From: Acidaminococcus fermentans DSM 20731
Lineage (GTDB): Bacteria; Bacillota; Negativicutes; Acidaminococcales; Acidaminococcaceae
Length of the DNA: 64,000 nucleotides
Reading direction: 5' to 3'
Assembly (NCBI RefSeq): GCF_000025305.1
Contig: NC_013740.1
Span: forward strand, 558,001 to 622,000
Shown: positions 1 through 64,000 of the stretch, piece by piece
Layout of the letters: every line of letters begins with the position of its first letter
How positions within the stretch are numbered: the stretch's first letter is position 1
Position numbers and translations under genes: made by a program
Notes under the pieces: model-generated
The model's database searches: none
Told to the model about the DNA's origin: nothing
The model's input: the letters and a program-made list of their open reading frames with translations, nothing else

Positions 1-1
1 C

Positions 2-100
2 AAAGTGGCCCGGACCATCGCGGATCTGGCCGGCAGCCGGGAAATCACACCCCTCCATCTGGGGGAAGCCATCCAGCTGCGGACCAGTATCCAGGGATAG
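2..100 (+). CDS. YifB/ComM-family AAA+ ATPase, C-terminal end only
   Basis: The last 32 codons of a gene that begins before the window, ending at TAG 98-100. The residues KVARTIADLAGS followed by ITPLHLGEAIQLR match the helical C-terminus of magnesium-chelatase-like ATPases of the YifB/ComM family, which help DNA branch migration during natural transformation. Only the tail is visible, so the ATPase motifs cannot be checked. The pilus gene that follows starts 10 nt later. A competence-type ATPase next to type IV pilus genes would fit DNA uptake, but that is inference. Confidence 0.7.
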   Translation, partial: KVARTIADLAGSREITPLHLGEAIQLRTSIQG

Positions 101-110
101 AAGGGAGAAG

Positions 111-2429
111 ATGGCAATGACAGAATATATGATATCATACCTCCCCGGAATGTTCTGGGGCATCGTGGGCTGCTGCCTGGGCAGCTTCCTGGATTTGTGG
201 GCCCAGCGGATCCGGCGGGAGGAATCCATTTTTCGTCCCCGTTCCCACTGTGACAGCTGCGGTGCGGTGCTGGGTCCTCTGGAACTGATCCCCCTGGTGA
301 GCTGGCTGGCCCAGAAGGGACGCTGCCGTCACTGCGGAGCGGAACTGTCCGGTTCCCTGTTCTGGCGGGAGGCTGCCTGCGGGGCCCTTTTTGTCCTGGT
401 GGCCCGGATGCCCGGCTCTCCGGCGGTACTGGCCGTACGGCTGCTCTGCCTGTCCCTGATGCTGGTGGTTTCCTGGCTGGACATGGACGAACTCCAGCTG
501 TATGAAGATTTTTTCCCTCCTCTGGGACTGCTGTTCCTGATCCTCCATGGACTGACGGATGGGGATTTCCTGGGGCCGGTGGCAGGTGCGGCCATCCTGT
601 GGGCGCTGCTGGCCCTGATCCACTGGCAGGTCCCTGAGGGCATGGGAGCGGGAGATCCCAAACTGGCTGCGGTGATGGGCCTGTGGCTGGGACCGGTCCT
701 GGGACTCCGGAGCTTTTTCCTGGCCATGGGCATGGCCTTCCTGTCCGTGGCTTTCCTGGGGTTCAAGACCCACAGCCGGTGGCAGGAACACATGGCCATG
801 CAGGTCCCCCTGGCTCCTTTTTTCTTTGGAGCGGGACTGTTGCTGCGGAGCCGGGCTCTCCTGGGCCCCGTGGATACAGGCGGGATGCCGGAACTGTTCT
901 GCTTCCTGGGAATCCTGGAACTGGACCGGACAAAGGGCCGGTACTGGCTGTCCAGGGCCGGGGAGTGGATCAGACGGCATCTGGCTCCCTGGCCCGGGCA
1001 TCTGCTGGCCGTCCAGGCCGGCGCCAGGACGGTGACCCTGGTCCAGGTACAAAGGAAGAAAGGCGGCTGGGAAGTGGAGCGGTTCCTGGAACTGGCCTGG
1101 CCGGAACGGATCCGCCGGGCTTTTTCCCGGGACCAGGGAGAAGAAGTGGCCCTGTGGCTCCAGGAGGTCTGTGCCAAACGGGGGCTGACCGCTTCCTCCG
1201 TGCTGTGGACCCTGAGCCCTGACCTGATGGAATTCCGGAACCTGCTCCTGCCCGGTTTGTCCCGGAAAGAACAGGCGGAGGCGGCATCCTGGGAAATCCT
1301 CCAGCAAATCGAATATCCTCCCGGGACCTTTGCCCTGGGGGTAGAAGCCGGACCGGAAACGGGAGAAGATATCCTGGCTGCCGCCGTCCCCCTGGCTCTT
1401 CTGGAAACTGGAGAAACCATTGCCCGGCAAATGGACTGGGAACTGCTCCGCCAGGAAGCAGCGCCGGCAGCCTGGGGACGCTGGATGGAGCAGGAACCTG
1501 CTGCTTTTCTCCTGGTCCGGGACCTGGACCGGATCCAGGGCGCCTGGTATGGATACGGCCGGCTGCTGGCCCTGCGGAATCTTCCCCTGGCCGATGGGGA
1601 AGAGGCAATGCCGGAAGAAACAGCCGGGCTCCTGTGGGACAAACTGCCGGCCGGAATCCGGGAACGGTTCCAGACAGGGCCCACCGGCTTGTATCTGGCA
1701 GGGGGCACGGAAGAGGAACAGCAGGCATGGAAGGAATTCTTCCAGCAGCAGTGGGACTGTCCGGTCCGGCTCCTGGAGGGAAAGGCCCAGTTCCAATGGG
1801 CGCCTTATTACACGGAAAAGCAGCCTTCCGGGCTGACCTCCGGCCTTTGCGGGGCCTTGGGAGCCGTACTGTCCGAAGGCAGGCCCAGTGCATTCTGCTT
1901 TGCTTCCGGCGGGGAAAGGGGACGGTGGCTGTCCGGCATCTCCTGGCTGGATCTGGGGAAGAAAATGGCGGCAGGTACGCTGGCACTCCTTTTGTGGGGC
2001 CTGGGGGCCCGGTTTCTGTGCCTGCGGGAAGAAACCCGCTGCCGGGAACATCTCCGGCAGGCGGCTGGTTGGGAAAGCCGCTGGACGGAGCAGCAGGAGA
2101 GGCGGAAGCTCCTGGTCCGGCAGGAAAAGGAAACCAGGGAACGGATGAAGCAGCAGGTTTCCTGGGGAAGATTCCTGACACTGCTGGGGAACCAGGTTCC
2201 CTCCGACTGCTGTCTGACCCGGGTGGAGCAGCAGAAAGAAGGGCGGACCCTGGTCCTGGAAGGCCGGAGCCTGAAACGGGACGGAGCGCTGGCCCTGGTC
2301 AGCCGTCTTCGGAAGCAGCCGGAACTGGCGCAGGTGAAGCTGGAACGGATGGAACAGGAAGAACGGGAATCGGATCTTACAGGCTTTTCCCTGCGGATCC
2401 AGCTGAAAGGGGAGAAGGCCCATGGCTGA
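111..2429 (+). CDS. Prepilin peptidase - PilM-like - PilN-like triple fusion
   Basis: A 772-residue open frame that reads as three pilus assembly proteins in one chain. Residues 1-275 are a type IV prepilin leader peptidase/methylase: GSFL at 24-27, zinc cysteines C47, C50, C72 and C75, catalytic-type aspartates near D124/D126 and in GMGAGD (D182), and multiple membrane segments. Residues about 297-600 resemble a degenerate PilM (actin-like fold; late GG motif at 531-532) without a clear DIG ATP motif. Residues 617-637 are one membrane helix, 638-683 a charged coiled coil, and 684-772 a PilN-like periplasmic domain. In other bacteria these are separate genes (pilD, pilM, pilN); the summed lengths fit 772. 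The PilO-like gene overlaps the end by 8 nt. Peptidase assignment is firm; PilM/PilN rests on order, topology and weak similarity. Confidence 0.82.
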   Translation: MAMTEYMISYLPGMFWGIVGCCLGSFLDLWAQRIRREESIFRPRSHCDSCGAVLGPLELIPLVSWLAQKGRCRHCGAELSGSLFWREAACGALFVLVARMPGSPAVLAVRLLCLSLMLVVSWLDMDELQLYEDFFPPLGLLFLILHGLTDGDFLGPVAGAAILWALLALIHWQVPEGMGAGDPKLAAVMGLWLGPVLGLRSFFLAMGMAFLSVAFLGFKTHSRWQEHMAMQVPLAPFFFGAGLLLRSRALLGPVDTGGMPELFCFLGILELDRTKGRYWLSRAGEWIRRHLAPWPGHLLAVQAGARTVTLVQVQRKKGGWEVERFLELAWPERIRRAFSRDQGEEVALWLQEVCAKRGLTASSVLWTLSPDLMEFRNLLLPGLSRKEQAEAASWEILQQIEYPPGTFALGVEAGPETGEDILAAAVPLALLETGETIARQMDWELLRQEAAPAAWGRWMEQEPAAFLLVRDLDRIQGAWYGYGRLLALRNLPLADGEEAMPEETAGLLWDKLPAGIRERFQTGPTGLYLAGGTEEEQQAWKEFFQQQWDCPVRLLEGKAQFQWAPYYTEKQPSGLTSGLCGALGAVLSEGRPSAFCFASGGERGRWLSGISWLDLGKKMAAGTLALLLWGLGARFLCLREETRCREHLRQAAGWESRWTEQQERRKLLVRQEKETRERMKQQVSWGRFLTLLGNQVPSDCCLTRVEQQKEGRTLVLEGRSLKRDGALALVSRLRKQPELAQVKLERMEQEERESDLTGFSLRIQLKGEKAHG

Positions 2430-2985
2430 GAAAAAGAGACGAGTCCTTCCCCTGGGGGGAAGGAACCTCCGGGGCCTGGGGCTTTGCCTGGGGCTCTTTC
2501 TGTTGTGGATCTGTCTGCTGCTTCCCCTGGGACGGGACATCCTGGATCGGAACCGGCAGAACGGAGCAATGAGGAACCGGATCCGGCAGCTGGCCGTCTT
2601 TGCCGGCCAGTGGGATCCGGAAAAGTCTGGGGAAGAAAAAAGACGGCTGGACCGGTATGCCAGGGAAAACAGACAGCAGAGCCCGGAAGCCTGGGCAGGG
2701 TGTCTGGAGACGGAAGCCGCCCGGTCCGGGCTCCAGGTACTCCGGCTGGCACCTCTGAACCCGGAGGGCAAAGCGCTGCCTTCCGGGCTGGAAGCTGATC
2801 TGGAAGGATCCTTCCCTCAGCTCTTCACCTTTTTCCGCCAGTGGGAAACCCGGTATCCCGGTGTCTATACCAGAGATGGGCGTCTGGAAACCCGGGAAAG
2901 AGGAAAAAAAGTCCTGTTTCACGGAAAATTTATAACAGGTCCTGTAAAAAGTTCCAAATCAAGAGAAATACCCAGTTCTTATTGA
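2422..2985 (+). CDS. PilO-like type IV pilus inner-membrane protein
   Basis: 187 residues. A basic N-terminus is followed by one hydrophobic helix (about residues 18-36), then a charged helical stretch and a small C-terminal domain containing a FPQLFTFFRQWE segment typical of PilO, where the pseudo-pilus alignment proteins pair as ferredoxin-like folds. PilO and PilN normally form a heterodimer that links the cytoplasmic PilM to the secretin through PilP; here PilN-like sequence is the end of the preceding fusion gene. The start ATG overlaps that gene's stop by 8 nt, so translation is probably coupled. No pilin gene follows; the next gene has its own promoter. Confidence 0.7.
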   Translation: MAEKKRRVLPLGGRNLRGLGLCLGLFLLWICLLLPLGRDILDRNRQNGAMRNRIRQLAVFAGQWDPEKSGEEKRRLDRYARENRQQSPEAWAGCLETEAARSGLQVLRLAPLNPEGKALPSGLEADLEGSFPQLFTFFRQWETRYPGVYTRDGRLETRERGKKVLFHGKFITGPVKSSKSREIPSSY

Positions 2986-3010
2986 CCGATTTCGTTAATA
3001 ATGAGATAAT
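2982..3010 (+). promoter_or_regulatory. Sigma-70 promoter for the aminotransferase gene
   Basis: TTGACC (2982-2987), 17-nt spacer, GATAAT (3005-3010). It overlaps the stop of the PilO-like gene and lies about 67 nt before the aminotransferase ATG. Confidence 0.65.
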
Positions 3011-3076
3011 AGAATGTACAACGATTATTTTCGTTTTTAAAACGTTCGCTTTTTACTGAGGGGAGGACCTATCATT

Positions 3077-4333
3077 ATGATGAACAGCTGTGTAGCACCA
3101 CATGCGCAGAAAAAGACAAAACCGTCCAAGGACCGTATTTTCGGGGCCAGTGAAGCCGCCCAGAAACGGATCAGTGAAATCGGCGCAGATGCAGTGATCA
3201 ACGCCACCATCGGATGCATCCTGGACAACGATGAAAACTTTGTGGTGCTGCCCACAGTCAGCAAGGTATTCCGTGGACTGAAAGATGCGGAATACTTCAA
3301 GTACGCTCCCATCATGGGACTGCCGGAATACCTGGAACTGGTCCAGAACGCCTGCTTCAGCCAGTCCCGTCCGGAAGGATTCACCGCAGCCATCGCCACG
3401 GCCGGCGGCACCGGTGCCATCCACCATGCAGTCTGGAACTATGCGGAAGCCGGGGATACCATCCTGACCTCTGCCTGGTACTGGGGTGCCTACAACCAGA
3501 TCTGTGAAGACATGGACCGGCACCTGGCCACCTATCCCATGACCACGCCGGACCACAAATTCAACCTGGCTGCCTGTGAGGAAAAAGTCCGGGAAATCCT
3601 GGCCCATCAGGACCGGATCCTGCTGATCATCAATACCCCGGCCCACAACCCCACCGGCTTCAGCCTGACGCCGGAAGACATCGAGAATGTACTGAAGATG
3701 CTGGAAAATGCCGTTGCCGGCACCGACAAGACCGCCACCCTGTGCCTGGATGTGGCCTACATCGATTATGCCGGGGAACGGGAAGAAGTCCGGAAAATCT
3801 TCCGGAAACTGTCCAACCTGCCCAAAAACATCTTCGGTCTCATCGCTTACAGCCTGTCCAAGAGCTTTACCATGTACGGCCAGCGCTGTGGGGCTCTCAT
3901 CGGGGTCACCAGCGATGAAAAACAGATCCTGGAATTCATCAACGCCAACAAATACACCAGCCGGGCCTGCTGGTCCAACTGCAACCGGGGCGCCATGGAT
4001 ACCCTGGACACCATTTACAGCAATCCGGAACTGCTGGATACCATCCAGAAGGAACGGGCCCATTACTACAGCATGATCCAGGAACGGGGGGACATCTTCA
4101 CGGAAGAAGCCAAACAGTGCGGCCTGAAAATGCTGCCCTACATTTCCGGGTTCTTCCTGTCCATTCCTGCCAAAGATCCGGAAGCCGTGTGCAACCGGCT
4201 CCATGAAGACAATATCTTCTGTGTGCCTCTGGCGGCCGGCGTGCGGGTGGCTGTGTGCGGCGTGCCCAAACACAAGGTCTACGGCATGGCGGCCAAGATC
4301 AAAGCGGCCATGGATGCAGTAGGAGAAGACTGA
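3077..4333 (+). CDS. Class I/II aminotransferase (aromatic/aspartate type)
   Basis: 418-residue PLP-dependent fold-type I aminotransferase. The Schiff-base lysine is K262 in YSLSKSFTMYGQRCG; the PLP-phosphate/ring region NTPAHNPTG and a late arginine in AGVRVAVCG (R390) that would bind the substrate carboxylate are present. The family moves amino groups between an amino acid and 2-oxoglutarate in the cytoplasm; substrate cannot be read from sequence. A GGGGAGG ribosome site precedes tandem ATGs at 3077 and 3080. With a second aminotransferase 1.7 kb downstream and PFOR in the window, a role in amino-acid fermentation is a reasonable inference. Confidence 0.85.
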   Translation: MMNSCVAPHAQKKTKPSKDRIFGASEAAQKRISEIGADAVINATIGCILDNDENFVVLPTVSKVFRGLKDAEYFKYAPIMGLPEYLELVQNACFSQSRPEGFTAAIATAGGTGAIHHAVWNYAEAGDTILTSAWYWGAYNQICEDMDRHLATYPMTTPDHKFNLAACEEKVREILAHQDRILLIINTPAHNPTGFSLTPEDIENVLKMLENAVAGTDKTATLCLDVAYIDYAGEREEVRKIFRKLSNLPKNIFGLIAYSLSKSFTMYGQRCGALIGVTSDEKQILEFINANKYTSRACWSNCNRGAMDTLDTIYSNPELLDTIQKERAHYYSMIQERGDIFTEEAKQCGLKMLPYISGFFLSIPAKDPEAVCNRLHEDNIFCVPLAAGVRVAVCGVPKHKVYGMAAKIKAAMDAVGED

Positions 4334-4357
4334 AAAAAGAAAAGGAGAGCAGAGAAG

Positions 4358-6019
4358 ATGCAGATCATCGGGCCGGACGGTAAACCAAAATCATTCCAGG
4401 ATCATACACCACTGGGCGTCATCGCCAAAACATACCAGTCAATGTATTCCAGCACCATTGCCCTGGGCGTGGTGAACGGTCAGCTCCGGCCTTTGCAGCT
4501 GTGCCCTCAGGAAGGGGACCATGTGACCTTCTATGCCCTGGACAGTGAACCGGGGTACCGGGCCTACATCGCCACCTTCCAGTTTGCCCTGATCGAAGCC
4601 ATGCGCCGGCAGCGCCCGGAAATCCGGCTGGAAGTGGAAAACACCTTTGGCCACGGGCTGTACTGTGCCGTGAAGAACAAGATTTTTCTCAGCAAGTACG
4701 ACCTGGAAGATGTGACCCGCTGCATGGAAGAGATGATCCGGGACCAGGAACCGGTCCAGGTGAAGCAGATCACCCGGGATGAGGCCTGGAACTACGTGAA
4801 TCCGGCTTTTTACCGGGACGAGGCGCCTCTCCTGGATGTACTGCCGGAGAATTACCAGATCAATCTTTATGGGGTGGGGGGGCACCGGCTGGCTTATTCA
4901 GTTACTCCGCTTCTGCCCAATCTGGGCTGTCTGAAAGTCTTTGAACTGCGGTGGATGGGCTCCGGGATCCTGCTCCGGTACGGCCGGCAGGACCAGCTGG
5001 ACCGGCTGGAACCCTATGTGGAACGGAAGAAACTGGCGGCGGTCTATGCCGGTTCGGAGAAAATGGGCCAGGTGATGCACTGTCCTACGGTGGCGGCCCT
5101 GAACCAGTACATCCGGGAAGGGAACAGCCGGGGCATCATCCAGATGAGTGAAGCCTACCACGAAAAATCCATTGCCCGGATCGCTGACGAGATCGATGCG
5201 GACGGGCGGAATGTGCGGCTGGTGCTCATTGCCGGGCCTTCCTCTTCCGGCAAGACCACCTTTTCCCAGCGGCTGGCTGTCCAGATGCGGGTGAACGGAC
5301 TCCGGCCCATTCCCATTTCCTTGGACAACTATTTCAAGGAACGGGAAAACACACCCCGGCTGCCGGACGGAAGCTTTGATTTTGAATCCATCGAGGCTCT
5401 GGATACAGAGCTGTTCAACGACCATATGGAACGGCTGCTCCGGGACGAAACCGTGGAACTGCCCTATTTCAACTTCAAGACCGGCCACCGGGAATACCGG
5501 GGCCAGAAGGTGTTCCTGGGAGACGATGGCGTGCTGGTGGTGGAAGGCATCCACGGCATGAACGAGAAGCTATCCGCCCGGGTCCGCCGGCGGAACAAGA
5601 TGAAGATCTACATCAGTGCCCTGACACCGCTTTCCTTTGACGATTACAACCGGATCCCCACTACGGACATGCGCCTTCTGCGGCGGATGGTCCGGGATTC
5701 CCAGTTCCGGTCCCATGACGCCCGGCAGACCATCCAGAACTGGCCCAAGGTGCGCCAGGGCGAAGAAAAGAATATCTTTCCCTTCAGCGAAGAGGCGGAC
5801 ATCATGTTCAACACCACCCTCATCTACGAACTGGCAGTGTTCAAAAAGTATGCCTGTCCCCTGCTGGAGCAGATTCCCCGGGATGCAGCAGAATATCCGG
5901 TGGCCCGGAACTTCCTGGATATGCTGCAGATCGTGGAATCCATTGATGACAAGGCCATTCCCAACAACTCCATCATCCGGGAATTCATCGGCCATTCCAT
6001 TTTTGGAGATTTACTGTAA
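4358..6019 (+). CDS. Nucleoside (uridine-like) kinase with ThrRS-type TGS/SAD N-terminus
   Basis: 553 residues. The first 60 or so residues look like a TGS domain and the next 150 like the threonyl-tRNA-synthetase second additional domain (HGLYCAV region). A P-loop kinase of the uridine kinase/phosphoribulokinase family follows: GPSSSGKTT at 293-301, DNYFKERENTP, and VVEGIHGMN. This chain exists as a recognised but poorly studied family in Firmicutes; the kinase half should phosphorylate a nucleoside, while the role of the tRNA-synthetase-like half is unknown. It sits 24 nt after an aminotransferase gene and 15 nt before another, with its own ribosome site AAAGGAG, so the three are probably one operon. 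Confidence 0.8.
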   Translation: MQIIGPDGKPKSFQDHTPLGVIAKTYQSMYSSTIALGVVNGQLRPLQLCPQEGDHVTFYALDSEPGYRAYIATFQFALIEAMRRQRPEIRLEVENTFGHGLYCAVKNKIFLSKYDLEDVTRCMEEMIRDQEPVQVKQITRDEAWNYVNPAFYRDEAPLLDVLPENYQINLYGVGGHRLAYSVTPLLPNLGCLKVFELRWMGSGILLRYGRQDQLDRLEPYVERKKLAAVYAGSEKMGQVMHCPTVAALNQYIREGNSRGIIQMSEAYHEKSIARIADEIDADGRNVRLVLIAGPSSSGKTTFSQRLAVQMRVNGLRPIPISLDNYFKERENTPRLPDGSFDFESIEALDTELFNDHMERLLRDETVELPYFNFKTGHREYRGQKVFLGDDGVLVVEGIHGMNEKLSARVRRRNKMKIYISALTPLSFDDYNRIPTTDMRLLRRMVRDSQFRSHDARQTIQNWPKVRQGEEKNIFPFSEEADIMFNTTLIYELAVFKKYACPLLEQIPRDAAEYPVARNFLDMLQIVESIDDKAIPNNSIIREFIGHSIFGDLL

Positions 6020-6034
6020 GGAGGAGCAAGAACG

Positions 6035-7225
6035 ATGCACATTTCCCAACGGACACTGCACATTCCCACATCACCCATCCGCAAGCTGGCTCCCATTGCC
6101 AACCGGGTGGAAAAAACAAAAAAAATCTATCACCTGAATATCGGACAGCCGGACATCCCCACCCCGGAAAGTTTCTTTGAAGGGGTGGCCTCCTACCATC
6201 CCAAAGTGGTTGCCTACGGAAAATCCCAGGGAGATGAAAAACTGCTGAAGGCCATCCAGGGATATTATGCCGCCTGGGATATGGACTACGCCCTGGACGA
6301 CATTTTTGTCACCAACGGAGGCAGTGAAGCCATTTCCTTTGCCATTATGACCATCTGTGATCCAGGGGACAATGTGCTGATGTTCGAGCCCTTCTACGCC
6401 AACTACAAAAGTTTCACCGGGGCGTACAATGTGGAAATCAATGGGGTCCCCACATCTCCGGATACCGGCTATCATCTGCCTGATGAAGCCACGGTGGAAA
6501 AATACATCAACAGCCGGACCCGGGCCATCCTGATTTCCAATCCGGGCAACCCCACCGGGGTGATCTATACCCGGGAGGAAATGGACATGCTGTCCCGGAT
6601 CGTCCGGAAGTACGATCTGGCTCTGATTGCTGATGAAGTGTACCGGGAATTCGTCTATGACGGAGCATACACCAGCTTCGGACGGCTGCGGGAACTGGAT
6701 GGCAACCTGGTGCTCATCGACTCCGTGTCCAAACGGTACAGCGCCTGCGGTGCCCGGAGCGGCTGTGTGATCACCCGGAACAAAGAACTCCAGCAGGAAC
6801 TGCTGAAATGCTGCCAGGCCCGGCTGTCCTGCCCCAATATCGAGCAGCTGGGAGCGGCGGCCCTCTACACCACGCCCAAATCCTACTGGGAAGGTGTGAA
6901 GAAGGAATACACCAAACGCCGGGATACCATCAAAGCCTGCCTGGCCCAGATGGATGGGGTGATTTCCTCCGATCCCAAAGGGGCTTTCTACGTGATGGTG
7001 AAAATGCCCATCGACGATACGGAAAAGTTCGCCAAATGGCTGCTGGAAGATTTTGACATCGACGGGGAAACCGTGATGATCACCCCCGGCAACGGATTCT
7101 ATGCCTCCGATGTGAAGCGGGGACAGGATGAAGCCCGGCTGGCTTACGTGCTCAATGCCGATGACCTGAAAAAGGCCATGCACATCCTGGCGGAAGGATT
7201 GAAGAAGTACCCGGGAAGGAAATAA
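6035..7225 (+). CDS. Class I/II aminotransferase (AspC-like)
   Basis: 396-residue PLP aminotransferase. NPGNPTG, DEVYREF and the Schiff-base lysine K233 in DSVSKRYSACGARSG are visible, in the spacing of subgroup I aspartate/aromatic aminotransferases. Ribosome site AGGAGGAGC lies 10 nt before ATG. It ends the probable aminotransferase-kinase-aminotransferase operon, followed by a strong hairpin at 7234-7280. The enzyme would interconvert an amino acid and its 2-oxo acid with 2-oxoglutarate; whether it prefers aspartate, alanine or aromatic substrates is not determined. Confidence 0.85.
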   Translation: MHISQRTLHIPTSPIRKLAPIANRVEKTKKIYHLNIGQPDIPTPESFFEGVASYHPKVVAYGKSQGDEKLLKAIQGYYAAWDMDYALDDIFVTNGGSEAISFAIMTICDPGDNVLMFEPFYANYKSFTGAYNVEINGVPTSPDTGYHLPDEATVEKYINSRTRAILISNPGNPTGVIYTREEMDMLSRIVRKYDLALIADEVYREFVYDGAYTSFGRLRELDGNLVLIDSVSKRYSACGARSGCVITRNKELQQELLKCCQARLSCPNIEQLGAAALYTTPKSYWEGVKKEYTKRRDTIKACLAQMDGVISSDPKGAFYVMVKMPIDDTEKFAKWLLEDFDIDGETVMITPGNGFYASDVKRGQDEARLAYVLNADDLKKAMHILAEGLKKYPGRK

Positions 7226-7233
7226 GAAATGCA

Positions 7234-7287
7234 GGGAGGGTGCTGGAAGCGTGAAAAGTTTACGCTTGCAGTACCCTCCCTTTCTGT
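7234..7287 (+). terminator. Long-stem rho-independent terminator
   Basis: 18-nt arms at 7234-7251 (GGGAGGGTGCTGGAAGCG) and 7263-7280 pair with two mismatches, followed by TTTCTGT. It ends the aminotransferase operon. Confidence 0.75.
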
Positions 7288-7306
7288 CAGCGGTCAACTG
7301 CTGATA
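7286..7306 (+). repeat. Heptamer element, copy 1
   Basis: GTCAGCG, GTCAACT, then cap-like GCTGATA in exact 7-nt phase, directly after the terminator at 7234-7287. Weakest cap of the set. Confidence 0.55.
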
Positions 7307-7357
7307 CCCCAGGAGCCTTGGCACCCCTTTTTCCTTCCATTCCTTTCCTTTTTACGC

Positions 7358-7363
7358 TATAAT
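7358..7363 (+). promoter_or_regulatory. -10 element for DEAD-box helicase gene
   Basis: A perfect TATAAT, 36 nt before the chosen ATG. The -35 position (TTCCAT, 7335-7340) is poor. Confidence 0.5.
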
Positions 7364-7399
7364 AAAGGGTACGATTGAAAATTGAGAGGAGATGATCCC

Positions 7400-8653
7400 A
7401 TGGCGGCAGGTTTTGCCCAGCTGAAAGTGGACGAAACGATGGTGGAGAAGCTCCATCGGACGGGGAAGGACATCCCCACCCCTGTACAGGAGCGTGCCAT
7501 CCCGGCCCTCCTGAACGGACGGGACGTAATCGCCCGTGCCCAGACCGGGGTAGGGAAGACCCTGTCCTTTGTGATCCCCCTGTTTGATAAAGTGGACCCC
7601 CAGAAGGAATTTGTCCAGGCCCTGATTCTTTCCCCCACCCGGGAACTGGCCCAGCAGACGGCCGGAGAGATTCGGAAACTGGAGGGGGATACGGGCATCC
7701 GCACCCTGACAGTCAGCGGCGGACGGGATTTTGAAGAAGAAAAACGGAAAATCGGACATCGGGCCCAGGTGCTGGTGGGGACCCCCGGCCGGCTGCTGGA
7801 CCACCTGCGGAAAGGGAACACCAGTCTGGGCGGGGTAAAATACCTGGTGCTGGATGAAGTGGATGAAATGCTCCGCCAGGGCTTCGGAGAAGATATCGAA
7901 ACCCTCCTGAGCCTGATGCCCCAGCCCCACCAGACCATGATGTGTTCCGCCACCCTGGATGAGGAAGTCCGGAAACTGGGCCGGCAGCTGACCACCAATC
8001 CCCTGGTCATCGACATTGCCCCTAAAGAATCCACCGCTTCCACCATCCATCAGATCTGCATCAAGGTCAGCGAAGACCACAAGGCCGATGCCCTGGCATC
8101 CCTGATCCGCCGATACAATCCCTTCCTGATGCTGGTGTTCTGCTGCAGCAAGGAACGGGCCATCGAGCTGTCTGACTGGCTCTACGGGGAAGGGTTCAAT
8201 GTGGACGTGCTCCACGGGGACATGTCCCAGACCAAGCGCCGGCAGGTGATGGAAAACTTCCGGAAGGCCAAGCTCCAGATCCTGGTGGCCAGCGACATCG
8301 CCGCCCGGGGGCTGGATGTGGAAGGCATCACCCAGGTGGTGAACTACGACATCCCCCACGATCCGGACTGGTATGTCCATCGGATCGGCCGGACCGGACG
8401 GGCCGGCAGCGAAGGGACGGCCATCACGTTCTATACGGCTGATGAGACCCGGTGGCTCCAGAATCTGGAAAAGAAGCTGGACATCACCCTGGAACGGCAG
8501 AACCTGGCCGGGGAAACAGTCCGGCGGACGGTGAAACCGGTGCGCCCCAAAAAGAAACGGGTGCCAAAGCGGGGAAAAAGCGCCGTGGGGCCCAACAAAC
8601 GGGGAACCAAATACGCGGAAGCGTCCCGGAAACAGAAACGCAAGGAAAAATAA
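7400..8653 (+). CDS. DEAD-box ATP-dependent RNA helicase
   Basis: 417 residues from ATG 7400, chosen because GAGAGGAGATG ends just before it; an upstream TTG at 7382 in the same frame lies inside the ribosome site. Two RecA-like domains are present: Q-motif region, AQTGVGKT (47-54), PTRELAQQ, DEVD (152-155, in place of DEAD), SAT, and ARGLDV with HRIGRTGRAG in the second domain. The tail after residue 370 is rich in lysine and arginine and likely binds RNA. Family members unwind short RNA helices in ribosome assembly or mRNA decay (CshA/CshB-like); the exact target is unknown. Confidence 0.9.
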   Translation: MAAGFAQLKVDETMVEKLHRTGKDIPTPVQERAIPALLNGRDVIARAQTGVGKTLSFVIPLFDKVDPQKEFVQALILSPTRELAQQTAGEIRKLEGDTGIRTLTVSGGRDFEEEKRKIGHRAQVLVGTPGRLLDHLRKGNTSLGGVKYLVLDEVDEMLRQGFGEDIETLLSLMPQPHQTMMCSATLDEEVRKLGRQLTTNPLVIDIAPKESTASTIHQICIKVSEDHKADALASLIRRYNPFLMLVFCCSKERAIELSDWLYGEGFNVDVLHGDMSQTKRRQVMENFRKAKLQILVASDIAARGLDVEGITQVVNYDIPHDPDWYVHRIGRTGRAGSEGTAITFYTADETRWLQNLEKKLDITLERQNLAGETVRRTVKPVRPKKKRVPKRGKSAVGPNKRGTKYAEASRKQKRKEK

Positions 8654-8681
8654 AGGCAATTGAAAGGGAGAGGTGCTTACC

Positions 8682-10148
8682 ATGAGTGAAGTACGTGTAC
8701 GTTTTGCCCCCAGTCCTACGGGGTATCTGCATATCGGCGGGGCCCGGACGGCTCTGTTCAACTGGCTGTTTGCCCGGAGCCAGGGCGGGAAGATGATCCT
8801 GCGGATCGAAGATACGGACCGGGACCGGCTGAAGGAAGATTCCGTTTCCCAGATCATCACCAGCCTGAAATGGCTGGGCTTGGACTGGGATGAAGGCCCG
8901 GAAGTGGGCGGGGACCATGGCCCCTACTACCAGTCTGAACGGCTGGATCTGTACCGGAAATACTGCCAGCAGCTGGTAGATGAAGGCAAGGCTTACTACT
9001 GCTTCTGCTCCGCCGCTGATCTGGAAGCCCAGCGGGAAGAACAGCGGAAGAAAAAGCAGCCCTTCCATTATGCCGGCACCTGCCGGAACCTGGATCCGTC
9101 GGAAGCCAAAAAACGGGTGGAAGCCGGCGAACCCCATTCCATCCGGATCAAACTGCCTCACGACGGTACCATTACCGTCCATGACATGATCCATGGGGAT
9201 GTGACCTTCAACTGGAACCAGTTCGATGATTTCGTCATCATGAAGACCAACGGCATCCCCACCTACAACTTTGCCGTGGTGGTGGATGACCATCTCATGG
9301 GTATGACCCACGTGCTCCGGGCAGAAGAACACCTGACCAACACTCCCAAGCAGCTGGTGATTTATGAGGCCCTGGGCTGGAAGGCACCGGAATTCGGCCA
9401 TATGCCCATGATCCTGGCACCGGACCGGAGCAAGCTGAGCAAACGGCATGGGGCTACCTCCGTGGAAGAATTCCGGGACAAAGGGTACCTGGCGGAAGCC
9501 ATCATCAATTACCTGACCCTGCTGGGCTGGGCTCCCGGGAACGATGAGGAAATTTTCACCCTGGAAGATACGGTGAAAGCCTTCGACTTCAGCAAAATGT
9601 CCAAAAAGGCCGCCGTCTATGATGTGAAGAAACTCACCTGGCTCAATGGCCAGTACCTGTCCAACCTGCCTCTGCGGAAAATTGCTGACGCGGCCGTGCC
9701 TTTCTTCAAGAAAGCCGGGCTCATCGACGACAGCTATCTGCCGGCCCACCAGGAATACTTCGACCATCTGGTGGATGTGGTCCGGGTACGGGTGAAGACC
9801 CTGGAAGAACTGGCGGACGGGTCCAGCTATTTCTTCCATGATTTCGACAGCTACGATCCCAAAGGGGCAGCCAAATCCTTCAAGCCGGAAGCCGCCGACC
9901 TGCTCCAGAAGGCCCACGATGCCCTGGCAGCCCTGCCGGTGTTCGATCTGAAGACCACCGAGGAATGTTACAACAAACTGGCGGAAGAACTGGGGCTGTC
10001 CCTGGGCAAGGTGATCCATCCCACCCGCCTGGCCCTCACCGGCCGGACCTTCAGCCCGGGCATGTTCGATGTGATGGTGCTGTTGGGCCGGGAAAAGACC
10101 CTGGAACGGCTGGAAAAGGCCATTTCCTTTATCAAAGCACAGGGCTGA
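8682..10148 (+). CDS. gltX: Glutamyl-tRNA synthetase
   Basis: 488 residues from ATG 8682, preceded by GGGAGAGG. Class I synthetase signatures HIGG (17-20) and KLSKR (251-255) are intact, with the cysteine-containing insert CFCSAADLEA before the acceptor-binding region and a helical anticodon-binding C-terminus. It charges tRNA-Glu with glutamate, and in bacteria lacking glutaminyl-tRNA synthetase also tRNA-Gln; which form this is cannot be decided here. The next gene starts 4 nt after the stop, so the pair is translated together. Confidence 0.95.
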   Translation: MSEVRVRFAPSPTGYLHIGGARTALFNWLFARSQGGKMILRIEDTDRDRLKEDSVSQIITSLKWLGLDWDEGPEVGGDHGPYYQSERLDLYRKYCQQLVDEGKAYYCFCSAADLEAQREEQRKKKQPFHYAGTCRNLDPSEAKKRVEAGEPHSIRIKLPHDGTITVHDMIHGDVTFNWNQFDDFVIMKTNGIPTYNFAVVVDDHLMGMTHVLRAEEHLTNTPKQLVIYEALGWKAPEFGHMPMILAPDRSKLSKRHGATSVEEFRDKGYLAEAIINYLTLLGWAPGNDEEIFTLEDTVKAFDFSKMSKKAAVYDVKKLTWLNGQYLSNLPLRKIADAAVPFFKKAGLIDDSYLPAHQEYFDHLVDVVRVRVKTLEELADGSSYFFHDFDSYDPKGAAKSFKPEAADLLQKAHDALAALPVFDLKTTEECYNKLAEELGLSLGKVIHPTRLALTGRTFSPGMFDVMVLLGREKTLERLEKAISFIKAQG

Positions 10149-10152
10149 CACC

Positions 10153-11052
10153 ATGGACAAATACATCTGCCTGGATATTGGAGGCACCGCCATCAAATAC
10201 GGCCTGGCAGACAGCAGAGGGAGACTGTTCAACAAGGACAGTCTCCCCAATGTTATTGCCAAAGACGGGGTGGATGCATTCCTGGAACAGGTGCTGAGAC
10301 TCATCGGATCCTACCAGAAGTATTTCAAGATCCAGGGGGCAGCCATTTCCATGGCCGGCATGATCAATCCCCGCACCGGGGAAGTGCTCCATGCGGCCCC
10401 TCATTTTCCCGGGCTCACCGGTACCAATCTGGTCCAGCTGGTGGCCCGGAAACTCCAGCTGCCCTGCTGGGTGGAAAATGACGTGAATGCAGCGGCCCTG
10501 GGAGAATACTGGCTGGGGAACGGACGGGGCGCAAAAAGCCTGTTCTGCATCACCATCGGTACCGGCATCGGCGGCGCCTTTGTGCTGGACGGAAAACTGT
10601 GGCCCGGCCATTCCTGCACCGCCGGAGAAGTGGGCCAGGCGAAACTGGGAGGACGGCTCCACTGGGAAGACGCCGCCTCGGTAACGGCCCTGGTCCAGAA
10701 AGCTGCCCGCCTGAAAGGGGTGGAGCCGGAGACCCTCAACGGGAAGATCCTCTGTGAGATGGTCCGGCACGGGGACAAGCCCCTCCACCGGCTGCTCCGG
10801 GAAACCGTCCATCAGTGGGCCACCGGTATTGCCGCCATCTGCTATCTGCTGAATCCCCAGCGTGTGATCCTGGGCGGGGGCATCATGGCCCAGCAGGAAC
10901 TGCTGGAACCCATGCTCCAGGACAGCCTGAAAAAAGAACTGCTGCCGGTGGTGCTGGACAAGACCACGGTGGCTTTTGCCGGCCTGGGCAATGATGCGGG
11001 CCTGATTGGAGCCCTGTACAATTTCCTGGCCCGGGAAAAGAAAAGAAGTTGA
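10153..11052 (+). CDS. ROK-family sugar kinase
   Basis: 299 residues. LDIGGTAIKYGL at the N-terminus is the phosphate-1 ATP motif; ENDVNAAALGE and TIGTGIGGAF follow in the ROK order, with catalytic aspartate in END. The usual ROK zinc site (CxCGxxGC after GHxx) is replaced by GQAKLGGRLHWEDAAS, so this is a zinc-less ROK kinase. Lack of a helix-turn-helix rules out a ROK repressor. It would phosphorylate glucose, an N-acetylhexosamine or a related sugar; substrate unknown. It is 4 nt downstream of gltX. The rplM promoter overlaps its stop codon. Confidence 0.82.
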   Translation: MDKYICLDIGGTAIKYGLADSRGRLFNKDSLPNVIAKDGVDAFLEQVLRLIGSYQKYFKIQGAAISMAGMINPRTGEVLHAAPHFPGLTGTNLVQLVARKLQLPCWVENDVNAAALGEYWLGNGRGAKSLFCITIGTGIGGAFVLDGKLWPGHSCTAGEVGQAKLGGRLHWEDAASVTALVQKAARLKGVEPETLNGKILCEMVRHGDKPLHRLLRETVHQWATGIAAICYLLNPQRVILGGGIMAQQELLEPMLQDSLKKELLPVVLDKTTVAFAGLGNDAGLIGALYNFLAREKKRS

Positions 11053-11077
11053 CAATACCTGTAATATACTGTACAAT
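11049..11077 (+). promoter_or_regulatory. Strong sigma-70 promoter of rplM-rpsI
   Basis: TTGACA (11049-11054), 17-nt spacer, TACAAT (11072-11077). The -35 overlaps the ROK kinase stop codon. Near-consensus, as expected for ribosomal protein genes. Confidence 0.8.
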
Positions 11078-11126
11078 ATTACGGTATCACTTTGAGCATG
11101 CGCCGTTAGCCCCGGCCCGTACCCAA

Positions 11127-11164
11127 AGACTCATCACCGGATACACTTCAAGAATGAGTTTTTA
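11127..11164 (+). promoter_or_regulatory. rplM leader hairpin (possible L13 autoregulatory leader)
   Basis: The roughly 95-nt untranslated leader holds an ACTCAT (11129-11134) / ATGAGT (11154-11159) stem followed by TTTTTATT, just before the ribosome site AGGAGG. It resembles an attenuator or the L13 leader known in other Firmicutes; covariation is not testable here. Confidence 0.35.
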
Positions 11165-11179
11165 TTAGGAGGAATAAGG

Positions 11180-11617
11180 ATGAAAACATACATGGCCACC
11201 CCGGCTACCATTGAACGCAAATGGTATGTAGTGGATGCCGCTGACAAGACTCTGGGCCGTCTGGCTGCAGAAGTTGCCAAAGTGCTCCGCGGTAAAAATA
11301 AACCGACTTTTACCCCGCATATGGATACCGGTGATCACGTGATCATCATCAATGCTGCTCAGGTGAAACTGACCGGCAAAAAACTGGTGCAGAAGGTTTA
11401 CTTCCGTCACTCCGGGTATCTGGGCGGCGACAAATACACCAAAGCAGGGGATATGCTGAAAAATAACCCTGTAAGAATGGTGGAACTGGCTGTCAAGGGT
11501 ATGGTTCCCCATAACCGTCTGGGCAATCAGATCATCAAAAAACTGCATGTATACGCTGGTTCTGAACATCCTCATGCTGCACAAAAGCCTGAAGTTCTGA
11601 CCATCGATATTCGCTAA
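11180..11617 (+). CDS. rplM: 50S ribosomal protein L13
   Basis: 145 residues, full length. [33 protein letters not shown] and MVPHNRLG are the conserved L13 blocks. L13 is an early assembly protein that binds 23S rRNA. Ribosome site AGGAGGAATAAGG precedes ATG. Codon use (GGT, GCT, CGT) is that of a highly expressed gene and differs from neighbours. It is co-transcribed with rpsI 20 nt downstream, the usual bacterial pairing. Confidence 0.97.
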
Positions 11618-11637
11618 GAGGAGAGGAGAACTAGAAA

Positions 11638-12030
11638 ATGGCAAAAGTTACGTATGATGCAACTGGCAGCCGCAAAAGCTCTGTTGCCCGTGTTCGCCTT
11701 GTTCCGGGCGAAGGCAAGATCGTTGTAAACGGCCGTGAACTGAGTGAATATTTCGGCCTGAAGACCCTGGAACTGGTTGTTCGGCAGCCGCTGGACACCA
11801 CTGAAACCCTGGGCAAATATGATGTACTGGCCAACGTTGTTGGCGGCGGCATCTCCGGCCAGGCTGGTGCAATCCGTCATGGTATTGCCCGTGCCCTGCT
11901 GAAAGTGGACGCTGACTTCCGTCCCCTGCTGAAGAAAGCCGGCCTGCTGACCCGCGATCCTCGGGAAAAGGAACGCCGCAAGTACGGTCTGAAAAAAGCA
12001 AGAAAGGCTTCCCAGTTCTCCAAACGGTAA
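11638..12030 (+). CDS. rpsI: 30S ribosomal protein S9
   Basis: 130 residues. [13 protein letters not shown], the [19 protein letters not shown] block and the basic tail [20 protein letters not shown], ending FSKR, are diagnostic of S9; the C-terminal arginine reaches tRNA in the P site of the small subunit. Ribosome site GAGGAGAG precedes ATG. It is last in the rplM-rpsI operon and a terminator follows at 12059-12089. Confidence 0.97.
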
Positions 12031-12058
12031 TTTTCCGTTCCGGATTATGGAAAGTGCA

Positions 12059-12089
12059 AAACGCATCTCCTGCGGGAGGTGCGTTTTTT
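12059..12089 (+). terminator. rho-independent terminator of rplM-rpsI
   Basis: ACGCATCTCC (12061-12070) pairs with GGAGGTGCGT (12075-12084), then TTTTTTG. Confidence 0.85.
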
Positions 12090-12107
12090 GTTCTTCTGCA
12101 AAAAAAG

Positions 12108-12139
12108 GACCTGCCCCGGATCGTGGGGCAGGTCTTTTC
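12108..12139. terminator. Second hairpin, possibly bidirectional
   Basis: GACCTGCCCC (12108-12117) and GGGGCAGGTC (12125-12134) form a perfect 10-bp stem flanked by A-run upstream and TTTTCC downstream, between convergent rpsI and thiC. It abuts heptamer copy 2. Confidence 0.65.
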
Positions 12140-12174
12140 CATCGGCCGCTGACAGCTGACCGTTGACCGTTGAA
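12140..12174 (-). repeat. Heptamer element, copy 2
   Basis: On the minus strand: TTCAACG, GTCAACG, GTCAGCT, GTCAGCG, cap GCCGATG then GAAAAGACC, all in 7-nt phase. The cap runs straight into the hairpin at 12108-12139. Confidence 0.7.
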
Positions 12175-12203
12175 AAAAGGGGCCGTCCAGGCCCCTTTTT
12201 TAC
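12173..12203 (-). terminator. thiC terminator overlapping its stop codon
   Basis: AAAAGGGGCC and its complement GGCCCCTTTT with a short loop; on the minus strand the stem starts at the thiC stop (12200-12202) and ends in a T-run. Confidence 0.7.
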
Positions 12204-13507
12204 TTGTTCTTCTTCGCTTTCACTTCGTCCATGTATTCGTTCATGATCTTTACGGCACAGTAGTCGCCGCACATGGAGCAGTATTCTTCGCTACTCTTGT
12301 TCTTGGCGGCCCGGATGGCTTTGGCTTTTTCCGGATCGATGGCCAGGCTCAGCTGTTTGTCCCAATCCAGTACTTTCCGGGCTTTGGCCATGGCCAGATC
12401 CTGGGCTACGGCAGAGGGCAGCCCTTTGGCCACGTCAGCCGCATGGCCGGCGATCCGGGCGGCCACGACCCCTTCCCGGACATCGTTGATGTCCGGCAGG
12501 CCCAGGTGTTCCGCCGGGGTCACATAGCACAGGAAGTTGGCGCCGGTGAAGGCGGCCAGGGTGCCGCCGATGGCGGAGGTGATGTGGTCATAGCCGGGAG
12601 CGATATCGGTGACCAGAGGCCCCAGCACATAGAAGGGAGCACCATGGCAGATCCGTTTCTGGAGCTGCATGTTGGTGGCAATCTGGTTGTAGGGGACGTG
12701 GCCCGGTCCTTCCACCATGACCTGTACGCCCTTGGCCCAGGCCCGCTGGGTCAGTTCGCCCAGGTTCAGCAGTTCCTGGATCTGGGTCCGGTCGGTGGCG
12801 TCCGCCAGGCAACCGGGACGGCAGCCGTCGCCCAGGCTGATGGTCACGTCATATTTGGCACAGATGTCCAGGATTTCATCGTAGAATTCGTAGAAGGGGT
12901 TTTCCTTCCCGTTGTGGAGCATCCAGCCGGACAGGAAGGAACCACCCCGGCTCACAATGTCCATTTCCCGGCCTTCACTGATCAGGTTGTGGAGGCACTG
13001 GCGGGTGAGACCGCAGTGCATGGTCATGAAGTCAGCCCCGTCTTTGGCCTGCTGTTCCACCACGGTGAAAATGTCGTTCTTGTCCATTTCGGTCACTTTG
13101 CCATGAGCTTTGATGGCCTGTACCGTGGCCTGGTAGATGGGAACCGTACCCACCATGACGGTGGAATGTTCGATGATGGCCTTCCGGGAGGCATCGATGT
13201 TGTTCCCGGTGGAAAGATCCATGACCGCATCCGCACCGGCGTCGATGGCCGCTTTCAGTTTGTCCAGTTCCGGAGCGGGATCCGGGAAAGCGGAAGAAGT
13301 ACCGATATTGGCGTTGACTTTGGTGGAAAGGCCTTCGCCCACCCCCCGGGGAACCAGGTTCTTATGGTTGATGTTGGCTGGGATGCAGATGGTGCCTTTG
13401 GCCACTCCGTCCCGGATGAATTCGGGGGTGACTCCCTCCTGGCGGGCTACTTCCGCCATCTGGTCAGTGATTTTTCCCTGCAGCGCAGCTTGTCTTTGGG
13501 TCAGCAT
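12200..13507 (-). CDS. thiC: Phosphomethylpyrimidine synthase ThiC
   Basis: 435 residues. ThiC is a radical-SAM enzyme that rearranges aminoimidazole ribotide into the hydroxymethylpyrimidine phosphate of thiamine. The C-terminal cluster motif here is YCSMCGDYCAVK, a CX2CX3C spacing rather than the CX2CX4C of E. coli; similar short spacing is common in anaerobes to my knowledge. No N-terminal extension, as in the short ThiC class. AAGGAGGAT lies 8 nt before the minus-strand ATG. A TPP riboswitch with an expression hairpin precedes it, so thiamine pyrophosphate represses it. It stands alone, with no other thi gene in the window. Confidence 0.95.
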   Translation of the reverse strand: MLTQRQAALQGKITDQMAEVARQEGVTPEFIRDGVAKGTICIPANINHKNLVPRGVGEGLSTKVNANIGTSSAFPDPAPELDKLKAAIDAGADAVMDLSTGNNIDASRKAIIEHSTVMVGTVPIYQATVQAIKAHGKVTEMDKNDIFTVVEQQAKDGADFMTMHCGLTRQCLHNLISEGREMDIVSRGGSFLSGWMLHNGKENPFYEFYDEILDICAKYDVTISLGDGCRPGCLADATDRTQIQELLNLGELTQRAWAKGVQVMVEGPGHVPYNQIATNMQLQKRICHGAPFYVLGPLVTDIAPGYDHITSAIGGTLAAFTGANFLCYVTPAEHLGLPDINDVREGVVAARIAGHAADVAKGLPSAVAQDLAMAKARKVLDWDKQLSLAIDPEKAKAIRAAKNKSSEEYCSMCGDYCAVKIMNEYMDEVKAKKNK

Positions 13508-13532
13508 AAAACATATCCTCCTTCATGGATGC

Positions 13533-13571
13533 AAAAAGGGCCGCTTCCCTGGGAAAAGGAAAGCGGCCCGA
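13533..13571 (-). terminator. Riboswitch expression-platform terminator for thiC
   Basis: On the minus strand GGGCCGCTT and AAGCGGCCC (13538-13546 / 13561-13569) pair, ending in a T-run at 13533-13537, between the TPP aptamer and the thiC ribosome site. It should form when TPP is bound. Confidence 0.8.
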
Positions 13572-13583
13572 AAAAACAGCCTT

Positions 13584-13668
13584 ACCACTTTCCTTCGGCG
13601 GTATTAACCGCATCAGGTTCAAAGGGTCGACCGTCAGGTCTCTCAGCGATAGCGCCCCTAGTGATGCT
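13584..13668 (-). promoter_or_regulatory. TPP riboswitch (THI box) of thiC
   Basis: Minus-strand conserved blocks in order: ACTAGGGGCGC, GCTGAGAGA, ACCCTTTGAACCTGATGC, GGTTAATACCGCCG and GGAAAGTGG. These are the thi-box core elements (pyrimidine-binding CTGAGA and pyrophosphate-binding ACCTGA). It controls thiC through the terminator just downstream. Confidence 0.95.
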
Positions 13669-13671
13669 TCA

Positions 13672-13700
13672 ACTTTAACAAAAAAACGAAAAGAATGCAA
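13672..13700 (-). promoter_or_regulatory. Candidate thiC promoter
   Basis: Minus-strand TTGCAT (13700-13695), 17-nt spacer, TAAAGT (13677-13672). This would start transcription right at the aptamer. Confidence 0.4.
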
Positions 13701-13733
13701 CAGGAAAATTCAAAATGTACTCTTGGGAGTTGT

Positions 13734-13758
13734 TAGACAATTCATAATAAATTGTCTA
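13734..13758. promoter_or_regulatory. Perfect 9-bp inverted repeat upstream of nifJ
   Basis: TAGACAATT (13734-13742) and AATTGTCTA (13750-13758) with a 7-nt centre. It sits 19 bp upstream of the nifJ -35, centred near -67, where class I activators bind, and also upstream of thiC. Regulator not identified. Confidence 0.5.
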
Positions 13759-13777
13759 CAAATAAGAAAAAATTTAT

Positions 13778-13806
13778 TTGAGATTCTGTTCATTTTGATA
13801 TATAAT
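13778..13806 (+). promoter_or_regulatory. Strong sigma-70 promoter of nifJ
   Basis: TTGAGA (13778-13783), 17-nt spacer, TATAAT (13801-13806). The leader to the ATG is about 65 nt. Confidence 0.8.
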
Positions 13807-13878
13807 TATAGGCGACTAGGGGGACTATGGAAGTCTTACTATCGTAGTCAGTATCTCTTAGAAAGAGGGGCTATTTAA

Positions 13879-16800
13879 ATGAAAAAAATGAAGACAATGG
13901 ATGGCAACACCGCGGCCGCATATGCTTCTTATGCGTTTACGGAAGTTGCAGCGATCTACCCGATCACTCCTTCTTCTCCTATGGCAGAAGCAAGTGATGA
14001 ATGGGCTTCTCATGGCAAGAAGAACATTTTCGATCGCCCGGTACAGATCATGGAAATGCAGTCCGAAGCTGGTGCAGCTGGTGCTGTGCACGGTTCTCTG
14101 GCTTCCGGTGCTCTGACCACGACCTACACCGCATCCCAGGGCTTGCTGCTGATGATCCCGAACATGTACAAAATCGCTGGCGAACTGCTGCCCGCCGTTT
14201 TCGACGTTGCAGCCAGAGCTTTGGCTACCAGCTCTCTGAACATCTTCGGTGACCACAGTGACGTTATGGCTTGCCGTCAGACCGGCTTTGCCATGCTGGC
14301 AGAAAGCGGCGTTCAGGAAGTTATGGACCTGACCGCAGTTGCTCACCTGTCCGCCATCAAAGGCCATGTGCCTTTCCTGAACTTCTTCGATGGGTTCCGT
14401 ACTTCTCACGAAATCCAGAAGATCGAACTGCTGGACTATGATGAACTGAAAAAACTGGTTGACTACGATGAACTGAAGAAATTCCGTGAAAATGCGCTGA
14501 ACCCGGATCATCCTGTTATCCGTGGTACCAACCAAAACCCGGATATCTACTTCCAGACCCGTGAAGCTGTAAACAAATACTACGAAGCTCTGCCGGAAAT
14601 CGTAGAAGGCTACATGAACGAAATCAGCAAGCTGACCGGCCGTGACTACAAACTGTTCAACTACACCGGTGCTCCCGATGCAGAAAACGTTGTTGTCATC
14701 ATGGGTTCCGGCGCTCAGACTGTTGAAGAAGTTGTCAAGATCCTGAACGCTCAGGGTGAAAAAGTCGGCGTACTGAACGTACATCTGTACCGTCCGTTCT
14801 CCGCCAAACACTTCTTCCAGGCTATGCCCGCAACCGTAAAACGGATTGCTGTTCTGGACCGGACCAAGGAAGCTGGTTCCAACGGTGAACCTCTGTACCT
14901 GGATGTCCGCGACATCTACTACAACAAGGCTGAACGGCCTCTGATCATTGGCGGCCGGTACGGCATGGGTTCCAAGGAATTCTATCCTGGCGATGCTCTG
15001 GCTGTGTTCGACAACCTGAAGGCTGCTGAACCGAAAGACCACTTCACCGTAGGCATTGTGGACGATGTGACCAACACCTCCCTGCCGAAGGAAAAGACCC
15101 TGGACATCACCCCGAAAGGCACCATCTCCTGCAAATTCTGGGGCCTGGGTTCCGATGGTACCGTTGGTGCCAACAAGAGCGCCATCAAGATCATCGGCGA
15201 CAAGACCGACATGTACGCACAGGGCTACTTCGCTTACGACTCCAAGAAGTCCGGCGGTATCACCGTATCTCACCTGCGTTTCGGCCATACTCCGATCCAT
15301 ATGCCGTTCCTGATCAACTTCGCTGACTATGTTGCTGTACACAATCCTTCTTATGTACATCGTTACAACGTAGCCTCCGGCCTGAAAAAAGGCGGCGTGT
15401 TCCTGCTGAACTGCCCCTGGAACGCTGAAGAACTGGACAAGGAACTGCCTGGCCAGCTGAAACGTTACCTGGCAACCAACGACATTAAATTCTACACCAT
15501 TGATGCTGTGAAGATCGCCTCCGAAATCGGTCTGGGCGGCCGTATCAACATGATCATGCAGGCTGCATTCTTCAAACTGACCGGCGTTATCCCCGTGGAT
15601 GATGCTGTGAAGTATCTGAAGGAATCCATCGTCACCTCCTATGGCAAGAAAGGCCAGAAGGTCGTTGACATGAACAACGCTGCTGTTGATCAGGGCGTCA
15701 ATGCCATCAACAAGGTAGAAATCCCCGCTGCATGGGCTGATGCAAAAGACGAAGACCTGTACCAGAAGACTGGCAACGATTTCGTCGACAACATCATGAT
15801 TCCCATGAACGAACAGGAAGGCGACAGCCTGCCGGTCAGCGCTCTGATGGGCCAGGCCGACGGTACCTTCCCCTCCGGTACTGCTGCTTATGAAAAACGC
15901 GGTATTGCCATCAACGTTCCTGAATGGAACATTGAAAACTGCATCCAGTGCAACCAGTGCGCCATCATGTGCCCGCACGCTGCCATCCGTCCGTTCCTGC
16001 TGACTGACGAAGAAGTCAAGAACGCTCCGGAAGGTCTGCAGACCAAACCGGCTCTGGGTGCAAAAGGCCTGAACTTCTGCATCACCGTCAGCCCGATGGA
16101 CTGCCAGGGCTGCTCCAACTGCGTGGATGCCTGCCCGGGCATGAAAGGCAACAAGGCTCTGGCCATGAAGCCGTTCGCTACCCAGGAAGGCCGCGCTCCC
16201 ATCTGGGATTATGTTGTGAACAAGGTTGCTCCGAAAGCCAACCCCATGACCACCGCTACGGTGAAGGGTTCTCAGTTCGAACAGCCGCTGCTGGAATTCT
16301 CCGGTGCCTGCGCAGGCTGCGGCGAAACTCCGTATGCCAAACTGGTAACCCAGCTGGTAGGCGACCGTATGATGATTGCCAACGCTACGGGCTGCTCCTC
16401 CATTTGGGCTGCTGCTGCTCCTTCCATGCCGTACACCACCAACCACAAGGGCCATGGTCCTGCCTGGGCCAACTCCCTGTTCGAAGACAACGCTGAATAC
16501 GGTCTGGGTATGTACCTGGGCGTAAAAGCTGTCCGGGATCGTCTGGTTGATGAAATGAAGGCTGCTGAAGCTGTTGCTTCCGCTGACCTGAAGGCTGCCA
16601 TGGAAGACTGGATCGCCAACAAAGATGAAGGCGAAGGCTCTCGTGCCCGGGCTGAAAAACTGGTTGAACTGCTGGAAGCTGAAAAAGCCGGCAAACCGGA
16701 ACTGGAAGCTCTGTATGAAAACAAACAGTTCTTCGTGAAACGGTCCCAGTGGATCTTCGGCGGCGACGGCTGGTCCTACGATATCGGTTACGGCGGTCTG

Positions 16801-17394
16801 GATCATGTCCTGGCTTCCGGCGACGATGTAAACGTTATGGTATTCGATACCGAAGTTTACTCCAACACCGGCGGTCAGTCCTCCAAGTCCACTCCTGAAG
16901 CTGCTGTGGCTCAGTTCGCCGCATCCGGCAAACGGACCAAGAAGAAGGACCTGGGCATGATGGCCATGACCTATGGCTATGTATATGTGGCTCAGATCAA
17001 CCTGGGCGCTGACAAGAACCAGGCTCTGAAGGCCATCCGGGAAGCTGAAGCTTACCATGGTCCTTCCCTGATCATCTGCTACAGCCCCTGCATCAACCAC
17101 GGCATCAAGAGAGGCATGCAGCACTCCTTCCTGGAAGCCAAGGCTGCTGTTGACTGCGGTTACTGGAGCTGCTTCCGGTACAACCCGACTCTGAAGGCTG
17201 AAGGCAAGAAGTCCTTCTTCCTGGACAGCACCAAGACTCCGAACTTCGATGAATTCGAAAACTTCCTGAAGGGCGAAGTACGGTATGCATCCCTGGCCAA
17301 AGGGTTCCCTGACATTGCAGAAGCTCTGTATGCCAAGACCAAGAAAGACGCTGAAGAACGTCTGGCCGGCTATGTAAAACTGGACGCTGAATAA
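13879..17394 (+). CDS. nifJ: Pyruvate:ferredoxin (flavodoxin) oxidoreductase
   Basis: 1171 residues, the single-chain multidomain form. It oxidises pyruvate and CoA to acetyl-CoA and CO2, passing electrons to ferredoxin or flavodoxin. Domain order is visible: N-terminal pyrimidine-binding domain (YPITPSSPMAE), domain II, the gamma-type domain (GLGSDGTVGANK), a two-cluster ferredoxin domain with CIQCNQCAIMC from C688 and CQGCSNCVDAC from C742, then the TPP domain with CAGCGETPYAKL and GDGWSYDIGYGG. Codon choice (GCT, GGT, CGT) marks very high expression. Strong promoter, AGAGGGG-type ribosome site, long-stem terminator: a single-gene unit. It is the central fermentation enzyme here; two flavodoxins at the window end are possible partners. 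Confidence 0.97.
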   Translation: MKKMKTMDGNTAAAYASYAFTEVAAIYPITPSSPMAEASDEWASHGKKNIFDRPVQIMEMQSEAGAAGAVHGSLASGALTTTYTASQGLLLMIPNMYKIAGELLPAVFDVAARALATSSLNIFGDHSDVMACRQTGFAMLAESGVQEVMDLTAVAHLSAIKGHVPFLNFFDGFRTSHEIQKIELLDYDELKKLVDYDELKKFRENALNPDHPVIRGTNQNPDIYFQTREAVNKYYEALPEIVEGYMNEISKLTGRDYKLFNYTGAPDAENVVVIMGSGAQTVEEVVKILNAQGEKVGVLNVHLYRPFSAKHFFQAMPATVKRIAVLDRTKEAGSNGEPLYLDVRDIYYNKAERPLIIGGRYGMGSKEFYPGDALAVFDNLKAAEPKDHFTVGIVDDVTNTSLPKEKTLDITPKGTISCKFWGLGSDGTVGANKSAIKIIGDKTDMYAQGYFAYDSKKSGGITVSHLRFGHTPIHMPFLINFADYVAVHNPSYVHRYNVASGLKKGGVFLLNCPWNAEELDKELPGQLKRYLATNDIKFYTIDAVKIASEIGLGGRINMIMQAAFFKLTGVIPVDDAVKYLKESIVTSYGKKGQKVVDMNNAAVDQGVNAINKVEIPAAWADAKDEDLYQKTGNDFVDNIMIPMNEQEGDSLPVSALMGQADGTFPSGTAAYEKRGIAINVPEWNIENCIQCNQCAIMCPHAAIRPFLLTDEEVKNAPEGLQTKPALGAKGLNFCITVSPMDCQGCSNCVDACPGMKGNKALAMKPFATQEGRAPIWDYVVNKVAPKANPMTTATVKGSQFEQPLLEFSGACAGCGETPYAKLVTQLVGDRMMIANATGCSSIWAAAAPSMPYTTNHKGHGPAWANSLFEDNAEYGLGMYLGVKAVRDRLVDEMKAAEAVASADLKAAMEDWIANKDEGEGSRARAEKLVELLEAEKAGKPELEALYENKQFFVKRSQWIFGGDGWSYDIGYGGLDHVLASGDDVNVMVFDTEVYSNTGGQSSKSTPEAAVAQFAASGKRTKKKDLGMMAMTYGYVYVAQINLGADKNQALKAIREAEAYHGPSLIICYSPCINHGIKRGMQHSFLEAKAAVDCGYWSCFRYNPTLKAEGKKSFFLDSTKTPNFDEFENFLKGEVRYASLAKGFPDIAEALYAKTKKDAEERLAGYVKLDAE

Positions 17395-17408
17395 GCCTCG
17401 TTTCTTCA

Positions 17409-17446
17409 AAATCTCCTGTCACGAAAGTGACAGGAGATTTTTTTTG
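17409..17446 (+). terminator. rho-independent terminator of nifJ
   Basis: ATCTCCTGTCAC (17411-17422), GAAA loop, GTGACAGGAGAT (17427-17438), then a run of eight T. Confidence 0.92.
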
Positions 17447-17579
17447 CACTAAAATGTTCAGAATGTTGCATATTTCCATAGTGAACTGGTGAAAACAGCT
17501 GAGATGTGGTAAAATCAAAATGTATACCAATTTCATCAACCAATAGAACAATGGAACGCAAACTGCGGAGGAGATCATT

Positions 17580-19184
17580 TTGGTTCAGCTATTCTTGTTT
17601 TTAGGCGGTATTTCTCTTTTCCTGTACGGCATGCAGATGATGGGCGACGGCCTGCAGCAGGCGGCAGGAGCCAGGCTCCAGAAGATCCTGGGGCAGCTGA
17701 CGAAAAAGACCATCTATGGGGTGGCTTTGGGGGCAGGGGTTACGGCAGTGCTCCAGTCTTCCAGTGCCACCACGGTGATGACCGTGGGTCTGGTGAACGC
17801 CGGGCTCATGAACCTGGAACAGGCTTTTGGGATTGTCATGGGGGCCAACATCGGGACTACCATGACCGCCCAGTTGATTGCCTTTAACCTGACTGATTAC
17901 ATCACCCTGATCATTGCCATCGGGTTCGTCATGCAGATCGTGTGCAAGAAACGGACACTGAAAAATCTGGGGGCGGTGCTCCTGGGCTTCGGAATCCTGA
18001 TGCTGGGCATGAGCATGATGAGCAATGCGGTGATTCCTCTCCGGCAGGATCCCCGGATTGTGGATATCCTGGGCAAATTCTCCACCCATCCTCTTATGGG
18101 GCTGCTCACCGGTCTGGTGATGACCCTGGTGATCCAGTCCTCCTCCGCCACCATCGGTATCCTGATGGCCATGGCCAGCCAGGGCCTGATTCCCCTGGAA
18201 GGGGCCATTCCCGTTATCCTGGGTGACAACATCGGTACCTGCATCACTGCCGTCCTGGCTACTCTCCAAAGCGGACTGAATGCCAAGCGGGTGGCCTGCT
18301 CCCACGTGATGTTCAACCTGTGCGGGAGCATCATCGCCCTGATCCTTCTGCCCTTTTTCATTTCCTTTGTAAAGGATATTTCTCCAGCCGGGAACATCGG
18401 CCGGCAGATTGCCAATGCCCATACCACCTTTAACTTGGTGAATACCTGTATTTTCCTGCCTCTGGCGCCTTACTTCACCCGGTTCATCAAAAAACTGATG
18501 CCCGGGGAAGAAAACGACATTTCCTATCAGCCCAAGTACCTGGACAAAAACGTGCTGAATACTCCGGCCGTGGCTCTGGGACTGGCTGCCAAGGAAGTGG
18601 TCCGGATGGGGGATCTGGCCCTGGAGAACATCCGGAAATCCTTTGCCTGTGTGGACAACTACAACAAGAAAGATGTGGATTTCATCCTGGAGCATGAACC
18701 GGTGATCGACAGTCTGGAAGAGGCCATTACCGTGTATCTCACCAAGATGAGCGAAAAGAACATGACCAAGGAGATGTCCAATCTCCACACTGGCCTGATC
18801 CATGCCTGCAATGACATCGAACGGATCGGTGACCATGCGGAAATCATTGCCAAACGGGTCCGGAGCATGCGGGAAGACGGCACCACCTTCTCTCCCGAAG
18901 CCAACCGGGAAATGAAGGAACTGGAAGTCCTGGTGGTGTCCGCCGCCACCAAGGCTATCAAGGCCCTGGAAAACAATGACAAGGACCTGGCCCGGGAATC
19001 CCTGGACTTCTCCCATCAGGTCAAGATCAAGCAGAAGGCCATGCGGAAGAGCCATGTGGAACGGCTGAACGAAGGGGTCTGCACCCCGGAAACCGGATTT
19101 GTGATGCTGGAACTGCTGATCAACATGAAACGGGTCAGCGACCACAGCAAGAACATTTCTCAGCTGGTGCTGGGGGACTTCTAA
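17580..19184 (+). CDS. Na+/phosphate cotransporter with PhoU domain
   Basis: 534 residues from a TTG start, chosen because GGAGGAGA ends 5 nt before it and the first residues already form a membrane helix. Two PNaS repeats carry the QSSSA(T) signature (LQSSSATT and IQSSSATIG), with about eight or nine membrane helices up to residue 320. The cytoplasmic C-terminal 200 residues resemble PhoU (helical, ACNDIERIGDHAE and MKRVSDHSKNI, two half-repeats with the EXXRXXDH-type metal motif). It would import phosphate with sodium and sense or gate through the PhoU part. Confidence 0.88.
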   Translation: MVQLFLFLGGISLFLYGMQMMGDGLQQAAGARLQKILGQLTKKTIYGVALGAGVTAVLQSSSATTVMTVGLVNAGLMNLEQAFGIVMGANIGTTMTAQLIAFNLTDYITLIIAIGFVMQIVCKKRTLKNLGAVLLGFGILMLGMSMMSNAVIPLRQDPRIVDILGKFSTHPLMGLLTGLVMTLVIQSSSATIGILMAMASQGLIPLEGAIPVILGDNIGTCITAVLATLQSGLNAKRVACSHVMFNLCGSIIALILLPFFISFVKDISPAGNIGRQIANAHTTFNLVNTCIFLPLAPYFTRFIKKLMPGEENDISYQPKYLDKNVLNTPAVALGLAAKEVVRMGDLALENIRKSFACVDNYNKKDVDFILEHEPVIDSLEEAITVYLTKMSEKNMTKEMSNLHTGLIHACNDIERIGDHAEIIAKRVRSMREDGTTFSPEANREMKELEVLVVSAATKAIKALENNDKDLARESLDFSHQVKIKQKAMRKSHVERLNEGVCTPETGFVMLELLINMKRVSDHSKNISQLVLGDF

Positions 19185-19186
19185 GA

Positions 19187-19214
19187 GGATGTGAAAAATA
19201 CTTTTTTCACATCC
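19187..19214 (+). terminator. Hairpin after the Na/Pi gene
   Basis: GGATGTGAAAAA (19187-19198) pairs with TTTTTTCACATCC (19202-19214); the T-run is inside the stem, so termination is likely but unconventional. Confidence 0.5.
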
Positions 19215-19215
19215 T

Positions 19216-19250
19216 GTCACTAGTCACTAGCGAATAGTTACTAGCCGATG
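19216..19250 (+). repeat. Heptamer element, copy 3
   Basis: GTCACTA, GTCACTA, GCGAATA, GTTACTA, cap GCCGATG followed by GTAAAAATTT. Exact 7-nt phase over five units. Confidence 0.72.
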
Positions 19251-19253
19251 GTA

Positions 19254-19273
19254 AAAATTTGCAAGCAAATTTT
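19254..19273. repeat. AAAATTTGC palindrome, copy 1
   Basis: AAAATTTGC, AA, GCAAATTTT. The same palindrome recurs at 45099-45118, again beside a heptamer cap. Confidence 0.6.
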
Positions 19274-19293
19274 AATGATTTTGTAGCATCAAA

Positions 19294-19324
19294 AGGACCT
19301 GCCTTTTAGAGGCGGGTCCTTTCC
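19294..19324. terminator. Terminator-like hairpin inside the composite repeat
   Basis: AGGACCTGCC (19294-19303), 7-nt loop, GGCGGGTCCT (19311-19320), then TTCC. Heptamer copies 3 and 4 flank it and point toward it. Confidence 0.6.
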
Positions 19325-19358
19325 ATAAGCTGCAGACTAGTGACTAGAGACTAGTGAC
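19324..19358 (-). repeat. Heptamer element, copy 4
   Basis: Minus strand: GTCACTA, GTCTCTA, GTCACTA, GTCTGCA, cap GCTTATG then GAAAGGACC. It faces copy 3 across the hairpin at 19294-19320. Confidence 0.72.
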
Positions 19359-19377
19359 TGCAAAAAAGGAGGCACAC

Positions 19378-19917
19378 ATGAACATCACTGTCTATTTGGG
19401 GGCGAACCCGGGAAACCGGCCTGAATACGCCCGGTATGCCTATGAACTGGGCCGGTGGATCGCCATTCACGGCCATACCCTGGTCTATGGGGGCAGCCGT
19501 ACCGGTCTTATGGGAAACCTGGCTGACGGGGCCCTGGAACAGGGCGGCCGGGTGATTGGCGTGGAACCCCGGTTCTTCATGGAAAAGGAACTCCAGCATG
19601 AAGGCCTTACGGAACTGATCGTTACCGAGAATATGGCCCAGCGGAAACAGAAGATGCTGGAACTGGGAGATCTGTTCCTGGCCTTTCCCGGGGGTATCGG
19701 AACCCTGGAAGAAATCAGCGAAATCATGAGCCTGAACAAGCTGGATATGATGCCCAACCCTTTTGCCTTCCTGGATTACGAAGGCTACTGGCAGCCCATG
19801 AAGACCCTGTTGGACCGGATGGCCGGAGAAGGGTTTGTGTGGAAAGAATGGGTGGAAAAAATCCCCTTTATCAGGGATCTGGGAGAACTGGAGCGGTACT
19901 GCGGCGAAAGAAAATAG
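19378..19917 (+). CDS. LOG-family (TIGR00730) phosphoribohydrolase
   Basis: 179 residues from ATG 19378, preceded by AAGGAGGC; an in-frame upstream start at 19354 would run through the repeat and is rejected. Rossmann-like fold with YGGSRTGLMG and the nucleotide motif FPGGIGTLEE, the PGGxGTxxE signature of the LOG family. Characterised members cleave nucleoside 5'-monophosphates to base plus ribose 5-phosphate (cytokinin activation in plants and some bacteria); the bacterial housekeeping role is uncertain. Cytoplasmic. It stands alone between the composite repeat and the tRNA gene. Confidence 0.85.
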   Translation: MNITVYLGANPGNRPEYARYAYELGRWIAIHGHTLVYGGSRTGLMGNLADGALEQGGRVIGVEPRFFMEKELQHEGLTELIVTENMAQRKQKMLELGDLFLAFPGGIGTLEEISEIMSLNKLDMMPNPFAFLDYEGYWQPMKTLLDRMAGEGFVWKEWVEKIPFIRDLGELERYCGERK

Positions 19918-20002
19918 GGGAAAGCGGAATCAATGGACTCCGGCTGCCCCGCACGGTACCGGAGGGCCGTACGCCGGGCGGCCCGCAAAATACTTCTTTC
20001 TC

Positions 20003-20031
20003 TTGACATAAATCCAAAACTGTAATATACT
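20003..20031 (+). promoter_or_regulatory. Promoter of tRNA-Gly
   Basis: TTGACA (20003-20008), 17-nt spacer, TATACT (20026-20031); 18 nt before the tRNA 5' end. Confidence 0.8.
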
Positions 20032-20048
20032 GTACAAGTAATCTATTT

Positions 20049-20123
20049 GCGGAAGTAGCTCAGTGGTAGAGCATCACCTTGCCAAGGTGGGGGTCGCGAG
20101 TTCGAATCTCGTTTTCCGCTCCA
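20049..20123 (+). tRNA. tRNA-Gly (GCC anticodon), CCA encoded
   Basis: Acceptor GCGGAAG pairs with TTTCCGC, D-loop AGCTCAGTGGTAGAGC, anticodon stem-loop CACCTTGCCAAGGTG with GCC, and TTCGAATC T-loop are all present. Discriminator T and CCA (20121-20123) are in the DNA. It is a single-tRNA unit with its own promoter and terminator. Confidence 0.97.
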
Positions 20124-20132
20124 TACGGAATC

Positions 20133-20166
20133 AAAGGGCTGTTGCTGAGGCAACGGCCCTTGTTTT
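20133..20166 (+). terminator. rho-independent terminator of tRNA-Gly
   Basis: AAGGGCTGTTGC and GCAACGGCCCTT around a TGAG loop, then TGTTTTG. One of five terminators here built on the same GGCTGTTGC stem. Confidence 0.85.
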
Positions 20167-20193
20167 GTTCCAGTCCGGCAAAAAGCCGGCTTT

Positions 20194-20228
20194 CTTCGGC
20201 TGGAGACTGGTGACTGCAGACGAGTGAC
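20194..20228 (-). repeat. Heptamer element, copy 5
   Basis: Minus strand: GTCACTC, GTCTGCA, GTCACCA, GTCTCCA, cap GCCGAAG then AAAGCCGGC, which begins a small CCGGC/GCCGG hairpin (20175-20189). The 19918-20317 stretch otherwise holds only the tRNA unit and a candidate promoter. Confidence 0.7.
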
Positions 20229-20259
20229 TGCCTCTGGCTAAAAAATCCACCTTGCCGCC

Positions 20260-20288
20260 TTGCCTTTCCTCTATCTTTAGGGTAGACT
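20260..20288 (+). promoter_or_regulatory. Candidate promoter of the glycosyltransferase run
   Basis: TTGCCT (20260-20265), 17-nt spacer, TAGACT (20283-20288). Moderate match only. Confidence 0.4.
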
Positions 20289-20317
20289 TAAAGTTGAATG
20301 AGAAAAGGAGACGCATT

Positions 20318-21067
20318 ATGGGAACCTGTACGGTAGCTATCCTGACGAAAAATGAAGAAAAACACATCCTGGCTGCCCTGGATTCCGCCCGCCCCTGTGC
20401 CGATCAGCTGCTGGTGGTGGATTCCGGAAGCACGGATCATACCGTGTCCCTGGCCCGGGAGGCCGGAGCGGAAATCGCCTTCCGGGAATGGGATGAGGAC
20501 TTTGCCGCTCAGCGGAATTTTGCTCTCTCCCAGGCCAAGGGAGACTGGGTCCTGTATCTGGATGCCGATGAACGGCTGACCCCGGCGCTGGTGGAAAAAA
20601 TCAATGCCATTAAAAAAGGAAACCAGGACCATCAGTATTCCTTCAAACGGATCAACATAGCCTTCGGCCATGAATTCCATCATGGAGCCTTCAGCCCGGA
20701 CCGGGTGAAGCGGCTGTTTCCCCGGGAAAAAGTCTGCTGGGTGGGAAAAGTCCACGAACGGCCGGAATGTCCACTGCCGGTGACGGAGCTGGGAGAATCC
20801 CTTCACCATTACACCTATGATTCCTTTGCCCAGTGGTGGAACAAGGCCGGCCATTATACCTCCCTGTGGGCAGAAGAAGCCCGGGAACGGGGCAAAAAGG
20901 CTACGGCCCGGACCGCTGCCGGACATGCCCTGCTGGGGATGGTGAAAGCCTATGTGCTGGAAGGCGGGTTCCTGGAAGGGAGCATGGGATTCATTGCAGC
21001 GCTTCAGCACGGAATCTATACCGCCATGAAGTACATGAAACTGGCGGAGCTTTGCAGCAGAAAGTGA
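20318..21067 (+). CDS. Glycosyltransferase family 2 (LPS core type)
   Basis: 249 residues, GT-A fold. VAILTKNEEKHI and VVDSGSTDHT bind the nucleotide sugar, YLDADER is the DXD metal motif, and a late HHYTYDSFAQWWNKAGHY segment is shared with WaaE/KdtX-like core heptosyl/glucosyl transferases. The hydrophobic C-terminal third may touch the inner membrane. Ribosome site AAAAGGAG precedes ATG 20318. The gene is GC-rich like the main genome, unlike the genes two positions later. Acceptor unknown; lipid A-core assembly is the likely setting. Confidence 0.82.
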   Translation: MGTCTVAILTKNEEKHILAALDSARPCADQLLVVDSGSTDHTVSLAREAGAEIAFREWDEDFAAQRNFALSQAKGDWVLYLDADERLTPALVEKINAIKKGNQDHQYSFKRINIAFGHEFHHGAFSPDRVKRLFPREKVCWVGKVHERPECPLPVTELGESLHHYTYDSFAQWWNKAGHYTSLWAEEARERGKKATARTAAGHALLGMVKAYVLEGGFLEGSMGFIAALQHGIYTAMKYMKLAELCSRK

Positions 21068-21101
21068 CAAGACCCATCAAACAGCAAAAGAGGTGACAGA
21101 A

Positions 21102-22031
21102 ATGGACGAGATTTCCATTGTCCTGGCTTCTGATGACAATTACGCCCAGCACGGGGCGGTGGCCTGTGCCTCCATCCTGGCCAACCACCGGGGGGAACGG
21201 CCCATCCATTTTTACTATTTTGACGACGGCATCAGCGAAGAGAAACAGGCAGGCATTGCCGCAACGGTGACCGGTCTGCAAGGGTCCATTACCTTCATCC
21301 CCACAGCCGGGAAAGAAATCCAGGCCCATACCAGCGGGCATGTGAACCGGGCCGCCTATTTGCGGCTGCTGATCCCGGAGCTGGTACCCCAGGCGGTGCA
21401 CCGTGTGATCTATCTGGATACGGACCTGGTGGTGCTGGATGATATCCAGGAACTGTGGGAAATGGATCTTCAGGGGAAACCGGTGGGAGCCGTGCCTGAC
21501 CTTGGCATCCTGGCTTCTTCCCGGATGCGCCGGCAGAAGGAAGAGACCCTGGGAATCCAAGAGGGAAAACTGTATTTCAATTCCGGGGTCATGGTCATGG
21601 AACTGGAAGCCTGGCGGGAAAAGCAGTACGGGGACCAGGTGATCCGGTGTGTGGAAGAGGGGAACTTCCGCCACCACGACCAGGACGGGCTGAACAAAGT
21701 ATTCCAGGACAACTGGCAGCCCCTGCCCCTCCGGTGGAATGTGATTCCGCCGGTGTTCACCCTGCCGGTGAAGGTGCTGAAAAAATCCCGCTGGCGGAAC
21801 CTGGCCCTGGAAGCCCTGGAGCGGCCGGCGGTGTTCCATTGGGCAGGCCGGTACAAACCCTGGGAATTTCCACCCAAGGGCCATTTCAATGAAAAATACT
21901 ATACCTATCTGGCCAGGACCGCTTTTGCCGGGGCCAAGATGCCCCAACCGGGAAAGGATATGAAGGGGAAATCCTTTACCCGTCAGGAGTGGCGGTTGAA
22001 GCTGGCAGAATTGTGGAAGAAACTGTTTTAA
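21102..22031 (+). CDS. Glycosyltransferase family 8
   Basis: 309 residues from ATG 21102; AGAGGTG lies 7 nt upstream, making the in-frame GTG 21093 unlikely. ISIVLASDDNYAQHGAVA at the N-terminus, YLDTDLVVLDDI (DXD) and NSGVMVME mid-chain, and FHWAGRYKPW near the end are the GT8 blocks of lipopolysaccharide glucosyl- and galactosyltransferases. It uses a UDP-sugar on the cytoplasmic side to extend the core or O-chain. It starts 34 nt after the GT2 gene and shares its GC-rich composition. Confidence 0.85.
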   Translation: MDEISIVLASDDNYAQHGAVACASILANHRGERPIHFYYFDDGISEEKQAGIAATVTGLQGSITFIPTAGKEIQAHTSGHVNRAAYLRLLIPELVPQAVHRVIYLDTDLVVLDDIQELWEMDLQGKPVGAVPDLGILASSRMRRQKEETLGIQEGKLYFNSGVMVMELEAWREKQYGDQVIRCVEEGNFRHHDQDGLNKVFQDNWQPLPLRWNVIPPVFTLPVKVLKKSRWRNLALEALERPAVFHWAGRYKPWEFPPKGHFNEKYYTYLARTAFAGAKMPQPGKDMKGKSFTRQEWRLKLAELWKKLF

Positions 22032-22052
22032 GGAAGTTGGGGGAGTTAAGAA

Positions 22053-23252
22053 ATGTCAGAGGCAACACAGCAGAAAATAATCAAGGCATTGGCAATTTGT
22101 GCTGCAGGGATGGCCTGTATGACCCGGATTTCTATGGCACTGGGAGAAGTGCTGAATGGATTGGTTTTGCTGTTTGGATTGATCCTGTATTATTACAACC
22201 GTAAGCAAATCCATCTTTCTCCTGAATTGAAGGGGTATTTGAAAGCCTATCTCATTTTTGTCCTCTGCACCTTGCCCTCGGTTATTTTTGGAGGTAATGT
22301 TTCAAAAGGAGTCCATGAGTTCCTGCAGATGTGGGTATGGCGGTTTGTAGTTTTTTTACCCATAGTTGTATTTATTAAGAAACGAGATTATCTGATCAAT
22401 ATGCTGACGGCTTATATGGCTGTTTTCGGTGTAGATTGTTTTTTGACACTGATCCAGGTCCTGTTCCATTTGGGAAACAATGACAGAGGATGGGGGCTGG
22501 GGGGCAGTCAGCTGGGGATTGCCAGCATCATGTGCATGATGCTGCCCATTACATTCATCATTATTTTAGATTCAAGTTTCGAAAAACGGCTGAAAAATGT
22601 GGCGAGAGTTACGCTGATCTGCAACTGGATAGGGCTGTTCTGCAATAAAAGCCGGGGGGCCTGGCTGTCCAATATGATCCTGGTACCTGTGTCCGCATGG
22701 AATTATATCAAACATTCCAAAAAAGCGCTGGCTGTGATAGCCGTGTTTTTCCTGGCTTCCGGTGTATTTATGGTTTCTTCTCCCAAATATTTGAAACGAT
22801 TTGAATCTATTGCCAATACCACCACTGACCGATCCAATGGGGACCGGATTGTTGCTTGGAAATCCTGTATCCAAATGGTAAAAGATCATCCGTTGACTGG
22901 TATTGGTCTTGGCAGATGGGGTAAAGTATATGGCACTCAATATTGGACTCCAGAAGATACACAGAAATTGCCGCACGCTCATAGTAATTACTTTCATATA
23001 TTGGCAGAGACTGGTATTATAGGACTTTTGGGCCTTTTATATTTCACTGTTTACTTTGTAAGCAGAAGTTTTATCAACTGGAAGAAAAATAAAAATCCCT
23101 ATGATTTAATGGCCTGCATAAGCTTTTTAGGATATGTTGTTTTTTTTGGGCAAATTGAATACACACTTGACTTAACTTCGGGAGTAAGAATTATGTGGTT
23201 TTTAGAAGCTGTTTTAATTTCATTAAAACAAGATGCTTGTGATATGCATTAG
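22053..23252 (+). CDS. O-antigen ligase/polymerase-like membrane protein
   Basis: 399 residues with about ten membrane helices. The large periplasmic loop carries KSRGAWLS and later HAHSNYFHILAETGIIGLLG, the Wzy_C/WaaL signature; GIGLGRWG precedes it. WaaL-type enzymes move undecaprenol-linked glycan onto lipid A-core on the periplasmic face; Wzy-type enzymes polymerise it. The two cannot be separated by sequence alone. Base composition falls visibly along this gene and stays AT-rich to about 25.3 kb, a sign of recombination or transfer inside the glycan locus. Confidence 0.8.
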   Translation: MSEATQQKIIKALAICAAGMACMTRISMALGEVLNGLVLLFGLILYYYNRKQIHLSPELKGYLKAYLIFVLCTLPSVIFGGNVSKGVHEFLQMWVWRFVVFLPIVVFIKKRDYLINMLTAYMAVFGVDCFLTLIQVLFHLGNNDRGWGLGGSQLGIASIMCMMLPITFIIILDSSFEKRLKNVARVTLICNWIGLFCNKSRGAWLSNMILVPVSAWNYIKHSKKALAVIAVFFLASGVFMVSSPKYLKRFESIANTTTDRSNGDRIVAWKSCIQMVKDHPLTGIGLGRWGKVYGTQYWTPEDTQKLPHAHSNYFHILAETGIIGLLGLLYFTVYFVSRSFINWKKNKNPYDLMACISFLGYVVFFGQIEYTLDLTSGVRIMWFLEAVLISLKQDACDMH

Positions 23253-23297
23253 ATTTGTTTTTGAATAAACAGGTTCTATAATTTTGAAAGGATAAAT

Positions 23298-24230
23298 ATG
23301 GCGCAAAAACTACTTTCTGTGATAGTTCCAGTTTATAAAGTGGAAAAATTTCTGGATCGTTGTATTCAATCTCTTTTAAAACAAACATACAGGAATTTGC
23401 AAATTATTTTGGTAGATGATGGTTCTCCGGATAATTCTGGGATAATCTGTGATTACTATGCGAAAAAGGACTTTAGAATAGAGGTTATTCATCAGTCAAA
23501 TAAAGGTCTTAGTGGCGCAAGAAATAGAGGCTTAATCGAAGCTAGAGGGGAGTACATTGCCTTTTTAGATAGTGATGACTGGATTGAACCCGACATGTAT
23601 GAAACACTAATTGGCCTTATGGAAAAAAATAATCTCGATGTGGCTCGCTGTTCAATTGATGAAACGGATGGTTCTTTTCACCGACTCAAAACCCCATCAA
23701 AACAATATGCAAATCGAGTTTATGAAAATAATACTTGCTTGGACCTATACTTTCATGAATTTCTTTGTAAAGTTGTGTGGAATGCAGTATATAAAAGAGA
23801 CATTGTAGATGGAATCCTTTCGCCAGAGGGGCACCAATCTGAAGATAACTATGTTTCAGGTAGATATTTATTTAGATGCAAACGAATATGGATCACTAGC
23901 AAGGTACTTCATCATTATTGGATGAATCCAGATGGAATTACTCGTGCACATAAAATAAAACCTTGGGATATATGTATTTGTACTAGCCTCCTAATAAAGG
24001 ATCTACCTAAAGATGGAATCGTTACAGAAAAATATAAAGTTCAGCTAAAAAGGAAATTAGCAAGGGAGTTGTTTCATTATATCCGTTCTAATGATTCAAG
24101 GTGTCAAGTGATTGCCATAAAAAAGAAACAAAAATATGATATACTTAAATGGCTGGATTTTAGTCGAAAAATTCGTTTTCTAGTTTTACTCTGTAAAAAG
24201 AATATTAAAATTTATAAAGGAGAAAACTGA
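23298..24230 (+). CDS. Glycosyltransferase family 2
   Basis: 310 residues. SVIVPVYKVEKFLDRCI, LVDDGSPDNSG, and FLDSDDWIEPDMY are the classic GT2 N-terminal motifs, with SDD as metal motif; GLSGARNRGL follows the donor loop. It resembles EpsJ/CpsI-type transferases in capsule and O-antigen clusters. The C-terminal 90 residues are basic and lysine-rich, perhaps membrane-associated. AT-rich codons set it apart from the genome average. It ends 5 nt before the next GT8 gene. Confidence 0.83.
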   Translation: MAQKLLSVIVPVYKVEKFLDRCIQSLLKQTYRNLQIILVDDGSPDNSGIICDYYAKKDFRIEVIHQSNKGLSGARNRGLIEARGEYIAFLDSDDWIEPDMYETLIGLMEKNNLDVARCSIDETDGSFHRLKTPSKQYANRVYENNTCLDLYFHEFLCKVVWNAVYKRDIVDGILSPEGHQSEDNYVSGRYLFRCKRIWITSKVLHHYWMNPDGITRAHKIKPWDICICTSLLIKDLPKDGIVTEKYKVQLKRKLARELFHYIRSNDSRCQVIAIKKKQKYDILKWLDFSRKIRFLVLLCKKNIKIYKGEN

Positions 24231-24235
24231 GTCCT

Positions 24236-25228
24236 ATGGAAAATCCTTATAATACTGAATATTTTCAAACGCACAAACTGTATTTAACTAAGGATAGTTT
24301 TGAATATATGACTGCAGAGAATAAGAAAAAAGATATTTTACATATTTGCTGCAATGTCAATGATTTGTTTTTTAAACCGGCGGGAGTTTTATTGACTTCG
24401 ATTTGTGAGAATAATAAGGATCTTGCACTTAATTTCCATGTTTTTGTTGATTCTTGTAGTGATGAAAACAAGGAAAATCTTAGGAAAACCGCTGAAAAAT
24501 ATGGCTGTAACGCATATCTTTATAAAATGGATATGAGTATATACCAAAATTTTCATATCAAAGTTAAGCGATTTTCGAGAGTTACATATATTCGAATTGT
24601 GATGCCATGGGTATTACGAAATGTGACCAATCGTTATCTATATCTGGATGCTGATATGGTATGCGTAAAGAGCTTGAGGGTATTTTTCAATTATGACTTA
24701 AAAGATAAAGCGGTAGGTGCATTAGTGTACGATACGCCCGAAAGAATTGCATTTTTGAAAATGAAGGGAAATGTTTATTTTTCAGATGGGCTGATGTGGA
24801 TTAATGTTGATGAATGGATTAAACAGAGGGTAACAGAACGAGTATTTTCCTATCAAGGGGCAGATCCTGCTCGTTTTAAAGGTCAGACACAAGATTTAAT
24901 GAACCTTGTCCTTGATGGGAATGTACAGCCTATTCCTGCATTATTTCACCATATGGATAAGGATTTTAGTGTCGATGGAATCCTAATCCATTATTCGGGA
25001 AGAGATAAACCATGGGAAATTGTACTAGATGAAGATGACGAATTATGGAGACATTATTTAGATATTTCACCGTGGCCGAGCATGCCTAATCCTATGCCTC
25101 CAAAGAGGCCAATATATTATCACAGCTTTAAAAAATTGGCTCAAGTATATAGTAAAAAAGGAAATCATCTCAAAGAGTTAGAATGTCTATTTTGGTATGG
25201 AATATTAAAAATTAGATACAAACTGTAA
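24236..25228 (+). CDS. Glycosyltransferase family 8 (WaaJ/WaaO-like)
   Basis: 330 residues. A roughly 30-residue lead precedes ILHICCNVNDLFFKPAGVLL; YLYLDADMVCVKSL holds DXD and GLMWINVDEW is the substrate loop; IHYSGRDKPWE is the second metal histidine motif. Members add glucose or galactose to lipopolysaccharide cores. AT-rich, in the same run as the GT2 gene, and last of the glycosyltransferase operon, with a terminator at 25304-25335. Specific sugar and acceptor unknown. Confidence 0.83.
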   Translation: MENPYNTEYFQTHKLYLTKDSFEYMTAENKKKDILHICCNVNDLFFKPAGVLLTSICENNKDLALNFHVFVDSCSDENKENLRKTAEKYGCNAYLYKMDMSIYQNFHIKVKRFSRVTYIRIVMPWVLRNVTNRYLYLDADMVCVKSLRVFFNYDLKDKAVGALVYDTPERIAFLKMKGNVYFSDGLMWINVDEWIKQRVTERVFSYQGADPARFKGQTQDLMNLVLDGNVQPIPALFHHMDKDFSVDGILIHYSGRDKPWEIVLDEDDELWRHYLDISPWPSMPNPMPPKRPIYYHSFKKLAQVYSKKGNHLKELECLFWYGILKIRYKL

Positions 25229-25303
25229 ATGGAATCACAGGAATATTCATTATGTCAATTTATTATAAAAATAAAATTGATTGATGGATTATAAATGTAA
25301 AAA

Positions 25304-25335
25304 GGAGCTGTTGGCTGCAACGGCTTCTTTTTTTT
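25304..25335 (+). terminator. Terminator of the glycosyltransferase run
   Basis: GAGCTGTTG (25305-25313) and CAACGGCTTC around GCTG, then eight T. Same stem family as the tRNA-Gly terminator. Confidence 0.8.
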
Positions 25336-25408
25336 CGTTGCAAACGCAAATGCAACGAAAAATTTACGTTGCATTTACGTTGCATTCGTTGTTATAATTA
25401 GTGCAACG
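25336..25408. promoter_or_regulatory. CGTTGCA heptamer operator array with promoter
   Basis: Five exact copies of CGTTGCA: forward at 25336, 25367 and 25378, inverted (TGCAACG) at 25351 and 25402. The middle pair forms an 11-bp tandem repeat TTACGTTGCAT (25364-25385). TATAAT at 25393-25398 lies inside the array with TTGCAT as -35 (25369-25374, 18-nt spacer); the last copy covers the likely start site. This is a repressor-type layout for the gene that follows. Confidence 0.7.
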
Positions 25409-25441
25409 CAAATGAAACGAAACAGGAAGGAGGATGATTTT

Positions 25442-26698
25442 GTGGAACGGGAAAGCAGTACCTTGGAATATAAGGAAGATATGACCAACACCTTTTTGAA
25501 GACCGTCAGTGCTTTTGCCAATTATCAGGATGGAAAAATCATTTTTGGTGTCCGAGATGATGGTACGGTTAAGGGGATTCCCCAAGCCGTGCAAAAATGT
25601 TTGGATATAGAAAACAAAATCAATGACAGTATTTCACCGCAGCCTGATTATATGCTGAAAATCAATGAGGATAACCAGACCATTGTCCTGACGGTAAAAA
25701 AAGGAGACAATCCACCATATCTGTACAAAAACAAAGCGTATCGACGGAGTGATTCCGCCTCTCTTGAAGTGGACCGTGTTGCTCTGAATCGTCTGATTCT
25801 GGAAGGCTCCCATCGTTATTATGAGGACTTACCAGCTGGTACTGCTCCCTTGACTTTTTCTGTCCTGGCCCGGGAAATGAAAAAACAGCTGGGTGTTTCC
25901 CAAGTGAATACGGATGTGCTGAAGACTCTTGGCTTTTATACGGCAGAAGGAAAATCGACCCATGTGGCGGAACTTTTTTCGGATCAAAATCCTTTTCCAG
26001 GCGTGGACATGATGATCTTTGGCCGGTCCATCAATGAAATCCGGGAACGGATCAAAATCCAGGGATGTTCCGTATTGTCCCTGTTCCACCAGGCTGTGGA
26101 ACGGATTGCCCGGGAGTATCAGGTGGAGAAAATTGATGGAGTGGAGCGGCGGATGGTGGAAAAGATTCCCAGTCAGGCCATCAGAGAAGCCCTGGCCAAT
26201 GCCCTGGTTCATCGGACATGGGATATTCCCACCGCCATCCGGGTGGCCATGTATCCGGACAAGGTGGAAATTACATCTCCGGGAGGGCTTCCTGCAGGAA
26301 TCAGCCAGGAGGAATATCTCCATCATCAGATTTCCATTCTGCGGAATCCCAAACTGGCCAATGTATTTTACCGGCTTGGTTATATTGAAGCTTTTGGAAC
26401 AGGCATCCAGCGAATCCTTTATGCCTATCGCCAAAGCCGGGTCAAGCCGGATTTCCAGGTGACAGAGCATATCATCCAGGTGACGCTGCCTTTGGTGGAT
26501 GGCATGCCTCCTTTGGACCAGGAAGAACAGCAGGTCTGTGCCGTATTTCCGGAAAACGGGCTGTTGAGCCGTCAGGAAATCGAACAGGCTACCGGGTTTG
26601 AAAAAACCAAAGTCATCCGCCTGCTGAACCGGTTGGTGGGGAAAAAGGCTGTTCTCAAAGTGGGGAAAGGCCGGGGTACCCGCTATCAGCGGCAGTAA
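25442..26698 (+). CDS. AlbA_2-domain ATP-binding transcriptional regulator
   Basis: 418 residues from GTG 25442, chosen because AGGAAGGAGGATG ends just upstream and the AlbA_2 motif STLEYKE begins at once; an ATG at 25412 falls in the operator region. The N-terminal AlbA_2/Schlafen-type domain (FANYQDGKIIFGV, then PPYLYKNKAYRRSDSAS) is followed by a GHKL-like ATPase part (EALANALVHR, then ITSPGGLPAGI) and a C-terminal winged helix (SRQEIEQATGFEKTKVIRLL). Such proteins are annotated as putative transcriptional regulators; ligand and targets are largely unknown. The array just upstream suggests it binds its own promoter. It is 18 nt ahead of the sulfatase-fold gene. Confidence 0.8.
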   Translation: MERESSTLEYKEDMTNTFLKTVSAFANYQDGKIIFGVRDDGTVKGIPQAVQKCLDIENKINDSISPQPDYMLKINEDNQTIVLTVKKGDNPPYLYKNKAYRRSDSASLEVDRVALNRLILEGSHRYYEDLPAGTAPLTFSVLAREMKKQLGVSQVNTDVLKTLGFYTAEGKSTHVAELFSDQNPFPGVDMMIFGRSINEIRERIKIQGCSVLSLFHQAVERIAREYQVEKIDGVERRMVEKIPSQAIREALANALVHRTWDIPTAIRVAMYPDKVEITSPGGLPAGISQEEYLHHQISILRNPKLANVFYRLGYIEAFGTGIQRILYAYRQSRVKPDFQVTEHIIQVTLPLVDGMPPLDQEEQQVCAVFPENGLLSRQEIEQATGFEKTKVIRLLNRLVGKKAVLKVGKGRGTRYQRQ

Positions 26699-26716
26699 TT
26701 GAGAAGGAGGATAATT

Positions 26717-28744
26717 TTGTTCAGTCTATTCTACGCATCCCTGCAGCAGAATGCGAAGCTGTTTTTGTTCTTTCCCATTCTGTGTGCGGTTTTTCGTCTG
26801 ATCTTCATTATGGTCTACAATCCCTACCGCAGTCTGAAGGGAAAAGGGAAAGTCCTCTGGCACTGTTTCCGGTACGGATTCTGGTGGGGGATGGATTTCA
26901 ACGCCTATGTGTTCCTGATCCCGCTGGTGGTCCTGTCCCTGCCCGGGGCCTTTTTCCCTTCCTGGTACCGCCGGGGTGATCTGCTGCGGCTGGCCGGAGG
27001 ACTTACCTACAGTCTGGTGCTGTACCTGGCTTTTGCCGGGAAAATGCTGTTCTACAAGCACTTCCACGATATCTACAACCAGACCATGAAGCTGGGGGCC
27101 AAAGCGGAAAAGCACAATCTGGTGGATATTTTCTTCCACCAGGACCATGGTGCCTGGATCCTGGCAGGAATTCTGCCCTATCTGGGCCTCTGCGGCTTCT
27201 GTATCCGCAAACTGCTCCAGCTGCCCAGTTTCCAGTACCTGATCTTTTTCAGCCCGGTGCTCCAGTATGTGTACAATGGGCTGATTTTCCTGGGATCCAT
27301 CGCAGCCTTTTACTGGTTCCGGTACGGGGGAACCTTCTGGCATGACGACAAGCCGGAATGGGATACCATCCCCAGTGTGGTGAAAAAGGACATTTTCTTT
27401 GCCAAGGCTACCGTGGACGATCTGGTGGCCCTGGAACAGGTGATGAAACACAAGCTGAATCCGGCCTATGAACATACCGATGCCCAGGATCTGCAGGCCA
27501 TCCAGCCTTTCCTCACGGAGAAGATGCCCATCAAGGACCTGCCCAACCCGGCCTATGGGTTCAGACGGACGGCCCAGGGAGCCCGGATCACCAAACCCAC
27601 CCATATATTCCTTTTTGTGGGAGAAACCTATCTCCAGCAGTTCTTCGATCCCCAGTTTGCCTGTCTGAATCTGGTATCCGGGGGACGGCAGCTGATGGAG
27701 GACCCCCATACGGCGTCCCTTACCAGTGCCCTTTCTGCCGGTATCATTTCCCGTCCGTCCATTGTGAGCCTGATGAGCGGTATCTTCGATGCGGGACTGG
27801 AACTGAACGAAAAGGAAAGCTTCTGGCGGAACAACCTGCCCACGGCCCTGCCCCGTCAGCTGAAAAAACTGGGATACCATTCCACCTACTGGTACGGCGG
27901 CAATGTGACCTACGGGAACTTCAACCAGTTTGCTCCCGCCTGCGGGTTCGACCAGGTGATGACCGCCACGGATTTCTGCGGAAAGGATGCGCCCAAGACC
28001 TGGGTGGGGATCTATGACAATGTGTTCCTGGAAAAGGCGGCGGAACTGATCCAGCAGCAGGAGGAGGCCAACGGGCCCTACCAGTTCCATTTCCTGTATA
28101 CCACCAGTTACCATGGTCCTTTCAAGATCCCTCTGGCAGACTATGGCTATGATCCGGAAAAAGTGATGCCGGAGGCGCCCCGGGATATCCGGCGGAACAA
28201 GGAAATCCAGAAAAACCTGGGAACCTTCTGGTTCTCGGACCAGGCCCTGGGAAAATTCATCAAAACCATGCGCCAGGCCTATCCGGACAGCCTGTTCATC
28301 CTCACCGGGGACCATTCCATCGATATGAGCCCGGTACTGGGCAAGACTTCCCTGATGGGACGGGACTGCAATCTGCGGGAACGGCACAGCCCGGTGCTGC
28401 TGGTGAACCACCGGGAACTGGATGCCCACAGCCTGGCGGACAACACCATCGGCGGCCATATGAACATTGCGCCCACCATCTTCGAACTGATCGCTCCGGC
28501 GGGATTCACCTATTATTCCCTGTATCCGTCCCTGCTGGAACCCATCGACCATGTGGTGTCGCCCTATCACTGGCTGCGGAAGGATGCCTACGGCAGCTAC
28601 AGCCAGGATTTCTACCAGCCCCTGGGACGGCAGTACGGCCCGGAAGACCTGAAAGAGGGACCCAAACCCTACACAGAAGAACGGGAAGCATGGATGGATC
28701 TCACCGGGTATCTGGTACGGCATCCGGAGGTGCTGGGGAGATAA
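26717..28744 (+). CDS. Membrane sulfatase-fold phosphoethanolamine/glycerol transferase-like protein
   Basis: 675 residues from TTG 26717, preceded by AGAAGGAGGAT; the in-frame TTG at 26699 lies before that site. About five membrane helices fill residues 1-220; the rest is an alkaline-phosphatase-superfamily domain: FVGETYLQQF with the probable threonine nucleophile, RPSIVSLMSG, TSYHGPFKIP and LTGDHSID for metal binding. LtaS and EptA-type enzymes use phospholipid head groups to decorate lipoteichoic acid or lipid A outside the inner membrane. In a diderm, modification of LPS or a periplasmic glycan is likelier than lipoteichoic acid. It stands between glycosyltransferase and nucleotide-sugar genes. 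Confidence 0.78.
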   Translation: MFSLFYASLQQNAKLFLFFPILCAVFRLIFIMVYNPYRSLKGKGKVLWHCFRYGFWWGMDFNAYVFLIPLVVLSLPGAFFPSWYRRGDLLRLAGGLTYSLVLYLAFAGKMLFYKHFHDIYNQTMKLGAKAEKHNLVDIFFHQDHGAWILAGILPYLGLCGFCIRKLLQLPSFQYLIFFSPVLQYVYNGLIFLGSIAAFYWFRYGGTFWHDDKPEWDTIPSVVKKDIFFAKATVDDLVALEQVMKHKLNPAYEHTDAQDLQAIQPFLTEKMPIKDLPNPAYGFRRTAQGARITKPTHIFLFVGETYLQQFFDPQFACLNLVSGGRQLMEDPHTASLTSALSAGIISRPSIVSLMSGIFDAGLELNEKESFWRNNLPTALPRQLKKLGYHSTYWYGGNVTYGNFNQFAPACGFDQVMTATDFCGKDAPKTWVGIYDNVFLEKAAELIQQQEEANGPYQFHFLYTTSYHGPFKIPLADYGYDPEKVMPEAPRDIRRNKEIQKNLGTFWFSDQALGKFIKTMRQAYPDSLFILTGDHSIDMSPVLGKTSLMGRDCNLRERHSPVLLVNHRELDAHSLADNTIGGHMNIAPTIFELIAPAGFTYYSLYPSLLEPIDHVVSPYHWLRKDAYGSYSQDFYQPLGRQYGPEDLKEGPKPYTEEREAWMDLTGYLVRHPEVLGR

Positions 28745-28745
28745 A

Positions 28746-28766
28746 GCCTGACAGCTGACCGTTGAC
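28746..28766 (-). repeat. Heptamer element, copy 6
   Basis: Minus strand: GTCAACG, GTCAGCT, GTCAGGC. It starts 2 nt after the stop codon and abuts the terminator at 28769; the cap is not clear here. Confidence 0.55.
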
Positions 28767-28768
28767 GG

Positions 28769-28801
28769 GGGGCTGTTGCACACGCAACAGCCCCTTTTTT
28801 T
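28769..28801 (+). terminator. rho-independent terminator
   Basis: GGGGCTGTTGC (28769-28779), ACAC loop, GCAACAGCCCC (28784-28794), then seven T. Nearly identical to the stem at 40010-40034. Confidence 0.9.
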
Positions 28802-28802
28802 A

Positions 28803-28811
28803 TGGTATAAT
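28803..28811 (+). promoter_or_regulatory. Extended -10 promoter of ugd
   Basis: TGGTATAAT (28803-28811), a TGN-extended -10 that can work without a -35; the -35 position falls in the terminator. Confidence 0.6.
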
Positions 28812-28840
28812 AATCTTATTGCAGGAAAGGAGCCTTTTTT

Positions 28841-30007
28841 ATGAAAATCGCGATTGCAGGCACTGGCTATGTGGGCCTTTCCAACGGGCTCCTGCTGGCC
28901 CAGCACCAGGAAGTGGTGGCGCTGGACATTGTGCCGGAAAAAGTAAAAATGCTCAACGAAGGCCGGTCCCCTCTGGTGGATGCGGATATTTCCCAGTTCC
29001 TGAAACGGACGGACATCCGGTTCCGGGCTACCCTGGATCCCCGGGACGCCTTTGCAGGAGCTTCCTATATCATCATTTCCACCCCCACCAACTATGATCC
29101 CCAGAAGAACTTCTTTGACACCTCTTCTGTGGAAAAGGTCATCGAGGAAGTGCTGGCCATCAACCCGGCAGCAGTGATGGTGATCAAATCCACGGTACCG
29201 GTGGGGTATACGGAAGAAATCCGGGAGCGCTACCACACGGACAATATCCTTTTCTCTCCGGAATTTCTCCGGGAAGGGAAGGCCCTGTATGACAATCTCC
29301 ATCCGACCCGGATTGTGGTGGGGGAAGATTCTCCCCGGGCCCGGGAATTTGCGGCTCTTTTGGCGGAAGGGGCGGAAAAGGAGGATATTCCTCAGCTGTT
29401 CACCGGTTCCACGGAAGCGGAAGCCATCAAGCTGTTTGCCAACACCTATCTGGCTCTGCGGGTGGCCTATTTCAACGAACTGGATTCCTATGCGGAAATG
29501 CGGGGACTGTCCACGTTCCAGATTATCCGGGGGGTCTGCCTGGATCCCCGGATCGGGGATTTCTACAATAACCCTTCTTTTGGATACGGTGGATACTGCC
29601 TGCCCAAGGACACCAAACAGCTGCTGGCCAATTACCAGGACGTGCCCCAGAATCTGATTTCCGCCATTGTGGCGGCCAACCGGACCCGGAAGGACCACAT
29701 CGCTGATGAGATCCTGGCCCGGAAGCCCAAAACCGTGGGTATCTACCGGCTGACCATGAAAAGCGCGTCGGACAATTTCCGTTCTTCCGCCATCCAGGGC
29801 GTGATGAAACGGATCAAGGCCAAGGGCATCCCGGTGGTGGTCTATGAACCCACCCTGCAGGAACCGGAATTTTTCCGGTCCCCCGTATGCCGGGATCTGG
29901 ACCGGTTCAAAAAGGAATGCGACCTGATCGTGGCCAACCGCTGGTCCCAGGACCTGGCAGACGTGAAGGAAAAAGTCTATACCCGGGATCTGTTTGACCG
30001 GGACTAA
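28841..30007 (+). CDS. ugd: UDP-glucose 6-dehydrogenase
   Basis: 388 residues. [12 protein letters not shown] is the NAD-binding GxGxxG, STVPVG and [10 protein letters not shown] line the active site, and the catalytic cysteine is in [15 protein letters not shown]. It oxidises UDP-glucose twice to UDP-glucuronate in the cytoplasm. Ribosome site GAAAGGAG. The epimerase gene begins 9 nt after the stop, so the pair should make UDP-glucuronate and then another uronic-acid donor for the glycan genes at 20-25 kb. Length and domain order match the short bacterial form. Confidence 0.93.
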
Positions 30008-30016
30008 GGAGCGGTT

Positions 30017-31015
30017 ATGGAATCTTTTGACACCAACAAGAAAATCCTCATTACCGGAGCGGCCGGATTCATCGGCTATCACCTGGCCAAACGGCTGCTG
30101 TCCCTGGGGGTGCAGGTGGCCGGCCTGGACAATATGAACGCCTATTATGACGTGCAGCTGAAAAAAGACCGGCTGGCCCGGCTGGAACTGTATCCGGCCT
30201 TTTCCTTCACCCAGGGAGACCTGGCGGACGGGGAAACGGTGAACCGGATTTTCGAAGAATTCCGGCCGGATATTGTGGTGAACCTGGCGGCTCAGGCCGG
30301 GGTCCGGTACAGCATCGACCATCCCCGGGAATACATCGATTCCAACATCATCGGGTTCTTCAACATCCTGGAAGCCTGCCGTCATTACCAGCCGGAGCAT
30401 CTGCTCTTTGCTTCCAGTTCTTCCGTGTACGGCAACCAGAAGAAGACTCCTTTTGCCACCACGGACAATGTGGATCATCCCATCAGCCTCTATGCGGCCA
30501 CCAAGAAATCCGACGAACTGATGGCCTACACCTACTGCCACCTGTACGGGATCCCGTCCACCGGTCTCCGGTTCTTTACCGTGTACGGACCTTTCGGACG
30601 GCCGGATATGGCCTATTTCAAGTTTACCAACAAAATCATGAAGGGGGAACCCATTACCATCTTCAACCAGGGGGATATGTACCGGGATTTCACCTATGTG
30701 GACGACATTGTCACCGGTATCCAGAATATGCTATGCTGCCCGCCCAAACCCAATGGAGAAGGGGACCGGTACAAGATCTACAACATCGGCAACAACCATC
30801 CGGAAAAACTCATGACCTTCATCGAAACCCTGGAAAAGGCCCTGGGGAAAACGGCGGAAAAGGAATACATGCCCATGCAGCCCGGGGATGTGTACCAGAC
30901 CTATGCGGATGTGAGCGAACTGGAAAAGGATTTCGGATTCAGGCCCAGCACATCCATTGCGGAAGGACTGGGAAAATTCGCCCGCTGGTACCGGGAGTAT
31001 TATCATATTGAGTGA
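30017..31015 (+). CDS. NAD-dependent sugar epimerase (UDP-glucuronate 4-epimerase-like)
   Basis: 332-residue extended short-chain dehydrogenase. TGAAGFIGYHLAKRLL binds NAD; the catalytic set is S/T in SSSVYG and YxxxK in SLYAATKKSDE. The closest recognisable group is UDP-glucuronate 4-epimerases (Cap1J/LpsL), supported by the DYYN-like NAYYDVQLKKDRL segment and by ugd directly upstream. It would convert UDP-glucuronate to UDP-galacturonate for lipopolysaccharide or capsule. UDP-glucose epimerisation remains possible. Confidence 0.85.
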   Translation: MESFDTNKKILITGAAGFIGYHLAKRLLSLGVQVAGLDNMNAYYDVQLKKDRLARLELYPAFSFTQGDLADGETVNRIFEEFRPDIVVNLAAQAGVRYSIDHPREYIDSNIIGFFNILEACRHYQPEHLLFASSSSVYGNQKKTPFATTDNVDHPISLYAATKKSDELMAYTYCHLYGIPSTGLRFFTVYGPFGRPDMAYFKFTNKIMKGEPITIFNQGDMYRDFTYVDDIVTGIQNMLCCPPKPNGEGDRYKIYNIGNNHPEKLMTFIETLEKALGKTAEKEYMPMQPGDVYQTYADVSELEKDFGFRPSTSIAEGLGKFARWYREYYHIE

Positions 31016-31032
31016 AGAGTGACGAACCCGCA

Positions 31033-31144
31033 ACCAGCCTTGCGGCTGGTCCCCCGCCCTTGAAAAGGGCGGATATACAGGGGGCGCCAGCCGGCTTCCC
31101 TGCCTGTCAACACCGATGCCATAGGGGCGCAGGTCCGGCGCCCC
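31033..31144. repeat. Palindrome-rich intergenic element
   Basis: Three inverted repeats in a row: ACCAGCC/GGCTGGT (31033-31050), GCCCTT/AAGGGC (31056-31070) and GGGGCGCC (31081-31088) with GGCGCCCC (31137-31144). No T-run follows. It may be a dispersed palindromic element; only this copy is in the window. Confidence 0.4.
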
Positions 31145-31161
31145 GCTGAAAGGAGAACCAC

Positions 31162-31989
31162 ATGACCAAATTCATTGCTGCTGCTGTCCAGATGGATTCC
31201 CAGGATGACAAAATGGCCAACCTGGCCGCTGCGGAAAGGTATATCCGGGAAGCTGCCGCCCGGGGAGCCCGGCTGGTGGTACTGCCGGAATCCATGAACT
31301 ACATCGGCCGGGATATGGCTCAGGAAGCGGAAGCCATCCCCGGGGGACCTACTTTCCAGCGGCTGTCCGGCCTGGCCCGTGAGCTGGATCTGTGGCTGGA
31401 AGCCGGAAGCATCTATGAAAGCAATCCGGAAGATCCGGCCCGTCCCTTTAACACCACTTTTTTGATCTGTCCGGACGGAACACTGGCTGCCAAATACGCC
31501 AAGCTCCATCCTTTTGATGTGGTACTGCCCAACGGGGTTACCAGCCGGGAAAGCGACCGGGTGTGCCCAGGGAAGAAACTGACTGTGGCGGAAACGGACC
31601 TGGGGAAAGTGGGCCTTGGCATCTGCTACGACATCCGGTTCGGGGAGATGTTCCGGATCATGGCCCTGGAAGGGGCGAAGCTCTTTGCCGTGCCGGCCAA
31701 TTTCACCGTGAATACGGGAAAGGACCACTGGGAAGTGCTGCTCCGGGCCCGGGCCATTGAAAACGAATGTTACGTGATCGCCCCCAACCAGATGGGGAAG
31801 AAGCCCCGGTTCACCGCCTACGGGAATTCCCTGATGGTGGATCCCTGGGGCACGGTGATCGCCAGGGCCTCGGACAAACCAGGGGTCATCACCGCGGAAA
31901 TCGACCTGGATTATGTGACCAAAGTCCGTCAGAGCACCTTCACCCTGGACAACCGCCGGCCGGACGTGTATCAGTTGAGGAAATTGTAA
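31162..31989 (+). CDS. Carbon-nitrogen hydrolase (nitrilase superfamily)
   Basis: 275 residues. The Glu-Lys-Cys triad is visible as E43 (VLPESMNY), K114 (KLHPFD) and C155 (GICYDIRF). Length and motifs fit the Nit/omega-amidase branch, whose members hydrolyse 2-oxoglutaramate, deaminated glutathione or similar amides in the cytoplasm. Ribosome site AAAGGAG before ATG 31162. With an amino-acid symporter next and aminotransferases elsewhere, omega-amidase activity is plausible but unproven. Confidence 0.85.
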   Translation: MTKFIAAAVQMDSQDDKMANLAAAERYIREAAARGARLVVLPESMNYIGRDMAQEAEAIPGGPTFQRLSGLARELDLWLEAGSIYESNPEDPARPFNTTFLICPDGTLAAKYAKLHPFDVVLPNGVTSRESDRVCPGKKLTVAETDLGKVGLGICYDIRFGEMFRIMALEGAKLFAVPANFTVNTGKDHWEVLLRARAIENECYVIAPNQMGKKPRFTAYGNSLMVDPWGTVIARASDKPGVITAEIDLDYVTKVRQSTFTLDNRRPDVYQLRKL

Positions 31990-32031
31990 AGAAAGGCGCT
32001 GCCGTCCATACGGCCCCTACGGTATATCCTG

Positions 32032-32064
32032 TTTTAAAATCAATTTGCAAAATTGATTTTAAAA
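32032..32064. promoter_or_regulatory. 33-bp palindrome, probable operator
   Basis: Arms of 15 bp at 32032-32046 (TTTTAAAATCAATTT) and 32050-32064 are perfect complements around GCA. It covers the -35 region of the symporter promoter, so a bound dimer or tetramer should block transcription. Confidence 0.65.
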
Positions 32065-32075
32065 TAGTGTATAAT
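32045..32075 (+). promoter_or_regulatory. Promoter of the alanine symporter gene
   Basis: TATAAT at 32070-32075, with TTGCAA (32045-32050) 19 nt upstream as a loose -35 inside the palindrome; a second TATAAT lies at 32082-32087. Confidence 0.5.
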
Positions 32076-32139
32076 AATAAGTATAATATTCTGCTTTTTC
32101 CTGATGAGGATAGGGAAAAAGCCATGAAAGGGAGGACAA

Positions 32140-33552
32140 ATGTCAATGTCACAACTACTCACCACCATGGACGACGTACTGTATTATCCCATCCTGATCA
32201 TCGTCTTGCTGGCGGCCGGTCTCTTCTTCACCGTCCGCACCCGTCTGATCCAGTTCCGCTGGTTCCGGGAATGCATCCGCGTGGTCATGCAGAAACCCAG
32301 CAAGGAAGGTTCCGTTTCTTCGTTCCAGGCCCTGATGGTTTCCACCGCTTCCCGGGTGGGTACCGGGAACATTATCGGGATTTCCACCGCTCTGTGTCTG
32401 GGGGGCTTCGGCTCCGTGTTCTGGATGTGGGCCATTGCCATCATCGGGGGCGCAACGGCTTTCATCGAAAGCACCCTGGCTCAGGTGTACAAACGCCGGG
32501 ATGCCAATGGGGACAGCTACGGCGGGCCGGCTTACTACATTGAAAATGCCCTGCACAACAAACTGCTGGCCGGGGCCTTTGCCTTCTTCCTGATCATTAC
32601 CTATGCCGGCGGGTTCAATGCCCTGGCTTCCTACAACCTCCAGTCCACCTTCAGTGTGTACGGGTTCTACGTGAAAGGAGTCACCTCCTGGATCATCGGC
32701 GCCGTCCTGGCCGTGCTGGTGGGCTACTGCCTCATGGGCGGGGGCAAACGGATCCTGCGGATCACGGAAGTACTGGTACCTTTCATGGGGGTGCTGTACG
32801 TGCTGCTGTCCCTGGTGATCATCGTGATGCACATCGGGATGATCCCCTCCGTCCTGTCCGCCGTATTCGCCGATGCCTTTGATTTCCAGAAAATCTTGGG
32901 CGGCATCAGCGGTTCCTGCATGATGTACGGCATCAAGCGGGGTCTGTATTCCAACGAAGCCGGTGTCGGGTCCGCTCCCAATGCGGCGGCTGCAGCGGAT
33001 GTTTCCCATCCGGCTCAGCAGGGGCTGGTGCAGATGCTGTCCGTGTTCATCGATACGGTGCTTTGCACGGCTACCGCCCTCATGTGCATGTTCTCCGGTG
33101 TGACGCCTACCAAGGCTATGGCCGGGGCCCCCTATGTGCAGGCTGCTACCCAGACGGATTTCGGAGCCTTCGGACCCATCATGATCACGGTGGCTATGGT
33201 GCTGTTCGCCTTCACCACCCTGATCGGGAACCTGTTCTATGTGGACAACTGCCTGGCTTACCTGAACGGGAAAAAGACCCCCAGCGCGGGCTTTATGAAG
33301 ATTTTCCGTCTGGTGGCGGTGCTGGTGATCTTTGTAGGGGCCGGCATGTCCATGGACAACGCCTGGGCTGTAGCGGATATCTGCATGGCCTTCATGTGCC
33401 TGATCAACATCCCTTCCATCCTGGCCCTGAACGGGACGGCCATCGCCGTTATGGATGACTACGGCCGGCAGCTGGATGCCGGGGTGGAAAACCCGGTGTT
33501 CAAGGCTTCCGATATCGGTCTGGACGATTCCAATCTGGATTACTGGAAATGA
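32140..33552 (+). CDS. Alanine/glycine:cation symporter (AGCS family)
   Basis: 470 residues with about eleven membrane helices. VGTGNIIGISTALCLGGFGSVFWMW and GGPAYYIENAL are the AGCS signature regions; the mid-chain NEAGVGSAPNAAAAA block lines the substrate site. It imports alanine or glycine with sodium. GGGAGGACAA sets the ATG at 32140 (32146 also possible). A single-gene unit with a palindromic operator and a strong terminator, so uptake is probably tuned to amino-acid supply. Confidence 0.92.
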   Translation: MSMSQLLTTMDDVLYYPILIIVLLAAGLFFTVRTRLIQFRWFRECIRVVMQKPSKEGSVSSFQALMVSTASRVGTGNIIGISTALCLGGFGSVFWMWAIAIIGGATAFIESTLAQVYKRRDANGDSYGGPAYYIENALHNKLLAGAFAFFLIITYAGGFNALASYNLQSTFSVYGFYVKGVTSWIIGAVLAVLVGYCLMGGGKRILRITEVLVPFMGVLYVLLSLVIIVMHIGMIPSVLSAVFADAFDFQKILGGISGSCMMYGIKRGLYSNEAGVGSAPNAAAAADVSHPAQQGLVQMLSVFIDTVLCTATALMCMFSGVTPTKAMAGAPYVQAATQTDFGAFGPIMITVAMVLFAFTTLIGNLFYVDNCLAYLNGKKTPSAGFMKIFRLVAVLVIFVGAGMSMDNAWAVADICMAFMCLINIPSILALNGTAIAVMDDYGRQLDAGVENPVFKASDIGLDDSNLDYWK

Positions 33553-33565
33553 TTTTTTCCCTCAG

Positions 33566-33600
33566 AACTCTCCCTGTTTCCTCGCAGGGAGAGTTTTTCT
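33566..33600 (+). terminator. rho-independent terminator of the symporter gene
   Basis: AACTCTCCCTG (33566-33576) and CAGGGAGAGTT (33585-33595), then TTTCTTTT. Confidence 0.88.
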
Positions 33601-33625
33601 TTTGCCCGGAAAGTCTGACTTTTGG

Positions 33626-33654
33626 TTGCGTATTTCCACCTTTTGTGCTATGCT
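33626..33654 (+). promoter_or_regulatory. Promoter of tig
   Basis: TTGCGT (33626-33631), 17-nt spacer, TATGCT (33649-33654) preceded by TGC, an extended -10. Confidence 0.65.
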
Positions 33655-33742
33655 ATATGAGCGGTTTTTTAAGCAATTACAGACAGACTGTTAAGCATGA
33701 TAGGTGAGAATGGCTGACAGCATGTGAGGAGGATTTTTTTAA

Positions 33743-35059
33743 ATGAGCGTTTCCGTAGAAAGAAAAGGTAATGAAGCAACCCTGAAAGTCACTTTGCCGG
33801 TAGAAGACGTAGCCAAGGCTTTTGAAAAAGCCGTTGCCAAGATCAACAAACAGGTTACCATCCCTGGCTTCCGTAAGGGCAAAGCTCCCCGCCGTGTGCT
33901 GGAAATGCACGTGGGCAAAGATGCCATCAAAGAAGAAGCTTTCGAAATCGCTGCCAACAGTGAATATAGAGAAACCCTGAAAGAAAACAAGTGGGTTCCC
34001 GTTTCCGATCCTGAAATCAAAGATTCCAAGTTCGAAGAAGGCCAGCCCATGGAAATGACCTTGGTGGTCACCCTGCGTCCGGAACCGGAACTGGGTCAGT
34101 ACAAAGACCTGGACGTTGCCAAGGACGAAAAGGAAATCACTGACGCTGACGTGGACAAGGAAGTGGAAAACCTGCAGAAACGGGCTTCCAAGATGGTGGA
34201 AGCTCCGGAAGGCAAGGCTCTGGAAAAAGGCGACCTGGCCATCATCGACTTTGCCGGCACCATTGACGGCGAAGCTTTCGAAGGCGGCGAAGGCAAAGGC
34301 TATCCTCTGGAAGTGGGCAGCGGCAGCTTCATCCCCGGCTTTGAAGATCAGCTGGTGGGCCTGAAGAAAGGCGAATCCACTGATGTGAACGTAACCTTCC
34401 CGGAAGACTACTTCTCCAAGGAACTGGCCGGCAAGAAGGCTGTGTTCAAAGTCAATGTGCAGGATGTGAAAGTGAAGGAAGTTCCCGAAGTTACCGACGA
34501 ACTGATCGCTGCCAACAGCGACAGCAAGACTGTGGCTGAATTCCGGGAAAAGACCATGGACCGTCTGAAAAAGGCAGAAGCTCAGCGGGCACAGTCCGAC
34601 TACGAAACCAACCTGATCAAAAAGGCTGTGGAAAACGCCAAGTTTGAAGTGCCGGATGTGATGGTGACCCAGCGGGCCAACCAGATGATGGATGAACTGG
34701 CCATGAACCTGGAGGCCCACAAAATGAGCCTGCCTCTGTACCTGCAGTACCTGGGCAAAGATGTGAAGACCTACCGGGATGAACAGAAACCGGTGGCTCT
34801 GGAAAACATCAAGACCGATCTGGTACTGGATGCCATCGCCCTGAAGGAAGACATCAAAGTTACGGAAGATGAAATCCGCAGCGAAATGGAACAGCTGGGT
34901 GCCATGCACGGTGCCACTCTGAAACAGGTGGAAAAAATCGTGAAGGAAAACGGCTCCCTGGCTGTCCTGGTGAGCAACATTGCCCGCCGGAAAGCAGCCC
35001 GTGTGGTTATTGACAGCGCCAAGAACGCTCCCAAGGCCGAAGCTGCTGAAGAAAAATAA
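33743..35059 (+). CDS. tig: Trigger factor
   Basis: 438 residues. The N-terminal ribosome-binding domain carries [14 protein letters not shown] (the L23-docking GFRxGKxP loop), the middle is an FKBP-type peptidyl-prolyl isomerase ([14 protein letters not shown], then [20 protein letters not shown]), and the C-terminal helices form the chaperone arms. It holds nascent chains at the exit tunnel. GGAGGATTTTTTTAA precedes ATG. Codon use shows high expression. It leads the run tig-clpP-clpX-lon-engB. Confidence 0.96.
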
Positions 35060-35079
35060 AACCCCAGGAGGTGGACGGC

Positions 35080-35673
35080 ATGAGCTATGTGCCTATTGTG
35101 GTGGAACAGACCAGTAAAGGCGAACGGAGCTATGATATTTATTCCCGGCTGCTGAAAGATCGGATCATCTTTGTCACCGGGGAGATCGAAGATCACATGG
35201 CCAACCTGATCATTGCCCAGCTGCTGTTCCTGGAATCCGAGGATCCGGATAAGGATGTCCATCTCTACATCAACAGCCCGGGCGGCAGTGTCAGCGCCGG
35301 GCTGGCGATTTATGACACCATGCAGTACATCCGGCCGGATGTTTCCACCATTTGTGTGGGGATGGCGGCCTCCATGGCTTCCGTACTGCTGGCGGCCGGT
35401 ACCAAAGGGAAACGCTATGCCCTGCCTCATTCCAGAGTGATGATCCATCAGCCTCTGGGCGGGGCCCAGGGCCAGGCCACGGACATTGAGATCCATGCCC
35501 GTGAAATCCTGCGGATCCGGGAAGAGATGAACCAGATTTTGGCCAGCCACACCGGTCAGACCCCGGAACAGATCCGTCTGGATACGGAACGGGATCATTT
35601 CATGACTGCTGAGGAAGCCGCGAATTATGGTCTGATCGACCAGGTGGTCCATCAGATCAAGACCCAGAAATAA
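35080..35673 (+). CDS. clpP: ATP-dependent Clp protease proteolytic subunit
   Basis: 197 residues from ATG 35080; CAGGAGGTG ends just upstream, so the in-frame GTG at 35071 is part of the ribosome site. The catalytic serine S98 is in GMAASMAS and histidine H123 in RVMIHQP; the aspartate follows in [11 protein letters not shown]. ClpP forms a double heptameric barrel fed by ClpX, encoded 41 nt downstream. The usual short propeptide is present ([20 protein letters not shown]). Confidence 0.96.
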
Positions 35674-35714
35674 GGGGTAAGTCCATCTTGCCCTGGCTGT
35701 AAGGAGGGTTTCAG

Positions 35715-36986
35715 ATGGGTTACGATGACAAGAACAGTCTGGACGGTCCGGACTATACCTGTTCCTTCTGCGGAAAGAAGCAGAGCCAGGTGAAAAAACT
35801 GATCGCCGGCCACAATGTGTTTATCTGTGATGAGTGCATTGCCCTGTGCAATGAGATGCTGGAGAAAGACCTGAAGGCTCCGGCGGAAGAAACCATCACG
35901 GATCTGCCCAAACCCAAGGAAATCAAGGCCATCCTGGACGAATATGTCATCGGCCAGGAAGAAGCCAAGAAGACCCTGGCTGTGGCTGTATACAACCATT
36001 ACAAACGGATCAATTATGAACAGGGCCATCATCAGGACGTGGAACTCCAGAAGTCCAATATCCTGATGCTGGGGCCCACGGGCAGCGGGAAAACCCTGCT
36101 GGCCCAGACCCTGGCCAAGATCCTGAAAGTTCCTTTTGCCATTGCGGATGCCACCAGCCTCACCGAGGCCGGATACGTTGGGGAAGACGTGGAAAACATC
36201 CTGCTGCGGCTGATCCAGAATGCGGATTACGACATTGCCCGGGCGGAACGGGGCATTGTCTACATCGATGAAATCGACAAGATTTCCCGGAAATCCGAGA
36301 ATCCTTCCATCACCCGGGATGTATCCGGGGAAGGGGTCCAGCAGGCTCTGCTGAAGATCCTGGAAGGGACGGTGGCCAATGTTCCGCCCCAGGGAGGACG
36401 GAAGCATCCCCACCAGGAACTGATCCAGATCGATACCACCAACATCCTCTTTATCTGCGGCGGCGCTTTTGCCGGTCTGGAAAACGTGATCAACGCCCGG
36501 ACCGGGAAAAAGAGCATGGGTTTCGGGGCGGAAATCCCCACCCAGGCAGAAAAGAAAAGCGAGAATCCCTTCCGGCAGGTGCTGCCGGAGGATTTCGTGA
36601 AGTATGGGCTGATCCCCGAATTCGTGGGACGGCTGCCGGTGGTGGTCACCCTGGACAACCTGGATGAAAAGGCACTGATCAAGATCTTGACGGAACCCAA
36701 GAACGCCCTGACCAAGCAGTATGAACATCTGCTGGCCATGGATCATGTGGAACTGGATTTCGAAGAAGGAGCCCTGAAGGCCATTGCCCACGAAGCCCTG
36801 GCACGGAATGCCGGCGCCAGAGGACTGCGTGCCATCATCGAAGGCATCATGAAGAATGTGATGTATGAGGTTCCCAGTCGGGACAATGTGGAAAAATGCA
36901 TCGTGACAGCAGATGTGGTAACCAAACACAAGGACCCCAAGCTGCTGCTGAAGCAGGAAGATAACGATACAAGAAAGAATGCCTAG
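35715..36986 (+). CDS. clpX: ATP-dependent Clp protease ATP-binding subunit ClpX
   Basis: 423 residues. Zinc-binding domain with C16, C19, C37 and C40 that recruits substrates and adaptors; AAA+ core with GPTGSGKT (about 120-127), the pore loop GYVGEDVE, and the ClpP-docking IGF-type loop replaced by MGFGAE. Ribosome site AAGGAGGG before ATG. It unfolds ssrA-tagged and other proteins for ClpP. A hairpin at 36993-37027 separates it from lon. Confidence 0.96.
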
Positions 36987-36992
36987 AGAAAA

Positions 36993-37027
36993 GGAAAAGG
37001 GGTGCTGGCATCCCTTTTCCCTTTTTC
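36993..37027 (+). terminator. Terminator or attenuator between clpX and lon
   Basis: GGAAAAGGG (36993-37001) and CCCTTTTCC (37012-37020), then CTTTTTCT. lon begins 28 nt later, so read-through is probable. Confidence 0.65.
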
Positions 37028-37054
37028 TCTATTCAGTAAGGACGGTGAAACAAG

Positions 37055-39373
37055 ATGTTGGATGCCAATACTATGAGACTGCCGCTGCTGCCCCTGCGGG
37101 GAATCCTGGTTTTCCCGGGGATGATCATCAACCTGGATGTGGGCCGGGACCGCTCCATCCGGGCAGTGGAAAGCGCCATGAATATGGGAAAGCGGATCCT
37201 GTTGGTGACCCAGCGGTCCGCAGAAGAAAATGACCCTACCGCCAAGAGCCTGTACAATTTCGGCGTCATTGCGGAAATCAAGCAGCTGCTGAAGCTGCCC
37301 AACGGGGCTATGCGGATCCTGGTGGAAGGGCTGACCCGGGTGGAAGTGATCTCCGTGGTGGATGCCGTGGGGATGAACCTGGAAGCCTATGTGGCGGAAC
37401 GGGAAGACGTGAACGACCACTCCAATGAAGTGGAAGCCCTGAAGCGGATGCTGGTGGAGACCTTTGAACAGTGGGTCCTGGCCAGCAAAAAAGTGAATAC
37501 GGAAGTGCTGCTCACCTTCAAGGATCAGCCGGATCCCGGGAAGATCGCCGACATGATCGCCGGCTACCTGACCATTGACGTGGAGGAAAAGGAAAAACTC
37601 CTGGAAGCGGTCAATGTGAAGGACCGGCTCCACCTGCTCTATGGGTACCTGTGCAAGGAACTGGAAATCGTCAACCTGGAAAAGGACATTTCCCAGCAGG
37701 TGCGGAAACAGATCGAGCAGAACCAACGGGAATACTATCTGCGGGAACAGCTGAAAGCCATCAACAAGGAACTGGACGAAGGGGGCGAAAAAGGCTCCGA
37801 AGTCAAGGAATACCAGGAAAAGATGAAGAAGCTGAAGCTTCCTCAGGATGTCCAGGAAAAAATGGACAAGGAACTGGACCGTCTGTACAAAATGCCGCCC
37901 ATGATGGCAGAAAGCGCCGTGATCCGGAATTACCTGGATACGGTGCTGAGCCTGCCCTGGGGGAAGATGACCCAGGACAACTACGACCTGAAGAAAGCTG
38001 CTGCGGTACTGGACAAGGACCATTACGGCCTGAAGAAAGTCAAGGAACGGATCCTGGATTATCTGGCGGTCCGGGCCCTGACCCAAAGCAATCGGGGACC
38101 CATCATCTGCCTGGTGGGGCCTCCCGGTGTGGGCAAAACCAGTCTGGCCCAGAGCATTGCCCGGGCAGTGAACCGGAAATTCACCCGGATCAGTCTGGGG
38201 GGCATCCGGGATGAAGCAGAAATCCGGGGCCACCGGAGGACCTACATCGGGGCCATGCCCGGCCGGCTCATCAACGGGATGATCGACTGCGGCACCGACA
38301 ACCCGGTGTTCCTGCTGGACGAAGTGGACAAGATGGGGGCGGATTTCCGGGGCGACCCGGCCTCTGCCCTGCTGGAAGTGCTGGATCCGGAACAGAACAG
38401 CCATTTCAGCGACCACTATATCGAGTTTCCCTATGATATGAGCAACGTGTTCTGGATCGTTACCGCCAACACCGTGGAAACCATTCCCCCGGCGCTCCTG
38501 GACCGGCTGGAAGTCATCGAACTGTCCAGTTACACCGACGAGGAAAAACTGAAGATCGCCCAGCTCCATCTGCTGCCCAAGGAACGGAAGGCCAACGGCC
38601 TCACCGGAAAGCAGCTGAGCCTGGGCGCCGCTTCCATCCAGCACATCATCCGGGACTATACCCGGGAAGCCGGGGTCCGGAACCTGGAACGGAAGATTGC
38701 CACCGTATGCCGGAAAGCGGCACGGAAAATCGTGGAAGACGGAGTGGCCAAAGTCAGCGTCACCCCGGCCCATCTGAAAGACTACCTGGGGCCGGCCATT
38801 TTCCTGGAAAGCGACCTCCGGGCCCGGTCCGAAGTGGGGGTCTGCACCGGTCTGGCCTGGACCAGCGTGGGCGGCGAACTGCTGAAGATCGAAGTGGTGG
38901 TCTGCGAAGGCAAGGGCAAACTGGTCCTCACCGGCCAGCTGGGGGATGTGATGAAGGAAAGCGCCCAGGCGGCCTTTACCTACATCCGGTCCCGGGCCAA
39001 GGAACTGGGGCTGCCTGCTGACTTCAATGAGAAAGTGGATATCCACATCCATGTGCCGGAAGGGGCCATTCCCAAGGATGGGCCTTCCGCCGGGATCACC
39101 ATGGCCACGGCTATGGAAAGCGCCCTGACCAAACGGAAGGTGAAGGCGGATCTGGCCATGACTGGGGAAATCACCATCACCGGCCATGTACTGCCCATCG
39201 GGGGCCTGAAGGAAAAGGTCCTGGCCGCCCACCGGTACCGGGTGAAGACCGTGCTGATCCCCCGCCAGAACCAGCAGGATCTGGAGGAAATCCCCGAAAA
39301 GGTCCGGAACGACATGACCTTTATTCCGGTGGACAGCATGGACCAGGTGACCAAACTGGCCCTGGAGGCATGA
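37055..39373 (+). CDS. lon: ATP-dependent protease Lon
   Basis: 772 residues, LonA type. N-terminal substrate domain ([15 protein letters not shown]), AAA+ module with GPPGVGKTS (355-363) and the sensor motifs, then the protease domain with catalytic S678 in [12 protein letters not shown] and the partner lysine about 43 residues later. It degrades misfolded and regulatory proteins in the cytoplasm. It ends one base before the engB ATG (TGATATG), so the two are coupled. Confidence 0.96.
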
Positions 39374-39374
39374 T

Positions 39375-40004
39375 ATGGCAGGAAAAGAATGGGACATCAT
39401 CGGTGCTTCCTATGTGGCTTCGGCGGTGAAGGCCACCCAGTATCCCCAGGATACCATTGATGAAGTGGCGTTTATCGGACGGAGCAATGTGGGGAAATCA
39501 TCCCTGCTGAATTCCCTGGCCCGGCGGAAAGGCCTGGCCAGGGTCAGCAGTTCTCCCGGCAAGACCCAGACCATCAATTTCTATTCCTTCCAGGCCAAAC
39601 GGCAGCTGGAGGATGAACCGGAACGGCACACCTATTATGCGGTGGACCTGCCCGGGTATGGATTTGCCCGGACCAGCAAGGGAAACAAGGAACAGTGGTC
39701 GGCATTCATCTGCAAGTACATGGAGAACTCCCAGTATCTGAAACTGGTCTGTGTGCTGATGGATATCCGTCATGCACCTATGGAAAGTGACATCGACTGC
39801 TACCAGTGGCTGCTGAATCTGGGGCTGCCCATCATGGTGATCCTGACCAAAAGCGACAAGCTGAGCAAGGGAGCCGTGGCCAGCCAGAAGGCACTGTACA
39901 AGAAAACCTTTGGTCTGCGGGATGAGCAGATCATGACCTACAGTTCCACCAGCCATACCACACGGAAAGAACTGATCAACCGGATCATGGAGCATTTGGA
40001 ATAA
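39375..40004 (+). CDS. engB: Ribosome biogenesis GTPase EngB (YsxC/YihA)
   Basis: 209 residues. G1 GRSNVGKSS, G3 DLPGYG and G4 TKSD are intact, with SSSPGKTQTINFY as the switch I region. EngB helps late assembly of the 50S subunit. The order lon-engB is conserved in many Firmicutes. A short acidic insert (QLEDEPERHTYY) lies before G3. The GGCTGTTGC-family terminator follows 6 nt after the stop. Confidence 0.95.
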   Translation: MAGKEWDIIGASYVASAVKATQYPQDTIDEVAFIGRSNVGKSSLLNSLARRKGLARVSSSPGKTQTINFYSFQAKRQLEDEPERHTYYAVDLPGYGFARTSKGNKEQWSAFICKYMENSQYLKLVCVLMDIRHAPMESDIDCYQWLLNLGLPIMVILTKSDKLSKGAVASQKALYKKTFGLRDEQIMTYSSTSHTTRKELINRIMEHLE

Positions 40005-40009
40005 AAGAA

Positions 40010-40037
40010 GGGGCTGTTGCGAAAGCAACAGCCCCTT
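40010..40037 (+). terminator. rho-independent terminator of the protease run
   Basis: GGGGCTGTTGC, GAAA loop, GCAACAGCCCC, TTT. The stem matches the one at 28769-28794 base for base. Confidence 0.85.
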
Positions 40038-40047
40038 TACCATTTCC

Positions 40048-40075
40048 TTGAAATATTGTACAATTCTGTTATGTT
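40048..40075 (+). promoter_or_regulatory. Candidate promoter of the NUDIX gene
   Basis: TTGAAA (40048-40053), 16-nt spacer, TATGTT (40070-40075). Confidence 0.45.
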
Positions 40076-40104
40076 CGATACAAAAATGAAGGGAGAAAAC
40101 CGCG

Positions 40105-40773
40105 ATGAGTCAGGAACTGGAACAGCGCCGGCTGCTGGCCGGGCTTTGGAAGGACCAGCGGCAGCGGGTGGACCGGACCCTGCGTCTGTGGGAAAGTGCT
40201 GTGCTGCTGCCCCTGCGGTGGACAAGGCACGGGTGGGAAATCCTCTTTGAGGTCCGGGCCGCCACCATGAAATGGCAGCCGGGAGACATCTGTTTTCCCG
40301 GAGGCCACCGGGAGGAAACGGATGCCAGTTTCTGCGCCACAGCCCTTCGGGAAACCCGGGAAGAACTGGGAATCCCGGAGGATAAGATCCAGGTGTTGGG
40401 GCCCCTGGACTATTTTTACGGCTATTCCGGGCCCCTGATCTATCCCTTTGCCGGGATCCTTCCGGCCCAGCCCCCTCTCCGTCTGGATCATACGGAAGTG
40501 GAGGAGGTGTTCGCCGTCCCCCTGAAGGATCTGCTGGCCATCCATCCGGTGGTGGGAAAACTTTCTCTCGCCAGCCGGCAGGAGCCGGGATTCCCGGCCC
40601 AGTGGGCCTATGGCTTCCAGGACGGATGGAATATCCGGGGCGGTTATGAAGTGTTCTTCTATCCCTGGAAAAAGCGGATCATCTGGGGCATTACTGCCCG
40701 GATCCTCCACCAGTTCCTGGAACGGGTGCGTCAGGGAGGACTGCTGCCGGAAGAGGCTGACCGGGACCGCTGA
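40105..40773 (+). CDS. NUDIX hydrolase (CoA pyrophosphatase-like)
   Basis: 222 residues. The NUDIX box runs from FPGGHREETDASFCATAL into RETREELGI, with D in place of the first acidic E as in the NudL/CoA pyrophosphatase group, and the upstream LPLRWTRHGWEILFEVR segment fits that group. It would cleave CoA or a similar nucleoside diphosphate derivative. Its last 83 bp overlap the 3' end of the convergent secretin gene, so its C-terminal 27 residues are encoded opposite secretin codons. Confidence 0.85.
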   Translation: MSQELEQRRLLAGLWKDQRQRVDRTLRLWESAVLLPLRWTRHGWEILFEVRAATMKWQPGDICFPGGHREETDASFCATALRETREELGIPEDKIQVLGPLDYFYGYSGPLIYPFAGILPAQPPLRLDHTEVEEVFAVPLKDLLAIHPVVGKLSLASRQEPGFPAQWAYGFQDGWNIRGGYEVFFYPWKKRIIWGITARILHQFLERVRQGGLLPEEADRDR

Positions 40774-41908
40774 GATACGGGGTCAGGAACATGCAGACTT
40801 CCGTCCGGTTCCGGCTCCTGCTGCGGAATTTGAACAGTTCTCCCAGAAGAGGGAGCTTGGACAGCAGGGGAATGGCTTCCATCCGGTGTTGTTCCTGTTC
40901 GCTGATCAGGCCCCCGATTACCAGGGTCTCCTTTTCCCGGAGCCGTACATGGGTATCTGCCGTCCGGCTGGTGATCCGGTAATTCTTCAGTTCGGCGATC
41001 AGGGTAGGGGTGCTCACTTCCGTATGGACCTTTGCGGTGATCAGGCCGTCCTGGCTCAGATAGGGAGTGTAGGAGAGCCGGATGCCGGCATCCACATATT
41101 CCGTGGTGCTGGTGGTGGTGCTGTTGGTGACCTTTTCCGTGACCACCGGGATATGGTCCCCGATGAAGATGCTGGCTTCCCGCCCCGGCAGAGTGATGAT
41201 CCGGGGAGTGGCCAGGACCTTGGCTTTGCCTTCCTGACAGAGAGCACTGAGCCGGGCCTGGAAACTGGCACCGTAGCTGTGGCCCAGATGGAGCCGCCCG
41301 CCAAAGCCCCCTTCGCCCTTTTTCCGGCCTTCCGGAAGAGCGCTCCAGTCCCACTGGAGTCCCAGTTCCCGGGAGGCACTTTCCCCCAGGGACAGGATCC
41401 GGGCTTCCAGGGTGATCTGCCGGGTGGGCCGGTCCAGGGCCTTCAGGGCTTCCTTCAGCCGGTTTTCTTCTCCCGGGGAGCCATGGAAAAGAATGGCATT
41501 GGTGTCCCGGGACCAGGCCAGGGGGGTGGAAAACAGGGGCTTCAGGGTTTCCGCCGTTTCCCGGGCGGAAATATATTCCAGGGGATGGACGGTGAGCCGG
41601 CCATACAAGGCATCCATCCGTTCCGGAGAGGCCACCCACAGGGTGTTCCCTTCTTCCCGGAAGCACAGGCCCTGACTGCGGGTGACCATTTCCAGTGCCT
41701 GGGGAAAAGGCAGCTGTTGGATTTCCAGGGACAGGGTCCCGGGAATCTGGGAATCCAGCACCAGATTCCGTCCGGCCATTTGGGCCATGCTCTGGAGCAC
41801 GTCCCGGACCGGCGCTTCCTGTACGGAAAGAGAAAGGGGTTCAGCAGCCAGGACCCAGCGGACCGGGGTAAAAATACAGAAAATACAGAACAGGAGCAGA
41901 AGCTTCAT
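40691..41908 (-). CDS. Type IV pilus/type II secretion secretin (PilQ/GspD-like)
   Basis: 405 residues, short for a secretin. Signal peptide MKLLLLFCIFCIFTPV..AA, then a STN-type domain (PVRDVLQSMAQMAGRN), one N1/NolW-like domain (VHPLEYISARETAETLKPLF) and the secretin channel (LATPRIITLPGREASIFIGDHIPV, then ETLVIGGLISEQ). It should form the outer-membrane gate for a pilus. Start ATG 41908 shares its first base with the PilP-like gene's TAA stop; GGGAGGTG is 5 nt upstream, and a GTG six bases further out is less likely. No AMIN domains or lipoprotein partner are seen. Its end overlaps the NUDIX gene. Confidence 0.85.
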   Translation of the reverse strand: MKLLLLFCIFCIFTPVRWVLAAEPLSLSVQEAPVRDVLQSMAQMAGRNLVLDSQIPGTLSLEIQQLPFPQALEMVTRSQGLCFREEGNTLWVASPERMDALYGRLTVHPLEYISARETAETLKPLFSTPLAWSRDTNAILFHGSPGEENRLKEALKALDRPTRQITLEARILSLGESASRELGLQWDWSALPEGRKKGEGGFGGRLHLGHSYGASFQARLSALCQEGKAKVLATPRIITLPGREASIFIGDHIPVVTEKVTNSTTTSTTEYVDAGIRLSYTPYLSQDGLITAKVHTEVSTPTLIAELKNYRITSRTADTHVRLREKETLVIGGLISEQEQHRMEAIPLLSKLPLLGELFKFRSRSRNRTEVCMFLTPYLSGPGQPLPAAVLPDAPVPGTGGGSGQ

Positions 41909-42417
41909 TACCACACCTCCCCAATGGCCAGGGTGGCCTCTTCGCAGACCAGGGCGGAGGGCAGCACCTGCCGGATGATGCCCTGGGAGGGAAGCGGGTC
42001 CCCCGGACCCAGGAGCCGGGTGCCTTCCGGCAGGGCTACCAGCGCCTTGCGTTTCCCCCGGTGTTCCAGGATTCCCAGAAGACGGCGGCAGGGAGCCGGC
42101 GCCGGTGGAGCAGCCGGAGCAGGAGCGGCCGGGACGGGAGCCTTTGCCGGGACTACCGGCGGTTTGGAAGAAGCCGGGAGGCTGGGATGATCCAGGGGGC
42201 GGAAGGGGTCCCGCCGGGGAAGTCTGCCGGGTTTGCGGATTTCCGGTTCCGATGTCCGGCCTTCCGCTTCTGCCAGAGCGGGCAGGGAGGGAAAATCCGG
42301 AAGAGCGGGGGAAGGGAACAGGAACAGCAGGGATCCGGTGCCCAGAACGGCCAGACCAAGGGAAAGGGCCATCCTGGAGGAAAGAGAGACGGTGGGCAAA
42401 ATCTTGTGGGAAAACAT
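41908..42417 (-). CDS. PilP/GspC-like secretin linker protein
   Basis: 169 residues. One N-terminal membrane helix (about 16-36), a long proline/alanine-rich linker with RRDPFRPL (the PilP-type DPF motif) and a C-terminal beta domain (LLGILEHRGKRKALVALP, then LLGPGDPLPSQGIIRQV) like the HR domain of PilP/GspC. Such proteins connect PilN/PilO to the secretin in the periplasm; the partners are in the operon at 0.1-3 kb. AAGGAGG precedes ATG. It overlaps the secretin start by 1 nt. Similarity is by architecture, so moderate certainty. Confidence 0.72.
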   Translation of the reverse strand: MFSHKILPTVSLSSRMALSLGLAVLGTGSLLFLFPSPALPDFPSLPALAEAEGRTSEPEIRKPGRLPRRDPFRPLDHPSLPASSKPPVVPAKAPVPAAPAPAAPPAPAPCRRLLGILEHRGKRKALVALPEGTRLLGPGDPLPSQGIIRQVLPSALVCEEATLAIGEVW

Positions 42418-42449
42418 GGGAACCTCCTTACTGATTGGTATCAGGTTCC

Positions 42450-42476
42450 ATTATAGGAAATTTCAGGAAACTTTCC
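42450..42476. promoter_or_regulatory. Divergent pilus control region
   Basis: A minus-strand TATAAT (42455-42450) serves the PilP-secretin pair. Just upstream lie two small palindromes, GAAATTTC (42457-42464) and GGAAACTTTCC (42466-42476), between the divergent pilus genes. No clear -35. Confidence 0.4.
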
Positions 42477-42541
42477 TACCCCAACCGTCATTACAGGGAA
42501 AAAAAGGGATATGAATGGACAGTCAGAAAGGAGTCGATGCT

Positions 42542-43780
42542 ATGTTTGGGCATTCCTGCGGGATAGAAAGGGACGTCGGACCATTCCGGTGGAAGGATCC
42601 TCTGGAAAGAAGGGTAGGGAGCGGTCCTGTGTCCCCGGCGGTGCTCCTGGCCCGGGAAGTGGTGGAACAGGCTTTGGAACAGGGGGCCAGTGACATCCAT
42701 CTGGAACCGGAAACGGACGGGATGGTGATCCGCTGCCGGCTGGACGGCGTGCTTCAGAAGCTCCGGACCGTGCCGAAAAATCTCCAGGACCCGCTGGTTT
42801 CCCGGTTTAAGATTCTTTCCGGCATGGACATCGGAGAAAAACGGCTGCCCCAGGACGGACGGTTCCAGGAAGCCTGGCAGGACCGGCAGGTGGACGTGAG
42901 GGTTTCCTCCCTGCCCACCCTCCATGGGGAAAGTCTGGTGCTGCGGCTCCTGGACCAGGAGAACGTCGCCCTGGATCTCTCCCGGCTGGGATTCAGCCAC
43001 CACAACCGGGCACGGCTGGACCGGTGTCTGCAGAAACCCCATGGATTGTTCCTGGTCACCGGTCCCACCGGCAGCGGAAAATCCACTACCCTGTACGGGG
43101 CTCTGGCCGCCCTGGACCGGGACCATCAGAAAATCATTACCGTGGAAGACCCGGTGGAGTATCAGCTGCCGGGAATCCGCCAGGTGGCCGTCCGGCCCAA
43201 AATCGGCCTGACCTTCAGCCGCTGTCTCCGAAGTATCCTGCGCCAGGATCCGGACTGCATCCTGATTGGGGAAATCCGGGACGGGGAAACCGCCGCCATG
43301 GCCATCCAGGCGGCGCTTACCGGGCACCGGGTCCTGAGCACCCTTCACACCAACACCGCAGCCGGAGCGGTGAACCGGATCCTGGACATGGGGGTGGAAC
43401 CCTATCTGGCAGCCTCTGCCCTCCAGGGGGTGGCCGGGCAGCTTCTGGTCCGAAGACTGTGCAGCCACTGCAAAAAGGCGTATACTGTACAGGAGCAGGC
43501 TTGGGAATGGAGCTATCTGGGGCTGCAGGAACCCCGGACGCTGTACAGGGCCCAGGGCTGTCCCCGCTGCCGGCATACCGGGTATGGGGGACGGCTGCCC
43601 CTGCAGGAGGTACTGCTTGTGGAAGGATCCGTCCGCCAGGGAATCCTGGACGGGTGGCATGAAGAAGCACTGGAAAAAGAAGCCCGGAAGACCGGATTCC
43701 GGTCCCTCCGGGATGACGGACGGGAGAAGGTGCTGGCCGGAGAGACCAGTGCGGAGGAACTGCTCCGGGTATTGGGATAA
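42542..43780 (+). CDS. Type IV pilus assembly ATPase (PilB/GspE-like)
   Basis: 412 residues from ATG 42542, chosen because AAAGGAG (42527-42533) sits 8 nt upstream; ATG 42515 in frame lies before that site. It lacks the N-terminal MshEN domain of full-length PilB. The core is complete: SDIHLEP, GPTGSGKST Walker A (174-182), VEDPVEY Asp box, LRQDPDCILIGEIRD Walker B and STLHTN His box, then a tetracysteine zinc site (CSHCKKAYT and CPRCRHTGYGG). It powers pilus extension or pseudopilus assembly at the inner membrane. Divergent from PilP-secretin. Confidence 0.88.
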   Translation: MFGHSCGIERDVGPFRWKDPLERRVGSGPVSPAVLLAREVVEQALEQGASDIHLEPETDGMVIRCRLDGVLQKLRTVPKNLQDPLVSRFKILSGMDIGEKRLPQDGRFQEAWQDRQVDVRVSSLPTLHGESLVLRLLDQENVALDLSRLGFSHHNRARLDRCLQKPHGLFLVTGPTGSGKSTTLYGALAALDRDHQKIITVEDPVEYQLPGIRQVAVRPKIGLTFSRCLRSILRQDPDCILIGEIRDGETAAMAIQAALTGHRVLSTLHTNTAAGAVNRILDMGVEPYLAASALQGVAGQLLVRRLCSHCKKAYTVQEQAWEWSYLGLQEPRTLYRAQGCPRCRHTGYGGRLPLQEVLLVEGSVRQGILDGWHEEALEKEARKTGFRSLRDDGREKVLAGETSAEELLRVLG

Positions 43781-43789
43781 GGAGGCTGT

Positions 43790-44458
43790 ATGCTGCAGTT
43801 GTGGAATCTGTTTGAATTTGCCGGGACCATTGCGTTTGCGGTTTCCGGAGCCATTGTGGGCATGACCCGGAATATGGATGTGTTCGGGATCACGGTACTG
43901 GCTGTGCTCACTGCCGTAGGCGGGGGGATGATCCGGGATGTGCTGGCTGGCTATACGCCGCCCATGGCCCTGGAGAATCCGGGGAATCTGCTGCTGTCGG
44001 TGCTGACGGCCCTGGCCATGTCCTGGCTGTTCGCTTCCTATCGGGTGGCCGGACGGAAACGGCAGATCGTGACCTTCTTCTATATTGCGGCAGATACGGT
44101 GGGGCTGGCTTCCTTTACGGTCACCGGGACTCTGACCGGGCTGTCCCAGGGCAGACCCCACACCTTCGTCTATCCCATTATGCTGGGCCTCTTGACGGCG
44201 GTGGGCGGCGGTGTGCTCCGGGACCTGATGGCCCAGCGGATCCCCAGTGTCCTGAGTACGGACGTGTACGCCACGGCTTCCCTGGCCGGAAGCCTGGTCA
44301 TGTGCCTGTGCTGGCATTATGAAAGCCAGGACCTGGCGCCCTGGCTGGGGGCCTTCATGGTGGTGGCCCTGCGCTTTTTCGCCGTCCGTTTCCGCTGGCA
44401 GCTGATCCATCCCATGGAACGGAGGAAGAGGGGAGAAGGAATAAAAAATGGGAGGTGA
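43790..44458 (+). CDS. UPF0126/TRIC-like membrane protein
   Basis: 222 residues, seven membrane helices in a two-fold repeat: FAGTIAFAVSGAIVGM and GLASFTVTGTLTGL, each followed by TAVGGGMIRD or TAVGGGVLRD. This is the bacterial YicG family, structurally related to TRIC channels; some members transport glycine or conduct cations. It starts 9 nt after the ATPase gene with its own AAGGAGG, so it may share the pilus transcript, but no functional tie is known. Confidence 0.85.
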   Translation: MLQLWNLFEFAGTIAFAVSGAIVGMTRNMDVFGITVLAVLTAVGGGMIRDVLAGYTPPMALENPGNLLLSVLTALAMSWLFASYRVAGRKRQIVTFFYIAADTVGLASFTVTGTLTGLSQGRPHTFVYPIMLGLLTAVGGGVLRDLMAQRIPSVLSTDVYATASLAGSLVMCLCWHYESQDLAPWLGAFMVVALRFFAVRFRWQLIHPMERRKRGEGIKNGR

Positions 44459-44473
44459 AGATTTTCACCTCCC
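44450..44473. terminator. Hairpin at the UPF0126 gene end
   Basis: GGGAGGTGAA and TTCACCTCCC around a 4-nt loop; it includes the stop codon region. Confidence 0.5.
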
Positions 44474-44476
44474 TGG

Positions 44477-44490
44477 TCGCGACCCGTGAC
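44477..44490 (-). repeat. Possible minimal heptamer element
   Basis: Minus strand GTCACGG, GTCGCGA: two units in phase between two hairpins, without the usual cap. Confidence 0.35.
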
Positions 44491-44497
44491 CAGAAAA

Positions 44498-44526
44498 GAG
44501 GTGCTGCCCGGCAGCACCTCTTTTCT
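44498..44526. terminator. Bidirectional terminator
   Basis: GAGGTGCTGC and GCAGCACCTC around CCG, with AAAA before and TTTTCTT after, between convergent UPF0126 and yajQ. Confidence 0.85.
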
Positions 44527-45017
44527 TATCTCATATTAATAAACTGCATGTCGATTCCGAAATCCTGTCCTTTGACCAGCTGGATCACGGCCTGGAGATC
44601 ATCTTTTTTCGGGCCGGAAACCCGGATCTGATCGTCCTGCTGCTGGGTGGTCACCTTGATTTTGGCCCCTTTGATGGCGGCGATGACCTTTTTGGCGGTT
44701 TCCTTGTCGATGCCCTGTTTCAGTTTCACGGTCTGGCGTACGGTGCCTTTGGCGGCCGGTTCCACCTTGCCCGGATCCAGGGAACGGAGGGACAGGCCCC
44801 GTTTGGCCATCCGCTGCCGCAGGATGTCCAGGATGGCACCCAGTTTGTATTCGTCTTCGGCAGCCAGTTTCAGGTCTCCGTCCGCCAGTTCGATGGTGGC
44901 ATTGGAGCCCCGGAAATCATACCGCTGTTCGATTTCCTTCCGGGTCTGGTTCAGAGCATTGTCCAGTTCCTGCATGTCAATCTGGGAAACGATGTCGAAA
45001 GAGCTGTTCTTGGCCAT
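44526..45017 (-). CDS. YajQ-family nucleotide-binding protein
   Basis: 163 residues, full length. SFDIVSQIDMQELDNALNQ at the start and SGPKKDDLQAVIQLVK near the end are typical of YajQ, two ferredoxin-like folds. Xanthomonas YajQ binds cyclic di-GMP and E. coli YajQ binds nucleotides and tRNA in vitro. No diguanylate cyclase is in the window, so the ligand here is open. AGGAGG is 9 nt before the minus-strand ATG. Single-gene unit. Confidence 0.92.
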   Translation of the reverse strand: MAKNSSFDIVSQIDMQELDNALNQTRKEIEQRYDFRGSNATIELADGDLKLAAEDEYKLGAILDILRQRMAKRGLSLRSLDPGKVEPAAKGTVRQTVKLKQGIDKETAKKVIAAIKGAKIKVTTQQQDDQIRVSGPKKDDLQAVIQLVKGQDFGIDMQFINMR

Positions 45018-45098
45018 AAAATAAATCCTCCTGTAAATATCTTTTTTTACGGGCGGCCGGGTTCATACGGACGCCCAATTGATTGATTGGTTTGTTTC

Positions 45099-45118
45099 AA
45101 AATTTGCCTGCAAATTTT
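45099..45118. repeat. AAAATTTGC palindrome, copy 2
   Basis: AAAATTTGC, CT, GCAAATTTT; differs from the copy at 19254-19273 only in the central two bases. Confidence 0.6.
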
Positions 45119-45121
45119 ATC

Positions 45122-45156
45122 ATTCGGCCGCTGACCGTTGACAGCTGACCGCTGAC
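45122..45156 (-). repeat. Heptamer element, copy 7
   Basis: Minus strand: GTCAGCG, GTCAGCT, GTCAACG, GTCAGCG, cap GCCGAAT then GATAAAATTTGC. Same cap-to-palindrome order as copy 3. Confidence 0.72.
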
Positions 45157-45185
45157 AGGGAAACGATGCCTGGCATCGTTTCCCT
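45157..45185 (-). terminator. Hairpin downstream of the DUF4127 gene
   Basis: AGGGAAACGATGCC and its exact complement, nearly loopless 14-bp arms, touching the stop codon of the minus-strand gene. Confidence 0.65.
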
Positions 45186-46741
45186 CACTTCACCCTTACA
45201 TCCACCTCAAACATCCGGTTCCAGGGGAATTCCACGGTATAGGGGGTGCCTTTCAAAGTGGGTTCGTCTTCCACATACTGGCGGAATAGACGGCTGGTGC
45301 CGCTGAGGATCCGGTTGTAGTATTTGCCCAGATCGTATTTCAGCTTGAAATCATGCTGGTCGATCCCCAGGCTGATCCGGTACCGGACATTGGCCTGGTA
45401 GATCCAGTCATCCAGGAGCCGTGTCTTCAGCAGCCGTTCCCGTTCTTCCGGTCTGATCTGTTTTCCCAGGATCCCCTGGCTCAGGGCATAGCCAATGCTG
45501 TTGTCCGCGGTGTTCCAGCCGGAATAGGCGGTCAGGCCCAGCAGCGCTTTGGCGTCGGTCATGGCCAGCATGAACCCGTTGTCCGCGCCGTTGGCATAGG
45601 AAATATCCGCCAGGGCCACCGGTTTCCGGGTTTCCAGTTCCGCCAGTTCGGCGGCGAATTCCCGGTTGATCCGGCTGGCATAGGGGGCGTTGTCATTGGC
45701 GGTGGAATCCAGGCAGACCCCATTTTCCGGTGTGTTCACTGCCAGCACCAGATCCGCTTTTTTCAGATGAGAAGTTTCCACTCCGCCGCTGGCCAGGATC
45801 TGGTTCCGGACTGAATCTTCCGCCCGTTCGTCGGAATACAGGGGAATGGTGTCACCGCCCACTCCGGGAGCGAACAGGGGATAGACCCTGGGTTTCTCTC
45901 CCCGGATTTCATTGATGGCCCGGGTCACCAGCAGAAGCCCCACCTGGTCCACCCCGGGCAGGATCTGGAACCGGTTCTCCGTAATCCCATCTCCCACATA
46001 TTTCAGGTGCCGGGCTTCCATATGGGTCTGGGACAGGGGGGCATCGTCATCCTTGCCCAGGGCAAGATAGTGGAAAACCCCGTTCTGGCACAGCCGGATC
46101 AGCCGTTTGTTGGTCTGGAAGTTCATCAGCCGGCGGGTCCGCCAGTCCTGCATGACCATATTGGGAATCTGGGCCAGCAGGGTCTGCCGTTCCTGGATCT
46201 CCGAATAGGTCAGGGAGCCGTCCTGGTCTTCCTTGTCCTGAAGCTGGGACAGCCGGAAAATCTTGGGACCGAATTCCTCGTAGTATCCCGGTTCCACCTT
46301 GCCGATGCTCTGCTTGGGCGTCCGCATGATGGTGCTGAAGGCGTAGATCTTCAGGCCTGGATTGTCCTTTTTCAGCTTTTCCAGCCGCTGGACCTTAGCT
46401 TTCAGATATTTTTCCAGATGGTGGTGCTTCCGGGATGCCACCAGTCCGCCGTAGTTCAGGCTGTCCGTGGCGATCACCGCCGCTTCCGCATGGGGAGCCT
46501 CCTTTTCCAGCCAGTTCCACAGGGCTTCATTGTTTCCGGAACCCCGGTGGTCGGACAGATCCTTTTCCGGCGGCACCGTCAGGGGATAGCCTGCGGCTTT
46601 GGCGGTATCCACCGTATATTCCAGACAGACGGGCCGGTTGTCCAGAGGGACATACAGGATCTTGGGAGAAGCTTCCGCAGTTCCCATCAGGGAAAACAGC
46701 AGCAGTCCGCCTGCCAGGACCGATTTCAACGAAAAATGCAT
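45185..46741 (-). CDS. DUF4127-family exported protein
   Basis: 518 residues with a signal peptide ([16 protein letters not shown]). The mature start [16 protein letters not shown], then [13 protein letters not shown] and later [11 protein letters not shown], mark the DUF4127 family, known from Firmicutes and some other bacteria and of undetermined function. The conserved Asp/Asn/Arg/His set and Rossmann-like pattern hint at an enzyme acting in the periplasm, but no reaction is known. Its minus-strand start lies 136 bp from the divergent uvrB start. Family assignment is firm, function unknown. Confidence 0.82.
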
Positions 46742-46833
46742 GGTTTCCTCCTTGTAACAGTATCATTTTATTATACACTATCTCTACGGACAAAAGAAAG
46801 TACTTTGACTTGCCAGTCAGTAGTTTTTCCGTA

Positions 46834-46842
46834 TGATATAAT
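46834..46842 (+). promoter_or_regulatory. Extended -10 promoter of uvrBAC
   Basis: TGATATAAT (46834-46842), TGN-extended -10, 34 nt before the uvrB ATG. No recognisable LexA box (neither CGAAC-N4-GTTCG nor CTGT-N8-ACAG) between it and the divergent gene. Confidence 0.6.
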
Positions 46843-46876
46843 GGAGAAGAATATGAAAGAACAAGGAGAAACCATT

Positions 46877-48871
46877 ATGCCTTTTGAAATTCATGCTCCT
46901 TTTGCTCCGGCGGGAGATCAGCCGGAAGCCATAGATGCCCTGGCCAGAGGGGTGGAAGAAGGGATGCACACCCAGGTGCTCCTGGGGGCCACTGGTACCG
47001 GCAAGACCTACACCATTGCCCAGGTAATCCAGAAAGTCCAGAAGCCCACTCTGGTCATTGCCCACAACAAGACCCTGGCAGCCCAGCTGTGCAGCGAATT
47101 CAAGGAATTCTTCCCCAACAATGCGGTGGAATACTTTGTTTCCTATTATGATTACTACCAGCCGGAAGCCTACATCCCGGCCACGGATACCTACATCGAG
47201 AAAGATTCCTCCATGAACGATGAAATCGACAAGCTGCGCCACTCGGCCACTTCCGCCCTGATGGAACGGCGGGACGTGATCGTGGTGGCGTCGGTTTCCT
47301 GCATCTACGGCCTGGGCGGGCCCAAGGACTATTACGACAGTGTCCTGTCCCTGCGCATCGGCCAGACGGTGGAACGGGATGCCATCCTGGAAAAACTGGT
47401 GAAGATCCGCTATGACCGGAACGACCTGTCCCTGGAGCGGGGCAAGTTCCGGGTCCGGGGGGACGTGATCGAAGTGGTGCCCGCCAGCTATGGGGAAAAA
47501 GCCATCCGCATCGAACTGTTCGGGGACGAAGTGGACAGCCTGGAAGAAATCGACGTGCTCACCGGCCAGGTGGTGGACAAACGGACCCATGTGGCCATTT
47601 TTCCCGCCAGCCATTATGTGACCAGCGACGAGAACCTGGAGCGGGCCCGGAAGGACATCCGCCGGGAACTGAACGAACGGCTGAAGGTGCTGAAGGGGGA
47701 GAACAAGCTCCTGGAAGCCCAACGGCTGGAACAGCGGACCAATTACGATCTGGAAATGATGCAGGAACTGGGATACTGCAGCGGCATAGAAAACTACTCC
47801 CGGCATCTCACCGGCCGGAAACCGGGAGAACCGCCCTTTACCCTGGTGAACTATTTCCCCAAGGATTTCCTTACGGTGATCGACGAAAGCCATGTGACCC
47901 TGCCACAGCTCCGGGCCATGTACGCCGGGGACCGGGCCCGGAAGGAACAGCTGGTGAAGTACGGCTTCCGGCTGCCCTCGGCCATTGACAACCGGCCCCT
48001 GACCTTTGATGAATTCCAGGCCCAGCGGGGACAGATCATCTATGTGTCCGCCACCCCGGGCTCCTACGAAATGGAAACCACTGACCAGGTGGTGGAACAG
48101 ATCATCCGGCCCACCGGGCTGCTGGATCCCAAAATCGAAGTGCGGCCCATCAAAGGGCAGATCGATGACCTGCTGGGCGAGATCCACAAGGTGACGGCCC
48201 AGAAGGAACGGGTGCTGGTGACCACCCTGACCAAGAAGATGGCGGAAGATCTGACGGAATACCTCACCACCGCCGGAGTCCGGGTCCGCTATCTCCATTC
48301 GGACATCGCCACCATCGAACGGGCGGAAATCATCCATGATCTCCGGGCCGGAAAATTCGATGTGCTGGTGGGCATCAACCTGCTCCGGGAAGGGCTGGAT
48401 ATGCCGGAAGTGAGCCTGGTGGCCATCCTGGATGCGGACAAGGAAGGGTTCCTGCGCAGTGATACGGCCATGATCCAGACCATCGGCCGGGCAGCCCGGA
48501 ACGCCCACGGCCGGGTGATCATGTATGCGGACACCATCACCGGTTCCATGGAGCGGGCCATCAGCGAAACCGCCCGGCGCCGGGAAAAACAGGAGGCCTT
48601 CAACAAGGTCCACGGCATTGTGCCCCGGACCATCCAGAAAAAAGTGGTGGATCTGATCAAGCTCACCAAGGTGGAGGAAGACAATACCGCCGCCAAAGGC
48701 TATACGGCCAAAACGGTGAAGAAACTGAAGCCCAGGGAGCTGGACAAGCAGATCCGGCTCATGGAAAAGAAAATGAAGGAAGCGGCCAAACAGCTGGATT
48801 TCGAACTGGCCGCGGAATACCGGGACCAGCTGATATTGCTGAAAGGAGAGCAGCGGAAAGCTCATGAATGA
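46877..48871 (+). CDS. uvrB: Excinuclease ABC subunit B
   Basis: 664 residues from ATG 46877; AAGGAG sits 8 nt upstream and the protein begins with the canonical [17 protein letters not shown]. The reading frame is open far upstream only because it runs antisense to the DUF4127 gene. GATGTGKT Walker A (37-44), the beta-hairpin [14 protein letters not shown]-type DESH, helicase motifs V and VI ([19 protein letters not shown]) and a C-terminal UVR motif binding UvrC are present. UvrB verifies damage in nucleotide excision repair. uvrA overlaps its stop by 8 nt. Confidence 0.96.
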
Positions 48872-51683
48872 AGATGTCATTGTAATCCAGGGGGCGCGGC
48901 AGCACAACCTGAAGAATATATCCCTGAACATCCCCCGGAACAAACTGGTGGTGATCACCGGTCTGTCCGGCAGCGGGAAATCCTCCCTGGCCTTTGATAC
49001 CATCTATGCGGAAGGCCAGCGCCGGTACGTGGAAAGCCTGTCGGCCTATGCCCGGCAGTTCCTGGGACAGATGGACAAACCGGATGTGGACTATATCGGG
49101 GGACTGTCCCCGGCCATTTCCATCGACCAGAAGACCACCAGCCGGAACCCCCGGTCCACGGTGGGAACGGTAACGGAGATCTACGACTATCTCCGGCTGC
49201 TGTTTGCCCGGATCGGGATCCCCCATTGTCCCCAGTGCGGGAAAGTCATCGAACGCCAGTCCCCCCAGCAGATTGCCGACAAGGTGCTGGAATTGCCGGA
49301 AGGAACCAAATTCATGATCCTGGCACCGGTGGTGCGGGGCCGGAAAGGGGAACACAAAAACATCCTGGAAACCGTCCGCCGGGCAGGATACGTGCGGGTG
49401 AAGGTGGATGACCACCTGTATACCCTGGATGAGGAAATCCAGCTGGACAAAAAGAAGAAACACTCCATTTCCGTGGTGGTGGACCGGCTGGTGGCCCGGC
49501 CGGGACTGGGAAGCCGGCTCACCGATTCCCTGGAAACCGCTTTGAAACTGGGAGAAGGGACCGTGGCCATCGAAGAGATCGGAGGTGAGACCCATGTGTA
49601 CAGCGAAAAGTTCGCCTGTGCGGAATGCGGCATCAGCCTGCCGGAAATCGAACCCCGGCTGTTTTCTTTCAACGCACCCTATGGCGCCTGCCCGGACTGC
49701 ATGGGCCTGGGACAGCATATGGAGTTCGATCCGGATCTGATCATCCCGGACAAGACCAGACCCTTTGACCAGGGGGCCATTGCGGCGGTCAGCTCCAATG
49801 TGAAATCCTATTTTCTCTGCCAGCTGGCGGCGGTGCTGAAAAGCCGGGGCTATTCCCTCCAGAACTGCTGGAAGGATCTGCCCAGGAAGTTCCAGCAGCA
49901 GCTTCTGGAAGGGATCCCGGACGAAATCTTCACCTTTTCCTACCAGAATCTCATGGGGGAAATCAACGAACACAATACACCCTTTGAAGGGATCATCCCG
50001 GTCTTGAAACGGCGGCTGAAAGAGGCCATGAGTGAAAGCCAGCGGCTGGACTATGAATCCTTCATGACCGCCATCGAATGTTCCACCTGCCATGGGGCCC
50101 GGCTTCGTCCGGAAGTCCTGGGCATCACCGTGGATGGAAAGAACATCCAGCAGGTGTGCCGGATGCCGGTGCGGGAATGTCTGGCTTTCTTCAACGGACT
50201 GCAGCTGTCGGATCGGGACGCCTTCATTGCCAAACAGATCCTGAAGGAAATCCGGGCCCGGCTGAGCTTTTTGAACAATGTGGGGCTGGATTACCTGACC
50301 CTGGACCGGGCGGCGGCCACCCTGTCCGGCGGGGAAGCCCAGCGGATCCGGCTGGCCACCCAGATTGGTTCCGGTCTGGTGGGGGTGCTGTACATCCTGG
50401 ATGAACCCAGTATCGGCCTGCACCAGCGGGACAATGACAAGCTGCTGGAAACTCTGAAGAATCTCCGGGACATGGGAAACACCCTGATTGTGGTGGAACA
50501 TGACGAGGACACCATGCGGGCGGCGGACCAGATCATCGACATCGGACCGGGAGCCGGGGAAAACGGCGGCTATGTGGTAGCCCAGGGCACGGCGGATGAA
50601 ATCAGCCAGGTGCCGGAATCCATTACCGGCCAGTATCTCAGCGGCCGGAAAAAGATTCCGGTGCCCCAAGAGCGGCGGAAAGGAAACGGGAAACAACTCA
50701 CCATCAAGGGAGCCCGGGCCAACAACCTGAAGGACATCGATGTGTCCATTCCTCTGGGGACCCTGACGGTGGTCACCGGGGTCAGCGGCAGCGGCAAAAG
50801 CACCCTGATCAACGATATTCTGTACAAGGCTCTGGCCAAAAAGCTCATGGGAGCCCGGGAACGGCCACTGGCCCATGACCGGATCAACGGAATCCAGCAC
50901 ATCGACAAGGTGATCAACATCGACCAGAGCCCCATTGGCCGGACGCCCCGGTCCAACCCGGCCACCTACACCGGCACCTTCGACCTGATCCGGACCCTGT
51001 TCAGTACCACCAATGATGCCAAACTCCGGGGCTACAAGCCGGGCCGGTTCAGCTTCAACGTGAAGGGGGGACGGTGCGAGGCCTGCCATGGGGACGGGAT
51101 GCTGAAAATCGAGATGAACTTCCTGCCGGATGTGTATGTGCCCTGCGAAGTGTGCAAAGGCACCCGGTACAACCGGGATACCCTGGAAGTCCGCTACAAG
51201 GGCAAGAACATTGCGGAAGTCCTGGATATGACCGTCAGCGAGGCCTGTCAGTATTTCAGCAACCAGCAGCGGATCCTCCGGAAGCTTCAGGTGCTGGAAG
51301 ACGTGGGCCTGGGGTACATCCGTCTGGGCCAGGCGGCCACCACCCTGTCCGGCGGGGAAGCCCAGCGGGTGAAACTGGCCACGGAACTGGCCAAGGTGAA
51401 CACCGGACGGACCCTGTATATCCTGGACGAACCCACCACCGGCCTCCACATGGCCGATGTGCACAAACTGCTGGAAGTGCTCCAGCGGCTGGTGGATGCG
51501 GGCAGTACCGTGGTGGTCATCGAGCACAACCTGGACGTGATCAAAAGTGCTGACTGGCTCATCGACCTGGGGCCGGAAGGGGGCGACCGGGGCGGCACGG
51601 TGATTGCCACCGGGACCCCGGAACAGGTGGCCCAGGTGCCGGAATCCTACACCGGCCAGTATGTAAAGAAGGTACTGGAATGA
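48864..51683 (+). CDS. uvrA: Excinuclease ABC subunit A
   Basis: 939 residues, two ABC-type ATPase halves: Walker [10 protein letters not shown] (33-41) and GVSGSGKST (639-647), signatures [12 protein letters not shown] and [12 protein letters not shown], zinc modules CPQCGK, CAECG and [15 protein letters not shown]. UvrA dimers find DNA lesions and load UvrB. Middle gene of uvrBAC, overlapping both neighbours (8 nt and 4 nt), which keeps subunit supply matched. Confidence 0.97.
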
Positions 51684-53536
51684 ACGATGCCATCAAAGAG
51701 ACCCTGGCGGTGCTGCCCAACGCCCCGGGGGTCTACATCATGCACGATGCCTCCGGCAAGGTGATCTATGTGGGGAAGGCGGTGATCCTGAAGAACCGGG
51801 TGCGCAGTTATTTCCGCCCGGCCAGCCAGGTGTCCCCCAAGGTCCGGGCCATCAACGCCCATGTGGCCTCCATTGAAACCATTGTCACCGCCAGTGAGAT
51901 GGAAGCCCTGATCCTGGAGTGCAACCTGATCAAGAAGTACCGGCCCCGGTACAACATCGATCTGAAGGACGACAAGACCTATCCCTATCTGAAGATCACC
52001 GTAGGGGAAGCCTATCCCCGGATGGTGCTCACCCGGCGGGTGCTGAAGGACGGGGCCCGGTATTACGGGCCCTTTGCCGACGCGGGAGCCCTCCGGGACA
52101 CCATGAAACTGATCCGGACCATGTTCCCCCTGCGCCACTGCCGGAACCTGAACGCCAAACGGCCCTGTCTCCAGTACCATCTCCACCGGTGCCTGGCCCC
52201 CTGTACGGGGAAGGTGCCGGTCAGTGAATATCGGCAGATGGTGGATGCCGTCCTGCTGCTCCTGGACGGGAAGGTGACCCAGCTGGAAAAAGATCTCACC
52301 GCCAAGATGCAGCAGGCTTCGGACAACCTGGAATTCGAGGCGGCGGCCCGGTACCGGGATTCTCTGCTGAGCCTCCGGAAACTGGCGGAAAAACAGAAGG
52401 CCACCACCGAAAGCGGCGACCGGGATGTGGTGGGACTGGCCATGGATGACAGCGGAGTCTGCGTCCAGGTGTTCTTCATCCGCAGCGGAAAGATCCTGGG
52501 CCGGGACAGCTTTTTCCTGGATCAGGAAATCGGTGAGCCGGATGGGGAAGTGCTGGGGGATTTCCTGAAGCAGTACTACCACGAAAACCACCGGCCGCCC
52601 CGGGAAATCCTGGTCAGTGCCGAACTGGCCGACAGTGACCGGACCCTGCTGGGGCAGTGGCTGAGCAGTCTTTGCGAAAAGCCGGTGAACCTGCTGGTGC
52701 CCCAGCGGGGACTGAAGCACGACCTGGTGCTTATGGCCGTGAACAACGCAAAAAAGAACCTGGAAGAAAGGCTGCGCCGGGGCCATGCTTCTGGCCAGAC
52801 CGGCCTGGATGCGGCGGAACAGCTCCAGAAAGCCCTGGGACTGGCCAAACCGCTGGAACGGATGGACTGTTTCGATATTTCCCACAACCAGGGCCGGGAA
52901 ACCGTGGCCTCCATGGTGGTGTTCCGGGACGGGGTCCCCAGCAAGAAGGACTACCGGCGGTACAAACTCCGGTCCACGGAAGGCAAGCCTGATGACTTCA
53001 AATCCATGCAGGAAGTTGTGTACCGGCGGTACCGGGATCTGGAGGATCTGCCCAGCCTGATCATCATCGACGGGGGCAAGGGGCAGCTCAGTTCCGCCTG
53101 TGAGGTGATCCGGGGGCTGGGCATCACTCCGGAGGAAGTCCCTGTGATCGGGCTGGCCAAGCGGGAAGAGGAAATCTTCAAGGAAGGGGCCCACACCAGC
53201 ATCCTGCTGGACAAAATGTCCCCGGCCCTGCACCTGATCCAGCATATCCGGGACGAAGCCCACCGGTTTGCCATTACCTACCATCGGAAGCGGCTGGGGA
53301 AACGGAACCTGGTGTCGGTCCTGGACCATCTGGAGGGACTGGGGCCCAAGCGCCGGGCGGCCCTGTGGAAACGGTTCGGGTCCCTGGATGCCATGCGCCA
53401 GGCCTCGGTGGAGGATCTGGCAGCAGTGGACACCATGAACCGGACTGTAGCCGAGCGGGTCCATACCTTTCTCCAGGGCAGCCTGCTGGAAAAAACGGCG
53501 CTGCTGGAAACGGGAGCCGGCACAAAAGAAAAATAA
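51680..53536 (+). CDS. uvrC: Excinuclease ABC subunit C
   Basis: 618 residues. GIY-YIG nuclease at the N-terminus ([18 protein letters not shown]), a UVR helix pair binding UvrB ([11 protein letters not shown]), an endonuclease V/RNase H-like domain ([23 protein letters not shown]) and C-terminal helix-hairpin-helix motifs ([18 protein letters not shown]). It cuts both sides of the lesion. ATGA overlap with uvrA. An AT-rich hairpin follows. Confidence 0.96.
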
Positions 53537-53543
53537 AAGATTC

Positions 53544-53568
53544 TTTTTCAATAACTTTTATTGAAAAA
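53544..53568. terminator. AT-rich hairpin after uvrC
   Basis: TTTTTCAATA (53544-53553), ACTTT loop, TATTGAAAAA (53559-53568), perfect 10 bp. Little T-run beyond the stem. Confidence 0.5.
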
Positions 53569-53582
53569 TCTTGTAAAACCTA

Positions 53583-53611
53583 TTGCCACAAGACAGAAGC
53601 TCTGGTATAAT
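53583..53611 (+). promoter_or_regulatory. Promoter of the rubredoxin gene
   Basis: TTGCCA (53583-53588), 17-nt spacer, TATAAT (53606-53611) with a TGG extension. Confidence 0.75.
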
Positions 53612-53650
53612 CGAGGGCGAAAACAAATAATCCTGAGGGGGATAAACACA

Positions 53651-53812
53651 ATGAAAAAATACGTTTGTGACGTTTGCGGTTATGTATATGATGAAGCTGC
53701 CGGTGATCCGGAACACAACATTGCTCCCGGCACCAAATTCGAAGATCTGCCGGAAGATTGGGTCTGCCCCATCTGCGGCGTAGGCAAAGATCAGTTCTCC
53801 GAAGAAGCCTAA
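53651..53812 (+). CDS. Rubredoxin
   Basis: 53 residues from ATG 53651, preceded by GAGGGGG. One iron is held by C6, C9, C39 and C42 in YVCDVCGY and WVCPICG, with the usual aromatic core (Y13, W37). Rubredoxins pass single electrons, often to rubrerythrin, superoxide reductase or flavodiiron oxygen reductases in anaerobes; none is in the window. Codon use indicates good expression. Single-gene unit with a strong promoter and terminator, at the edge of the redox island. Confidence 0.96.
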
Positions 53813-53822
53813 AAAGCCGGAA

Positions 53823-53855
53823 GGGCTGTCGCACAAAAGCGGCAGCCTTTTTTTT
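53823..53855 (+). terminator. rho-independent terminator of the rubredoxin gene
   Basis: GGCTGTCGC (53824-53832), ACAAAA loop, GCGGCAGCC (53839-53847), then eight T. A variant of the GGCTGTTGC stem family. Confidence 0.88.
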
Positions 53856-53940
53856 GTCCTTTCCCCCTTTCAGGGGGACACTGCAGAGGGCAATCGTCGT
53901 GATCGACTCGCGGTATCTTGAAAGGAAGGTGTAAACCGGT

Positions 53941-54834
53941 ATGGAACTTCGTGTATTGCGGTATTTTCTGGAGGTGGCGCGGCAGGGGAACATCACCCGG
54001 GCGGCAGAGGCACTCCACGTGACCCAGCCCACCCTTTCCCGGCAGCTCCAGGATCTGGAAAAGGAACTGGGAGCGCCGCTGTTCATCCGGTCCAAACGCC
54101 GGATAGAACTGACGGAAGCCGGGCTTTTTCTCAAGGCCCGGGCTGAGGAAATGACCACCCTGGAAGAAAAGACACTGGACCAGTTCGCCCATCTGGAGGA
54201 GTTCGTGGCCGGAGATGTGTACATCGGCGGCGGGGAGACGGAGGCCATGAAGCTGGTGATGGAGGCCCTGACGCCCCTGGGCCGTGCCTATCCCCAGGTC
54301 CATTTCCATTTTTACAGTGGCAACGAGGAACAGACCATTGACGGGCTGCAGCGGGGGACGCTGGATTTCGGGCTCCTGTGCCTGGAGACGCCGCCGGAAG
54401 GGGTGGTGTACCGCAAAATCCCCTATGACGATACCTGGGGAATCTATCTGCGCAAGGATCATCCTCTGGCCCGGAAGGACGCCATTACCGCGGCTGATAT
54501 TGCCGGAGAGTCGGTTATCCTGTCCCGCCAGCTGCTGAACAATCATATCTTCAACCACTGGCTGGGAATCGAGGCGGAGAAGCTGAACGTGCGGGCCACA
54601 TACAATCTGATCTATAATGCAGCTTTCCTTGCGGAGCAGCGCATGGGTCTGCTGTTTTCTTTTGGGGGATTGCTGGCCCTGGATGGGGATCATCATTCCC
54701 AGCTGACCTTCCGGCCGCTGCAGCCGGCCCTGCATTCTCATAACTACCTGATCTGGAAGGAGAATCAGGTCTTTTCCCGGGCTGCCGGCGTGGTCCATGC
54801 CCGGCTGGAGGAAGTGTTCGGACCTCACAATTAA
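53941..54834 (+). CDS. LysR-family regulator 1
   Basis: 297 residues. Winged helix-turn-helix at 1-60 (GNITRAAEALHVTQPTLSRQL), linker helix, and a two-lobe effector domain (VYIGGGETEAM, then LDFGLLCLETPPEGVVYRKI). It is followed at once, in the same direction, by an alpha/beta hydrolase gene whose promoter carries the shared ATAC-N7-GTAT box. It is therefore one of two candidates for the regulator of the island; effector unknown. Its own upstream region lacks the box, so autoregulation is not evident. Confidence 0.9.
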   Translation: MELRVLRYFLEVARQGNITRAAEALHVTQPTLSRQLQDLEKELGAPLFIRSKRRIELTEAGLFLKARAEEMTTLEEKTLDQFAHLEEFVAGDVYIGGGETEAMKLVMEALTPLGRAYPQVHFHFYSGNEEQTIDGLQRGTLDFGLLCLETPPEGVVYRKIPYDDTWGIYLRKDHPLARKDAITAADIAGESVILSRQLLNNHIFNHWLGIEAEKLNVRATYNLIYNAAFLAEQRMGLLFSFGGLLALDGDHHSQLTFRPLQPALHSHNYLIWKENQVFSRAAGVVHARLEEVFGPHN

Positions 54835-54835
54835 T

Positions 54836-54902
54836 ATACCTTTTAAGCATAGTAAACAAAATCATATAAGTATTGGTAATAAATCACCTTCTGCTGTATA
54901 CT
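54836..54902 (+). promoter_or_regulatory. LysR-type promoter, alpha/beta hydrolase gene
   Basis: ATAC-N7-GCAT (54836-54850, one mismatch), second half ATAAGTATT from 54866, TATACT at 54897-54902. The -10 is 61 bp from the dyad start, as in the four other promoters. Confidence 0.7.
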
Positions 54903-54957
54903 GAAACCATTGGAAAGAGCAAATGACTGGTTTGGAATACAGAAAGAGGTGTTTTTT

Positions 54958-56091
54958 ATGAACGGAAAAAAGAAGCTGCAGCGGGTCCTGGCAATGGCTG
55001 TGCTGGGGATGACCTGTGCCCTGGGGGTATTTGGGGCAGAGGCCCAGGCGGCTCCACAGACGAAACAGGCTAAGGCAGCCGTCCAGACGAAGGAACAGGG
55101 AGGAAGTCCATTGAAACTGACAAAGGAATGGGATAAGGTATTTCCAGAAAGCAAAGAAGTGAATCATCGGAAAGTGACGTTCCGCAATCGGTATGGCATC
55201 GAGCTGGCTGCCGATCTGTACGAGCCGAAAAATGTGAAGGGCAAACTGGCCGCTATCGCCGTCAGCGGACCTTTTGGGGCGGTCAAGGAGCAGGCTTCCG
55301 GTCTGTATGCCCAGGAAATGGCCAAACGGGGCTTTTTGACTATCGCCTTCGATCCCTCCTTTACGGGCGAGAGCGGGGGTGTGAACGGGGTGCGCAATGT
55401 GGCGTCTCCGGACATCAATACCGAAGATTTTTCCGCTGCGGTGGATTTCCTGTCCAATGAAAAAGACGTGGACCCCAACCGGATCGGCCTGATTGGCATC
55501 TGCGGCTGGGGCGGCATGGCACTTAACGATGCGGCCATCGATACCCGGGTCAAGGCCACGGTGGTTTCCACCATGTACGATATGAGCCGGGTGATGGCCA
55601 ACGGATATTTCGATTATACGAAAGATGCCGCCACCCTGAAAAAGGAGCGGATGGTAAGTCGCAGGGCTCTCAATGCCCAGCGGACGGAAGACTTCCGCAC
55701 GGGTACGTTCAAACGGGCCGGAGGCGTGGTGGATCCGTTACCGGCCGATGCTCCCCAGTTCGTGAAAGATTACTATGCCTACTACAAGACGAAACGCGGG
55801 TACCATCCCCGCAGCCTGAATTCCAACGAAGGCTGGAATGCCACTAGTGCCCTGTCCTTCATGAATATGCCGCTGCTTTCCTATGCGGATGAAATCGAAA
55901 GTGCCGTGCTGGTCATCCACGGGGAAAAGGCCCATTCCCGGTACTTCGGAGAAGATGCTTTCAAGAAGCTGAAAGGCGATAACAAAGAACTGCTGATCAT
56001 CCCGGGGGCCAATCATACGGATCTCTACGACAATCTGGAAAAGATTCCCTTCGATACAATGACGGCATTCTTCCAGAAGTATTTGAAGTGA
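54958..56091 (+). CDS. Exported alpha/beta hydrolase (dienelactone-hydrolase-like)
   Basis: 377 residues from ATG 54958, with AAAGAGGTG upstream. A cleaved signal peptide (LAMAVLGMTCALGVFGAEAQA) sends it out of the cytoplasm. The fold follows YcjY-type hydrolases: strand FRNRYGIELAADLYEP, oxyanion region VSGPFGAVKEQ, nucleophile-elbow GLIGICGWGGMAL where C182 occupies the nucleophile region rather than GxSxG, and late histidine in PGANHTDLYD. Substrate unknown; surrounding genes suggest electrophile or quinone handling. The pseudogene at 61.5-62.4 kb holds the C-terminal half of a paralogue. Followed by a hairpin at 56115-56137. Confidence 0.82.
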   Translation: MNGKKKLQRVLAMAVLGMTCALGVFGAEAQAAPQTKQAKAAVQTKEQGGSPLKLTKEWDKVFPESKEVNHRKVTFRNRYGIELAADLYEPKNVKGKLAAIAVSGPFGAVKEQASGLYAQEMAKRGFLTIAFDPSFTGESGGVNGVRNVASPDINTEDFSAAVDFLSNEKDVDPNRIGLIGICGWGGMALNDAAIDTRVKATVVSTMYDMSRVMANGYFDYTKDAATLKKERMVSRRALNAQRTEDFRTGTFKRAGGVVDPLPADAPQFVKDYYAYYKTKRGYHPRSLNSNEGWNATSALSFMNMPLLSYADEIESAVLVIHGEKAHSRYFGEDAFKKLKGDNKELLIIPGANHTDLYDNLEKIPFDTMTAFFQKYLK

Positions 56092-56114
56092 TTTGCGGTA
56101 ACGCAATACAGCAG

Positions 56115-56137
56115 GGGTCGATCGTTTTGATCGACCC
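56115..56137 (+). terminator. Hairpin after the alpha/beta hydrolase gene
   Basis: GGGTCGATC, GTTTT loop, GATCGACCC; a 9-bp perfect stem with no T-run after it, so its role as terminator is uncertain. Confidence 0.45.
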
Positions 56138-56149
56138 GCTTCCATTGTC

Positions 56150-56216
56150 ATACGGTTTATGTATGGAATGGCCAACCCAATAAGCATTTCATTTTCCCGT
56201 ATGTTTCTGTTATGTT
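56150..56216 (+). promoter_or_regulatory. LysR-type promoter, alcohol dehydrogenase gene
   Basis: ATAC-N7-GTAT (56150-56164), AATAAGCATT (56179-56188), TGT-extended TATGTT (56211-56216). Spacing 29 and 61 bp from the dyad start. Confidence 0.78.
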
Positions 56217-56261
56217 GGTAGTATTGGAAAAAGAATTGCTGATTACAAAGGAGAGAATATC

Positions 56262-57431
56262 ATGTTAGGAAATTTCACCTACTGCAACCCTACGAAACTG
56301 TACTTCGGTAAGGATGCCCTGCAGAACCTGCCGGCTGAACTGGCCAAGTATGGCAAGAAGGTGGTCCTGGTCTACGGGAGCGGTTCCATCAAAAAGAACG
56401 GCATCTATGATGCGGTGACGAAGATTTTGGCGGAAGCCGGCAAGGACGTGGCCGAAATCGCCGGCGTTATGTCCAACCCCACCATCCACAAGCTGCGGGA
56501 AGGCATCGCCATTGCCCGGAAGCACGGCGCTGATTTCATCCTGGCCGTGGGCGGCGGTTCCGTCATCGACTATTCCAAGGCTCTGTCCGTTTCTGTGAAC
56601 TGCGACGAAGACCCCTGGGAAAAATATTTCGTGAGATTTGAAGAACCCACCTGCGAGACCATTCCTGTGGGCACGGTGCTGACCATGGTGGGGACCGGCT
56701 CGGAAATGAATGCCGGGGCCGTCATCACCTATCCGGAAAAGAAGCTGAAGATGGGCAAGGTATTCGCCGATGAAAAAATCATGCCCCGGTTCTCCATCCT
56801 GAACCCGGTCTATACCATGACCCTGCCCAAGTACCAGATGGTGGCCGGTATCTATGACATCTTCAACCATATCTGCGAGCAGTATTTCTCCGGCACGGAT
56901 GACAACACCAGCGATTACCTGGCCGAAGGCCTCATGCGCAATGTGGTGGAAGCCAGCCGGACTGCCGTCAAGAATCCCCAGGATTACGAAGCCCGGTCCA
57001 ACCTGATGTGGGATGCCACCTGGGCCCTGAACACCCTGATTGCCAAGGGAAAATCCACAGATTGGATGGTCCACATGCTGGGCCAGGCTGCCGGGGGTGT
57101 TACCAATGCCACCCATGGCATGACTCTGGCTGCCGTTTCCCTGCCTTACTACCGGTTCATCCTGAAGGACGGGCTGCCCAAATTCGTGCGGTTCGCCAAA
57201 GTGGTATGGGATGTGCGGCCGGAAGGCAAGACCGATGAGGAAATCGCCAAGGAAGGGCTGGAAAAGATGGAAGACTGGATGCAGCAGCTGGGTCTGGTAC
57301 TGCACCTGAAAGATCTGGGCGCCACGGAAGACATGCTGGACGACCTGGTGAACGGTACGCTGATCCTGACCGGCGGCTACCGGGTACTGACGAAAGAAGA
57401 AATCCGGGAAATCTTCCGCCGGGCGATGTGA
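56262..57431 (+). CDS. Iron-containing alcohol dehydrogenase (YqhD/butanol dehydrogenase-like)
   Basis: 389 residues. NAD(P)-binding GGGS at 97-100, metal ligands D199, H203, H271 and H285 with the spacing of YqhD, and SNPTIHKLREG near the cofactor ribose. Such enzymes reduce aldehydes such as butanal, acrolein, malondialdehyde or methylglyoxal with NAD(P)H. AAAGGAGAG precedes ATG. In the LysR-box regulon, so aldehyde detoxification is the most economical reading. Single gene ended by a strong terminator. Confidence 0.9.
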   Translation: MLGNFTYCNPTKLYFGKDALQNLPAELAKYGKKVVLVYGSGSIKKNGIYDAVTKILAEAGKDVAEIAGVMSNPTIHKLREGIAIARKHGADFILAVGGGSVIDYSKALSVSVNCDEDPWEKYFVRFEEPTCETIPVGTVLTMVGTGSEMNAGAVITYPEKKLKMGKVFADEKIMPRFSILNPVYTMTLPKYQMVAGIYDIFNHICEQYFSGTDDNTSDYLAEGLMRNVVEASRTAVKNPQDYEARSNLMWDATWALNTLIAKGKSTDWMVHMLGQAAGGVTNATHGMTLAAVSLPYYRFILKDGLPKFVRFAKVVWDVRPEGKTDEEIAKEGLEKMEDWMQQLGLVLHLKDLGATEDMLDDLVNGTLILTGGYRVLTKEEIREIFRRAM

Positions 57432-57449
57432 GCGGAGCAGCCACCACCA

Positions 57450-57477
57450 GTCTCTGGTCACTAGTCAGCAGCATAAG
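57450..57477 (+). repeat. Heptamer element, copy 8
   Basis: GTCTCTG, GTCACTA, GTCAGCA, cap GCATAAG then GAAAAATCCGCC, which is the left arm of the terminator at 57482. Confidence 0.7.
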
Positions 57478-57481
57478 GAAA

Positions 57482-57508
57482 AATCCGCCTTCGGGCGGAT
57501 TTTTTTTT
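57482..57508 (+). terminator. rho-independent terminator of the alcohol dehydrogenase gene
   Basis: AATCCGCC, TTCG loop, GGCGGATT, then a T-run. A second GC-rich hairpin, GGGCGGGTC/GACCCGCCC (57511-57533), follows. Confidence 0.88.
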
Positions 57509-57555
57509 GCGGGCGGGTCAAGGCGACCCGCCCCAGGAGTGCTGAAATGGATAGG

Positions 57556-57622
57556 ATACGTTTTTTGTATGGATAGGATGATCGAATAAGCATTGGTTTT
57601 CCTGCCCCGTTTCTGGTATGCT
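57556..57622 (+). promoter_or_regulatory. LysR-type promoter, MBL-fold gene
   Basis: ATAC-N7-GTAT (57556-57570), AATAAGCATT (57585-57594), TGG-extended TATGCT (57617-57622). Same 29 and 61 bp spacing. Confidence 0.78.
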
Positions 57623-57665
57623 TGAAATGCTGAAAAAGATTTTATCAGGAAGGAACCCATACCCT

Positions 57666-58787
57666 ATGACGAGACGTGAATTCATCCTGGCCTGTCTGGG
57701 CCTTTTGGCCGCTACCGCGGCGGGCGGAGTCTACCGGTATCTGCATCTGCCCCAGTTCGGCGAGCTGCCCACCGGCGACCGGCTGCGGCGCATGCAGGCT
57801 TCCCCCCATTACCACGGGGACCATTTCGAGAACCTGGTACCGGTGCCGGTCATGTCGCAGAAAGAAGGAGAACGGGAAAATCGTTTCACGGCCACCTGGA
57901 AATTCCTGTTCGGTGATAAAAAGGGGCTCTGGCCCGACGGGTCCCTGCCTTCGGAAAAGACGAACCTGAAGGCCCTGCCCCGGCAGCAGGACGCCGTGGT
58001 GTGGCTGGGCCATTCCAGCTTTTACGTGCAGCTGGGCGGGTACCGCATCCTCATCGACCCGGTGTTCAGCAGCTTCGCTTCCCCCCTCTGGTTCGTGAAC
58101 AAGGCTTTTCCCGGTTCCAACGTGTATACGGCCGATGATTTCCCGGACATTGATGTGCTGGCAATCAGCCACGACCACTGGGATCACCTGGATTACCCTA
58201 CGGTGAAGGCTCTTCTGCCTAAGGTCCGTCAGGTGGTCTGCCCCCTGGGTGTGGGTGCCTATCTGGAGCAGTGGGGCTTTGCTCCCAAGATCATCCACGA
58301 GGAGGACTGGGATACGGAGATCCGGCTGGCAGATACGCTGACGGTCCACATCCTGCCCTCCCAGCATTTTTCGGGACGTTTCTTAAAACAGAACCCCACG
58401 CTGTGGTGCGGCATGGCTTTTCTCACCCCGGAACGCAGCCTCTACTATACGGGGGATGGGGGCTACGGCAGTCATTTCAAGGCCATTGGGAAAAAGTTCG
58501 GCGGGTTCGATTGTGTGCTGGCGGAAAACGGGCAGTACAACCTGGCCTGGCATGCCATCCACATGCTGCCGGAAGAAACGGCCCGGGCCGCAGAAGACGT
58601 GGGAGCAAAACTGGTCATTCCCGCTCACAACAGCAAATTCGCCCTGGCCCGTCATCCCTGGCAGGAACCCATGGAAAAACTGCGGCAAGCCAGCCGGGGG
58701 AAAGCGTACCGCCTGTTGACCCCGGAAATCGGGGCCCTGGTGCTGTTGGACAGACCGTCCGATTCCGGGGCGTGGTGGAAAGGGTAA
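57666..58787 (+). CDS. Exported metallo-beta-lactamase-fold hydrolase (UlaG/NAPE-PLD-like)
   Basis: 373 residues from ATG 57666. An ATG-like start at 57618 in frame is ruled out because it lies on the -10 element. The N-terminus TRREFILACLGLLAATAAGG resembles a twin-arginine signal, so the protein may be exported folded with its metals. Zinc motif ISHDHWDH (H169, H171, D173, H174), then GDGGYGSHF and PAHNSKF complete the site. The family includes phospholipases D acting on N-acyl-ethanolamines and lactonases; substrate here unknown. Member of the LysR-box regulon. Convergent LysR gene ends 2 nt away. Confidence 0.82.
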   Translation: MTRREFILACLGLLAATAAGGVYRYLHLPQFGELPTGDRLRRMQASPHYHGDHFENLVPVPVMSQKEGERENRFTATWKFLFGDKKGLWPDGSLPSEKTNLKALPRQQDAVVWLGHSSFYVQLGGYRILIDPVFSSFASPLWFVNKAFPGSNVYTADDFPDIDVLAISHDHWDHLDYPTVKALLPKVRQVVCPLGVGAYLEQWGFAPKIIHEEDWDTEIRLADTLTVHILPSQHFSGRFLKQNPTLWCGMAFLTPERSLYYTGDGGYGSHFKAIGKKFGGFDCVLAENGQYNLAWHAIHMLPEETARAAEDVGAKLVIPAHNSKFALARHPWQEPMEKLRQASRGKAYRLLTPEIGALVLLDRPSDSGAWWKG

Positions 58788-58789
58788 GT

Positions 58790-59617
58790 CTACAATCCCA
58801 GTTTCAGCCGCTTCGCCAGCTTCTTCTCACAGCAGGCGTAATAGGTGATTTGCACGCAGGGGTCGTCGATGGGGACCACCACCCGGTCCGGGGGCGGCCC
58901 TTCCCGGCGCAGACTCAGGTCGGTGACGAAAGAGGGCAGGATGGAGAACTTCACCAGTTCGTTGAAGGCTTCGTTATCCTGGACCAGGAATTTCGTACGG
59001 GGCATGGCCTGCTTCACGATGGGGCCCCAGAAACCCAGGTTAGGACGCAGCAGCATGGTCTCTCCGTCCAGGTCGGCCAGGTGCAGGCTCTTCCGGTTGG
59101 CCAGGGGATGGGCGGGCGGCAGGGTGAAGTACAGATGTTCTTCACCCAGCTTGCGGCAGAGAAGCTTCGGGTCCTTCGGAGCGAAGGGTAGCACCACCAG
59201 CTGGTAGGTGTGGTCTTCCAGGCTTTTCTGCAGACGGTCCAGATTCCGAATTTCGGACGTGATGGTCATATCCGGACAGGCGGCAGAGATTTGGGGTAGC
59301 AGGGTCCACAGAGGCGCCGGGGCACAGGAACCCACGAAGATCGTATGCCGGGCCCGTTCCTGGGCCACCAGTTTTTCCTTCATATCCAGGGCGTCTTCCA
59401 CCACTTTCCGGGCGTATTCCACGGCCAGTTCCCCGTTTTCGTTCAACACGATCCGGTTCTTCTGCCGGGTAAACAGGGGCACGGATAGCTCGGCTTCCAG
59501 GCGTTGCATGGAGCGGCTCAGGGCCGGCTGGGAAAGATGGAGTTCCTCGGCTGCGGCGGAAAGGGTGCCGCAGCGGGCAAAAGTCAGCAGCTGTTCCAGC
59601 TGATTCAATTCAAGCAT
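58790..59617 (-). CDS. LysR-family regulator 2
   Basis: 275 residues from the minus-strand ATG at 59617, preceded by AGAGGTG; the reading frame opens further out but adds a non-conserved lead. Helix-turn-helix GTLSAAAEELHLSQPALSRSM, then an effector domain (IFVGSCAPAPLWTLLP). It is divergent from the first aldo-keto reductase gene, the usual place for a LysR target, with a TATG-N7-CATA dyad in between (59673-59687). A likely -10 is TACACT at 59642-59637. One of two candidate regulators of the island. Confidence 0.9.
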   Translation of the reverse strand: MLELNQLEQLLTFARCGTLSAAAEELHLSQPALSRSMQRLEAELSVPLFTRQKNRIVLNENGELAVEYARKVVEDALDMKEKLVAQERARHTIFVGSCAPAPLWTLLPQISAACPDMTITSEIRNLDRLQKSLEDHTYQLVVLPFAPKDPKLLCRKLGEEHLYFTLPPAHPLANRKSLHLADLDGETMLLRPNLGFWGPIVKQAMPRTKFLVQDNEAFNELVKFSILPSFVTDLSLRREGPPPDRVVVPIDDPCVQITYYACCEKKLAKRLKLGL

Positions 59618-59672
59618 CGTTTTCACCTCTTCTGTCAGTGTAGCACAGAAGAGTTTTTTTTGAAAGTTGTAG

Positions 59673-59739
59673 TATGCATAAAACATATACTGCTCTGTGA
59701 AACGAGAACTGTACTCTGTAGGAAAAATGCACTATGATA
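59673..59739 (+). promoter_or_regulatory. Candidate LysR-type promoter, first aldo-keto reductase gene
   Basis: TATG-N7-CATA (59673-59687), also a T-N11-A dyad but a different sequence from the other five; TATGAT (59734-59739) lies again 61 bp from its start. The ATAAGCATT half is missing. Confidence 0.45.
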
Positions 59740-59805
59740 ATACCTGTCAGAAAGAGAACAACAAAAAGAATCCAACGTTTAAGTTATAATGAAAGGATGA
59801 TTTCC

Positions 59806-60657
59806 ATGGAATACACAACGTTAGCGAACGGCGTCAAGGCGCCTCTCCTGGGGCTGGGCACGTTCCAGCTGAGCCTTAAAGATACGGAACGCTCCGTTTA
59901 TGAAGCCATCCGCTGCGGATATCTCATGATCGATACTGCCAACGGCTATCTGAATGAAACGGCGGTGGGCAAGGCCATTACCCGGGCCATCGGGGAAGGT
60001 CTGGTGAAACGGGAAGATCTGTTCATTTCCACCAAACTGTGGCCTACGGTTTATGAAAGCAAGAACGCCGTCACCGATACCCTGGACCGGTTGGGACTGG
60101 ATTATGTGGATCTGCTGTTCATCCACCAGCCGGCAGGCAATTTCGTGGCGGGCTATCAGAACATCGAACGGGCGTACAAAGAAGGGAAAGCCCGGGCTCT
60201 GGGCATTTCCAACTTCCACGATGCCAAACTGGAAAAACTGCTGGCAGCGGCAGAAATCAAGCCCCATGTAATCCAGCTGGAAACCCATCCGTACTTCGCC
60301 CATCACGCGCAGATGGACCGGCTGAAGGAATATGGCACGAAGCTCATGGGCTGGTATCCCCTGGGCCATGGGGACGCGGGGCTGATCCATGAATCGGTAT
60401 TCGGGAAGCTGGCGGAAAAATATGGCAAGAGCCCTGTCCAGGCCATCCTGCGCTGGGCGGTGCAGATGGATGTGCTGACCATTCCCGGTTCTAAAAATCC
60501 GGACCATGTACGGTCCAACTTCGACATCTTTGATTTTGCCCTGACGGAGGCAGACATGCAGGAAATCGCCAAACTGGATGGTACGAAACGGTATTATACG
60601 GCCAGTGATGCCCTGGAAGAGCAGTATGCCCAGATGCATCTGCCCTTTGAGAGATAA
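59806..60657 (+). CDS. Aldo-keto reductase 1
   Basis: 283 residues from ATG 59806, with AAAGGA 8 nt upstream. The catalytic tetrad is D43, Y48, K77 and H107 (MIDTANGY, STKLW, FIHQP) in a TIM barrel; the NADP loop PGSKNPDHVRSNF closes it. It reduces aldehydes or ketones, of the DkgA/2,5-diketo-gluconate type that also handles methylglyoxal. The second reductase starts 25 nt after its stop, with GAGAGGAG between, so they form an operon that once continued into the MATE gene. Confidence 0.9.
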   Translation: MEYTTLANGVKAPLLGLGTFQLSLKDTERSVYEAIRCGYLMIDTANGYLNETAVGKAITRAIGEGLVKREDLFISTKLWPTVYESKNAVTDTLDRLGLDYVDLLFIHQPAGNFVAGYQNIERAYKEGKARALGISNFHDAKLEKLLAAAEIKPHVIQLETHPYFAHHAQMDRLKEYGTKLMGWYPLGHGDAGLIHESVFGKLAEKYGKSPVQAILRWAVQMDVLTIPGSKNPDHVRSNFDIFDFALTEADMQEIAKLDGTKRYYTASDALEEQYAQMHLPFER

Positions 60658-60682
60658 TCGGATTAGAGAGGAGTCAAGCACG

Positions 60683-61531
60683 ATGGAATTTGTAACGCTG
60701 AACAATGGTGTCAAGATGCCCCAGCTGGGGTACGGGGTCTATCAGACCAGACCGGAAGAAACGGAAAAAGCCGTGGGAACGGCCCTGGAACTGGGCTATC
60801 GGCTGATCGATACCGCTGCCTCCTACGGCAACGAAGAAGGGGTTGGGGCTGCCATCAAACAAAGCGGCATTCCCCGTAAGGACCTGTTCGTCACCACAAA
60901 ACTGTGGGTGCAGGATCACGGCTATGACAATACCCTGAAGGCTTTCGATACTTCCATGAAAAAGCTGGGGCTGGATTACCTGGACCTGTATCTGATCCAC
61001 AAACCCTACAGCGATTACTACGGGTCCTGGCGGGCCATGGAACGGCTGTATAGAGAAGGCCACATCCGGGCCATCGGGGTCACCAGTTTCTGGAACGAAC
61101 GGCTGGCCGACCTGTTCAACTGCAACGAAATCAAACCGGCTGTGAACCAGATCGAGACCAATGTGTGGAACCAGAAATGGGCGGAAGAAGCCTTCATGAA
61201 GCAGCAGGGCATCCAACAGGAAGCCTGGGCACCTTTTACTGAAGGGGCCAATCACGTCTTTACGAACCCGGTCCTGCAGGAAATCGCCCGTAAGCATGGT
61301 AAGACCACTGGCCAGGTGATGCTGCGCTGGCTGCTACAGCGGGGCATCGTGGTCATCCCCAAATCCGTCCATAAAGAACGAATGCAGGAGAACCTGGATG
61401 TATTCGATTTCCAGCTGGATGAGGCCGATATGCAGGCCATCCGCAGCCTGGATACGAAGACCAGCCCCATTTATGATGAAATGGATCCCCAGAGAGCTCT
61501 GTTCATCGGCAAGATGAAGATCCATGACTGA
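60683..61531 (+). CDS. Aldo-keto reductase 2
   Basis: 282 residues from ATG 60683. Tetrad D43, Y48, K73 and H106 (LIDTAASYGNE, TTKLW, LIHKPYSDY) and the NADP motif IPKSVHKERMQENL are present. Closest in style to the YvgN/DkgA group acting on glyoxals and small aldehydes. It differs clearly from reductase 1, so the pair is not a recent duplication. The MATE remnant begins within its last codons (8-nt overlap). Confidence 0.9.
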   Translation: MEFVTLNNGVKMPQLGYGVYQTRPEETEKAVGTALELGYRLIDTAASYGNEEGVGAAIKQSGIPRKDLFVTTKLWVQDHGYDNTLKAFDTSMKKLGLDYLDLYLIHKPYSDYYGSWRAMERLYREGHIRAIGVTSFWNERLADLFNCNEIKPAVNQIETNVWNQKWAEEAFMKQQGIQQEAWAPFTEGANHVFTNPVLQEIARKHGKTTGQVMLRWLLQRGIVVIPKSVHKERMQENLDVFDFQLDEADMQAIRSLDTKTSPIYDEMDPQRALFIGKMKIHD

Positions 61532-62434
61532 CAGTTTCCTGAAGGGGCCGCTGGCAGGCAAACTTTTTCGCTTTGCCCTGCCGGTGGCCTTCACCATTAT
61601 CTGTGAGCAGCTGGTCAATGCCACGGATGTGCTCATTTGGGGGAATTTCGTGGGGGCGGATGCTATGGCGGCAGTGGGCAATGACATGCCCGTGATTTCC
61701 CGCTGATCTCTCTGCTGGTAGGCCTTTCTCGGGGGTCCAACGTCCTGCTGGCCCAGGCCATCGGCGGAGGGAATAAGGCCGCTGCACGGAAAATCCTGCA
61801 TACGTCTCTGCTGTTTTCCGTACTGATCGGCGGCGCGTTCACCCTGGTGGGGGAGAGCATCACAAAGGCGGCCAGCCAGACGGACAAACGGATCAAGGCC
61901 GTTGCCACCCTGTCCATGTTCAACAGCGGCCGGGTACGGAGAAACGGTTTCCAGGACAAACAGATCGGTACCATCCAGCAGCGACTGGCAGAAGCTTCCG
62001 AAGCCCGCAACGAGGAATTGAAGGGGCATGTGGAATACGTAGGGTTCCTTCCGCCTCACAAAGATGATGCTGAACTGAGAAAAATCATGGAAGCCCAGCC
62101 GGAAGGACTGTACAAGGACGGCATCGATTACTACGGCTTATCTTACCGTTCGTCCCGGGCTACGGGCAGCTACACGAAGGAATTCTTCCTGAAGCTGATG
62201 ACCTTCGATGTGGAAGACCATATGGATCTGATCAACCAGCCGCTGCTCATGGTAGCCGGCAGCGCCGCAGACACCCTGTACATGACGGAAGATGCCTTCA
62301 AGAAGGCAACGAATGCCAAAGACAAGGAACTGTACCTGATCCCCGGCGCCAGCCACATCAAGACCTACTGGCAGCCTGATTATGTGAAACAGGAATTGGC
62401 CAAGTTCGAGGAATTCTTCGGGAAGAACCTGTAA
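61524..62434 (+). pseudogene. MATE transporter / alpha/beta hydrolase chimera, frameshifted
   Basis: 61524-61706 encodes the start of a MATE-family efflux protein (LFRFALPVAFTIICEQLVNA) and stops at TGA 61704-61706. Adding one T after TCCC near 61701 would restore VISLLISLLVGLS, so a single-base deletion is likely. The MATE sequence then continues in the other frame (SNVLLAQAIGGGN to about FTLVGE, near 61854). It runs without a stop into the C-terminal half of a YcjY-type hydrolase (TDKRIKAVATLSMFNSGRVR to the TAA at 62434). The hydrolase lacks its first half, including the nucleophile; the late histidine in PGASHIKTYW remains. Two events are implied: a deletion joining two genes and a frameshift. 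A product from 61847 could still be made but should be inactive. Confidence 0.8.
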
Positions 62435-62444
62435 AATCCCAACC

Positions 62445-62511
62445 ATACACTTTCCGTATATTGCACAAAACCAAATAAGCATTTTATATTGTAGCAGAGG
62501 TGTGCTATGCT
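62445..62511 (+). promoter_or_regulatory. LysR-type promoter, cupin-flavodoxin genes
   Basis: ATAC-N7-GTAT (62445-62459), AATAAGCATT (62474-62483), TGC-extended TATGCT (62506-62511). Spacing 29 and 61 bp. Confidence 0.8.
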
Positions 62512-62560
62512 GTAGCCAACGGATAAAGAATCGCCGGATTTCTTGAAGGAGGAAAGAACG

Positions 62561-62980
62561 ATGGATCTGAAAGAAATGCTGAAACATACGCCTTTTGGGC
62601 TGGGCGAGGAAAATACGGCCTATGCCCAATATTTCGACGGCAAGAGTTATTTGGATATGCTGACCACGGAACAGGTGCCCACGGCTGTGGTGAATTTCGA
62701 ACCGGGCTGCCGGAACCACTGGCACATCCACCATGCCACAAAGGGTGGCGGGCAGATGCTGATTGTCACCGCCGGCCGGGGCTGGTACCAGGAATGGGGG
62801 CAGCCGGCACGGGAACTGAAACCGGGCGATGTGGTGAACATCCCGCCGGAAGTGAAGCACTGGCACGGCGCTGCCAAGGATTGTGCCTTCCAGCATCTGG
62901 CCCTGGAAGTACCCGGTGAAGGCTGCAGCAACGAATGGTGCGAAGCCGTGGATCCGGACGAATACAACAAGCTGAAATAA
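62561..62980 (+). CDS. Cupin-domain protein
   Basis: 139 residues from ATG 62561, with AAGGAGG upstream. Single small beta-barrel with metal histidines in NHWHIHH (H53, H55) and KHWHG (H100, H102) around GWYQEWGQPARELKPGDVV. Similar cupins sit beside carboxymuconolactone decarboxylase-like proteins, reductases and flavodoxins in many anaerobes; their reaction is generally unknown. Cytoplasmic. The flavodoxin lipoprotein gene starts 15 nt downstream, so the two form an operon. Confidence 0.87.
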   Translation: MDLKEMLKHTPFGLGEENTAYAQYFDGKSYLDMLTTEQVPTAVVNFEPGCRNHWHIHHATKGGGQMLIVTAGRGWYQEWGQPARELKPGDVVNIPPEVKHWHGAAKDCAFQHLALEVPGEGCSNEWCEAVDPDEYNKLK

Positions 62981-62995
62981 GGGGAAGAAACCACA

Positions 62996-63622
62996 ATGAA
63001 ACTGAAGAAATTTTTTGCTATCATCTGCATGGCCGTAAGCCTGCTGGGCGTGACCGCCTGTGGCAGCCAGGCCAGCAATACCACGGGTGGCGGCACCCAG
63101 ACCGCCGCTGGGGAAAAGGCACCGGCCAAAGCCAGGAAGGTACTGGTGGTGTACTATACCAACAGCCACCGGACGGAACAGGTAGCCAAGGACATCGCCA
63201 AGAAGACCGGCGGCGACCTGTACCTGCTGGACCCCCAGCAGCCCTACACGGAAGCGGACCTGGACTACAACAACAAGAGCGCCCGTGTGTATAAAGAACA
63301 CGAGGATCCCAAACTGCAGGATGTGGCTCTGAAGAATGCCAAACCGGCCAACTGGAAAGACTACGATACCGTATTCGTGGGCTACCCCATCTGGTGGGGC
63401 ATAGCAGCCTGGCCTCTGAACCAGTTCGTGAAGAGCAACGATTTCACCGGCAAGACGGTAATCCCCTTCAGCACTTCCGCCAGCAGCGGTATGGGCGGCA
63501 GCGTGGGTAAGCTGAAGGCCATGGCCGGCGGCAAAGGCAACTGGCTGAGCGGCATGGGCTTCACCGGCGGTATCGACGACAGCAAGGTGAACAGCTGGGT
63601 CGACAGCCTGGGACTGAAATAA
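62996..63622 (+). CDS. Flavodoxin-domain lipoprotein
   Basis: 208 residues. A lipoprotein signal ends in LLGVTAC with C22 as the lipid-anchored cysteine, then a 25-residue Gly/Thr/Ala linker, then a flavodoxin fold: VLVVYYTNSHRTEQVA for FMN phosphate, VGYPIWWGIAAWPLNQF for the isoalloxazine loop, and PFSTSASSGMGGS. It would sit at the membrane outer face, unlike ordinary cytosolic flavodoxins, and could carry electrons to extracytoplasmic enzymes or reduce quinones. Second gene after the cupin in the regulon. Confidence 0.88.
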   Translation: MKLKKFFAIICMAVSLLGVTACGSQASNTTGGGTQTAAGEKAPAKARKVLVVYYTNSHRTEQVAKDIAKKTGGDLYLLDPQQPYTEADLDYNNKSARVYKEHEDPKLQDVALKNAKPANWKDYDTVFVGYPIWWGIAAWPLNQFVKSNDFTGKTVIPFSTSASSGMGGSVGKLKAMAGGKGNWLSGMGFTGGIDDSKVNSWVDSLGLK

Positions 63623-63646
63623 GGGAGAGCCGCATTGCGGTTCTCA

Positions 63647-63681
63647 GTCTCTAGTCAATGGTCTCTAGTCTCTAGCCGATG
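63647..63681 (+). repeat. Heptamer element, copy 9
   Basis: GTCTCTA, GTCAATG, GTCTCTA, GTCTCTA, cap GCCGATG then GAGAAAATTT. Four units plus cap in phase. Confidence 0.72.
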
Positions 63682-63708
63682 GAGAAAATTTAAATAATAA
63701 AATCAGAA

Positions 63709-63737
63709 GAACCCGTCCGCTAAGGGCGGGTTCTTTC
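63709..63737. terminator. Terminator-like hairpin inside the composite repeat
   Basis: GAACCCGTCC (63709-63718), GCTAA, GGGCGGGTTC (63724-63733), TTTCC. Flanked by inward-facing heptamer copies 9 and 10, as at 19216-19358. Confidence 0.7.
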
Positions 63738-63758
63738 CATAAGCTCGAGACTCGTGAC
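63738..63758 (-). repeat. Heptamer element, copy 10
   Basis: Minus strand: GTCACGA, GTCTCGA, cap GCTTATG then GAAAGAACCC. Same cap as copy 4. Confidence 0.68.
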
Positions 63759-63764
63759 TTATCC

Positions 63765-63831
63765 ATACATTTTTCGTATCATGCATAAGAATCAATAAGC
63801 ATTTCATATTACTGCGAATTTCTGGTATGCT
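63765..63831 (+). promoter_or_regulatory. LysR-type promoter, terminal flavodoxin gene
   Basis: ATAC-N7-GTAT (63765-63779), AATAAGCATT (63794-63803), TGG-extended TATGCT (63826-63831). Spacing 29 and 61 bp. Confidence 0.8.
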
Positions 63832-63863
63832 GAAGACAACGGATACAGGAGGGAAAATAAATT

Positions 63864-64000
63864 ATGAAGAAACTGCTGATTGTCTATTATTCCTGGTCCA
63901 ACGGGAATACCAAAAAGATCGCGGAGGAGCTGCAGAAGGTTACCGGCGGCGACCTGGCCCGGATCGATACGAAGACCGCCTATAAAGAACAGGACTACCA
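63864..64000 (+). CDS. Flavodoxin, N-terminal part (cut by window end)
   Basis: The first 45 codons of a gene that runs off the window. KKLLIVYYSWSNGNTKKIAEEL is the FMN-phosphate loop of a flavodoxin; there is no signal peptide, so this one is cytosolic, unlike the lipoprotein upstream. CAGGAGGG lies 12 nt before ATG. It has its own copy of the LysR-type promoter. It is a possible electron partner of pyruvate:flavodoxin oxidoreductase, but the family has many roles. Confidence 0.85.
   Translation, partial: MKKLLIVYYSWSNGNTKKIAEELQKVTGGDLARIDTKTAYKEQDY

Follow-up and report, generated by a model that had tools for sequence, protein, structure and literature searches.

An in-frame fusion of a prepilin peptidase to a PilM-PilN-like platform subunit in a subclade of Acidaminococcus

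Results

The fusion gene and its neighbours

The window that we analysed (64,000 nucleotides of the Acidaminococcus fermentans DSM 20731 genome, itself one contig of 2,329,769 bases) opens with the 3' end of comM, which stops 10 bases upstream of a single intact reading frame of 772 codons (Table 1). This frame starts with ATG, has no internal stop and encodes a protein of 772 amino acids that joins, in this order, a prepilin peptidase, a PilM-like domain, a membrane helix and a PilN-like domain. Three Pfam families, A24_N_bact, Peptidase_A24 and PilN (the last at residues 688-765), match the protein above their curated cut-offs. The gene that follows shares 8 bases with the 3' end of the fusion gene and is PilO-like, as recognized by hhalign comparison of seven members of the genus with the gene after pilN in a relative, G031, that has separate pilM and pilN genes (probability 95.9, E=6e-9). 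The uninterrupted frame, its domain order and the overlapping PilO-like gene had all been proposed in an initial annotation made from the DNA letters, and Pfam, hhalign and the comparison of five genomes described below bear them out.

Table 1. Position in the window, strand and supporting evidence for the fusion gene, its parts, its neighbours and the other pilus genes
Feature	Position	Strand	Evidence
comM 3' end (507 aa; competence-associated helicase)	1..100	+	L006 6578-8101; synteny in 9/9 genus genomes
Fusion gene, prepilin peptidase - PilM-like - TM helix - PilN-like	111..2429	+	Open frame, Pfam, 4 other Acidaminococcus genomes
A24_N (methyltransferase/zinc) domain, residues 18-98, Cys47/50/72/75	162..404	+	PF06750 E=1.8e-24
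Peptidase_A24 domain, residues 111-209, Asp124 and Asp182 (GMGAGD)	441..737	+	PF01478 E=1.1e-8
Linker, residues 251-292	861..986	+	Fusion alignment, hydropathy, low-confidence model
PilM-like cytoplasmic domain, residues 293-600	987..1910	+	hhalign to canonical PilM; PDB 2ych
Membrane helix, about residues 617-637	1959..2021	+	Alignment with the N-terminal helix of relatives' PilN
PilN-like periplasmic domain, residues 638-772	2022..2426	+	PF05137 E=1.4e-7; family profile to PDB 4bhq E=1.3e-4
PilO-like (GspM-like) gene, 187 aa	2422..2985	+	hhalign; weak T2SSM match
Secretin (PilQ/HofQ/GspD type)	40691..41914	-	PF00263 1.5e-41; TIGR02515 1.3e-61, below its cut-off
PilP/GspC-like candidate	41908..42417	-	Adjoins secretin, RDPF...GD pattern only; no Pfam match
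PilB/GspE assembly ATPase without MshEN N-terminal domain	42515..43780	+	PF00437 2.2e-129

Domains of the fusion protein

The N-terminal part bears the type IV prepilin peptidase (A24) signature, that is, four zinc cysteines and two catalytic aspartates (D...GxGD, with GMGAGD at residues 177-182). Cys47, Cys50, Cys72, Cys75, Asp124 and Asp182 are invariant in an alignment of 12 fused and separate peptidases, and to judge by these residues this part is a complete prepilin peptidase with its catalytic residues intact, as first annotated. Candidate substrates for its cleavage and methylation activities exist in the genome as open reading frames with pilin-like N-termini.

The PilM-like part of the single A. 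fermentans sequence gave no match to Pfam PilM_2, which matches 7 of 13 family members at E<=1 (best value 2.8e-4); the region is too divergent for Pfam sensitivity on single sequences. A family profile of the same region built from 13 species does match the PilM structure 2ych (E=1.4e-21, positions 4-315 of 332), as well as the PilM structures 3jc8, 5eou and 5eox, and its hhalign comparison with the canonical PilM of relatives reaches a probability of 100 (E=9e-40, 314 columns). The region thus matches PilM profiles and structures, as had been supposed, and so does its C-terminal continuation with respect to PilN, since the PilN family scores above its cut-off directly after a single transmembrane helix that aligns with that of the relatives' PilN. 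The nucleotide-binding motifs of PilM (IDIG..., LDIG...) are absent from the PilM part of the fusion: A. fermentans has VQAG and LVRDLD where separate PilM proteins have VDIG and LDIG. The NLLP tail motif of PilN is likewise absent from the fusions and is present in the separate PilN of three relatives (G010, G028, G031). Both kinds of motif have decayed in the fused lineages, as would be expected once the contact between the two proteins had become covalent. The initial suggestion that the fusion fixes the PilM-PilN contact applies to an older and already known PilM-PilN step.

The junction between peptidase and PilM poses a problem of topology, the chief obstacle to the platform reading discussed below. 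Known prepilin peptidases have eight transmembrane segments and four cytoplasmic loops, and act alone (PMC10191384). Eight segments should leave the C-terminus of the peptidase in the periplasm, whereas PilM has to be cytoplasmic. In the hydropathy profile, eight hydrophobic segments are followed by a ninth, shorter one within the linker. All five known fusions carry this hydrophobic stretch of 10-13 residues (about 259-270) downstream of the final peptidase helix, and L262, L266 and G267 are invariant in it. A strongly basic segment separates this stretch from PilM in four of the five; in the A. fermentans linker a basic helix precedes PWP (residues 293-295). The stretch might cross the membrane as a short ninth segment or form a re-entrant loop, though 10-13 hydrophobic residues are few. 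AlphaFold models had a pLDDT of 43 for the whole protein (from four sequences) and of 64 for residues 1-300, where the peptidase core is fair and the linker unclear; Foldseek searches with the latter model returned nothing informative.

Distribution and selection

Of nine genomes of the gut bacterium Acidaminococcus, five (G000, G001, G003, G004 and G008) have the three-part stopless frame, always in the syntenic order comM, fusion, pilO, aminotransferase. In each of the five homologues a single frame scores above the Pfam cut-offs for A24_N, A24 and PilN, and sequence identities among them go down to 29%. The wider search of the Negativicutes for this domain order that the initial annotation had called for, done with a fusion profile, found no fusion in the remaining 375 of 380 genomes, nor was any stopless peptidase fusion detected outside the clade among 398 genomes across the phylum at a strict threshold (E<=1e-45). 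Plasmids yielded partial matches to the peptidase part only. Scanning genome contigs with a single fusion protein gave no match; the same scan with the fusion alignment recovered A. massiliensis, A. fermentans WCA-389-WT-5B and A. provencensis.

Because independent assemblies of five species carry the fusion, its junctions are not read errors, and a sequencing or assembly artefact is ruled out. Values of dN/dS between G000 and G004 (peptidase 0.40, PilM 0.33, PilN 0.31) imply purifying selection on every domain, which rules out a pseudogene or a chance frame. In A. massiliensis (G003), the comM frame upstream of the fusion measures 359-384 amino acids, against 507 elsewhere (L038 11114-12193), and is possibly broken or frameshifted.

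Origin by stepwise merging

At the same locus, the four unfused Acidaminococcus (G002, G005, G006, G007) have a peptidase gene of 248-267 amino acids followed by a pilMN gene of 520-575 amino acids with its own Shine-Dalgarno sequence and ATG. The linkers of the fused genes contain no convincing internal start ahead of PilM, so PilMN should be produced there within the fusion. More distant family members (G013, G016, G057) also combine a peptidase gene with pilMN, and others (G010, G028, G031) have separate pilD, pilM and pilN, with IDIG and LDIG intact in PilM and NLLP intact in PilN. In a tree of ComM plus the aminotransferase, fused and unfused Acidaminococcus fall on opposite sides of a branch with support 100/100, and a PilMN tree that includes unfused outgroups unites the fusions in one clade (support 92/93). 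This single fused clade, together with relatives of the pilD/pilMN and pilD/pilM/pilN types, points to a stepwise merger of neighbouring genes. In the simplest history, pilM and pilN merged first and pilD joined pilMN a single time later, in the common ancestor of one subclade of Acidaminococcus.

In several relatives a single in-frame stop lies between peptidase and PilMN: TAA in the unfused Acidaminococcus G007 (L043, about 3010-3030) and TAG in G014, G015, G017 and G018. G465 and G733, from other parts of the phylum, likewise have a lone in-frame stop between the peptidase and PilM or PilMN. The fusion is thus few mutations away in such lineages, where stop-codon readthrough might even yield some fusion product. 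The four genomes with TAG are four species of one genus that have this single stop in common. The peptidase of G057 (L045 10622-11314) has kept the A24 domain and lost all four zinc cysteines, and in several further relatives the A24 frame is just ~156 amino acids long.

The rest of the pilus machine

The A. fermentans genome contains a type IVa pilus set (PilB, PilC, pilins, peptidase, PilM/N/O and secretin) with scattered genes: PilB, the secretin and the PilP-like candidate lie at 40.7-43.8 kb of the window, and PilC in an operon at 1.43 Mb, together with a ComGC-like pilin and four more open reading frames with pilin-like N-termini. The last pilin-like frame of this operon (L095 5475-6338) has a C-terminal part with weak similarity to ice-binding repeats (E=0.025). 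ComEC is present in every genome. Targeted searches, on which this inventory is based, found no separate pilM or pilN elsewhere in the A. fermentans genome, a finding that the initial annotation had named as one that would overturn its reading; the sole remaining PilM_2 match is a weak and partial one to a 345-amino-acid frame, as expected of MreB/FtsA-type proteins.

PilT is absent from all nine Acidaminococcus genomes, and the pilus lacks a dedicated retraction ATPase throughout the genus. Related genomes have PilT (G010, G013, G031, G057 and G061), including those of genera with fused PilMN. PilB frames are 413-458 amino acids long in every genome with fused PilMN that was examined, and 563-584 where pilM and pilN are separate, a sequence pattern which suggests that the loss of the PilM nucleotide site and that of the PilB N-terminal domain may be linked.

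No other A24 peptidase was found in G001, G003 and G008, so that the fused enzyme must process the pilins of these species, if their pilus works. A. fermentans has a second A24 protein, TadV-like and without A24_N (C1:1164363-1164998; L096 6364-6999), beside a TadG-like gene. This protein at 1.16 Mb presumably serves the complete-looking Tad pilus locus at 1.31 Mb (C1:1308494-1318000; L005).

Discussion

A proposed platform subunit with its own peptidase

We consider it about an even bet (probability roughly 0.5) that the gene encodes one uncut, GspL-like platform subunit with a built-in peptidase, and that this fusion arose by two mergers and works in a reduced DNA-uptake pilus. Its product would be a single membrane protein with the peptidase at the N-terminus of a PilM-helix-PilN platform subunit. 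The peptidase would cleave the leaders off prepilins on the cytoplasmic side of the membrane, the chain would re-enter the cytoplasm via the linker, the PilM part would dock PilB/PilC and the PilN part would pair with PilO. Trimming would then be located at the platform, with the peptidase in a fixed 1:1 ratio with PilN/PilO; the covalent linkage tethers the enzyme to the platform only if the chain stays uncleaved. The machine would be a reduced, PilT-less type IV pilus for DNA uptake, a role that appears the likelier one, given the adjacent comM, ComEC, the ComGC-like pilin operon and the related competence locus of Veillonella, which is transformable. A more specific version, which we hold only tentatively, would make the peptidase a permanent stoichiometric subunit of the platform, with cleavage coupled to PilC/PilB delivery and a new re-entry segment in the linker returning PilM to the cytoplasm.

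The strongest competitor, which we find possible and somewhat less probable than the reading just given, is that the link has no role: the stop between adjacent co-translated genes would have been lost harmlessly, and the peptidase would act on freely diffusing prepilins. That the genes of relatives are adjacent, often in the same frame and with one in-frame stop between them, fits such a neutral event well, as do its single origin and the fast evolution of the whole locus (dN of 0.29 between G000 and G004 vs 0.02 for comM, ~15x). Against it, every one of the five species sampled from the clade has kept the fusion despite their deep divergence, the linker retains its invariant residues and its hydrophobicity, and the topology should make a random joining of PilD to PilM costly.

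A different reading concerns the role only and is compatible with the others: the machine could be a T2SS-like pseudopilus for protein secretion and the fusion a GspO-GspL protein. The GspL architecture, the single assembly ATPase in the absence of PilT, the higher score of that ATPase with GspE than with PilB (517 vs 456 bits), the presence of a secretin and the weak T2SSM match of the next gene all agree with this. We regard it as unlikely, since PilM/N/O have a local origin in a type IV pilus cluster that includes PilT, the secretin scores best as PilQ, comM is adjacent and ComEC occurs in every genome, and there are related Negativicutes with a type IV pilus competence locus that undergo natural transformation (PMC5397411). 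Least probable of all is a polyprotein cut in the linker to release an ordinary peptidase alongside a PilMN subunit: the linker is indeed the least conserved part (40 codons, dN 0.53) and cutting would remove the topology problem, but the linker alignment shows no conserved cleavage motif and our literature search found no precedent among type IV pilus components.

If the chain does act as a platform subunit with its own peptidase, it bears on a question that is hard to address otherwise. Prepilin peptidases are thought to act alone, and any spatial coupling of processing to assembly is hard to test. Here, one clade offers a natural 1:1 lock, close relatives are unfused, and each step has living intermediates. 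The fusion suggests that trimming happens where the filament is built, and splitting it, or fusing the unfused genes, would test directly whether processing at the platform matters.

Comparison with known systems

GspL consists of an actin-like cytoplasmic domain, one transmembrane helix and a ferredoxin-like periplasmic domain, and has GspM as its partner in type II secretion systems, which lack PilT. The PilM-helix-PilN half of the fusion is built like GspL, PilO taking the place of GspM, an equivalence drawn in PMC4471445, and resembles this system in its three-part chain, its partner and the absence of PilT. It differs in its derivation from local pilM and pilN genes, in the lack of a match to the GspL family among the Pfam results for the fusion and its family members, and in the N-terminal peptidase, the equivalent of GspO. 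It represents a second, local route from separate PilM and PilN to a GspL-like subunit.

PilM-PilN fusions as such are known. Clostridioides difficile has PilMN (PMC6916266), and the PilMN complex has been regarded as a GspL orthologue (PMC4471445). As in Acidaminococcus, PilM and PilN form one polypeptide in C. difficile, with pilO in the locus of a Firmicutes type IV pilus; going by published descriptions, no peptidase is attached. The initial claim that no described machine is built in this way consequently fails for the PilM-PilN half and stands for the attachment of the peptidase: searches of open-access literature turned up no report of a peptidase-PilM or peptidase-platform fusion, nor of an Acidaminococcus prepilin peptidase.

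The competence locus of Veillonella, another member of the Negativicutes, likewise encodes a traffic ATPase, a PilC-like protein, pilins and a peptidase and is linked to transformation; it includes PilT and a separate peptidase, whereas in Acidaminococcus the genes are scattered, PilT is absent and one subclade has the fusion (PMC5397411). With the A24 enzymes PilD, GspO and ComC, the fusion shares the A24_N domain with four cysteines, the two catalytic aspartates and a multi-helix core. Those enzymes end after their last transmembrane helix, whereas the fusion continues from there into PilM-PilN, and it is this attachment of the peptidase alone, rather than the machine, that appears to be new.
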